DNA from: a virus
Direction: 5' to 3' (one strand)
Virus record (IMG/VR): IMGVR_UViG_3300011013_000043
Coordinates: 1 to 37,126 of that record
DNA length: 37,126 nucleotides
Of this stretch, positions 1-37,126 are shown one piece after another; position 1 is the stretch's first letter, and each line of letters begins with the position of its first letter. Both the position numbers and the translations under genes were made by a program. The notes below the pieces were generated by a model, which saw nothing but the letters and a program-made list of their open reading frames with translations, did not search any database and was not told the DNA's origin.

Positions 1-1
1 A

Positions 2-634
2 GTAGCATCAACTAATAATTATAATAGACAAGGACTTCATGTTTATACTGAACCTTTCGTTGGAATAGATTATTCAACTGGTGGGGGTGGAACAAGCAAC
101 CTATCCACTACTTTAGATTGGAATGGTTTTTATGAAATGGATGATAAATGGCCAACAGATGGTTGTAGTGCGTCCCCAGCTGGTAGAGCTCAAACTCAAT
201 GGAGTGGAAATGCTATAATGCAGTATTTAAAAGGTATAGGATACATAGGTGATGTATATCCAAGTTTTGATGCTGCTTCTTCTACACAAGTAGCTCAAAC
301 AGTTAATAGTTGGTTAGTAAGTTTAATTGAAGAACAACTACTAGCTAATCCAGGAGGAAAGTTACAAGATATAACTTTACCTACAGTTCCAGATTTTAGA
401 ACAACAGGAATTGGTGAAGGTGAGGAACTAACTTGTAGCTGGTATCATGGTTTTGAACTTAAATTTGGCGGATTATCAGCAGGATATATAGTAGATTGGG
501 TTGTACCGGAATTAGACCCAGATTACACACCGTTTGCTAGATATAGTGTACAATGGAGTTCATATCCATTTAGATATCTTACACAAACACCAACAACTGA
601 AGAATCGGCTCTTCCTGATCCGAAATTTGGATAA
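2..634 (+). CDS. Unknown phage protein, N-terminus cut by window edge
   Basis: The frame is open from base 2 through the internal Met at 137 to the stop at 634, so this is the C-terminal 210 residues of a longer protein rather than a gene starting at 137. The visible part is rich in Gly, Ser, Thr and aromatic residues and contains short beta-like stretches and Pro-rich ends, as in virion or tail-associated proteins. There is no recognisable catalytic motif, signal peptide or membrane segment. It shares a short ANPGG motif with the next gene, 25 bases downstream. Function unknown; a structural role is only a guess from position and composition. Confidence 0.7.
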   Translation, partial: VASTNNYNRQGLHVYTEPFVGIDYSTGGGGTSNLSTTLDWNGFYEMDDKWPTDGCSASPAGRAQTQWSGNAIMQYLKGIGYIGDVYPSFDAASSTQVAQTVNSWLVSLIEEQLLANPGGKLQDITLPTVPDFRTTGIGEGEELTCSWYHGFELKFGGLSAGYIVDWVVPELDPDYTPFARYSVQWSSYPFRYLTQTPTTEESALPDPKFG

Positions 635-659
635 ATCAATAACATTTTAAACTTAAATT

Positions 660-1007
660 ATGGCACAATATTTAGAATTTGAAATTGTAAATACGTCGGC
701 GCCAACTACAGAAGGAAAATTTGTTATAGACAAAGATGATATAAAATTTGGATATGCAGTAAATAGTGCTGAATATCGCCTTGTAATAAATGATTCGTTT
801 GATACAAGTGGAACTCAAGTTAACTTATCATTAGACACTACAGTTGATGGTAGCGGAATAGCCCCAACAATTTTAAATAAAACTTTAAACGAAAGATGGG
901 CAAGACTTATGACAGCTAATCCTGGCGGTGTAAAAACCAATGTAGGATTTGGTAGAGATGATGATGGTCAACCAATATATATAAGCGGAGGATTATCAGG
1001 AATATAA
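660..1007 (+). CDS. Unknown small phage protein (115 aa)
   Basis: ATG follows an A/T-rich leader with no Shine-Dalgarno site. The 115-residue product is acidic and predicted mainly beta, with alternating hydrophobic residues (LEFEIVN, EYRLVIND, VNLSLDTT) and no Cys, membrane segment or known active-site motif. It carries an ANPGG motif also seen in the preceding gene. It is followed by a stable hairpin, which suggests that it ends a transcription unit. Possibly a small virion or decoration protein, but I do not recognise the family. Confidence 0.75.
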   Translation: MAQYLEFEIVNTSAPTTEGKFVIDKDDIKFGYAVNSAEYRLVINDSFDTSGTQVNLSLDTTVDGSGIAPTILNKTLNERWARLMTANPGGVKTNVGFGRDDDGQPIYISGGLSGI

Positions 1008-1013
1008 TAACAA

Positions 1014-1038
1014 CGGGATCATTTTTATAATGGTCCCG
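1014..1038 (+). terminator. Hairpin terminator-like structure after the 115-aa gene
   Basis: A 10-bp stem (CGGGATCATT paired with AATGGTCCCG, one G-T wobble) closes a 5-base TTTAT loop. It starts seven bases after the stop codon. The following sequence is T-rich but has no clean run of Ts, so it may be a weak terminator or an mRNA-stabilising hairpin. Confidence 0.55.
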
Positions 1039-1061
1039 GATGTTTAATTAAATTTAATAAA

Positions 1062-1307
1062 ATGAAAGAAAATAAAATAACTAAAGAAGAGTTAGATAAA
1101 ATTTTAACTTTTCAAAACAATATAGCGCAGCTTTTACATAAAGTAGGAGTTGCAGAAACAGAAAAACATGCGTTATTACATGAATTAGCGGGTGTAAATC
1201 AAGATCAAGGGAAATTTAAAAATGATTTAGAAACCAAGTATGGCGCTATCAATATTAATTTAGAAGATGGTACTTTTACAGAACACAAACCCCAAGAAAA
1301 TGAGTAA
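1062..1307 (+). CDS. Small charged coiled-coil protein (81 aa)
   Basis: A short, highly charged, Cys-free protein. Residues 5-60 have the heptad-like spacing of Ile, Leu and Ala expected for a helical hairpin or coiled coil, and the C-terminus is polar. It resembles small pre-terminase proteins I have seen in marine phages, but no function is assigned to that type. It follows the hairpin at 1014-1038 and a TTTAATTA-rich leader, so it may open the transcription unit leading into the terminase. The next gene begins inside its last codons. A prefoldin-like or chaperone role would be pure speculation. Confidence 0.8.
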   Translation: MKENKITKEELDKILTFQNNIAQLLHKVGVAETEKHALLHELAGVNQDQGKFKNDLETKYGAININLEDGTFTEHKPQENE

Positions 1308-1527
1308 TGTAATACGTAAAATCAGTATTGGATCTGATTATAAAAATGACGCTATGCACTATTCTATTGGACAAGAGGTTTATGGAGGTCATACAATTTC
1401 TCATATTTTATTTGAAGGTACAGATAATTCATATAATATATATATAAAAAAAAGAAACGAAGTATTAGCGTGGAAAAAATTTAATTCTAACATGGCTATT
1501 GCTGTAGAATATGATCTAGAGTATTAA
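1300..1527 (+). CDS. Unknown small protein (75 aa)
   Basis: I chose the ATG at 1300 rather than the in-frame ATG at 1267. The later start overlaps the upstream stop by only eight bases and gives a product that begins MSNVIRKISIG, while the earlier start would add 11 unlikely residues in a region that codes for the upstream gene. The product is a compact alpha/beta-looking protein with many Tyr, Ile and Asn and no membrane segment. The next gene starts in a TAATG overlap, so translation is probably coupled. Function unknown. Confidence 0.75.
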   Translation: MSNVIRKISIGSDYKNDAMHYSIGQEVYGGHTISHILFEGTDNSYNIYIKKRNEVLAWKKFNSNMAIAVEYDLEY

Positions 1528-2132
1528 TGAGAAGTTTATATGATTTTATTGTAGAACCAATAGGTGATACATATAATAATAGTAAAAAACTAGACAATAA
1601 AGAATTAGTTTTAAATAATAAAATTGAAACTTGGAAATTTGTAAATAGATACGCAAAAGTCATATCTACTCCTTCAGCTATAAAAACTACTATAAAACCT
1701 GGTGATTCATTAATAGTTCATCAAAATGTATTTAGAAGATTTTATAATATGCAAGGAAAAAAAAGTAATAGTAGAAGTTATTTTAAAGATAATTTATACT
1801 TTGTGGCTTTAGATCAAATTTATTTATATAAAAATAAAGATAAATGGTTGTCTTTTGGCGATAGATGTTTTATAAAACCAATAAAAAATTCTAACCCTAT
1901 ACTTAATAGAAAAGAAGAACCCCATGTTGGTGTTTTAAAAATAGGTAATGAAAAACTTAAAACCTCAAATATTAATATTGGAGATTTAATAGGTTTTAAA
2001 CCTGGGGGAGAATGGGAGTTTATTATAGATAATGAACGCTTATATTGTATGAAATCAAATGATATTGTAATTAAATATGGAAATCAAAAAAATAAAGAAG
2101 AATATAATCCAAGCTGGACGTATAGCAGTTGA
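1527..2132 (+). CDS. Tandem GroES-like protein, candidate co-chaperonin
   Basis: The 201 residues divide into two similar halves. Half A (about 3-103) has a first strand DFIVEPI, then AKVISTPS, IKPGDSLIVHQNVFR and LYFVALDQIYLY. Half B (about 110-185) has DRCFIKPI, VGVLKIGN, INIGDLIGFKPGGEW and LYCMKSNDIVIKY. This order (D-x-V-h-V-x-P, GxVhxVG, hxhGDxVhF, then a strand ending in xxDIhAhh) is the layout of the GroES beta-barrel. Phages such as T4 encode a GroES replacement for folding their capsid protein, and this gene lies just upstream of the terminase, portal and capsid genes. The assignment is by pattern only. The mobile loop that contacts GroEL is not obvious. It starts in a TAATG overlap with the previous gene. 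Confidence 0.6.
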   Translation: MRSLYDFIVEPIGDTYNNSKKLDNKELVLNNKIETWKFVNRYAKVISTPSAIKTTIKPGDSLIVHQNVFRRFYNMQGKKSNSRSYFKDNLYFVALDQIYLYKNKDKWLSFGDRCFIKPIKNSNPILNRKEEPHVGVLKIGNEKLKTSNINIGDLIGFKPGGEWEFIIDNERLYCMKSNDIVIKYGNQKNKEEYNPSWTYSS

Positions 2133-2355
2133 CGAATTAATTAAAGTTGCTAAAGAACCAATTATTGATTTTGGTCCAGATATTTCAGCAGATAGATTAA
2201 AAAACGCTGCTGCAACTAAAAAACTAGCCATATTTGATGCTTTTGAAATACTTGCAAAAATAAATGAAGAAGAAAACATTATTGAGGGTAAAGTAGAAGA
2301 AGAAACTAAAAAACCAAAAGAATTTAAAGGTTTTGCAGAAGGGAGGTCTAAATAA
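2077..2355 (+). CDS. Probable small terminase subunit
   Basis: A 92-residue, mostly helical, charged protein that lies directly upstream of the large terminase gene and overlaps its start (TAATG at 2353-2357). Its N-terminus overlaps the preceding gene by 56 bases in another frame. A long helical stretch (residues 10-65, including RLKNAAATKKLAIFDAFEIL) is followed by a Lys/Glu-rich tail. Size, helical character and position fit a DNA-recognising terminase small subunit, but no helix-turn-helix can be assigned with certainty. A later start is possible, although the first in-frame ATG looks reasonable. Confidence 0.55.
   Translation: MEIKKIKKNIIQAGRIAVDELIKVAKEPIIDFGPDISADRLKNAAATKKLAIFDAFEILAKINEEENIIEGKVEEETKKPKEFKGFAEGRSK
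2341..2346 (+). promoter_or_regulatory. Shine-Dalgarno site of the large terminase gene
   Basis: GGGAGG lies eight bases upstream of the ATG at 2355, a near-ideal ribosome binding site. Most other genes in the window lack such a site and have A/T-rich leaders, so this one stands out. It also encodes residues of the upstream gene (EGRSK), so part of the match may be chance. Confidence 0.5.
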
Positions 2356-4565
2356 TGTATAAGCAAGAATTATATAAAGTATTAAAAGATCATATTAAAC
2401 CAAAAATTATAAAACAACAAAATCGTTATAATAAATGGAAATATGGTTATAACAAAGAGCATGATATCATTGTTATAAGTAAGACAGGTAAAATAGGAGA
2501 AATATATGAAATTCAAAACCTAAAAATAGCTTTACCTAAAGAAGAAAAAATTCAAAAATTTAAATCTAATAAATGGGAATATAGTCCATTACCTAAAGAA
2601 TTAGCGAGAATAAAAACTATTTTTGATTGGGAAGAGTATCCATTAGATTTTAAAGAACAATGGTATGACTATATAGACAATGAATTTGAAAGAAGAGAAA
2701 AAGGATTTTGGTATTATAACAAAGATAAAATCACGTATTTAACAGGTACACACTACATGTATTTACAATGGAGTAAAATTGATGTAGGCAAACCAGATTT
2801 TAGAGAAGCTAATAGATTGTTTTTTATATTCTGGGAAGCGTGTAAAGCAGATACACGGTGTTATGGGATGTGTTATTTAAAAAATAGACGTTCTGGTTTT
2901 TCATTTATGGCATCAGGAGAAGTAGTAAACCTAGCTACTCTTAATTCCGACTCACGTTATGGAATATTATCTAAATCTGGACCTGACGCTAAAACTATGT
3001 TTACTGATAAAGTTGTACCAATTTCAGTTAATTATCCATTCTTTTTTAAACCCATACAAGACGGTATGGATAGACCTAAAACAGAGTTAGCTTATAGAGT
3101 TCCTGCTACTAAATTTACAAGAAGAAAAATTTTAGCTAATGAACAAAAAGATACTTTAACAGGTTTAGATACCACAATAGATTGGAAAAACACTGGTGAC
3201 AATAGTTATGATGGTGAAAAATTAAAACTATTAGTACATGATGAGAGTGGTAAGTGGGAAAAACCTAATAATATATTAAATAACTGGAGAGTTACAAAAA
3301 CAACATTAAGATTAGGTAGTAAGATTATAGGAAAATGTATGATGGGATCTACTTCTAATGCTTTAGACAAAGGAGGTAGAAATTTTAAAAAACTATATGA
3401 TGATTCAAACGTCACTCAAAGAAACGCCAATGGACAGACTCGCTCAGGATTATATTCTTTGTTCATACCTATGGAATGGAACTACGAAGGATACATTGAT
3501 TCTTATGGCGTACCTGTATTCGAAACCCCCAAAACCGAGGTTAAAGGGCCTCAAGGAGAAGAAATATATTTAGGAGTAATAGATTATTGGCAAAACGAAG
3601 TAGATGGGTTAAAAGGTGATTCTGATGCTTTAAATGAGTTTTATAGACAATTCCCACGAACAACAAAACATGCTTTTAGAGATGAATCTAAATCCTCTTT
3701 ATTTAATTTAACTAAAATTTATCAACAAATTGATTATAATGAAGATATAAACACAAATAAGTTAGTGACTAGGGGTAATTTTCAATGGGAACAAGGGATA
3801 AAAGATAGTAGAGTTATATTTTATCCAAGTAATAAAGGTAGATTTTATATAACTTGGGTACCAAACACTATAATTCAAAATAGACTTATAGAAAAAAATG
3901 GAGTTAAATATCCTGGCAATGAGCATATGGGTGCATTTGGTTGTGATCCATATGATATATCAGGAACTGTGGATAAAAGAGGATCTAACGGATCTTTGCA
4001 TGGTTTAACTAAATTTAGTATGGAAGACGCACCAGCTAATCATTTTTTCTTAGAATATATCGCACGACCTCAAACCGCTGAAATATTTTTTGAAGATGTT
4101 TTAATGGCATGTGTGTTTTACGGAATGCCAATATTAGCGGAAAATAATAAACCTAGATTGCTTTATCATTTTAAAAGAAGAGGATATAGAGGTTTTGCAA
4201 TGAATAGACCTGATAGATTTTGGAATAAATTATCAGTAACAGAAAAAGAAATAGGTGGAATACCTAATTCAAGCGAAGATATAAAACAAGCTCATGCCGC
4301 TGCTATAGAAAGTTATATAGAAACAATGGTGGGTTTTAATGGGGATTCATATGGGGATGTATATTTCCAACGAACATTAGAAGATTGGGCAAAATTTGAC
4401 ATCAATAATAGAACAACCCATGATGCTTCAATTAGCTCAGGATTAGCATTAATGGCTTGTAACAAAAATAGATATGCTCCTGTTAGCAGAATAAAAACAC
4501 AACCTATTGAATTAGGAATAAAAAAATATGATAACAAGGGATTAGTTTCAAAAATAATTAAATAA
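2355..4565 (+). CDS. terL: Terminase large subunit (DNA-packaging ATPase/nuclease)
   Basis: A 736-residue motor protein that pumps phage DNA into the prohead and cuts the concatemer. The ATPase half holds a divergent Walker A around residues 176-185 (KNRRSGFSFM, without the classical GKT/S), a Walker B at 292-297 (LLVHDE, with D296 and E297 as Mg-binding and catalytic residues) and a motif III-like GSTSN at 331-335. The RNase H-like nuclease half shows three candidate acidic metal ligands: D531 in GCDPYD, E596 in ILAENN and D690 in THDAS. About 130 N-terminal residues precede the ATPase core, which makes it longer than many terminases. The start overlaps the small-subunit stop and has a good Shine-Dalgarno site; the portal gene starts right after the stop codon. 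Confidence 0.9.
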   Translation: MYKQELYKVLKDHIKPKIIKQQNRYNKWKYGYNKEHDIIVISKTGKIGEIYEIQNLKIALPKEEKIQKFKSNKWEYSPLPKELARIKTIFDWEEYPLDFKEQWYDYIDNEFERREKGFWYYNKDKITYLTGTHYMYLQWSKIDVGKPDFREANRLFFIFWEACKADTRCYGMCYLKNRRSGFSFMASGEVVNLATLNSDSRYGILSKSGPDAKTMFTDKVVPISVNYPFFFKPIQDGMDRPKTELAYRVPATKFTRRKILANEQKDTLTGLDTTIDWKNTGDNSYDGEKLKLLVHDESGKWEKPNNILNNWRVTKTTLRLGSKIIGKCMMGSTSNALDKGGRNFKKLYDDSNVTQRNANGQTRSGLYSLFIPMEWNYEGYIDSYGVPVFETPKTEVKGPQGEEIYLGVIDYWQNEVDGLKGDSDALNEFYRQFPRTTKHAFRDESKSSLFNLTKIYQQIDYNEDINTNKLVTRGNFQWEQGIKDSRVIFYPSNKGRFYITWVPNTIIQNRLIEKNGVKYPGNEHMGAFGCDPYDISGTVDKRGSNGSLHGLTKFSMEDAPANHFFLEYIARPQTAEIFFEDVLMACVFYGMPILAENNKPRLLYHFKRRGYRGFAMNRPDRFWNKLSVTEKEIGGIPNSSEDIKQAHAAAIESYIETMVGFNGDSYGDVYFQRTLEDWAKFDINNRTTHDASISSGLALMACNKNRYAPVSRIKTQPIELGIKKYDNKGLVSKIIK

Positions 4566-6938
4566 ATGAATATTACAACAAACTATTCTAGTACTTTTCC
4601 AAGTCAGACAGTGCCTGATGCAGAAAAAGCTACCATTGAATACGGCAGGAAAGTGGCTCAAGCTATTGAAACAGAATGGTGGAGACAAGGAGGTAATGGA
4701 ACAAGATTTGCATTATCCTATAACTTGTCTCATCAAAGAAGATTATATGCTAAAGGAGAACAACCAGTTCAAAAATATAAAGATGAATTATCTATTAATG
4801 GAGATTTATCATATCTTAATTTAGACTGGAAACCCGTGCCTATTATATCTAAATTTGTAGATATAGTTGTAAATGGTTTATCTAATAAAGATTATGAAAT
4901 TAAAGCTTTTGCACAAGATCCTATAGCATTAAAAAAACGAACAGACTATGCTACTGCTATTTTACAAGATATGGCGGCTAAACCATATTTAGATAGTCTA
5001 CAAGCAACTTTAGGGGTAAGTGAATATCAAACTGATCCAAAACAACTACCGGAATCCAAAGAAGAATTAGATCTTCACATGCAACTTACCTATAAGCAAA
5101 GTATTGAAATAGCTGAAGAAGAGGTTATTAATACTACCTTAGCTAAAAATAGATTTGATAATATACGTAAAAGATTTAATGAAGACCTAGTAACATTAGG
5201 AATAGGAGCAGTAAAAACAGCGTGGAATAAAGCGAATGGGATTAAATTAGACTATGTAGATCCAGCTTATATGATATATTCTTATACAGAAGATCCAAAT
5301 TTTGAAGATATATATTATGTAGGAGAAGTAGTAGGAATGACAATACCAGAAATAGCTAAAAGATTTCCGCACTTAACAGAAAATCAATTAACTAAAATAC
5401 AAGAAACTAAAGGATATAGCTCGCAAGCAATGTATGGTTGGCAGACGTATGATCCTAATACTATACAAGTATTGTTTTTTGAATATAAAACTTACAATAC
5501 TCAAGTATTTAAAATAAAAGAAACTGAACAAGGGTTGCAAAAAGCTTTAGTTAAAACCGATGAATTTAATCCTCCAGAAAATGATAACTTTGAAAGAGTT
5601 GAAAGAAAAATAGAGGTTTTATATCAAGGATGTAAAATTATAGGTAACAACGAATTAGTAGAATGGAAGCTAGCAGAAAACATGTCTAGACCTTACGCAG
5701 ATACTACTAGAGTTGAAATGAGTTATACTATATGTGCACCAAGAATGTATAAAGGACGTATAGAGTCTTTAGTGAGTAGAATTACTGGGTTTGCAGACAT
5801 GATTCAATTAACTCATTTAAAACTACAACAGGTAATTGCTAGAATGGTTCCAGATGGAGTATTTTTAGATATGGATGGACTTGCTGAGGTTGATTTAGGT
5901 AATGGTACTAATTACAATCCAGCAGAAGCATTAAACATGTATTTCCAAACCGGTTCTATTGTTGGTAGATCATTAACTCAAGAAGGAGACATGAATCCTG
6001 GTAAAGTACCTATTCAAGAACTACAAACCTCTTCAGGTAATGCTAAGATTGCTAGTTTAATTCAAACTTATCAATATTATTTACAAATGATAAGAGACGT
6101 GACCGGATTAAATGAAGCTAGAGATGGAAGTATGCCAGATAAAGATTCTTTAGTAGGATTGCAAAAAATGGCTGCAAGCGCGTCAAACACAGCCACAAGA
6201 CATATTTTAACAGCGAGTTTATGGTTAACACTTCGAACATGTGAAAACATTTCTTTAAAAGTAGCTAGTTCTTTACAGTACCCATTAACATTAAATGCTT
6301 TAAAAAATTCTATATCTACTTATAATGTAGGAACATTAAGTGAGATACAAAACCTTTCTTTACATGATTTTGGTATATTCTTAGAATTAGAACCAGAAGA
6401 AGAAGAAAAAGCTATGTTAGAACAAAACATCCAAATGTCTTTACAGCAAGGTGGTATAGATTTAGAAGATGCTATTGATATTAGGCAAGTAAAAAACTTG
6501 AAATTAGCTAATCAAATGCTTAAACAAAAGCGTAAAGAAAAGCAAAAACAAGCGCAAGAAGCTCAACAACAGATGGCAGTGGCACAAGAGCAAGCAAAAG
6601 CAGCTACGGCTCAAGCAATAGCAGAAACCGAGTTACAAAAGCAACAAGCTTTAACAGCTTCAAATGTTCAATATGAACAAGCGAAGAATCAAATGGAGAT
6701 TCAAAGAATACAAACTCAAGCACAGCTTGAAAAAGAAAAACTTCAATTAAAACATAAATATGATATGGAATTGAAGAAAATAGAAGTTCAAGCAATGAAA
6801 GAAAAAGAATCTTTTATTGAAGATAGAAAGGACAAAAGAACAAAATTAGAAGGAACTCAACAAAGTAAAATGATTTCACAAAGAAATTTAGATACTTTAC
6901 CTATTAATTTTGAACAAGAAGACGAACAGGTAGTATAA
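4566..6938 (+). CDS. Portal protein
   Basis: A 790-residue protein immediately downstream of the terminase with no spacer. Size, position and sequence style (an N-terminal helical region, a WKPVPIISKFVDIVVNGL segment at about 93-112, and a central region with many Tyr and Pro residues followed by long helices) fit the dodecameric portal through which DNA enters and leaves the capsid. The C-terminal part, about residues 650-775, is a long Gln/Lys/Glu/Ala-rich coiled coil, which could extend into the head like the portal barrel of other short-tailed phages. The length resembles portals of crAss-like podoviruses, which is suggestive only. No enzymatic motif is expected or seen. Confidence 0.85.
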   Translation: MNITTNYSSTFPSQTVPDAEKATIEYGRKVAQAIETEWWRQGGNGTRFALSYNLSHQRRLYAKGEQPVQKYKDELSINGDLSYLNLDWKPVPIISKFVDIVVNGLSNKDYEIKAFAQDPIALKKRTDYATAILQDMAAKPYLDSLQATLGVSEYQTDPKQLPESKEELDLHMQLTYKQSIEIAEEEVINTTLAKNRFDNIRKRFNEDLVTLGIGAVKTAWNKANGIKLDYVDPAYMIYSYTEDPNFEDIYYVGEVVGMTIPEIAKRFPHLTENQLTKIQETKGYSSQAMYGWQTYDPNTIQVLFFEYKTYNTQVFKIKETEQGLQKALVKTDEFNPPENDNFERVERKIEVLYQGCKIIGNNELVEWKLAENMSRPYADTTRVEMSYTICAPRMYKGRIESLVSRITGFADMIQLTHLKLQQVIARMVPDGVFLDMDGLAEVDLGNGTNYNPAEALNMYFQTGSIVGRSLTQEGDMNPGKVPIQELQTSSGNAKIASLIQTYQYYLQMIRDVTGLNEARDGSMPDKDSLVGLQKMAASASNTATRHILTASLWLTLRTCENISLKVASSLQYPLTLNALKNSISTYNVGTLSEIQNLSLHDFGIFLELEPEEEEKAMLEQNIQMSLQQGGIDLEDAIDIRQVKNLKLANQMLKQKRKEKQKQAQEAQQQMAVAQEQAKAATAQAIAETELQKQQALTASNVQYEQAKNQMEIQRIQTQAQLEKEKLQLKHKYDMELKKIEVQAMKEKESFIEDRKDKRTKLEGTQQSKMISQRNLDTLPINFEQEDEQVV

Positions 6939-6971
6939 CCTGATATTTAATTAATTATATAATATTTTATT

Positions 6972-8201
6972 ATGGCACAAAAAAAAGCGGCCGTTGAGGT
7001 CAAACAAGAAGGTGATTTTAAATTAAAATCTAAACCTAAACTTAAACCAAAAGATTTAAGTAAAAAAAACGAGGGACCAGTGAAGGTTGATTTCACTAAA
7101 CCCGAAGCTCAAGGTGAAGTAATACCTGAAGTTGTAAAAGTAGATTTAACAGATAAAAAAGAAACAGATGCCGTTCAAGAGCGAAAAACAGAAGAAGTTC
7201 CTGATGATAAACCATCCGGAGATTTACCAGAAGTGGAAGCAGAAGTACGGGTCCTCAATACTGATGAAAATGCCGATATTGGGGCAACCATTGAAAAAAT
7301 TGAAGAATCTAGTGAGACCAAAGTTTCAACTTCCAATAACGAGCAGGAAAAAGAAATAAAAAAAGAAATTAATAATCTTCCTGAAAATATTAATAAACTA
7401 GTAGATTTTATGAATGACACTGGTGGCAATATTGAAGACTATGTTAGATTAAATAGAGATTATTCTAATATAGATGAAAATATGTTATTAAAGGAATATT
7501 ATAAAAATACGAAACCACATCTTAACGATGACGAAGTTAACTTTATGTTAGAAGATAATTTCAGTTTTGATGAGGACGTTGATGAACAGCGAGACATCAA
7601 AAAGAAAAAACTTGCTAAAAAAGAAGCAGTTGCAGAAGCTCAAAAGCATTTAGAAGATTTAAAAAACAAATATTATGATTCAATAAAGACTCGTAGTGTA
7701 GTTAATGAGGATCAACAAAAAGCTTTAGACTTTTTCAACCGCTACCAAGATGAACAAAAGACTGCAGAAACTAGGCATGAGTATTTTAAAAACGCAACTA
7801 AAGAGTTGTTTTCTGAAGATTTCAAAGGTTTTGATTTTAAAGTAGGAGAACAAAAGTTTAGATATAATGTAAAAAATCCTCACGCTGTAGCTGATAAACA
7901 ATCTAATCTAAATACTTTTATTAACAATTATGTTGATGATCAAGGAAACATGATAGATCCAGCAGGTTATCACAAAGCTATGTATACAGCTATGAATTCT
8001 GATCAACTTGCCAATCATTTTTATGAACAAGGTAAGGCAGATGGAATAAAACAAGTTGTAGACGGTTCTAAAAACCCTGATACTGATGCGCCGAGGCAAG
8101 TTGCCGGTGGGGATGTGTTTGTAAAAGGATTTAAAGTAAAAGCTGTGAGCGGTGTTGATTCATCAAAACTTAGAATTAAAAAACGAAAGTTTAACAATTA
8201 A
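6972..8201 (+). CDS. Probable capsid scaffolding protein
   Basis: A 409-residue, extremely charged protein between portal and major capsid genes, the usual place for a scaffold. The N-terminal ~130 residues are low-complexity Lys/Glu/Pro/Val sequence likely to be disordered, the middle (about 195-275) is a Lys/Glu-rich coiled coil, and the C-terminus ends in a basic tail (KLRIKKRKFNN) of the kind that contacts capsid subunits electrostatically. There is no catalytic triad or other maturation-protease motif. The leader contains TTTAATTA at 6946. The capsid gene begins only 11 bases after its stop. Confidence 0.7.
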   Translation: MAQKKAAVEVKQEGDFKLKSKPKLKPKDLSKKNEGPVKVDFTKPEAQGEVIPEVVKVDLTDKKETDAVQERKTEEVPDDKPSGDLPEVEAEVRVLNTDENADIGATIEKIEESSETKVSTSNNEQEKEIKKEINNLPENINKLVDFMNDTGGNIEDYVRLNRDYSNIDENMLLKEYYKNTKPHLNDDEVNFMLEDNFSFDEDVDEQRDIKKKKLAKKEAVAEAQKHLEDLKNKYYDSIKTRSVVNEDQQKALDFFNRYQDEQKTAETRHEYFKNATKELFSEDFKGFDFKVGEQKFRYNVKNPHAVADKQSNLNTFINNYVDDQGNMIDPAGYHKAMYTAMNSDQLANHFYEQGKADGIKQVVDGSKNPDTDAPRQVAGGDVFVKGFKVKAVSGVDSSKLRIKKRKFNN

Positions 8202-8212
8202 AATTTAGAAAA

Positions 8213-9670
8213 ATGGCTTTAACCCCACAATTTGGTACTATTGTACCAAGTCAAGTACAGGAGGTTTTACAGTCTAACTATTTACAGTGGACAGATAATG
8301 GAGCTGCTAATTTTGCGGATTTCGCACAGCAGTATTTACCTGAAATCTACGAACAAGAAGTTGAAAGATATGGTAACAGAACTTTATCTGGATTCTTAAG
8401 AATGGTTGGTGCTGAACTTCCTATGACAAGTGACCAAGTAATCTGGTCTGAACAAAATAGATTACATATTGCATATGATAACTGTACAGTAGCTGGTAAC
8501 GTAATTAACGTTAACCCAGGTGGTGCTGCAGATATTCAAAACGTTGTTTCTGCAAGAGCTACTGTTGTCGTTATGGACGACTTTGGCGCAGAAGTAAAAG
8601 CGTTAGTATCCGTATCGGATCCAGGTGCTGCTACAATTACTGTTGAACCTTATACAGCTGCTACTATTGCAGGTGCTGGTTTAGTTGGTAACGTAAAAGT
8701 ATTTGTTTACGGTTCTGAATACTCAAAAGGATCAATCACACCTAACTTTGTACCAGGTGGTGGTGCTACTTCAACACTTGCAAACAGTCAATACATTAGT
8801 GTTGACCCTGCATTTACTCAATTTCATAATAACCCTATCATAATCAGAAACAAATATGTTGTTAATGGTTCAGATATGGCTCAGATTGGTTGGGTAGAAG
8901 TTGCTACTGAAGATGGAACAGGTGGATATTTATGGTATCTAAAAGCTGAGTCTGAAACAAGACTTAGATTTGAGGATTACCTAGAAATGATGTGTGTAGA
9001 ATCAGAATTAACTGCTGTAGGTTCTGCAGTAGCTGCTGGTACTTCAGGTGCTATAGGTTCTCAAGGTTTATTTGCTGCTATCCAAGATAGAGGTAATGTA
9101 ATGGTTGGGTTCTCTGCTGCAACAGGTATTGGAGATTTTGATGACATCCTTAGAAATTTAGATACTCAGGGAGCTATCGAAGAAAACATGTTATTCTTAG
9201 ACAGACAAACTGCATTAGATTTTGATGATATGTTAGCTAACATTTCAGCAGGAACTGCAGGTGGTACTGCTTATGGTTTATTTGAAAACTCAGAAGAAAT
9301 GGCTTTAAACTTAGGTTTTAGTGGTTTTAGAAGAGGTTCTTACGATTTCTATAAAACAGATTGGAAATATCTTAACGACGCGTCTACGCGTGGTGGTATG
9401 ACTGGTCCTGCTTCTATAGAAGGTGTATTAATACCAGCTGGTACTACAACAGTTTATGATCAAACTTTAGGTACTAACATTAGAAGACCTTTCTTACACG
9501 TAAGATATAGAGCTTCTCAAAGTGATGACCGAAGAATGAAGTCTTGGTTAACAGGTTCTGCAGGTGGAGCATTTACTTCAGATCTTGATGCTATGGAAGT
9601 TAACTTCCTTTCAGAAAGATGTTTAGTAACTCAAGCTGCTAACAACTTCGTATTATTCCAAGGTGTTTAA
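8213..9670 (+). CDS. Major capsid protein
   Basis: A 485-residue protein in the canonical position after portal and scaffold, of a size normal for an HK97-fold major capsid protein. It is rich in Ala, Gly, Thr and small residues, without Cys clusters or membrane segments. A central insertion (about residues 90-190, Val/Ala/Gly-rich beta sequence) might be a surface domain. Its codons use C-ending forms (AAC, TTC, TAC) visibly more often than neighbouring genes, consistent with strong expression. It is followed at once by the best hairpin terminator in the structural block. The fold itself cannot be proved from sequence alone here. Confidence 0.85.
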   Translation: MALTPQFGTIVPSQVQEVLQSNYLQWTDNGAANFADFAQQYLPEIYEQEVERYGNRTLSGFLRMVGAELPMTSDQVIWSEQNRLHIAYDNCTVAGNVINVNPGGAADIQNVVSARATVVVMDDFGAEVKALVSVSDPGAATITVEPYTAATIAGAGLVGNVKVFVYGSEYSKGSITPNFVPGGGATSTLANSQYISVDPAFTQFHNNPIIIRNKYVVNGSDMAQIGWVEVATEDGTGGYLWYLKAESETRLRFEDYLEMMCVESELTAVGSAVAAGTSGAIGSQGLFAAIQDRGNVMVGFSAATGIGDFDDILRNLDTQGAIEENMLFLDRQTALDFDDMLANISAGTAGGTAYGLFENSEEMALNLGFSGFRRGSYDFYKTDWKYLNDASTRGGMTGPASIEGVLIPAGTTTVYDQTLGTNIRRPFLHVRYRASQSDDRRMKSWLTGSAGGAFTSDLDAMEVNFLSERCLVTQAANNFVLFQGV

Positions 9671-9678
9671 TTACAATT

Positions 9679-9715
9679 AAAGATACGGGTGCTTCGGCAC
9701 CCAATATCTTTATTT
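9679..9715 (+). terminator. Strong terminator after the capsid gene
   Basis: A GGGTGC/GCACCC stem closed by a TTCG tetraloop is extended by an outer AAAGATA/TATCTTT stem, with one and two unpaired bases between the two stems. It is followed by TATTTT. It begins eight bases after the capsid stop. The UUCG loop and T-rich tail fit an intrinsic terminator that would set capsid mRNA apart from the downstream tail genes or stabilise its 3' end. Confidence 0.8.
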
Positions 9716-9738
9716 TAACTATTTAATTATATTATATT

Positions 9739-10584
9739 ATGGCAAAAAAGAAAAAAGAAGAAGAAAGTGTAGTAATTGAAGAAACTACACAAGTAGAAAC
9801 AGTTGTAGAAACACCTGTTCCTACTAAAATAAAACCAGTTAATAAAATTGACTGGGAAATAAAAGATAGAACTTATTTACTAACTGGAAATAAAGAACCT
9901 TTAACGTTTACTATACCCAGTAAGCATACGAGAAGACATCCTTTATTATGGTTTGATACAAAGAAAAATGAACAAAGAGAATTAAGGTATGCAACTAATA
10001 TGAATTCTCCATTTGTTGATGAACAAAAAGGAGAAGTAACTTTAGGTCATATTACCTTTAGAGATGGATCATTAAATGTTCCAAAAGAGAATATTTGTTT
10101 ACAAAAATTACTTTCTTTATATCATCCAATGCGTTCACAAAAATATAGAGAACACATACCACAAAGAATTGCTCAAGATCAAGTAAAAGATATTGAAATT
10201 GAGATCGAAGCATTAAATGTAGCTAAAAACATGGATATAGAACATGCAGAAGCTATAGTTAGGGTAGAAATTGGATCAAAAGTTTCTTCATTATCTTCAA
10301 AAGAGTTGAAAAGAGATTTATTATTATTAGCAAAGAAAAATCCTCAATTATTTTTAGCTCTTGCGCAAGATGACAATGTTCAATTAAGAAACTTTGGTAT
10401 AAATGCTGTTGAATTAGGTATTATTAATCTTTCAAGTGATCAACGATCATTTATGTGGGGATCTAATAATAGAAAATTAATGGTAGTACCATTTGATGAA
10501 AATCCTTATTCAGCTTTAGCGGCGTGGTTTAAAACAGATGAAGGTGTAGAAGTATATAAGTCTATAGAAAAAAGACTACAATAA
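9739..10584 (+). CDS. Unknown capsid-adjacent protein (281 aa)
   Basis: It follows the capsid terminator after a short leader with TTTAATTA at 9722 and is itself flanked by a hairpin, so it may be expressed as a separate unit. Residues 1-40 are a charged, Val/Glu/Thr-rich flexible leader. Residues 40-120 look beta-rich (TYLLTGNKEPLTFTIPSK), and residues 150-230 are helical. No catalytic motif or membrane segment is seen. In short-tailed phages a protein here is often a minor head, vertex or head-closure component; the sequence itself does not tell which. Family not recognised. Confidence 0.75.
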   Translation: MAKKKKEEESVVIEETTQVETVVETPVPTKIKPVNKIDWEIKDRTYLLTGNKEPLTFTIPSKHTRRHPLLWFDTKKNEQRELRYATNMNSPFVDEQKGEVTLGHITFRDGSLNVPKENICLQKLLSLYHPMRSQKYREHIPQRIAQDQVKDIEIEIEALNVAKNMDIEHAEAIVRVEIGSKVSSLSSKELKRDLLLLAKKNPQLFLALAQDDNVQLRNFGINAVELGIINLSSDQRSFMWGSNNRKLMVVPFDENPYSALAAWFKTDEGVEVYKSIEKRLQ

Positions 10585-10585
10585 T

Positions 10586-10618
10586 AATATAAGGGGCGGA
10601 TACGTCCGCCTCTATATT
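10586..10618 (+). terminator. Hairpin between head and tail genes
   Basis: A nine-pair stem (the core is GGCGGA/TCCGCC, extended by one G-T and two Watson-Crick pairs) with a TACG loop continues, past a single bulged A, into a five-pair A/T outer stem. It starts two bases after the stop at 10584 and sits 17 bases before the next ATG. There is no T-run outside the stem, so it may act as an attenuator or as an RNA-stability element instead of a full terminator. Confidence 0.6.
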
Positions 10619-10634
10619 AAATAATAAAAATATA

Positions 10635-11330
10635 ATGGCAGTAAACGTAGATACAGTTTATAAAACCGTATTGTTGATTCTAAATCAACAACAAAGAGGT
10701 TATATGACACCTGATGAGTTTAACAAAGTAGCGACTCAAGTACAATTAGAAATATTTTCAAACTACTTTGAAGACTTAAATCAACAATATCGTGTACCTC
10801 AAAATGATACAGAATATGCTAATAGAGTAAAAAATACCCAAGAAAAGTTACAATTCTTTCAAGCAACTGGTGGAACAACTTTTGTGGGTCCACATTTTAC
10901 TTTAAATCCTACTGACATATATAGATTAGGAACAGTGTTTTATAAAGATACTGAACTTACTCAATATTCACAGAGAAATGAGTTAAAACAATTATTACTT
11001 TCCCCTTTAACTCAACCTACTAAACATTTTCCGGTTTATTTATACGAGGAAAACCAATTACATGTATATCCTACAGATATTAATGCAGATATAACTATAT
11101 CTTATATTAAAACTCCTAGTGATGTTAATTGGAGTTATGGTGTCGGTGCATTAGGTCAATATCTATATCAAGCACCACCTGCATCAACTCCATTTGAACT
11201 AGATATATCTGAACAAACTAATATTGTATTAAGGATATTAGCATATGCAGGGGTTATAATAAATGATCCAACAATAATACAAGTTGCAGCACAAAGTGTA
11301 GCCGCAGAAGAACAAAATTCAAAAATATAA
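10635..11330 (+). CDS. Probable head-tail connector protein
   Basis: A 231-residue protein in the first position of the tail block. Its N-terminal half is helical (DTVYKTVLLILNQQQRGYMT, then a helix beginning EFNKVATQVQ) and its middle is beta-rich (HFPVYLYEENQLHVYPTDI and ITISYIKTPSDVNWSYGV), ending in a helix. A helical entrance followed by a beta domain at this locus is typical of adaptor or ring proteins that sit under the portal in podoviruses. It is separated by three bases from the next gene, which also looks adaptor-like. Assignment by position and general fold impression only. Confidence 0.6.
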   Translation: MAVNVDTVYKTVLLILNQQQRGYMTPDEFNKVATQVQLEIFSNYFEDLNQQYRVPQNDTEYANRVKNTQEKLQFFQATGGTTFVGPHFTLNPTDIYRLGTVFYKDTELTQYSQRNELKQLLLSPLTQPTKHFPVYLYEENQLHVYPTDINADITISYIKTPSDVNWSYGVGALGQYLYQAPPASTPFELDISEQTNIVLRILAYAGVIINDPTIIQVAAQSVAAEEQNSKI

Positions 11331-11333
11331 AAG

Positions 11334-12599
11334 ATGTCACAACCTAATGGTGGATTAATCACCGAAACTAATCAGCAATATTACGCGGGTGCGCAGGGAT
11401 TTACAACAACAGCTCCGCAGCAAGAGTTTACTTTTACATTTAATACTGCATTGAATTTAGGTTCACCTGACCCAGCTGCTGTAGACTATGCTTTAAATAA
11501 TTTTAAATTATATGCTAGTGCTGATGGCATAACTTATACAGAAGTAGACAATGCTAATTGGCCACTTCTGTATCCTTACCAACTTACAGTGGCACCTGAC
11601 AACAAGAGTACTATTACATTAGCAAACAACCTACCAGTTAATCATGTATTAGTATGTCAATTAAAAAGATTAGATGGTGGTAATTATGGCAATAAAGATG
11701 CTTATGGAATTACTACTGAACAAAATTATGGAGGTTATGCGTATATCACGGTAAAAGATTTAGTAAATAACTTTATGGTAGCATATGTAGGACAAGACAA
11801 AATAATACCAAGAGTTGATAGAAGCGACGTAATATTTCATACTAAAAGAGGTTTACAAGAGTTTAGTTATGACACATTAAAAAGTGTTCATTCTCAAGAA
11901 CTCACAGTTCCAGATAATTTAAGCCTAGCTTTACCACAAGATTATGTTAACTATGTGCGTATGTCATGGATAGATAGAATGGGAGTACAGCATATAATAT
12001 ACCCTGCAAACAATTTAACAGATGCTCCTTATGAAACCCCTACTCAAGATAATTTAGGAGTACCCACTCAAGATAATTTTGGAGAAAACACAGAGGGAAC
12101 TTCTTTAACAGAAGAACGATGGAAGACAGCTAATACAAATTTATTGAGTCAAAACTTTAACAATGCTTTATTTAATGAAGGAGCAGCTTGGTGGGGTTAT
12201 GATTGGGGATATGGAGGTTTTTGGTATTATAATTATGGAGAACTTTATGGAATGGATCCTCAATATGCTCAATACAATGGTTGGTTTAATATGAATGAAA
12301 GAGAAGGAAAAGTTTCTTTTTCAAGTAATCTTAAAGGACAATTAATTATATTAGAATATATTTCAGATGGATTAGCTTATGATTTAGATAGTAGAATTCC
12401 TAAATTAGCTGAAGAAGCAATGTATCAACATTTATTGTATAGTATATTGTCAACAAGAGCTAGTACAATAGCAATAGCACCTCAATACAAAAGACAAAGA
12501 TATGCCGCTTTACGTAATGCTAAAATAAGATTGTCTAATATTAAATTAGATGAAATAGCACAAGTAATGCGTGGAAAATCTAAATGGATAAAACGTTAA
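11334..12599 (+). CDS. Tail adaptor-like protein with N-terminal beta domain
   Basis: A 421-residue protein with two regions. Residues 20-120 (QEFTFTF, FKLYASADGI, YQLTVAPDNKSTITLA, VLVCQLKRLDG) resemble the beta-sandwich found at the N-terminus of T7-type tail fibres. From residue 137 (VKDLVNNFMVAYVGQDKIIP, then HTKRGLQEFSYDTLKS and LPQDYVNYVRMSWID) it looks like the helical adaptor, or tail tubular protein A, of podoviruses. An extremely aromatic loop near residues 284-322 (WWGYDWGYGGFWYYNYG) precedes the last beta strand and a helical basic C-terminus. It stands three bases before the nozzle-like gene, as adaptor genes usually do. The domain calls are by pattern. Confidence 0.65.
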   Translation: MSQPNGGLITETNQQYYAGAQGFTTTAPQQEFTFTFNTALNLGSPDPAAVDYALNNFKLYASADGITYTEVDNANWPLLYPYQLTVAPDNKSTITLANNLPVNHVLVCQLKRLDGGNYGNKDAYGITTEQNYGGYAYITVKDLVNNFMVAYVGQDKIIPRVDRSDVIFHTKRGLQEFSYDTLKSVHSQELTVPDNLSLALPQDYVNYVRMSWIDRMGVQHIIYPANNLTDAPYETPTQDNLGVPTQDNFGENTEGTSLTEERWKTANTNLLSQNFNNALFNEGAAWWGYDWGYGGFWYYNYGELYGMDPQYAQYNGWFNMNEREGKVSFSSNLKGQLIILEYISDGLAYDLDSRIPKLAEEAMYQHLLYSILSTRASTIAIAPQYKRQRYAALRNAKIRLSNIKLDEIAQVMRGKSKWIKR

Positions 12600-12602
12600 T
12601 AA

Positions 12603-15600
12603 ATGGCAGAAAGTAAAAAAACATTTTTCCCAGGAAGAATGAACCAAGACATTGACGCTCGTCTTCTTCCACAAGGAGAATACAGACAGGCGATTAATTT
12701 ACTTATTAGTAGATCTGAAGGAGCTACTGTAGGTGAATTTGAAAATGTATTAGGTAATACTCTAGTAGGAGATTATATTGCACCAGGCATTGATATAGAG
12801 ATTATTGGAATAAATGTAGATGAGCGAAATAATTGTATTTACGTATTTGCTACAGACTATAATTCTCCTGATGGCGATAAATTAGCAAGGGCTTCTACTG
12901 CAGCAAATTGTATTATTGCTCGTTTTGATTTACAAAATGGAACTCCTCCCGTAACTATAGTTCAAGGGTATTGGTTAAATTTTAACCAAAGATTTCCTAT
13001 TAATCAAACAAATTTGGTAGATGATTTGCTGTTTTGGACTGATAATTTTAATCAACCTAGACGTATAAATGTAGAGTCTGCATTAGGAAATCCTTCTTTT
13101 TATCAAGAAGAATCTCAAGTGTCTGTAGCTCAGTATTATCCTTATGAAGCTTTAATACCTTTAAGACGTCAAACAGTTACTACTGTTGCTACAGGGAGTG
13201 ATACTCTTATTACACTAACAGCTGGTAATGACCAAATACGAGTAGGAGATTTTGTCACGGCTAACGATAAGACTGAAATTACTTCATCTCCTATACAAAA
13301 TTCTACCCCACCAGTAAGAGTGGTAGAAATTATAAATCCTGGAGTTAATACAGAGTTTAGAGTAGCTCCAGCTATACAACCCGGACCTATTCCTAGTGAT
13401 GTGTTAATTGATTTTAGTAGAACAACTATGGAGAATAGATCAGATCTTTATCTTTCTAATTATTCTTTTCAAGAAGTTAGTTTAATATCTAGTCCTACTG
13501 AAATTAAAATAGATAATTGGGTAATGGGAGGATTTCCTCGTATTGGAGATAGAATAATAAATTTAACTACTCCAGGGAATATTCCAGCTGATTTAAGAAT
13601 AAAAAACTTTGATTTTCTTTTAGGAACAGCTACCAATCCAGTTCAATGTAACATGTCAAGATATAGTTTAATATTTGACAAACCTGACAATGTTGATCCT
13701 GTAACAGGGGGTGCTCTGACAGGTTTTACAGTAGGAGATGAAATAGCTATTGCGCCTAACGATACTTATGATTCATTATTTGATGGAGATACCAAGTTTT
13801 TAGATGATAAATTTGTAAGATTTAGTTATAGATTTAGATTTGTTGACAATGAATATTCTTTAACAGCTCCATTTAGTCAAATTATGTTTATACCTAAACA
13901 ATATGGAGAATTTGGATTAGGACAAACCAACACGTTAACTGATGCTCGTAGTAACACCACACCCATAGTAGGTACAGGTGCTTGTGCGGGTATAAATTAT
14001 GATGGAACACAAATTTATAATTATTATCAAGATGAGAAAGATGCCTACACAAGTACAATATTAGAATGGTTTGAAAACGACATAGACTCTATTGAGTTAA
14101 AGATTCCGTTACCAACTGATGTTTCAGCTACTAAAAATACTATAGCTTATAAAACTATTGAAAATTTTAAAATAAATAAGATAGATATATTATATAAAGA
14201 ATCTGATTCTCAAGCTATAAAAGTTCTAGATACAATAGATTTATCTTTAGTAGGAGAAAATGATATTGAAATTATAGATTATAATGATGATATAAATGGA
14301 TTAATTTCTCGTTATTATTTAAGATATACTTATACATCAAACAAACCTTATAAAACTTTACCAGAAGGACAAACAACTAGAGTTTATGATAAGGTTCCTA
14401 TTAAAGCAATAAGTCAAGAACTTATATCTAATAGAGTAGTATATGGTAATTTTCTACAAGGTATGACTCCTCCTGAGTCTATAGAATACACTGCAAATTG
14501 GACTCCTAAAGACTTACAAACGTCTGATTATTCTACTGAATATCCTTATCATACTATAAAACAAAATAGAACCTATCAAGTAGGTTTTGTCTTAGCTGAT
14601 TATTACGGGAGACAATCTGATGTAATTTTATCTACATTAGATCAAACAGAAGATTTTAAAGGATCTACAGTTTATGTTCCTTATCTTTCAACTGGAGACG
14701 CAGTAGATGAACCAGTTAAAGATTGGTTAGGAAGAAATTTAACTTTAGATATAAGTGAACAAATTGGTACAACAATTAATCCAGCTCAAGGAAAACCAGG
14801 GTTATATAGAGAACAAGGTTGGATAGTAGCTTTAGATACCCCAGTTTACGGATGTCCTATTTCTGGTTTTGAAGAAAACGTAACCTACGCAACTACCACT
14901 AGTGGTGTGGGTACCGGGTGTACTATAAGAGTAACCTCAGTAACTCCTAAAATAACTGAAATAGATGATTATATTATTGCTACTGCGGGAAAAGGATATG
15001 AAGTAGGAGATACTGTAACAATAGAAAGTCCTACGGGATGTACAGCTACATTTGATATATTAGAAATAGGTGAAGCAAATCCTTTAGGATGGTATACTTA
15101 TAAAGTAGTAGTAAAACAACAAGAACAAGAATATTATAATGTGTTTTTACCTGGGTTTGTTAATGGATTACCTATTTGTGATCAAGTATGGAATGGAGTA
15201 GTTAATAACACTAATGTTGATGGAGCTGGTACACCTACATCTGTTGCGTGTCCTAGCACCTCGCCTATAGAAACACAAAGAGGTAAAATAGCTTTTGCTA
15301 CTTTATTAAGTGAAAACGTAAACAAAGTACCAAGAAATTTAGATGAAGTTGGTCCTACAGATCTAGAGTACAATAGTGATGAAATTTTATTTGTTAGAGT
15401 TAATAATCCTAATGTGATTCTTAATTCAACTGTAATAGAAGGGGTTAATAAACAATATTATCCTAATCAATTACAACAAAATGTCATAACTATAGAAACA
15501 GTTAGAGAAAGTGAAATTCAAGCTATTCCTTTTAGAGCTTTTAACACAGGACCTAATTTAGCTGTATGGCCTTTTGTTACTGATACTACAACCAATAGAG

Positions 15601-17600
15601 CAGTACCATGTGACTCTGAAAATGCTTTAGTACCAGGAAGTAGTCAAACTATGACAAAACAAGGATTTAGAGGAGAATATGGTTCCACTGTATTAACGGC
15701 TACTGATTGTTTAGCAGATGCTGGTGTTTACAAAGGAAACGTTTATAATGTTCCTTCAGGTTCTATTCCATGGGGAGATGTTGGTCCCACGGCACCTTTT
15801 TACGGGGCTGATCAAAATCCTTTTATAATTAAAATAGGTCAAGTAAACAATTTTGAAAATCCTATAGGGGCAATAGTAACAGATGAGCCTTTGATAGCTC
15901 AAGGGTGTTGTAGTCCTCCAGATCCTAACTGTGTTCCACATGATAGTAATTGGGTAAATGATATAAGAAGCATGCTACCTATATTAACTATAGCAGAAAC
16001 TAAACCTGTTTATTCTTTATTGGATATATTTTGGGAAAGTACTTTAAGTGGAAAATTAGAAGTTTTAAATAGTTCGATTGCGTCTAATTATAATGGAGTA
16101 ATAGGATGTAGCATAAGCGAGATAAATTTCCCTGAAGACACTCCTGATGGAACTGATTTAACTCCCGCTTTTAATTTTATTAATGGTAGTGGTGGTCTCG
16201 CAACAGTAACATCAGTAACTATTACTAATATATTTGCCCAATCTAATCCGGCTATATCATTAGTGCCTCCTAGCGATTATTTTTCTATTCAATTAAGTGG
16301 AGGACCTCCTACTGAATGGGAAATAGCTACAGCTGTAGGAAAAGAATTTTGGTTTAGAGAAAATTCTTTAACCCCAGGAGATGATATTTATGTATTATCC
16401 TTAGAAGTAGAATCAGTATCAGGAGGAGATACTTTTGTAGATAATCTTCCTAACGCTTTAACTATAAGTTTAGAAAACGTAGCCCCGGCAATTTACGAAG
16501 ACGCGGGATATACTACAGATATTACTGGTGGTGCTTGGTCGATCATCTCTCCTAATCCTTCGGTTGTTCCTGGAGATATTATAACTTTATATGGATTAAA
16601 TGGAAGTGTAGATGCTAGTGGAACTCCCGAGAATAGAAAACGCCAATTAGTATGGACTTTATTAAATGTATTTGGACCTAATTCTGTAGATGGTACTAGT
16701 GCTTTTGATTCTTTTCAATTATCGGCGGGTCCAGTAGATGGATCTATTGTTTTAAGTAATACTACAGAAGTTATTCCAGAAGTAGCATATGGATTTGAAA
16801 TAGGTTTATGTGACGCAAATGGTAACTTAGCTAACGGTGCTTTATGTGTAGAAACAACTGGAACTGTAACTTTTGGAACTCAACCTGCACCGCTATCTAT
16901 TGCAACTCTACCAGGAACTTGGGCTACTACTCAACTTTGTCCTGATAAGTATTTAAGCACTGAAAATTATCCTGCATTTGCGGGACTAGCTTCTAAATCT
17001 GGAGAATTTAGATTTACAAGAGCTGATAGTCTTTTTATAACTCAAGATTGTTTAGGAGCTGGTGTTATTACAGCTATTCCAGGAGCTAGTTCATCTGGGT
17101 ATTTCTGTTGGAACGTGTGTGAAGGAATTACTGAACCAGCGCCTTATATTCAACCAGGTTTTGATGCATCAGGTATATGTCCGGTATTAGAAAGAGGAAG
17201 AGGAGATTTATTTCAAGGTACTTTAGATTTATTTGTATATTTCCAACGAGTTACTACTAATATTATAGGAGCAGGAAATATTACAGGAAAATTCAATATC
17301 CAATATAGAACAAGTAATGCCGCTGCATGGACCAATATTGATAGTGTCCCTGTAAGTAAAGCGGCTGATCCTAGCGCCACAGACTCTTTATGGAGTGCTA
17401 GTACTTCTGTAGCAACAATATCAGGAGCAACTACAGCAGATCCAGCATGTAGTCGAATAGGGTTTAGATATAAATTTGATCAAATAGGAGAATATAGAGT
17501 AGTATGTGCTATTTCTGGAACTCACGCAGATGATTGGGGATTTTATATTAACTATGCAGATGGAACATACACCGGAGCAACTGGTCCCTGCGAACCTTAG
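12603..17600 (+). CDS. Very large tail nozzle-like protein (1665 aa)
   Basis: The N-terminus (FFPGRMNQDIDARLLPQGEY, then AINLLISRSEGATVGEFENVLGN) matches the opening strand pattern of tail tubular protein B/nozzle proteins, whose beta-propeller forms the tip of the short tail. Later segments (NCIYVFATD, LLFWTDNFNQPRRINV) look like propeller blades. At 1665 residues it is roughly twice the length of T7 gp12. The second half, from about residue 750, is a long beta-rich extension in which most of the Cys residues lie (QGCCSPPDPNC, YFCWNVCEG and others), suggesting extra disulfide-bonded or metal-binding domains at the tail tip, possibly for receptor contact. It could correspond to the muzzle-type proteins of crAss-like phages. 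Confidence 0.7.
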   Translation: MAESKKTFFPGRMNQDIDARLLPQGEYRQAINLLISRSEGATVGEFENVLGNTLVGDYIAPGIDIEIIGINVDERNNCIYVFATDYNSPDGDKLARASTAANCIIARFDLQNGTPPVTIVQGYWLNFNQRFPINQTNLVDDLLFWTDNFNQPRRINVESALGNPSFYQEESQVSVAQYYPYEALIPLRRQTVTTVATGSDTLITLTAGNDQIRVGDFVTANDKTEITSSPIQNSTPPVRVVEIINPGVNTEFRVAPAIQPGPIPSDVLIDFSRTTMENRSDLYLSNYSFQEVSLISSPTEIKIDNWVMGGFPRIGDRIINLTTPGNIPADLRIKNFDFLLGTATNPVQCNMSRYSLIFDKPDNVDPVTGGALTGFTVGDEIAIAPNDTYDSLFDGDTKFLDDKFVRFSYRFRFVDNEYSLTAPFSQIMFIPKQYGEFGLGQTNTLTDARSNTTPIVGTGACAGINYDGTQIYNYYQDEKDAYTSTILEWFENDIDSIELKIPLPTDVSATKNTIAYKTIENFKINKIDILYKESDSQAIKVLDTIDLSLVGENDIEIIDYNDDINGLISRYYLRYTYTSNKPYKTLPEGQTTRVYDKVPIKAISQELISNRVVYGNFLQGMTPPESIEYTANWTPKDLQTSDYSTEYPYHTIKQNRTYQVGFVLADYYGRQSDVILSTLDQTEDFKGSTVYVPYLSTGDAVDEPVKDWLGRNLTLDISEQIGTTINPAQGKPGLYREQGWIVALDTPVYGCPISGFEENVTYATTTSGVGTGCTIRVTSVTPKITEIDDYIIATAGKGYEVGDTVTIESPTGCTATFDILEIGEANPLGWYTYKVVVKQQEQEYYNVFLPGFVNGLPICDQVWNGVVNNTNVDGAGTPTSVACPSTSPIETQRGKIAFATLLSENVNKVPRNLDEVGPTDLEYNSDEILFVRVNNPNVILNSTVIEGVNKQYYPNQLQQNVITIETVRESEIQAIPFRAFNTGPNLAVWPFVTDTTTNRAVPCDSENALVPGSSQTMTKQGFRGEYGSTVLTATDCLADAGVYKGNVYNVPSGSIPWGDVGPTAPFYGADQNPFIIKIGQVNNFENPIGAIVTDEPLIAQGCCSPPDPNCVPHDSNWVNDIRSMLPILTIAETKPVYSLLDIFWESTLSGKLEVLNSSIASNYNGVIGCSISEINFPEDTPDGTDLTPAFNFINGSGGLATVTSVTITNIFAQSNPAISLVPPSDYFSIQLSGGPPTEWEIATAVGKEFWFRENSLTPGDDIYVLSLEVESVSGGDTFVDNLPNALTISLENVAPAIYEDAGYTTDITGGAWSIISPNPSVVPGDIITLYGLNGSVDASGTPENRKRQLVWTLLNVFGPNSVDGTSAFDSFQLSAGPVDGSIVLSNTTEVIPEVAYGFEIGLCDANGNLANGALCVETTGTVTFGTQPAPLSIATLPGTWATTQLCPDKYLSTENYPAFAGLASKSGEFRFTRADSLFITQDCLGAGVITAIPGASSSGYFCWNVCEGITEPAPYIQPGFDASGICPVLERGRGDLFQGTLDLFVYFQRVTTNIIGAGNITGKFNIQYRTSNAAAWTNIDSVPVSKAADPSATDSLWSASTSVATISGATTADPACSRIGFRYKFDQIGEYRVVCAISGTHADDWGFYINYADGTYTGATGPCEP

Positions 17601-17602
17601 AC

Positions 17603-17632
17603 CAAGTAATTAAGTAAAAAAACAAGTAATTA
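17603..17632 (+). repeat. Short direct repeat in tail intergenic spacer
   Basis: CAAGTAATTA occurs at 17603-17612 and again at 17623-17632, exactly 20 bases apart, within the 40-base spacer before the next ATG at 17641. Two helical turns of spacing on one DNA face could suit a regulator or promoter element, but in such A/T-rich sequence chance is possible. Confidence 0.35.
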
Positions 17633-17640
17633 TATTAGTA

Positions 17641-19158
17641 ATGGCTTTAACAATAGATGTAAATTATTTTAATTCCTTTTATTTAAAAAGAGTTTATGGA
17701 ACAGGTCCCCTGGGAAATATTCCTTATGTAGAAGGTCAAGGACCGGTACATGGTATTAACCCTGACAGTGCGTGGGAAACTGCTATAGACTATGAAAGTA
17801 ATTTTTCTGGTAATGTAGAGCGAGATTGGGTTATAGAAGAAGCCAGAATAAGAGCAGGTTATAACAATACTAGTGTAGATTTTGGAGTAAAAGCTTATAT
17901 AGTAGAAGATAATCCTAATCAACAACGATTAACTAATACTCTAATTTATTCAGGTATATTTAATTCTAGAACTGGAGTAAATAATACTAATGAATTTAGT
18001 GTAGGAGAAGAAATAACTAGAGGTGTAGATCCAGTAGGTGGAACTATTCAAAGACTTTATGCAGAAGACACTAACTTAATAGTATTTCAACAACGTAAAG
18101 TCAATGTAGCTTTAATAGATAAAGACGCTATTTATACAGCAGAGGGATTAGGAATTAGTACATCTGGAAATCAAGTAATAGGTCAAATAACACCAATACC
18201 AGGAAATTGGGGAATAGGTGAAAACCCTGAATCCTTCGCGGTGTATGGATATACAAAGTATTTTGTAGATAAAGAACAAAACGCTGTATTAAAAATGGAA
18301 GGAACTAACATTCAAGATATAGCAAGTGCTGGTATGATGGATTTCTTTAGAGATAGATTTGCGGGTTTAGGAACTAAAGGTTCTATTGTAGGTGGATATG
18401 ATATTTATAATAAAAACTATGTAGTTTCTATATCAAGTGATGGAAGATTTGAGTCTAAATCAATAGAACCATCAGATAATATTTTAACTGGAGAAGCACG
18501 AGCATGGACTTTAGCGTGGGATGATAGAGTGGCTGGTTGGACTACTTTCTTTAATTATATACCAACAAACATGTTTAGCTGTATAGGAAGATTTTATTCT
18601 ACAGCAGGTGGAGGAGTATGGCAACACTACACTAATTCATTAAGAAATTCTTATTACAATGAACCTAGTGACACCTCGTATGTAAAATTTGTATTTAATC
18701 CAGAACCGAATTTAGTAAAAACATTTAAAACAATAAATTACGAAGGAAGTAATGGTTGGGATGTTGTTCAGTTAGTCTCAGATCAAACCGGAGAAATAGA
18801 ATTTCCAAGTGCTTCAGGATTGTATCAAACCTATGATGATGAAATAACTGGTGATGTAAGATTAGAGGATGGAACTTCTAGTGGTATTGATTATAGAGCA
18901 ATATATAGTTATGACGAAGGTTTATATACAGATGGAGGTGTAGAATATAGAGCAGGGTTTGATAGAAAACAAAACAAATACTGGGCGGTTATTCCAAATA
19001 ATACAGTAACACCAATTCCAGGTGAAGTAATATGGGGTAATCAAACAGTGGGAATAAAAGGTTATTATACTACAGTTGTAATGGGAACAGATAAAACAAC
19101 TAATCTAGGTGGGTTGAAATCTTTATTTGCAACCAGTAGTGAGTTTATTATTAAATAA
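17641..19158 (+). CDS. Tail nozzle-like beta-propeller protein (505 aa)
   Basis: A 505-residue beta-rich protein. The segment at about 125-175 (EFSVGEEITRGVDPVGGTIQ, then RLYAEDTNLIVFQQRKVNVA and LIDKDAIYTAEG) has the blade signature of phage nozzle or tail-tube-B proteins, and the next blades (FAVYGYTKYFVDKEQNAVLK, GGYDIYNKNYVVSIS, WTLAWDDRVAGWTTFFNY) continue it. It follows the 1665-residue nozzle-like gene, so the tip proteins may be split or duplicated here: the first gene carries the N-terminal type blades and this one the C-terminal type. No enzymatic residues are evident. A receptor-binding role is possible but not shown. Confidence 0.65.
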   Translation: MALTIDVNYFNSFYLKRVYGTGPLGNIPYVEGQGPVHGINPDSAWETAIDYESNFSGNVERDWVIEEARIRAGYNNTSVDFGVKAYIVEDNPNQQRLTNTLIYSGIFNSRTGVNNTNEFSVGEEITRGVDPVGGTIQRLYAEDTNLIVFQQRKVNVALIDKDAIYTAEGLGISTSGNQVIGQITPIPGNWGIGENPESFAVYGYTKYFVDKEQNAVLKMEGTNIQDIASAGMMDFFRDRFAGLGTKGSIVGGYDIYNKNYVVSISSDGRFESKSIEPSDNILTGEARAWTLAWDDRVAGWTTFFNYIPTNMFSCIGRFYSTAGGGVWQHYTNSLRNSYYNEPSDTSYVKFVFNPEPNLVKTFKTINYEGSNGWDVVQLVSDQTGEIEFPSASGLYQTYDDEITGDVRLEDGTSSGIDYRAIYSYDEGLYTDGGVEYRAGFDRKQNKYWAVIPNNTVTPIPGEVIWGNQTVGIKGYYTTVVMGTDKTTNLGGLKSLFATSSEFIIK

Positions 19159-19164
19159 AATTAA

Positions 19165-19650
19165 ATGAGTAAAGTAGATTTGAAAAAAAATCTAAATATA
19201 TACAATCCAGAATTCCGCTCTAAAGTAGTAGAGCTAGAAGAAAGAATTAGTAGTTTAGATGAAAAATTTAAAATAAAACCAGCAGATTGTCCTTTAAAAC
19301 ATATGTTTTCAGATGGAATGTATGTAAGGGAAGTAACAGTACCTGAAGGAACGTTGGTTATAGGTAAAATACACAAGCATGAACATCCAGCTTTTTTATT
19401 AAAAGGTGAAGCTTTGGTGGTAACTGAATATGATGGAATAAAAGAAATGAAAGGACCTTGTTCTTTTATATCACTAGCAGGAGTAAAACGAGCAGTTTAT
19501 GCTAAAACAGAGTTAATATGGACAACTGTTCATTTAAATCCAGAAAATATAAGGGATTTAGAAAAGTTAGAGAATGATAATATAGCTATTAACTATGAAG
19601 AATTTGATAAATTTATAGAAAGTAAAAGTAAAAAACAATTAAAACAATAA
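19165..19650 (+). CDS. Cupin-domain protein within the tail operon
   Basis: A 161-residue protein with a coiled-coil-like N-terminus (1-40) and a single cupin domain at about 41-125. Cupin motif 1 is visible (G67, H70, H72, H74, then LLKGEALVV with G81/E82). Motif 2 is GPCSFISLAGVKRAVYA, in which the position normally held by the metal-binding His is Arg109; H123 follows in TTVHLNP. Cupins bind metals or small ligands, including sugars, and a few occur in phage structural modules. It lies six bases after the nozzle-like gene and five before an internal virion gene, so a virion role is plausible. An enzyme such as a dioxygenase or isomerase cannot be excluded, though the missing His makes catalysis less certain. 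Confidence 0.75.
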   Translation: MSKVDLKKNLNIYNPEFRSKVVELEERISSLDEKFKIKPADCPLKHMFSDGMYVREVTVPEGTLVIGKIHKHEHPAFLLKGEALVVTEYDGIKEMKGPCSFISLAGVKRAVYAKTELIWTTVHLNPENIRDLEKLENDNIAINYEEFDKFIESKSKKQLKQ

Positions 19651-19654
19651 TAAT

Positions 19655-20401
19655 ATGGCATGGGTAGCATTAGGTACTACAGTAGCAAGTGGTATAATTG
19701 GTGGAGCGGCAGCCAAAAAAGCACGAAAAAAAGCCGAAAAGCAAGCAAAAAAGTTGCAAGCCAAGTTAGATAATCTTGAGGCAAACAGACAACCTATATT
19801 AGATCCGTATGCGGGAGCTACTGATTTATCAGGTATGGCTACTGATTATTCGTCTCAATTTAGTAATCCTTATGCTAATCTAGCTGTAGCTACTCAAGCA
19901 GCAGAAATGCAAATGGAACAAACTGATATAGCACTCGCTAACACATTAGATTCATTAGCCGCTACTGGTGGAGGAGCTGGAGGAGCTACTGCTTTAGCTA
20001 GAGAAGCCGCTGCTAGTAAAAAATCAATAGCTGCAAGTATAGAACAACAAGAAGTAGCTAATGAAAGAATGAGAGCAGAAGGAGAAGCAAGATTAGAAGA
20101 TAAAGTTATTGCAGAGAAACAAAGAATAGAAGGAATTGAAATGAGTCAAGCAGAAAGAATGCAAAATCTAGACGCACAGGGTCAATTATTCACCTTCCAA
20201 CAAAGAGAAAATAGAGAGCAGATGCAACTAGATAGAACAGCTGCTCAATTAGATAATGCTTTAGCCGCAGCAAATCAAGCGAGAGCAGATCAAACAGCTG
20301 CGTTTACAGGAACGATAGGAGGAGCTGCTAGTACTTTAGGTACAATGGGAGCGGCGAATATAAAAACTGGAGGAACTTTCTGGAAAGCAAAAGGAGTATA
20401 A
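19655..20401 (+). CDS. Internal virion (DNA-ejection) protein, gp14-like
   Basis: A 248-residue protein with a glycine/alanine-rich hydrophobic N-terminus (WVALGTTVASGIIGGAAA, residues 3-20) followed directly by a Lys/Ala-rich helix, then long Ala/Gln/Glu-rich coiled-coil segments, and a second Gly/Ala hydrophobic stretch near the C-terminus (FTGTIGGAASTLGTMGAA). This design, a membrane-inserting end on an Ala-rich helical body, is that of ejected proteins such as T7 gp14, which form the channel across the cell envelope. The next two genes also look like internal virion proteins, giving the usual set of three. No sequence search was possible. Confidence 0.7.
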   Translation: MAWVALGTTVASGIIGGAAAKKARKKAEKQAKKLQAKLDNLEANRQPILDPYAGATDLSGMATDYSSQFSNPYANLAVATQAAEMQMEQTDIALANTLDSLAATGGGAGGATALAREAAASKKSIAASIEQQEVANERMRAEGEARLEDKVIAEKQRIEGIEMSQAERMQNLDAQGQLFTFQQRENREQMQLDRTAAQLDNALAAANQARADQTAAFTGTIGGAASTLGTMGAANIKTGGTFWKAKGV

Positions 20402-20415
20402 TAAAATAAATAAAA

Positions 20416-21783
20416 ATGTCATATAGAAATCCAAAATATACATACGTATCTGATCAACCCTACTATACTCAGCTAACAAATACTTTAGCTAAAGTGGGGC
20501 AAGATATTTCTAAAGCTAAAAGTGATTACGCTGAAGAACAAGTAGGTATAAATAAAGCAAGAACCCAAGCTGGGAGAGGAGCTAATCAAGCTTATGTTAC
20601 TGATGCAGTAAAAACAAACACTTATGGTAATAAGACCACACAAGGAGCTATCCACAAACTATTTCAAGGAACAGGTAAGAGAGTAGGAGAAATTACTATG
20701 GCTACAGAAGGTGCAGATCCTCAATGTGAAATAGATGGTAATTGTGATGAGCTATATGCGGAATTAGCAATGCTTAATAGAGGACCAGAAGATATTAAGA
20801 ATTTTACCGAAAACATGCTTACTGAATTAAACTACAAAGATATTAAGAATTTTGACGAATCTCAAGGTGGTAATTTTATTTTAGCAGCTAATATACTAAA
20901 CCAAGAAGACATGACTACTCCAGCTTATGGTTATTCTTATGATATTCAGTATGCCACAGCGGGAGATCCACCTACACAAGATGGAACTTACGACTGGGTT
21001 TTTAAATTTGATGAAGCTAAAGCTAGAGAACAATTAGCTAAAGATGGAAAAACTCCAGAAGAAATTGACAAATTAATACCAGGATTAAAATTCGATGGTA
21101 AAGATACTTTTTCTATTAATAGTGGAGGATTAAAACAAAACATGGCAAATGGAGATATATTTGTAGAAACTCCAAACATGACAGAAGAAATGGATGATAT
21201 AATATCGAGTGCAAATATAATATCAGAATTTGATACAGATAAAAACGGTAAAAGAATACCAGGAACGGGATCTTTTAATGTAGAAGATTTTATGATAGAA
21301 GGAATTTATACTCAAGAACAAACTGGCACCTTAGGAAAAGGAAAAGATGCTGTGGCTATGTTTGAAAATTATGTATCAATTGATAGAAACAAAGTAGCTA
21401 ATAGATTAGAGTTTGAAATTGATCAAAAAATGGATTATTATTCTCAACCCCAAAATCAAGGTCAAGCTATCGCTATGTATAACAAAGTTTTATCTGGAGC
21501 AGATACTACTAATTTAGATTTAGAACGTATTGAATTAGAAACTGGATTTAAATTTGAAAGAAAAGATGGAAAATTAAAACCTTCTTTAGAATCATGGGCA
21601 TCAGAATGGAATAATAAAGATGGTTTATCCGCAGAAAAATTAGGATTATTTAAACATTTATTAAAAAATTATGCAGTTGATGAAGTTACTAAGACTTTAG
21701 AAAGTGAAGCTTACAAAAACCAAAGAAAATATAATCCTAATCAAGTAGTTACTATAAGCGACAATTATAATACAAATAAATAA
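20416..21783 (+). CDS. Probable internal virion protein (455 aa)
   Basis: A 455-residue acidic, mostly helical protein. The N-terminus (YYTQLTNTLAKVGQDISKAK) begins a long helical region, and the middle contains a short Cys pair in the acidic segment DPQCEIDGNCDELYAEL (about residues 101-117). There is no signal peptide and no membrane helix. It lies between the small gp14-like ejection protein and the 3230-residue giant, the location of T7 gp15 in the classical order of internal core proteins. Its stop is one base before the giant gene's ATG. Function inferred from context. Confidence 0.55.
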   Translation: MSYRNPKYTYVSDQPYYTQLTNTLAKVGQDISKAKSDYAEEQVGINKARTQAGRGANQAYVTDAVKTNTYGNKTTQGAIHKLFQGTGKRVGEITMATEGADPQCEIDGNCDELYAELAMLNRGPEDIKNFTENMLTELNYKDIKNFDESQGGNFILAANILNQEDMTTPAYGYSYDIQYATAGDPPTQDGTYDWVFKFDEAKAREQLAKDGKTPEEIDKLIPGLKFDGKDTFSINSGGLKQNMANGDIFVETPNMTEEMDDIISSANIISEFDTDKNGKRIPGTGSFNVEDFMIEGIYTQEQTGTLGKGKDAVAMFENYVSIDRNKVANRLEFEIDQKMDYYSQPQNQGQAIAMYNKVLSGADTTNLDLERIELETGFKFERKDGKLKPSLESWASEWNNKDGLSAEKLGLFKHLLKNYAVDEVTKTLESEAYKNQRKYNPNQVVTISDNYNTNK

Positions 21784-21784
21784 T

Positions 21785-24700
21785 ATGAGTAGTACTCTTA
21801 CACCAACTCAATATGTATCTAATGGAATGAGATTTAATGTTACTCCAGATAGATTAGAAGAGTTTATGCAAAAATATCCCGCTGCTAAATTAGCAAGTGA
21901 GGCACCTATGCAACACGCGGCTACTACACAAATATATTATACAGAAGACGGTAAGCAATTTAGAGTATCTCCTGATCAAATAGATAAATTTAAAGCTGAA
22001 AACCCTACTGGAAGAACTATAGAAGAATGGAATACTCATATTAAAGATGAACAAGATAAGTATAAAAAGGAGTTAGAAGAAAATAAACGTAAGCATGCAG
22101 AAGCATTGGCTAATGAAAGCGAAAGAGTTCAAAAAAGTGTTGATAAAATTAATAGTGATTTTGAAAATCATTTTGAAAATAAAGAAGATGAAAATTATAT
22201 TAAATTAAAAGATGCTTCATATCAAGAAAAAGCTAAATATTTAAAAGAAATTGAATTAAATGAAAAATATTCTAGTTTAGACAATGGAGAACTAAGTTTT
22301 TGGGGTAATATGAAAAACCTTGCTAGTGAAATAATAAATAATCCTAGTTTAGTTCCAGGTCAGATGGTGGTTAACGCTACCTCCGCGAGTGCTCAACAAA
22401 AAAGCGCTTATGATGCTGAATTAGAAATTCAAAGACTTAATACTCTAGAAGAAACAACTAATCAATATACAGATTCTAAAGAGTATGAAAAAATAATGCA
22501 GGAAAAACTAGAATTACATGCTAAGTTGGATGCTGCTTATAGAGACGTAAATATTGTAGATATACAAGGCGGAGTAAATTATTTAAATGGAGCTATAGAT
22601 AGAATAAAAAGTAGAAAAATTTCCGAACTTGGTCAAGAGTATATTATAACTAATGAAGAAGGCGAAGAAATTGTTGATACTGAAAATCCTATGTATCAAG
22701 AAGAATTAATAAAGATTCAAGACGAGGAAATAGAAATAACTAGAGAAGACTTTGATAGTGATTTAGATTTTAATCTTTATAATAAACTACAAGATGATAG
22801 GAATATTTTAGATGATATTAAAGCTAATTTAACAGAACAGCTTGGATTAGAACAATCAGTTAGAAATATAAGTGACGACGCTGCTAGAGAAGAAGTATTA
22901 AATCAAGCGTACAATCTAACTGATTACAATAATAATCCAGAATATAAAGAATTACTAGAAAAGTTACAATTAAAACTAGAAGCTGCAGGAACAACCTTAA
23001 GTTTAGAAGAAATAGCAGAGAAAATATCAAGTGGGATTGATAAAGAGGAATACTGGAGAAGTGAAAAAGAATTTGGAGGCGTTGGTCATAGCGATTTTGT
23101 TCATGGTGGTGTAAACAAATTAGGATCTATCCTAGAAGAGAATATTGAAAATGCTTATATTGATCAAATTAAAACTGATTATAAAGTACAAGAAAATTGG
23201 ATGACTGATGGGTACAAAGTAACAGTAGGATTAGATAATAAATCAACGATGTTTCAAGGAAGAGCATTAATAACTAAACCCACTAAAGGTTTAATTGATA
23301 GAGCAGCGTTAAGTTTGGGAAATGCTGAGGATTATATTCAATCAAAAGATAAAACAGTATTAGTAGATGGAGTAGAAATAGATGCTCAACAGGCAGCGAA
23401 AAACGAAGCTTTTCAAGATCTTATTACTTCAGATTCAACTATTAAATTACTAATGAATAATTATGCTAAAGAAGCTACTCCTATTCTTAAAAACTATAAA
23501 AAAGAGTTAGAAGAAAACTATGATTTAAGTAAAAAAGAAAATGTAATAGAAGTAAATAGACTTTTAGCTGCTAAACAACAGGAGTTAACTATAGACAAAC
23601 TGTATGACAGTGAAGAGTGGAAAAAAATAACTACTAGTTATGGAATGGCGTTAGACAACGTAGCTCAACAATATGATTCAGAATTTAAACGAAATGACAG
23701 TTGGGTGCTTTGGGGGTTAGATAAATTAAGATTAAAAGGGGCAGGAGAAACTGATTATATACCTATAAATGATACTCTAGCTGATTTACTTGAAGGAACA
23801 GTGTCAGGTGTTGAGGGAATAAGATCTTCTATAGCGGATAAAGCTTGGGGAAGTATCGCGGGTAATAGATTTAGAGCTAATAGAGCTAGAGCAGATGTAC
23901 TAGATCAACAATTAAAAGATGAAGATTTTACTAAAGAAGATAAGGTTTACTGGCATAATGGTAAATGGAATGTATGGGATGAAGGAGAAGATGAGGAGCG
24001 TAGAGACAAACGCACTTATAATGCAGGTGAATTATCTAAAGAATTAAAAGAAAATAAGGATTATTGGCAAAAAGAAATAGTTGAACAAATAGAGGATGTT
24101 GCAGAAAGTGAAGAATGGTTGTCTGTATTTAAACAAGCTGACTATAGTGATGGTATTTCAATAGGAGACGCCGCGTTAACCGTAGGACAAGCTCTACCGC
24201 ATATTGGAATAGCAGCAGCAGGAGCTTTAACAGGTAACCCTATGTTAGCTTATCTAGGAACTGCTACTATGTTTGCACAAATGTATGGTGATAATTATTG
24301 GAGTGCTATAGAAAACAATCTAGATAAAACAGGTTTTAGCAAAGAAAAATTAAAACAAGCTTACCCAGAGAAATCAGATGAAGAAATAGAGGAATTATAT
24401 ATTAAAGCTGCAACTAGTAATTTGCAATCTGGACAAGGAGCTAATATGGCGCATTCAGCAGCAATGGCCGCGGTACAAACAGCTTTAGAAACATATGGTG
24501 CCCAACAAGTTGTAGGGGGAACTCAAAAAGCTTTAGCAGGTAAAATTCCAGGTAATCCTTTTCATTTAGGAAATTTATTTAAAACTTCTATGGATGACAT
24601 TGGATCAGGAATATTAAGAGGATTAATTCATCAAGGAGGAAGTTCGTTAGAAGAATTTGGAACAGAGTTTATGCAAGAAATTGTTGGTCAAATATCAACA

Positions 24701-27700
24701 GCTCAGCAAGGAGGTTTAGAAAGCACTGCTTTAATTGATGTTAGCGCAGCTCTTCAAGCTGGTATTGGTGGTGCGATTACTGGATTTATGTTACCTTTTA
24801 GTGGTAGCATGTATAGATTAGGTTCTACAGCTATAAGACAAGCAGCTAACGATATAGCATTGGAATATGCTCCAGATGGTAAAAGAGCTCAATCAGTCGC
24901 CATCTCTAATGCGTGGTTTGAAGATTCTAAAAAGAAATTAGATAAAGAATATAAAAACAAATTAGACGATCCTGCAAAAAAGCAAGAATACTATGATAAA
25001 ATTAGTGCTCTTTCTAACTCATACAATGCTAGTGTTAAACTTGGATTGTTAGGTAAAGGGAAAGATAATTTTACTCAAACAATGACCGCTGAAAATAGAA
25101 GAGCAGTGTTAGATGGATATGTAGAGATTGAAAATTTACAGAATCAAATTGAGGGATTAGATAAAAATGATCCTCAATTATTAATTCTAAAAGAACAATT
25201 AAAAGAGGTTCAATACGATACTGCTGAGATAATTAAAGCAGAAAAAACTACTGCACGTGTTACTAAGATCATGAAAGATATAGGTAAGGCAAAAGAAGTA
25301 GTTATATTGGATGATTTATCAGCAAAAGAAAGAAAAGCTTTAAGAAAAAGCCAAGGATTTGGAGATAGAACCACTGGTATATTTGGAGAAGATGGTAAAA
25401 TATATATTGATAAAAATTTATCAGCTCAATTAAAATCTGGAAACACAGCTGCTCACGAACTGCTTCATAAGGTTATGTTTAACACTTTATATGATGTAGA
25501 TGCTGAAGGTAAAATACAAGGGAAAAACGTGGCTCAAGGATTAGTTAATGCTCTTGATGGTTATTTAGATCAATTAGATCCAGAAAACACTAGAGGTGGT
25601 AAAGAATTTGCTCAAAGATTAAAAATTTATAAAGATCGACCTAATACAATAAAAGCAGAAGAAAAACTTATGTTGTTTGCAGACGCTATTGAAAATGGTG
25701 ATATTAAATTTGATGAAAATGTATTTACTAAAATAGGAGATGTAGTACGTAGGTTCTTACAAGATGTGGGGATAACAGATGTTAAGTTTAATTCTGGTAG
25801 AGATGTGTATAACTTTTTAAAAGATTATAATGTAGCTATTAAAAAAGGTAAATTTGGTGATGCTTTAACAAATGTAATGGAAGAGGGTGCTGAAGTTGGT
25901 GAAAATATAGAAAGAATCACTGATGATGAAAACTTAGGATCTATGAGGAAAAGTGAAGCAGCTGCTACAGATTCTTATGCAGAAACGGATACTTTAATTA
26001 ACGATCCTGATTTTGATTTAGAAAATAGTTTTGACCAAAAAAGAGCTCTTAAGATCGCTGCTCCTGTAATAGAAGCTACTACTCAAAGATTATGGGATCC
26101 AAAAAGTTTGTTAACTAGAGATGAATTTAAGAAAACTTTAGAAAAAGAATACTTAGATTCTTTACAGGAATATGATGCGGATAGAGACACAGGTATGAAT
26201 GCTGGTAAATCTATTTCTAATAAGTTTAATTTAAGAGCAGCTAAAGTAGCTAAAGATAATATAGGTAAGGTTGAAGCAGAAAGTTTAGATGCTGAACAAG
26301 CAAAGCAAGTGCCAGACACTACAAAACAAAAAGATTTTGACGCTCCATTAGCTAAAGAAGACAAACAAAGAAAGAAAAAATTAACAGTAGAAAATAAAGT
26401 AGTAGATAGGGAAGTTGCAGGTGAGATTAAAAATCAAATAAAAGAAAATACTAGATCTACTATTTCTGTTTTGTTAAACAAAGGAAAATCAGTAGAAGAT
26501 ATTGTAAAAGCGTTAGATAAAGAAGCTAAGGAACAAGAGTTTAAGGATGTAAAAGGAAAAAAGACTTTAGCATCTAAAGCTTATGAAAGCTTTATAGATA
26601 ATCTTATAAACAATAAATTTATAAAAAATATTTCTGTAGCAGACATGAAGTCTAGATTTAAAAATCTATTTAATGTAAAAGAAACTGGTAAAATTCCACA
26701 AAAAGGAATTAGTCCTAATACAGGAAAAACTACTAACTGGAACAAGCAGGTGTTTAGTGTCACAGCTCCTTCAGATATAGATTTAAAAGAATATTTTATT
26801 CCTAAAAATCTTAAAAATTTAACTCCTGGAGAAAAAGATACTTATACAAAAAGAGCTAATTCATTATTTAATTTAATAGCTAAGGATATTAAAATAGAAT
26901 CTTTACAAGAACTTAAAAATGATAAAGATTATATGAAGAATTTAGATATTCTTCTTAAACAACAAAACTCTCCTTTAACTGCTACTCAATTCATCGATGC
27001 TATAGATCAAAAATTAGACAGAAGAAACCTAGAAGACACATCTTTAGACACTGTAAGAGCTAGTGAAGCCTTACCAACTCAAGACAAGAAAAAAGCTGAA
27101 GAGAGAAAGGCTAAACGAAAAAGTGAAGCCCTTAGAAGCAATAGAGAAAAAATAGCTAAACAAAAAACCAGAGACGTTGGGGTTGAAGGAATAGTTCCCA
27201 GATATAAAAGAGGAGAAAAAATTAAATATAAAAAAATAAGGGAAAAAAGTAGAAGATTAAAAGATGGAACTATTAGAAAAGCCGGAGTAACCGAGGTAAC
27301 TGCTCCTGCAAGTCAAGTTCCTGCTTATGCTAAAATAGAACAAAGTCCTGAATCTATACGAAAAAGAAAAAGAAATGTTTGGGGTCATTATAGTGTTATG
27401 GGAGATTCTGTTATGGGATCTAAAACAATGACAGGAAACAACTCTTCTTTTTATCAATTTAAAGAAGAAAAAAGTTATAATGGAAAAGAAAGAGAACATA
27501 GTTTAGATAAGGATTTAAATAGTACTTATGATACCAACATGTTTTATGCTGATGCCAGATTAGATACAGCAGCTATTACACCAGACATGACCTTTCAAGA
27601 ATTTAAAGATTTACCTCAACATAAAGATGTAGATTGGGATGGTAATGTTATACCAAGTGGAATAGATATAGAACAGATATTTAATAACGCTCAAGATGTA

Positions 27701-30700
27701 GCTATATTAAAAAAGCAGGGAGTTCCTATGTTGGAAGTAGAACCTGGAGTTTTTAAACTAAATAAAAAAGCTGCTAATTCTATTGATATTGAATATGAAG
27801 TTGATGGTAAAAAAACCAGTGTATTAAAAGAAGCTCAAAAAGAGCAAATAGGATCTAAAAGTTATAGAACATGGTCTCCTAAAACTTTTATAAAAAAAAT
27901 AAGTGATCCTCAGTGGAGAAAACAGCAGGTAGATAAAATTAAAGTACTTTATAATCTTGCTCAAGCTGTTCAACTAGATTTAAAAAACAATCCTGAAAAT
28001 TTAGGATATTGGACAGATTGGTTTGCAGCGGTTGATAACAATTCTAATCATCCTTTAAGAGCTTTAGCGCCAATAAGATTTTTTAGTAAAATAAAAAACT
28101 TAGTAAATATTGCCGAACATTCTATGCCGGTTAATCAAGTTTCCAGTTTAATTTTAGACATGGCAATGAGAGGAGAAGTAGAGAATGAATTTGATTTTAT
28201 AAAAAAGCATTATAGACAAGGACAAGTAAGAAAAGCTGATGATGATAAGTTAAAAAGAAGTTTGAAAGACGGTACAGATCTTACTAAAGATATGGGTACA
28301 CAGTTCTACGATTTAGAAAATCCTAACACGTGGAAGAGATATGTAGAAAAAGAAGTAAATGGTAGGGACAGTCAAGGAGGAATAAATTTAAACACTTATG
28401 AAACCTGGGACGAAACAACTGGGAAAAGACAAACCATAGCTCAATCTGAAGGCGTGGGATTAACTGAAGCCCAATACACAATGCCTGATGGAAGCTTAAA
28501 CCCTAACATTATACAGCAGCAAAATAATACCCTTTATGATATGTTTACTAAAGGGGAACCTACTGCTAAAGTAGCTAAATCTACTTTAACCTCTAAAGCT
28601 AATATAAATACTCAAAGAGCTAAAACAGTACAAGGTAAAAAAATAGTGAGAATGAACGAAGGTATTTTTAAAAAGAATAGTACCTCTAGTAGTTTAAAAC
28701 AAACTATGTTAAATTCTCAGGAAACAGCTGCTAAAGCAGAAAACCTTAACGCTCCATTAAAAGGTATTAGTGTTTTTGATATGGATGACACTCTAGCTAT
28801 TACTAAAGAAAAAGTTTTAGTTACTTTACCTGATGGGACTACTACTAAGCTTAATGCTACAGAGTTTGCTCAACAAGCAGAAACTCTTCAACAGCAAGGA
28901 GCAACATTTGATTTTAGTGAGTTTGTTGATGTTAAAGGAGCTAAAAAAGGTCCATTAGCAGATCTTGCTTTAAAACGTCAAGGGAAATTTGGTAGCGGAG
29001 ATATATATGTGTTGACAGCTAGACCTCAAGCATCGGCTTCAGCTATTAAAATATTTTTAGATGGTATAGGTTTAAATATTCCTATAGAAAATATAATAGG
29101 ATTAGAAGATGGAAGTCCTCAAGCAAAAGCTGACTGGGTATTATCTAAAACTGCAGAAGGATATAATGATTTTTATTTTGCAGATGATTCTAAGATGAAT
29201 GTAGATGCAGTTAAACAAGTTTTAGATCAAGTAGATGTAAAGTCTAAGGTTCAAGTTGCTAGAGCCAACGAAGCTGCAAATCTAGATAAAGAATTTAATG
29301 AGATCTTAGAAGAAACTACTGGGATGAAAGCAGGTGCTGAATATTCTGATACTAGAGCAAAATTAGAAGGTAAGAAAAAAGACAAAGGTTTGTTAAATTG
29401 GTTAGGAAATCAAGTAAGTATTACTGCTTCTGCAGAAGATTTTCTAGGACTATTATATGATGTTTTAGGAACAGGCGAAAAAGGTACTCAACACTTAAAG
29501 TGGATTCATGACAATCTTATAGATGTTTATAATAAAGCTGAACAAGAGATTTTATCAGCTAAAGTCACAGTTGCAAATGATTTTGCTGCGCTTAAAAAAC
29601 AATTTCCTAGTTTAAGAAGTAGAAGAGGCAATAATCCTCTAATGAATGAAATAGGGATTGGACCTTATACTAAATCTCATGCAATAAGAGTCTATAACTG
29701 GGTTAAACAAGGTATTGATATGACTCAGCATGGTATGTCTAAAAGAGATATTGATGCGTTAGTTAAAGCGGTAGAGAATGATAATGAACTAAGAGTATTT
29801 GCTGATGAAGTAGTGTTGATTCAAAAAGATTCTAAATATCCTCCACCCACTAAAAACTGGCAAGCTGGAGATATAGCTACTGATATTACAAATAGTTTAG
29901 AAAAAAGCTTGAGAAGAAAAGCTATGGCTCAGTTTGACAGAAATGTTGATATTATATTTTCAGAAAAAAATAAAAGAAAACTTAGAGCACTGTATGGAGA
30001 TAAATGGGTTAGTGCACTAGAAGATTCATTGCGAAGAATGAGATCTGGTAGTAATAGACCAGTGTACGTAGGAGGAGGCTCTAGAATTGTTAATGAATTA
30101 TTAGATTGGTTAAACGGTTCTGTTGGTGCTATAATGTTCTTAAATATGAGATCTGGATTGCTTCAATTAATATCTAATGTAAATTTTATAAATTGGGGTG
30201 ATAATAATATAGTAGCTGCGGCTAAAGCTTTTGTAAGTAAATCTTATTGGCCAACAGTGTTAAAATTAATGAATTCTGATTACTTAGTTAATAGACGAGA
30301 TGGATTAAAGATTAATGTTAATGAAGCAGAGCTTGCTAACGCGGCTAACCAGGGTGGAATTAAAGGGGTAATTGCTTTTTTATTAGATAAAGGATTTATT
30401 ATTACTAGAATAATGGATAGTTTAGCAATCGCAACAGGTGGTGCAACGTTTTTTATTAATAGAAAAGCTGCTTTATTAAAAAGAATAAATAAAGATACTG
30501 GTAAATTACATACTGAAGCAGAAGCTGAAACAAAAGCGTATAATGATTTTTATGCAATAGCAGAAGAAAGTCAGCAGTCAAGTAATCCAAGTAAAATATC
30601 CCAACAACAAGCTAGTTTAGCTGGTCGTGTTATACTTTCATTCCAAAACGTTACAATGCAGTATAATAGATTAACTAAAAAAGCAATAAGAGATTTATAT

Positions 30701-31477
30701 AATAGAAGGAGAAGACCTGGGCAAACACAACGAGAAGCTGATCTAAGCAATATGTCTAAAATAGTTTATTACATGGGAGTTCAAAATGTTATATTCCATT
30801 CTTTACAAAAACTTCTTATGGCAGGATTATTTGATGATGAAGAAGATGAAAAAACTAAAGATAAAACAGCAGAAGTCGCTAATGGAATGTTGGATTCATT
30901 ATTGTTTGGATTAGGATTTGGAGGAGCAGCTATTTCTACTATAAAAAATGTTATTTTAGAACTAGTGCATCAACATGGAAGAAAAACTCCAGAGTATGAA
31001 GAAGCGGTATGGAATTTATTTGATTTTTCTCCAGTACTAGACAACAAAGTACGTAAGATGCGTAGTGGATTCAAAACATTTAGTTGGAATAAAGAAGAAA
31101 TAAGAAAAAGAGGCTGGAGTTTAGATAACCCAGCTTATCTGGCTGTAGCCCAAATCATCGCAGCAGGAACAAATATTCCAATTGATAGAGTGCTTAGAAA
31201 AAGTATGAATTTAAGAGCTGCAATGGATGAAGAAACTAGAAACTGGCAAAGAGTAGCTTTAGTACTAGGTTGGGATACATGGAGTGTAGGACTTCCTTAT
31301 TGGGGATTAGAAAGCACTATAAAAAGAGAAGCTGAAGATAGAGCAAAAGCAAAACTACAATACAAACAAGATATTAAAAAGCTTAAAGCTATGGGTTATA
31401 AAAAAGGTGAAGATAACGGACCAGATGTTATCGAAGTAGAACATTTCACTGGGATAATACAATACTGGAGTAAATAA
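21785..31477 (+). CDS. Giant inner-virion polyvalent protein with zincin and HAD domains
   Basis: A 3230-residue protein, the largest in the window. Residues 14-36 and 56-79 are two copies of a G-x-x-F-x-V-[TS]-P-[DN]-[RQ] repeat. Long coiled-coil regions follow. A hydrophobic segment at about 796-840 and others near 975-1010, 2776-2805 and 3035-3060 could insert into membrane. A metalloprotease (zincin) site HELLH lies at 1224-1228, with a possible third ligand at E1292/E1293. A complete HAD phosphatase set lies at D2332 and D2334 (DMDDT), T2411 (LTAR), K2448 and D2467/D2468. The C-terminal ~460 residues (FLNMRSGLLQLISNVNFINW, NSDYLVNRRDGLKINVNEAE) form a module I associate with giant phage ejection proteins. 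Such polyvalent proteins are packaged and delivered into the host with DNA. A virion RNA polymerase was not recognised. The domain calls are by motif. Confidence 0.8.
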   Translation: MSSTLTPTQYVSNGMRFNVTPDRLEEFMQKYPAAKLASEAPMQHAATTQIYYTEDGKQFRVSPDQIDKFKAENPTGRTIEEWNTHIKDEQDKYKKELEENKRKHAEALANESERVQKSVDKINSDFENHFENKEDENYIKLKDASYQEKAKYLKEIELNEKYSSLDNGELSFWGNMKNLASEIINNPSLVPGQMVVNATSASAQQKSAYDAELEIQRLNTLEETTNQYTDSKEYEKIMQEKLELHAKLDAAYRDVNIVDIQGGVNYLNGAIDRIKSRKISELGQEYIITNEEGEEIVDTENPMYQEELIKIQDEEIEITREDFDSDLDFNLYNKLQDDRNILDDIKANLTEQLGLEQSVRNISDDAAREEVLNQAYNLTDYNNNPEYKELLEKLQLKLEAAGTTLSLEEIAEKISSGIDKEEYWRSEKEFGGVGHSDFVHGGVNKLGSILEENIENAYIDQIKTDYKVQENWMTDGYKVTVGLDNKSTMFQGRALITKPTKGLIDRAALSLGNAEDYIQSKDKTVLVDGVEIDAQQAAKNEAFQDLITSDSTIKLLMNNYAKEATPILKNYKKELEENYDLSKKENVIEVNRLLAAKQQELTIDKLYDSEEWKKITTSYGMALDNVAQQYDSEFKRNDSWVLWGLDKLRLKGAGETDYIPINDTLADLLEGTVSGVEGIRSSIADKAWGSIAGNRFRANRARADVLDQQLKDEDFTKEDKVYWHNGKWNVWDEGEDEERRDKRTYNAGELSKELKENKDYWQKEIVEQIEDVAESEEWLSVFKQADYSDGISIGDAALTVGQALPHIGIAAAGALTGNPMLAYLGTATMFAQMYGDNYWSAIENNLDKTGFSKEKLKQAYPEKSDEEIEELYIKAATSNLQSGQGANMAHSAAMAAVQTALETYGAQQVVGGTQKALAGKIPGNPFHLGNLFKTSMDDIGSGILRGLIHQGGSSLEEFGTEFMQEIVGQISTAQQGGLESTALIDVSAALQAGIGGAITGFMLPFSGSMYRLGSTAIRQAANDIALEYAPDGKRAQSVAISNAWFEDSKKKLDKEYKNKLDDPAKKQEYYDKISALSNSYNASVKLGLLGKGKDNFTQTMTAENRRAVLDGYVEIENLQNQIEGLDKNDPQLLILKEQLKEVQYDTAEIIKAEKTTARVTKIMKDIGKAKEVVILDDLSAKERKALRKSQGFGDRTTGIFGEDGKIYIDKNLSAQLKSGNTAAHELLHKVMFNTLYDVDAEGKIQGKNVAQGLVNALDGYLDQLDPENTRGGKEFAQRLKIYKDRPNTIKAEEKLMLFADAIENGDIKFDENVFTKIGDVVRRFLQDVGITDVKFNSGRDVYNFLKDYNVAIKKGKFGDALTNVMEEGAEVGENIERITDDENLGSMRKSEAAATDSYAETDTLINDPDFDLENSFDQKRALKIAAPVIEATTQRLWDPKSLLTRDEFKKTLEKEYLDSLQEYDADRDTGMNAGKSISNKFNLRAAKVAKDNIGKVEAESLDAEQAKQVPDTTKQKDFDAPLAKEDKQRKKKLTVENKVVDREVAGEIKNQIKENTRSTISVLLNKGKSVEDIVKALDKEAKEQEFKDVKGKKTLASKAYESFIDNLINNKFIKNISVADMKSRFKNLFNVKETGKIPQKGISPNTGKTTNWNKQVFSVTAPSDIDLKEYFIPKNLKNLTPGEKDTYTKRANSLFNLIAKDIKIESLQELKNDKDYMKNLDILLKQQNSPLTATQFIDAIDQKLDRRNLEDTSLDTVRASEALPTQDKKKAEERKAKRKSEALRSNREKIAKQKTRDVGVEGIVPRYKRGEKIKYKKIREKSRRLKDGTIRKAGVTEVTAPASQVPAYAKIEQSPESIRKRKRNVWGHYSVMGDSVMGSKTMTGNNSSFYQFKEEKSYNGKEREHSLDKDLNSTYDTNMFYADARLDTAAITPDMTFQEFKDLPQHKDVDWDGNVIPSGIDIEQIFNNAQDVAILKKQGVPMLEVEPGVFKLNKKAANSIDIEYEVDGKKTSVLKEAQKEQIGSKSYRTWSPKTFIKKISDPQWRKQQVDKIKVLYNLAQAVQLDLKNNPENLGYWTDWFAAVDNNSNHPLRALAPIRFFSKIKNLVNIAEHSMPVNQVSSLILDMAMRGEVENEFDFIKKHYRQGQVRKADDDKLKRSLKDGTDLTKDMGTQFYDLENPNTWKRYVEKEVNGRDSQGGINLNTYETWDETTGKRQTIAQSEGVGLTEAQYTMPDGSLNPNIIQQQNNTLYDMFTKGEPTAKVAKSTLTSKANINTQRAKTVQGKKIVRMNEGIFKKNSTSSSLKQTMLNSQETAAKAENLNAPLKGISVFDMDDTLAITKEKVLVTLPDGTTTKLNATEFAQQAETLQQQGATFDFSEFVDVKGAKKGPLADLALKRQGKFGSGDIYVLTARPQASASAIKIFLDGIGLNIPIENIIGLEDGSPQAKADWVLSKTAEGYNDFYFADDSKMNVDAVKQVLDQVDVKSKVQVARANEAANLDKEFNEILEETTGMKAGAEYSDTRAKLEGKKKDKGLLNWLGNQVSITASAEDFLGLLYDVLGTGEKGTQHLKWIHDNLIDVYNKAEQEILSAKVTVANDFAALKKQFPSLRSRRGNNPLMNEIGIGPYTKSHAIRVYNWVKQGIDMTQHGMSKRDIDALVKAVENDNELRVFADEVVLIQKDSKYPPPTKNWQAGDIATDITNSLEKSLRRKAMAQFDRNVDIIFSEKNKRKLRALYGDKWVSALEDSLRRMRSGSNRPVYVGGGSRIVNELLDWLNGSVGAIMFLNMRSGLLQLISNVNFINWGDNNIVAAAKAFVSKSYWPTVLKLMNSDYLVNRRDGLKINVNEAELANAANQGGIKGVIAFLLDKGFIITRIMDSLAIATGGATFFINRKAALLKRINKDTGKLHTEAEAETKAYNDFYAIAEESQQSSNPSKISQQQASLAGRVILSFQNVTMQYNRLTKKAIRDLYNRRRRPGQTQREADLSNMSKIVYYMGVQNVIFHSLQKLLMAGLFDDEEDEKTKDKTAEVANGMLDSLLFGLGFGGAAISTIKNVILELVHQHGRKTPEYEEAVWNLFDFSPVLDNKVRKMRSGFKTFSWNKEEIRKRGWSLDNPAYLAVAQIIAAGTNIPIDRVLRKSMNLRAAMDEETRNWQRVALVLGWDTWSVGLPYWGLESTIKREAEDRAKAKLQYKQDIKKLKAMGYKKGEDNGPDVIEVEHFTGIIQYWSK

Positions 31478-31483
31478 ATTATT

Positions 31484-31573
31484 ATGAAAGAAAAAATTAA
31501 AAAAATGATCGACAAGTTACAGCAAGCTTGGAACAAATTGCTATATAAATTAATGTTTAAAAAATACAAATAA
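31484..31573 (+). CDS. 29-residue cationic amphipathic peptide
   Basis: ATG seven bases after the giant gene's stop; its TAA overlaps the next ATG (TAATG at 31571-31575). The peptide reads MKEKIKKMIDKLQQAW then NKLLYKLMFKKYK. With ten Lys against one Glu and one Asp it is strongly basic, and I5, M8, I9, L12, W16, L19, L20 and L23 fall on one helical face, as in membrane-active amphipathic peptides. The tight coupling to a secreted-protein gene supports real translation. Too short for most gene finders. It might be a pinholin or toxin-like peptide, or only a leader that couples translation. Confidence 0.5.
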   Translation: MKEKIKKMIDKLQQAWNKLLYKLMFKKYK

Positions 31574-31797
31574 TGAAAAATTTAATTATAATCTTATTAT
31601 TATCTTTTTCTTTAACTGCTAACGCACAGGAGAGAAAGAATAAATGCATGGTTACTAAAATAGAATATGTAGAATCTTATAAAGTAAAAGTTACTAAAAT
31701 AAATAAATGTACAAATGTTATTGTAGTAAGAACATATTTGAAAAAAGAGTGGGACGCATTACAAAAGAAAAGAAAATCACGTAAAAAGAAAAACTAA
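31573..31797 (+). CDS. Small secreted basic protein (74 aa)
   Basis: An N-terminal signal peptide (MKNLIIILLLSFSLTANA) is followed by Gln19, so cleavage is probably ANA|Q. The mature ~56-residue protein has two Cys residues (one in KNKCMV, one in INKCTN), beta-like segments and a very basic tail (KKRKSRKKKN). It is translationally coupled upstream to the 29-residue peptide and abuts the beta-barrel gene downstream. The export signal fits a periplasmic location in a Bacteroidetes host. No family recognised. Confidence 0.8.
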   Translation: MKNLIIILLLSFSLTANAQERKNKCMVTKIEYVESYKVKVTKINKCTNVIVVRTYLKKEWDALQKKRKSRKKKN

Positions 31798-33018
31798 ATG
31801 AAACAAATTTTACTTACGCTTTGTTTACTTATTAGCTTTAACATAAGCTCACAAGACAAAGGAAAGTTCTTCAAATCTATTTATGATGAACTATTTAAAT
31901 ATAGTACTGTATATGTAGCTGGAGACATGCAGAATCCTAAAGAAAACGCACCAGATTATTTTGTAAGACCTGGTGAAGACGGGGGATTATATAGTATACC
32001 ACAGGTTGTAGATGGAACTGTTTACCATGAATTTGATTATAGATATGGTATAGGTGTTAGAAAACTAGCTAGATATGATTATGAAGTTAAAGGGGCACAA
32101 TATTATGATGGCACTGAAAACAATGTAGGTTTATCTGCTACTAATTCTCCAGTTAAAGGATTAGAATATGTATTCCATTGGGAAAAAGAAAGAGAAAGAG
32201 ATGAACTATATGATAATCATAGATACTTTTTAAAACATAGTGGTAAATATCACATGGTTAAATTAGAAAGTAGAAAACAAGGGAAAGTAAATTTTGATTA
32301 TAAATCAGCAGAGGTAAGAGCTAAATTACCTATTGGTAAAAAGTTTAGTATAAGTGCAGGCGCTATTTATAGAACACATGAAAGACCTTACGGATATAAT
32401 CCAGTGGAAATCTGGTTAAATGAAACTAACGAGTATATAGTTGATGGTCAAGTATATGAATACCCAGCTAATCCATGGTATACTTTAGGTTTTTATTATG
32501 GATATGATGATATTTATTATACATCAACTAGCTATGATCCTAACACAGGCCAAGAAGTACAAACATCAGATTGGTATTGGGTTAATCCTGAAGGTGAAAT
32601 CGTTGCTTATAGTGATTTACAATTTCGTGATACTGTATTTCCTAATTTAATGAATCGTTATAATAATGAAATGTGGGAAGGTATAGATAACTTTGGAGTT
32701 GTATCTCCTGTGGTCGGTTTTGACTTTTACCACTACAAAAATAAATTCTGGCTTCACGCGTATGGATCCTACTTATTACCATATCACAAATATGTACATG
32801 GTGATGAGGCTTTTAGTTATTTAAATAGAAATAACTGGGGAATGGGAGGATTAATGGAAGATGCAGAGCATGAGCAATGGGAAGATTACCAAACTGGATT
32901 AGTATTTGGTTGGAAAATAAATAGAAGTATAGGAATTTTCTTTGAAGGTGAATATACTAAATTCTGGGATTCAGAAATATATAACAGTTCAGTTGGTCTG
33001 AATATAACTTTAAAATAA
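31798..33018 (+). CDS. Predicted outer-membrane beta-barrel protein (phage-encoded)
   Basis: A 406-residue protein with a signal peptide (MKQILLTLCLLISFNISS, cleaved before Gln19). The mature part is made of alternating-residue strands rich in Tyr, Trp and Phe (KVNFDYKSAEVRAKLPIG, KFSISAGAIYRTH, TGLVFGWKI, SIGIFFEGEYTKFWD) separated by polar loops, and it ends in SSVGLNITLK, like the closing strand of a barrel. There are no helical membrane segments. A phage gene for an outer-membrane protein could alter host surface receptors (superinfection exclusion) or take part in envelope disruption at lysis. The gene abuts the preceding secreted-protein gene. The fold call is by pattern and should be tested with a barrel predictor. 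Confidence 0.7.
   Translation: MKQILLTLCLLISFNISSQDKGKFFKSIYDELFKYSTVYVAGDMQNPKENAPDYFVRPGEDGGLYSIPQVVDGTVYHEFDYRYGIGVRKLARYDYEVKGAQYYDGTENNVGLSATNSPVKGLEYVFHWEKERERDELYDNHRYFLKHSGKYHMVKLESRKQGKVNFDYKSAEVRAKLPIGKKFSISAGAIYRTHERPYGYNPVEIWLNETNEYIVDGQVYEYPANPWYTLGFYYGYDDIYYTSTSYDPNTGQEVQTSDWYWVNPEGEIVAYSDLQFRDTVFPNLMNRYNNEMWEGIDNFGVVSPVVGFDFYHYKNKFWLHAYGSYLLPYHKYVHGDEAFSYLNRNNWGMGGLMEDAEHEQWEDYQTGLVFGWKINRSIGIFFEGEYTKFWDSEIYNSSVGLNITLK
32984..33007 (+). repeat. Imperfect direct repeat, copy 1 (3' end of barrel gene)
   Basis: AACAGTTCAGTTGGTCTGAATATAA at the end of the barrel gene (codes NSSVGLNI) is repeated downstream with two substitutions at about 33372-33396. Seventeen identical bases (AGTTCAGTTGGTCTGAA) form the core. 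Confidence 0.7.
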
Positions 33019-33024
33019 ATAATT

Positions 33025-33363
33025 ATGAGTAGTAAATTTACATCGCCATTTATGGCAAAAAGTCCTTTAAATGAAAACAATAGTGAAAGGCAAGAATTCG
33101 TAAGAGACACCATAAGATTAAATCAAAAAAAATTAATTGAAGGTGTAAATGTTAACGATGGTTTACTTGATGATACATATGCTGACGAGATAGCTAGAGA
33201 AGCTAATTGGTGGGGAAAAGGAAAAATTAAAGAAGGTATAGGGTATTATTCCAACCAGGATATGAGTGAAGTAATGTATGATAAAAAAGGTCCATACGTA
33301 GTTAATTTAAAAGAAAACGAATCATTTAGACCAGGTAATACACACGAACTTTTAGACGACTAA
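33025..33363 (+). CDS. Small SPLN-motif protein (112 aa)
   Basis: A soluble, polar 112-residue protein starting MSSKFTSPFMAKSPLNENN. The K-x-SPLN motif also appears in the next gene, and similar N-termini are common among small proteins of marine Bacteroidetes phages as far as I recall. The middle contains a Trp pair and Gly-Lys turns (NWWGKGKIKEGIGYYSN). No signal peptide or membrane helix. It lies six bases after the barrel gene and its downstream spacer holds a repeat of the barrel gene's 3' end. Function unknown. Confidence 0.7.
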   Translation: MSSKFTSPFMAKSPLNENNSERQEFVRDTIRLNQKKLIEGVNVNDGLLDDTYADEIAREANWWGKGKIKEGIGYYSNQDMSEVMYDKKGPYVVNLKENESFRPGNTHELLDD

Positions 33364-33371
33364 AAATAAAT

Positions 33372-33396
33372 AATAGTTCAGTTGGTCTGAACATAA
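33372..33396 (+). repeat. Imperfect direct repeat, copy 2 (relic of barrel gene 3' end)
   Basis: AATAGTTCAGTTGGTCTGAACATAA matches the barrel gene's closing codons at 32984-33007. Read in that frame it gives NSSVGLNI followed by KPR and a stop, so it looks like a leftover 3' end next to the 112-residue gene. Confidence 0.7.
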
Positions 33397-33408
33397 AACC
33401 AAGATAAA

Positions 33409-33750
33409 ATGAAAAAATCACCATTAAAATTAATAAATAAAGTTTTAGGAAAAACTAGTCCTTTAAATGATATGACAGAGAATGAAAACGAATTCAGTCA
33501 AGATCAAAAAGATATTATTTCTTCGTATCGTTTAACAGAAAGTGATCCTACTTTACCTAAATGGGAGCATGATATAAGCGATAGGCAAATTTTACAAATT
33601 GATTCATTAAAAACAGGTAAGGGAAAATATGGAGACATGAGTTTTAAAGAAACATATCCATTACAAAGAGATATAATGAGAAAGGTTTGGTATAAATCTA
33701 TGGATCCAAATAAAGGCACTAAACCTCCAAGTTGGATTAATCAAGATTAA
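33409..33750 (+). CDS. Second small SPLN-motif protein (113 aa)
   Basis: A polar, mainly helical 113-residue protein with a basic N-terminus (MKKSPLKLINKVLGKTSPLN) holding two SPL motifs, the second in the same K-x-SPLN context as in the preceding gene. The rest is acidic then aromatic (DPTLPKWEHDIS, VWYKSMDPNKGTKPPSWINQ). No signal peptide or membrane segment. It may be related to the preceding gene at the N-terminus only, suggesting a shared targeting or processing motif. Function unknown. Confidence 0.65.
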   Translation: MKKSPLKLINKVLGKTSPLNDMTENENEFSQDQKDIISSYRLTESDPTLPKWEHDISDRQILQIDSLKTGKGKYGDMSFKETYPLQRDIMRKVWYKSMDPNKGTKPPSWINQD

Positions 33751-33752
33751 AA

Positions 33753-33842
33753 ATGCCAATCTGGAAAATAATTATACTAATATTAATGTCAATAGGATAT
33801 ATTTATATCATTATTAAATATCATAAACTAAATAAAAAATGA
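33753..33842 (+). CDS. 29-residue single-membrane-span peptide
   Basis: A short gene missed by length cut-offs: MPIWKIIILILMSIGYIYII then IKYHKLNKK. Residues 3-21 form one hydrophobic helix with a basic C-terminal tail, and the stop (TGA at 33840-33842) overlaps the next ATG (ATGA). Tight packing between its neighbours and coupling to the lipoprotein gene support translation. A single-span, tiny membrane protein beside a lysis block could be a holin or pinholin-like element, but its size also fits simple membrane regulators. Confidence 0.5.
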   Translation: MPIWKIIILILMSIGYIYIIIKYHKLNKK

Positions 33843-34285
33843 AACTATGGAAACTTGTCCTTTATGTGGCGGTCATTGTGGCCTTTGTTAGCAGTTGCGC
33901 ATCGTTAACGCCAGCGCCGTCAAACACAATTAAAGTCTTAGCTGTAACAGCTGAAGGTGATACAATACAGCTTGATGTTAATTCATTAAGACCTAGAGTG
34001 TATCAAAATATATACCATACATATCCTTATTATCATAATTACTGGAGACCATCTCCTTATTATGGTTGGGGTTGGAATAATTATTATTACACTAGACCTC
34101 AAGGAACTAGACCTAATAATGTAAATATTCCTAATATAGTTATACCTAACAAACCCACCGGCACATATAATAGACCTGCTAATCCAGGAACTGGTCCATC
34201 GTTATCACCAAGTTTAAGTACACCAACAAATTCTAATACAAATAAAGGAGGAAATGGCAGCACCACAAATAAGCGAGGAAACTAA
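33839..34285 (+). CDS. Lipoprotein, candidate outer-membrane spanin subunit
   Basis: A 148-residue protein with a type II signal peptide: a hydrophobic segment at 5-17 and lipobox VSSC with the lipidated Cys at position 20. The mature region is beta-like at first, then strongly Tyr/Trp/Pro/Asn-rich (HTYPYYHNYWRPSPYYGWGW), and ends in a Pro/Ser/Gly/Asn low-complexity tail. O-spanins are Pro-rich lipoproteins and their genes overlap those of inner-membrane partners. Here the next gene overlaps by 32 bases and encodes a membrane-anchored coiled coil. The order (lipoprotein first) is reversed compared with Rz/Rz1. A surface lipoprotein with another role is equally possible. Confidence 0.65.
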   Translation: MKLWKLVLYVAVIVAFVSSCASLTPAPSNTIKVLAVTAEGDTIQLDVNSLRPRVYQNIYHTYPYYHNYWRPSPYYGWGWNNYYYTRPQGTRPNNVNIPNIVIPNKPTGTYNRPANPGTGPSLSPSLSTPTNSNTNKGGNGSTTNKRGN

Positions 34286-34544
34286 AATAACATTAGATCT
34301 TAAAACTATCGGAATGATAGTAGGGTTTACAGTTACTATAGCTAGTATGTATTTTGTAATGCAGGCAGACATTGCAGAAGCAAAAGAATTACCTAAACCC
34401 CCAATATCTAAAACAGAATGGGAGTTGAAAGATGAGTTAATTCGTAATACTATTATGGATACACAAGATGATGTAGAAGAGATCAAAGAAACTATCGAAA
34501 AAATAGATGAGCGTTTATATGAAATAACGAAAAAAATAAACTAA
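34254..34544 (+). CDS. Membrane-anchored coiled-coil protein, candidate i-spanin or holin
   Basis: A 96-residue protein with a short polar N-terminus, one transmembrane helix at about 18-37 (IGMIVGFTVTIASMYFVM) and a C-terminal charged coiled coil (58-96, including EIKETIEKIDERLYEITKKI). This single-span plus coiled-coil layout fits an inner-membrane spanin or a small holin. It begins inside the lipoprotein gene after AAAGGAGGAA, a Shine-Dalgarno-like run unusually close to the ATG (two bases). Its stop overlaps the next ATG (TAATG). Its location shortly before the peptidase endolysin supports a lysis role, which is inference. Confidence 0.65.
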   Translation: MAAPQISEETKITLDLKTIGMIVGFTVTIASMYFVMQADIAEAKELPKPPISKTEWELKDELIRNTIMDTQDDVEEIKETIEKIDERLYEITKKIN

Positions 34545-34942
34545 TGAAATATTTTAATTTAATTTTACTATTGATTTGCTTTAACACCTATGGACAAGAA
34601 TGGGTAACAGATTCTACTTTTGATAGTAAAATAAACGAAAAGCAAGCTTTTGGTGATGATCAAACATTGCCAGTAGTAGTTGAGTTTTGGGCTGAGTTTA
34701 ACGACGCTAATAAGTTTGAGGATTGGAATAAGCTAGAGGATGTAGTTTATTATAGAGCAGATATAACTAAATGTCCTGAAGCAAAAAAGAAATATAAAGT
34801 AAGAATGGTACCTACTATAATTATATTTAAAGAAGGTATTAAAGAAGAAATATTTAAAGCTGGTTTAGATCTATTATTACCAGCGGATTTAAATGAAATT
34901 CAATCAGCAGTAAACGAAATAAACACTGCAAGTAAATTTTAA
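34544..34942 (+). CDS. Secreted thioredoxin-fold protein lacking the CxxC active site
   Basis: A 132-residue protein with a signal peptide (MKYFNLILLLICFNTYG, cleaved before Gln18). The mature part reads like a thioredoxin: VVVEFWA (44-50) is the strand that normally precedes WCGPC, but EFNDANKF follows instead, so both active-site Cys are missing. A YRADITKCPEAKKKY segment follows and then the cis-Pro loop MVPTIIIFKEG with P90. The only other Cys in the mature chain is C77. It cannot be an ordinary disulfide exchanger and may bind proteins or peptides in the periplasm. Start in a TAATG overlap with the membrane coiled-coil gene. Confidence 0.75.
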   Translation: MKYFNLILLLICFNTYGQEWVTDSTFDSKINEKQAFGDDQTLPVVVEFWAEFNDANKFEDWNKLEDVVYYRADITKCPEAKKKYKVRMVPTIIIFKEGIKEEIFKAGLDLLLPADLNEIQSAVNEINTASKF

Positions 34943-34946
34943 TAAA

Positions 34947-35102
34947 ATGAAAAAAAGGAAATTAAATAGTACTAATCCTAAATACTATCCTGTTCCTGAA
35001 GAAAAGAAAGTAAAAGTTCGTAAAGAATTAATAGCTAGTATTGACAAAGGAGTGTATCGCAAAAAAAGAAAGATAGTAAATGTATACGCAGTTTATGTAT
35101 AA
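34947..35102 (+). CDS. Small basic protein (51 aa)
   Basis: An ORF of 51 codons starting MKKRKLNSTNPKYYPVPEEK, with later basic patches (KVKVRKEL, YRKKRKIV). It fills the space between the thioredoxin-like and amidoligase-like genes: it begins four bases after the former's stop, and its end overlaps the latter's start by 8 or 23 bases, depending on start choice. The basic character could suggest nucleic acid or membrane-surface binding. No family recognised. Confidence 0.5.
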   Translation: MKKRKLNSTNPKYYPVPEEKKVKVRKELIASIDKGVYRKKRKIVNVYAVYV

Positions 35103-35856
35103 TATAGGATTTGAAATAGAAAAACAATTTATTCCCACTATAGTAAGAGATGTAAGAATAAAAGAAGTAAAATTTGAAATCATAAAAGAAGTAATTAAAG
35201 AACCATCATGTGGTGAAGAAATTATAACTCATCCAATGGAGCTTACTTCTAACATGAATAAAAGAAAAGAAATTTTTAATAAATTTATTGAAGCGCAGCA
35301 TTTAATAGCAACTCCTATAACTGTAAAATGTGGGACTCATGCTACTCTTACAATAGAAGGAGAAAACGATGGAGAAAAATTATTAGAAAAGATAAAACCT
35401 TATGCGTCAGTTTTATATGCTTTGTATAAAAATAGGTTATTCAATAACTATTGTTGTGGAAACTTTTGTTTACTAACAGATAAGGAAATAGAAAAAGGAA
35501 TAGAAGGTTTAAACAACAAAGAATACAAATATAATACCATTAGTAGTTATGCTGATAGGTTAGAGTTTAGATTATTTCCAGCTATAAAAAATCATAAAGA
35601 ATTATATTACTTATATAGTTTAATTTATATAGTAGTAGATTCTGCTTATAAACAAGTAGATCAAAACGAGTATTTAAATAAAATAAAAAATTTTTTAGAA
35701 GATTATTACTGGAAACCCTCGGCTTTAGAAAATTTATTTTTTAATGCTAAATGGTTTAATAAGGCTATTTTAAATCGTGAAACCAATCCTATAATTAGTA
35801 AGTATATACGTAATACTAAATGGCCTGAAAGTTATCAAGGTAAAAGAAATATTTAA
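35080..35856 (+). CDS. Amidoligase-like enzyme (GS-fold COOH-NH2 ligase)
   Basis: A 258-residue soluble protein. The motif order fits the putative amidoligase family: GFEIE at 10-14 (first strand with Mg/ATP-binding acidic residues), CGEEIITHPMEL at 44-55, CGTHATLTI at 84-92 (family typical CGxHxHh, here with Ala for the second His) and RLEFRLFPA at 160-168. This family joins carboxyl and amino groups using ATP and is predicted to make peptide-like modifications. The neighbouring M15 peptidase targets peptidoglycan peptides, so both may act on cell-wall or protein peptides. The alternative start at Met6 (35095) gives an ATG eight bases from the upstream stop and may be the real one. The CC at 125-126 is unusual. 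Confidence 0.65.
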   Translation: MYTQFMYNIGFEIEKQFIPTIVRDVRIKEVKFEIIKEVIKEPSCGEEIITHPMELTSNMNKRKEIFNKFIEAQHLIATPITVKCGTHATLTIEGENDGEKLLEKIKPYASVLYALYKNRLFNNYCCGNFCLLTDKEIEKGIEGLNNKEYKYNTISSYADRLEFRLFPAIKNHKELYYLYSLIYIVVDSAYKQVDQNEYLNKIKNFLEDYYWKPSALENLFFNAKWFNKAILNRETNPIISKYIRNTKWPESYQGKRNI

Positions 35857-35867
35857 TTTACACTATT

Positions 35868-36332
35868 ATGAGAATAAGTGATCACATTACGTACGCAGAG
35901 GCAATACACTCTAATACAGCTAAAAGAAAAAATATAGATAATACACCAAATGAAACTCAAGTAGAAGCTATGAAATTATTAGCTGAAAAAGTGTTTGAAC
36001 CATTAAGAGAATGGGTTGGAGGACCAATTAAAGTTAATTCATTTTTTCGATCAGAAGCTTTGAACGAAGCCATTGGTGGATCAGCTACTAGTCAACATTG
36101 TAAAGGGCAAGCAATTGATATTGACGATGTGTATGGTAGAAAAAGTAATGCTGAAATGTATAACTGGATTAAAGATAATTTAGATTTCGATCAAATGATT
36201 TGGGAATTCGGTACAGACATGCAACCTAATTGGGTGCATGTATCATATGTTTCAGAAGAAAAGAATAGAAACAAATGTTTAAAAGCATATAAAGAACACG
36301 GTAAAACTAAATATAAAGTAATATCATCATAA
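35868..36332 (+). CDS. M15-type zinc peptidase, likely endolysin
   Basis: A 154-residue enzyme of the D-Ala-D-Ala carboxypeptidase/L-Ala-D-Glu endopeptidase fold (M15, related to phage T5-type endolysins). The zinc ligands are visible: H77 and D84 in SQHCKGQAID, and H124 in NWVHVSY. E113 in the segment IWEFG is the probable catalytic base. The preceding IKVNSFFRSEALNEAIGGS (54-72) is the conserved first half of the fold. It should cut peptide cross-links of the cell wall. No signal peptide, so a holin or other membrane event would be needed; candidates lie upstream. It is the last + strand gene before the convergent terminators. Confidence 0.85.
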   Translation: MRISDHITYAEAIHSNTAKRKNIDNTPNETQVEAMKLLAEKVFEPLREWVGGPIKVNSFFRSEALNEAIGGSATSQHCKGQAIDIDDVYGRKSNAEMYNWIKDNLDFDQMIWEFGTDMQPNWVHVSYVSEEKNRNKCLKAYKEHGKTKYKVISS

Positions 36333-36372
36333 GGAACAAAGATATATTGGGCGTACCATACCCAAAAGTTCC
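36333..36372 (+). terminator. Nested hairpin after the endolysin gene
   Basis: GGAAC (36333-36337) pairs with GTTCC (36368-36372), and inside it TTGGG (36347-36351) pairs with CCCAA (36361-36365). The two stems start directly at the stop codon. No T-run follows, so alone it would be a weak terminator; it may aid the next one or act for 3'-end stability. Confidence 0.45.
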
Positions 36373-36380
36373 TGTAACTG

Positions 36381-36413
36381 AAAGGGATCTCTTATGAGGT
36401 CCCTTTCTTTATT
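36381..36413. terminator. Terminator between convergent genes
   Basis: An 11-bp stem, AAAGGGATCTC paired with GAGGTCCCTTT (one wobble), closes a TTAT loop and is followed by CTTTATTT on the + strand: a classical intrinsic terminator. The A-run on the left arm gives a short T-run on the minus strand as well, so it may serve both convergent units. Confidence 0.8.
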
Positions 36414-36419
36414 TGGTTA

Positions 36420-37126
36420 CTATCCATCACAATTTATACATGATTCGTCCATCGCGTTCATAGCAATATCACCACGAAGAACCGACTCAGTTCTCATATA
36501 GTATAAAGTTTTAATTCCTTTTTCCCAAGCATCAAGATGAACTTTATTAATCCATTTGGGTGTTGCTTCTGCTGGAAAAGCTAAATTTAAACTAACTGAT
36601 TGATCTATATATTGTTGACGTATACCTGCTTGTCTTACCAGTTCTAACTGATTAAGCTCTTTAAAGGTTTTAAATATTTCTTTTTCTTCGTCTGACAACT
36701 CTTTTATATCTTGAACAGATCCGCCATCTGCTAATATTTTATCCCATATTTCTTTAGTATCTAATTTTTTAGATTTTAAAAGCTTTTCTAATGTAGGATT
36801 CTTTCTTATAAATGTTCCTTTAGCAGATTGATCTGTAAATACATTTGCTGCCCAAGGTTCTATTCCTGGCGATACGTTTCCGCTAAGCTTTGAATTACTA
36901 ACAGTGGGAGCAATAGCACGAAGGTGAGTATTACGCATACCAGTACCAACGCACCACAGAGGCTCGCCAAAAGCCGTAGCAAGGTCCATAGAAGCTCTTT
37001 CACTCTCAATTTTAATTTGACTAAATATTCTTCTTGTTTCATATTGTGATAATAAACCTTCAAATGGTAAACCTTTTTCTTGTAAATAAGTATGCCAACC
37101 TAATACACCAAGACCTAATGCTCTAC
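36420..37126 (-). CDS. nrdA: Ribonucleotide reductase class I large subunit, C-terminal part
   Basis: The minus-strand frame is open from the right window edge to the stop at 36420, about 235 residues; the Met at 36989 is internal. The start of the visible part (RALGLGVLGWHTYLQEKGLP) and NTHLRAIAPTVSNSKLSGNV, IEPWAANVF, YIDQSVSLNLAFP and LYYMRTES are signature pieces of class Ia NrdA. The YY pair matches the radical-relay tyrosines (Y730/Y731 in E. coli), and the tail ESCINCDG has the C-terminal redox Cys pair. It reduces ribonucleotides to deoxyribonucleotides for phage DNA synthesis. The catalytic N-terminal part lies outside the window. It is convergent with the lysis block. Confidence 0.95.
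   Translation of the reverse strand, partial: RALGLGVLGWHTYLQEKGLPFEGLLSQYETRRIFSQIKIESERASMDLATAFGEPLWCVGTGMRNTHLRAIAPTVSNSKLSGNVSPGIEPWAANVFTDQSAKGTFIRKNPTLEKLLKSKKLDTKEIWDKILADGGSVQDIKELSDEEKEIFKTFKELNQLELVRQAGIRQQYIDQSVSLNLAFPAEATPKWINKVHLDAWEKGIKTLYYMRTESVLRGDIAMNAMDESCINCDG

Follow-up and report, generated by a model that had tools for sequence, protein, structure and literature searches.

The window, by which we mean the whole stretch of DNA analysed, is a 37,126-base linear virus record, a fragment of a genome from an uncultured marine phage lineage. Directly ahead of its predicted endolysin lies a solitary gene whose product is supported, on structure modelling, as having a glutamine-synthetase (GS) fold and as being amidoligase-like in enzyme class. 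Phage genes of this type are known, but such a pared-down setting for one is unusual.

A solitary amidoligase-like gene in a late lysis operon

The terminase of the window is 63.5% identical to that of phage record MW202828.1 (Manatee Spring) and 44% identical to those of Flavobacterium phages, and one window protein carries a crAss-type muzzle domain. The late region includes an ORF of 3230 aa (21785-31477), and the features that concern us here are the following.

33839-34285, end of the late operon: 148-aa protein, its start signal-like, with a Cys in VSSCAS
34254-34544, plus strand: 96-aa membrane protein with a weak holin match (phrog_1296, E 0.003)
34544-34942, plus strand: thioredoxin-fold protein of 132 aa (PF00085, 1.1e-7); signal-like start, CxxC site lacking
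34947-35102, plus strand: small basic gene of 51 aa, the left edge of the slot, overlapping the amidoligase start
35095-35856 (253 aa) or 35080-35856 (258 aa), plus strand: solitary gene for the putative GS-fold amidoligase
35868-36332, plus strand: M15 peptidase of 154 aa, predicted endolysin
36380-36407, plus strand: intrinsic terminator-like hairpin 3' of the M15 gene, 12 pairs with a T-rich tail

The amidoligase ORF (35080-35856) ends 11 nt ahead of the M15 start on the same strand, and an earlier interpretation made from the letters alone (the sequence-only reading) was right to place the gene directly before an endolysin. It was equally right in calling the neighbour a peptidoglycan peptidase, which matches PF08291 (6.4e-17, 62.1 bits where the cut-off is 23.2) and the endolysin family phrog_894 (4.6e-31), and which contains HCKGQAID and WVHV, strings that we take to be the zinc-site motifs of M15. 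The likelier start of the amidoligase is the ATG at 35095 (MYNIGFEIE) rather than that at 35080, since it matches the start of the second solitary copy described below, L212 (MWKIGFEFE). Its G+C content of 25% is the lowest among the genes measured (others 27-35%).

The thioredoxin-fold gene is a conserved upstream member of the lysis cassette in kin phages, and its product reads WAEFND where an active-site WCGPC would be expected. The 148-aa gene overlaps that of the membrane/coiled-coil protein at 34254-34544, a layout like that of an overlapping spanin pair. Terminator-like sites are enriched between 33300 and 36600 (5 observed against 0.8 in shuffles), and after the hairpin at 36380-36407 comes a convergent ribonucleotide reductase gene. 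A promoter scan was uninformative, with 16 sites against 18.6 expected.

Predicted fold and active site

The structural model was built from an alignment, A2, which comprises the window protein and 65 relatives; these derive from 80 loci after 14 near-duplicates and L070, whose interrupted ORF was kept out of all protein alignments, had been left out. The AlphaFold2 model (pLDDT 89.7, pTM 0.87) retrieved nine PDB chains with Foldseek at E<=0.001, all nine being glutamine synthetases or gamma-glutamyl-methylamide synthetases (GmaS), with low query TM-scores (0.33-0.40) and long gapped alignments. With VIA-align, all 50 matches shown were GS, GS-like, GmaS or YbdK-type structures; that to human GS has a Z of 9.7 and an rmsd of 3.7 over 173 residues and pairs model residues 3..208 with residues 125..372. 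Counting along this pairing, and assuming it to be ungapped there, we take E12 and E14 to correspond to the human GS ligand residues 134 and 136. Among viral models in BFVD, 20 of the 46 matches at E<=0.001 are named amidoligase, while the best four are unnamed (query TM 0.76-0.83, 22-23% identity). The model of the L212 protein (pLDDT 91.7) has the same fold (VIA-align Z 9.9, rmsd 3.2 over 163). The predicted structure thus holds the GS fold on which the sequence-only reading had staked its case.

The predicted active site falls into five motifs:

35104-35124, plus strand: motif 1, IGFE12-I-E14-K, first strand with predicted metal ligands, residues 9-15, invariant in 66 sequences
35200-35229, plus strand: motif 2, E41-P-S-C-G-E-E47-I-I-T, predicted ligands
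35329-35340, plus strand: motif 3, C84-G-T-H87 (CGGH in most relatives)
35434-35463, plus strand: motif 4, R119-L ... YCCGN128
35563-35571, plus strand: motif 5, E162-F-R164, with E and R invariant

Sixteen columns of A2 are invariant, including I9, G10, F11, E12, E14, C84, H87, E162 and R164, and so are E47 and R119. The strings GFEIE, CGTHATLTI (residues 84-92) and RLEFRLFPA (160-168), from which an amidoligase had been suspected, are not chance resemblances because their key residues are among these invariant ones, and their fit to GS-fold amidoligases is borne out by structure, by a profile-profile match (see below) and by the conserved ligand shell. That predicted metal/ATP shell (E12, E14, E41, E47, H87, R119, E162 and R164) is present in the window protein, the roles of its positions being those we assume from general knowledge of GS. 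No predicted ligand position is missing, a loss that would have spoken against the assignment, and the one change is at position 41, Asp in all 65 other sequences and Glu here. Overall, of the 33 columns whose conservation reaches 95% or more among the 65 others, the window protein keeps 24; of 117 variable columns it keeps 19. The nine changed conserved columns include E39, A48 and R178, which are invariant in the 65 relatives.

A family of amidoligases and its usual partner

Taken alone, the window protein found nothing useful in Pfam, PHROGs, the IMG/VR scan or PDB sequences; weak labels (SMODS, TssD, four-helix bundle) were treated as chance, and two sub-threshold matches, at E 0.044 and 0.059, were to NCBIfam models of the YbdK/carboxylate-amine ligase type. 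One GenBank phage record, MW202828.1, holds a homologue (UOF82541.1; E 8e-11, BLASTP E 2e-19; 26% identity over 204 aligned columns), and the alignment of these two sequences was used to open the family in IMG/VR, where 174 relatives were found and 80 examined. The window protein is 24-31% identical to the 65 other members of A2. The MW202828.1 homologue (L002:11134-12858) has 574 aa, about 285 of them before the GS domain; in other relatives the match begins 33 to 230 aa into the ORF, and the solitary copies are without this N-terminal stretch.

It had been proposed that comparison with the amidoligase family would confirm the assignment, and it does so in part. The A2 profile aligns by hhalign with eight phage amidoligases (prob 83.8, E 7.9e-6, 178 columns), where the best of 100 column shuffles gave prob 10.8 and E 0.0028 and a separate 30 shuffles reached 0.032. 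The Pfam model itself, PF12224 (Amidoligase_2), went unmatched by the window protein at E<=10 and is not among the 24 families matched by any of the 66 members at E<=1; as a positive control, seven of the eight phage amidoligases match it. The window protein is therefore not filed in that Pfam family, and these profile comparisons would make it a member of a sister family within the same superfamily. Against eight PF14395 (COOH-NH2_lig) phage proteins, assigned to that family by annotation, homology and position, hhalign found no similarity (prob 5.5 and 3.6). In PHROGs one of the 66 members matched a family named amidoligase (E 0.00092), in NCBIfam four had sub-threshold matches to a glutamate-cysteine ligase model (best 0.00023), and a scan of bacterial genomes, in which 191 stretches were tried, yielded one partial match, on an Erythrobacter MAG contig.

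In MW202828.1 the amidoligase is followed by a protein with a GGACT (cyclotransferase) domain and a class-II glutaminase (GATase) match just below the cut-off. A likely GATase lies near the amidoligase in 70 of 81 loci (the 80 plus MW202828.1), and 68 of these 70 partners carry a fused GGACT domain, the exceptions being L029 and L079. Where the partner is downstream, it is on the same strand at a distance between 6 nt and 4.9 kb; that of L079 is upstream, and the 11 loci without a partner stop within 2.5 kb downstream. The name GATase is tentative, the N-terminal part of the partner scoring 22.5 and 22.9 bits against a Pfam cut-off of 23; the GGACT part lies above its own. A whole-record search, in which both positive controls matched (one of them the query's own record), found no GATase-GGACT protein in the 37-kb window or in 11 kin records. 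None is present either in the 51-kb record of L212, or in G001 (68.85 kb) and G046 (67.3 kb), which also carry no amidoligase. The GGACT family was likewise not found in the window. As a linear fragment of 37 kb, the window may lack a stretch of genome that encodes a GATase. Two kin records, G049 (L279) and G119 (L280), contain GATase matches that are each interrupted by one in-frame TGA, which may reflect damage, frameshift or recoding.

The slot before the endolysin

The small basic gene and the M15 gene bound a slot that is occupied differently among kin phages. Terminase kin were sampled at 80 of at least 600 loci, with whole-record searches on 41 records of at least about 10 kb, and M15 kin at 80 of 516 loci, behind which stand 79 distinct records. 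The amidoligase profile found no match in the 41 terminase-kin records, five of which contain the M15 gene; the same profile was positive in the control records of other searches. Stretches in G036, G014 and G001 have the gene order of the window minus the amidoligase, with a 75-aa ORF in its stead in G014. In G036, G001 and L194 a single nucleotide separates the stop of the small gene from the ATG of M15, i.e., an empty site, and the M15 of L194 is 99% identical to that of the window. The 3' end of the small gene also differs, reading YAVYV before the stop in the window and YAVFSEIE or SEID in these three. A blastn match from 35828 was considered as a 3' remnant of the amidoligase in L194 and dropped, the alignment looking like an A+T-rich extension.

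A small gene lies upstream of M15 in 37 of the 80 M15-kin loci, leaving 20 slots empty (<=40 nt) and 17 occupied; of the 14 occupied slots that were read, one holds an amidoligase (L212) and 13 hold other genes: that of L214 looks nuclease-like by eye, and small basic proteins are encoded in others. Such proteins, in strings, occupy the slots of L217, L218, L223, L229, L233, L235, L240 and L258 and have motifs in common, SACKAAAKRKFKVWPSAYASGW or a near variant and TKTCLPASKIRSMSK. In the ORFs of these 80 loci the profile finds no amidoligase besides the one ahead of M15 in L212. Searched as whole records, three of the 79 contain an amidoligase, namely that of L212 and G049 and G119, where it is longer, lies elsewhere and is accompanied by the GATase match. 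Conversely, when 82 sources were searched, with flanks no longer than 8 to 12 kb, an M15 gene of the window type was seen near an amidoligase in three: the window, L073 (at 7.4 kb) and L002 (at 10.5 kb). The slot is a hotspot for accessory genes, and, L212 aside, the adjacency of amidoligase and M15 is not conserved among M15 kin; with contents so mixed, position alone proves little about function.

Two records bear further on the assembly of this region. G036 (77 kb; L214 and L236) has one M15 with a TAA inside its matched stretch and an occupied slot, and another with an empty slot; its interpretation as a complete circle was dropped because the two M15 copies differ. The 67-kb contig of G046 (L196 and L283) ends inside the thioredoxin-like gene and inside M15, so that, in a circular or permuted genome, the slot would fall within the unassembled stretch.

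The strangest feature is the comparison with L212. Its amidoligase (216 aa, A2 profile E 3.5e-41) is 27% identical to that of the window, while the flanking small gene and M15 are 66% and 86% identical. In 40 relatives, 34 columns show conservation of 95% or more, of which the window and L212 keep 25 each and 20 in common; the predicted ligands are kept in both, with D in L212 and E in the window at position 41. On this alignment, the predicted active site has been held while the remainder evolved fast in both copies. Their branches are very long, 2.74 and 3.05 where the median is 0.23, which may imply an altered function. The two pair at SH-aLRT 89 on these long branches; with the other copy left out, the window copy is placed near L029 and the L212 copy elsewhere. 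One fast lineage or two separate gains would both fit.

Proposed function and alternatives

We tentatively propose the following reading, which as a whole we consider somewhat short of probable. The gene would have been gained singly, into an accessory slot of a phage lysis operon, and would encode a small ATP- and Mg-dependent carboxylate-amine ligase of GS fold, expressed late on one transcript with the M15 endolysin, as the operon layout suggests. The ligase would activate a carboxylate as an acyl phosphate and couple an amine to it without the likely glutaminase partner. The likeliest target, and the least certain step, would be a carboxylate in the stem peptides of peptidoglycan or in the cytoplasmic precursors of these, and the wall of the dying cell would be altered in how it is cut, or in what a second phage meets. 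We infer catalysis, late co-expression and amine source alike: that the protein catalyses is very probable, and that it acts on a wall target falls only just short of probable. For a gene in a late operon, a role in lysis is the better fit and exclusion of superinfecting phages the poorer one.

The sequence-only reading had taken the peptidase next door as a clue to function and had known of no function for such phage enzymes. The first point carries little weight, because the slot is so often empty or otherwise filled and the usual conserved partner, GATase-GGACT, is absent here; a functional link between amidoligase and endolysin is possible but weak. The second was too pessimistic, as phage amidoligase modules are known and have been proposed to modify peptidoglycan (PMC5498523, PMC11945000, PMC10580990, PMC6256558). 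Counted against our preferred reading are that the slot takes unrelated genes, so that M15 need not be linked to the amidoligase functionally, as well as Glu41, the lost E39, A48 and R178, the long branches and the non-late placement of the module elsewhere. The more specific version, in which the amidoligase works alone and late, is made with the endolysin and alters stem peptides before the endolysin cleaves them, thereby setting the timing or products of lysis, is unlikely; if true, an enzyme from a lysis operon would be writing the wall instead of cutting it.

Perhaps the most serious rival, a real if lesser possibility, is that an active ligase is simply an accessory (moron) gene whose target is unrelated to lysis (a small metabolite, say, or a phage, host or defence protein), and that the slot is a tolerant insertion site that is read late. 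The 17 occupied and 20 empty slots, the other genes in 13 of the 14 read, the rarity of the amidoligase among M15-kin records (three of 79, two of them elsewhere with a GATase match) and its lowest G+C content all accord with this. However, two highly different amidoligases occupy exactly this slot, and the whole module in other phages is proposed in the literature to act on peptidoglycan.

It is distinctly unlikely that we are looking at the ordinary amidoligase of a complete module, with GATase-GGACT in the unsequenced part and only the gene order odd. Several kin records run to 58-69 kb where the window is a linear 37 kb, and G049 and G119 do carry a longer amidoligase with a GATase match; yet L212, with the same solitary arrangement, has no partner in its 51 kb, nor have G001 and G046, which also lack the amidoligase, and both solitary copies are without the N-terminal stretch of their relatives. 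A decayed or repurposed, non-catalytic GS-fold protein, e.g., a peptide binder or an inhibitor, would account for the very long branches, the D41E change and the loss of E39, A48 and R178, but is very unlikely given an intact ORF and predicted ligand positions that are all acidic, His or Arg in both copies. A DNA- or nucleotide-modifying ligase, which the position of the known module among DNA metabolism genes might suggest (PMC5498523), is extremely unlikely for a gene in a late lysis operon of a window among whose scanned proteins no base-modification gene was recognised.

The role of the phage amidoligase module is an old proposal, namely a change of the wall against superinfection, or the making of endolysin targets or weakening of the wall (PMC11945000, PMC5498523); in the open-licence literature searched, we found no functional test of a phage amidoligase and none in a lysis operon. 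A one-gene version in a lysis operon, together with kin in which the site is empty, narrows the problem to a single small protein and a single endolysin, so that the role can be tested directly. The family itself (174 IMG/VR loci) is missed by Pfam in the 66 members scanned, and its conserved GATase-GGACT partner helps its annotation.

Comparison with known systems

The closest comparison is with the A2 family, whose members, such as UOF82541.1 of MW202828.1, are direct homologues of the window protein; these relatives have an N-terminal stretch and a nearby GATase-GGACT gene, and the window has neither. The PF12224 phage proteins (UFV-P2 gp23, LUZ24 gp18) share with it the motif order GxExE, DxS...E, R...C, KY and EFR. 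They differ in the third motif, which is CxxHxH (STHVH-type) in those proteins, CGTH in the window and CGGH in most of its relatives, and the window protein is shorter, has no HMM match and no GATase in its surroundings. Also comparable are the YbdK/glutamate-cysteine ligases, which share the GS fold (VIA-align Z 9.4 to YbdK, 1r8g) although the window protein scores far under the curated NCBIfam cut-offs for the YbdK type (12.7 bits against 176), and the Pup ligase PafA and Dop, GS-fold enzymes that act on proteins, which stand lower in the fold lists, are much larger and show no sequence relation that we could find.

In named phages the module combines PF14395, PF12224, GATase, ATP-grasp and cyclotransferase genes in varying make-up near replication genes, as in UFV-P2 and Cellulophaga phage phi14:2, whose 515-aa gene (26122-27669) has the same length as a BFVD entry named amidoligase. 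Published descriptions place the module among transcription and replication genes (PMC5498523) and report that PSA-HP1 transcribes its module genes immediately, not late (PMC7082346). The peptidoglycan-modification module of phiEco32, LUZ24, RIO-1 and PSA-HP1 shares with the window a predicted GS-fold amidoligase; in the window, where GGACT and GATase-GGACT were sought and are absent, it is a single gene, and it stands in a late lysis operon.
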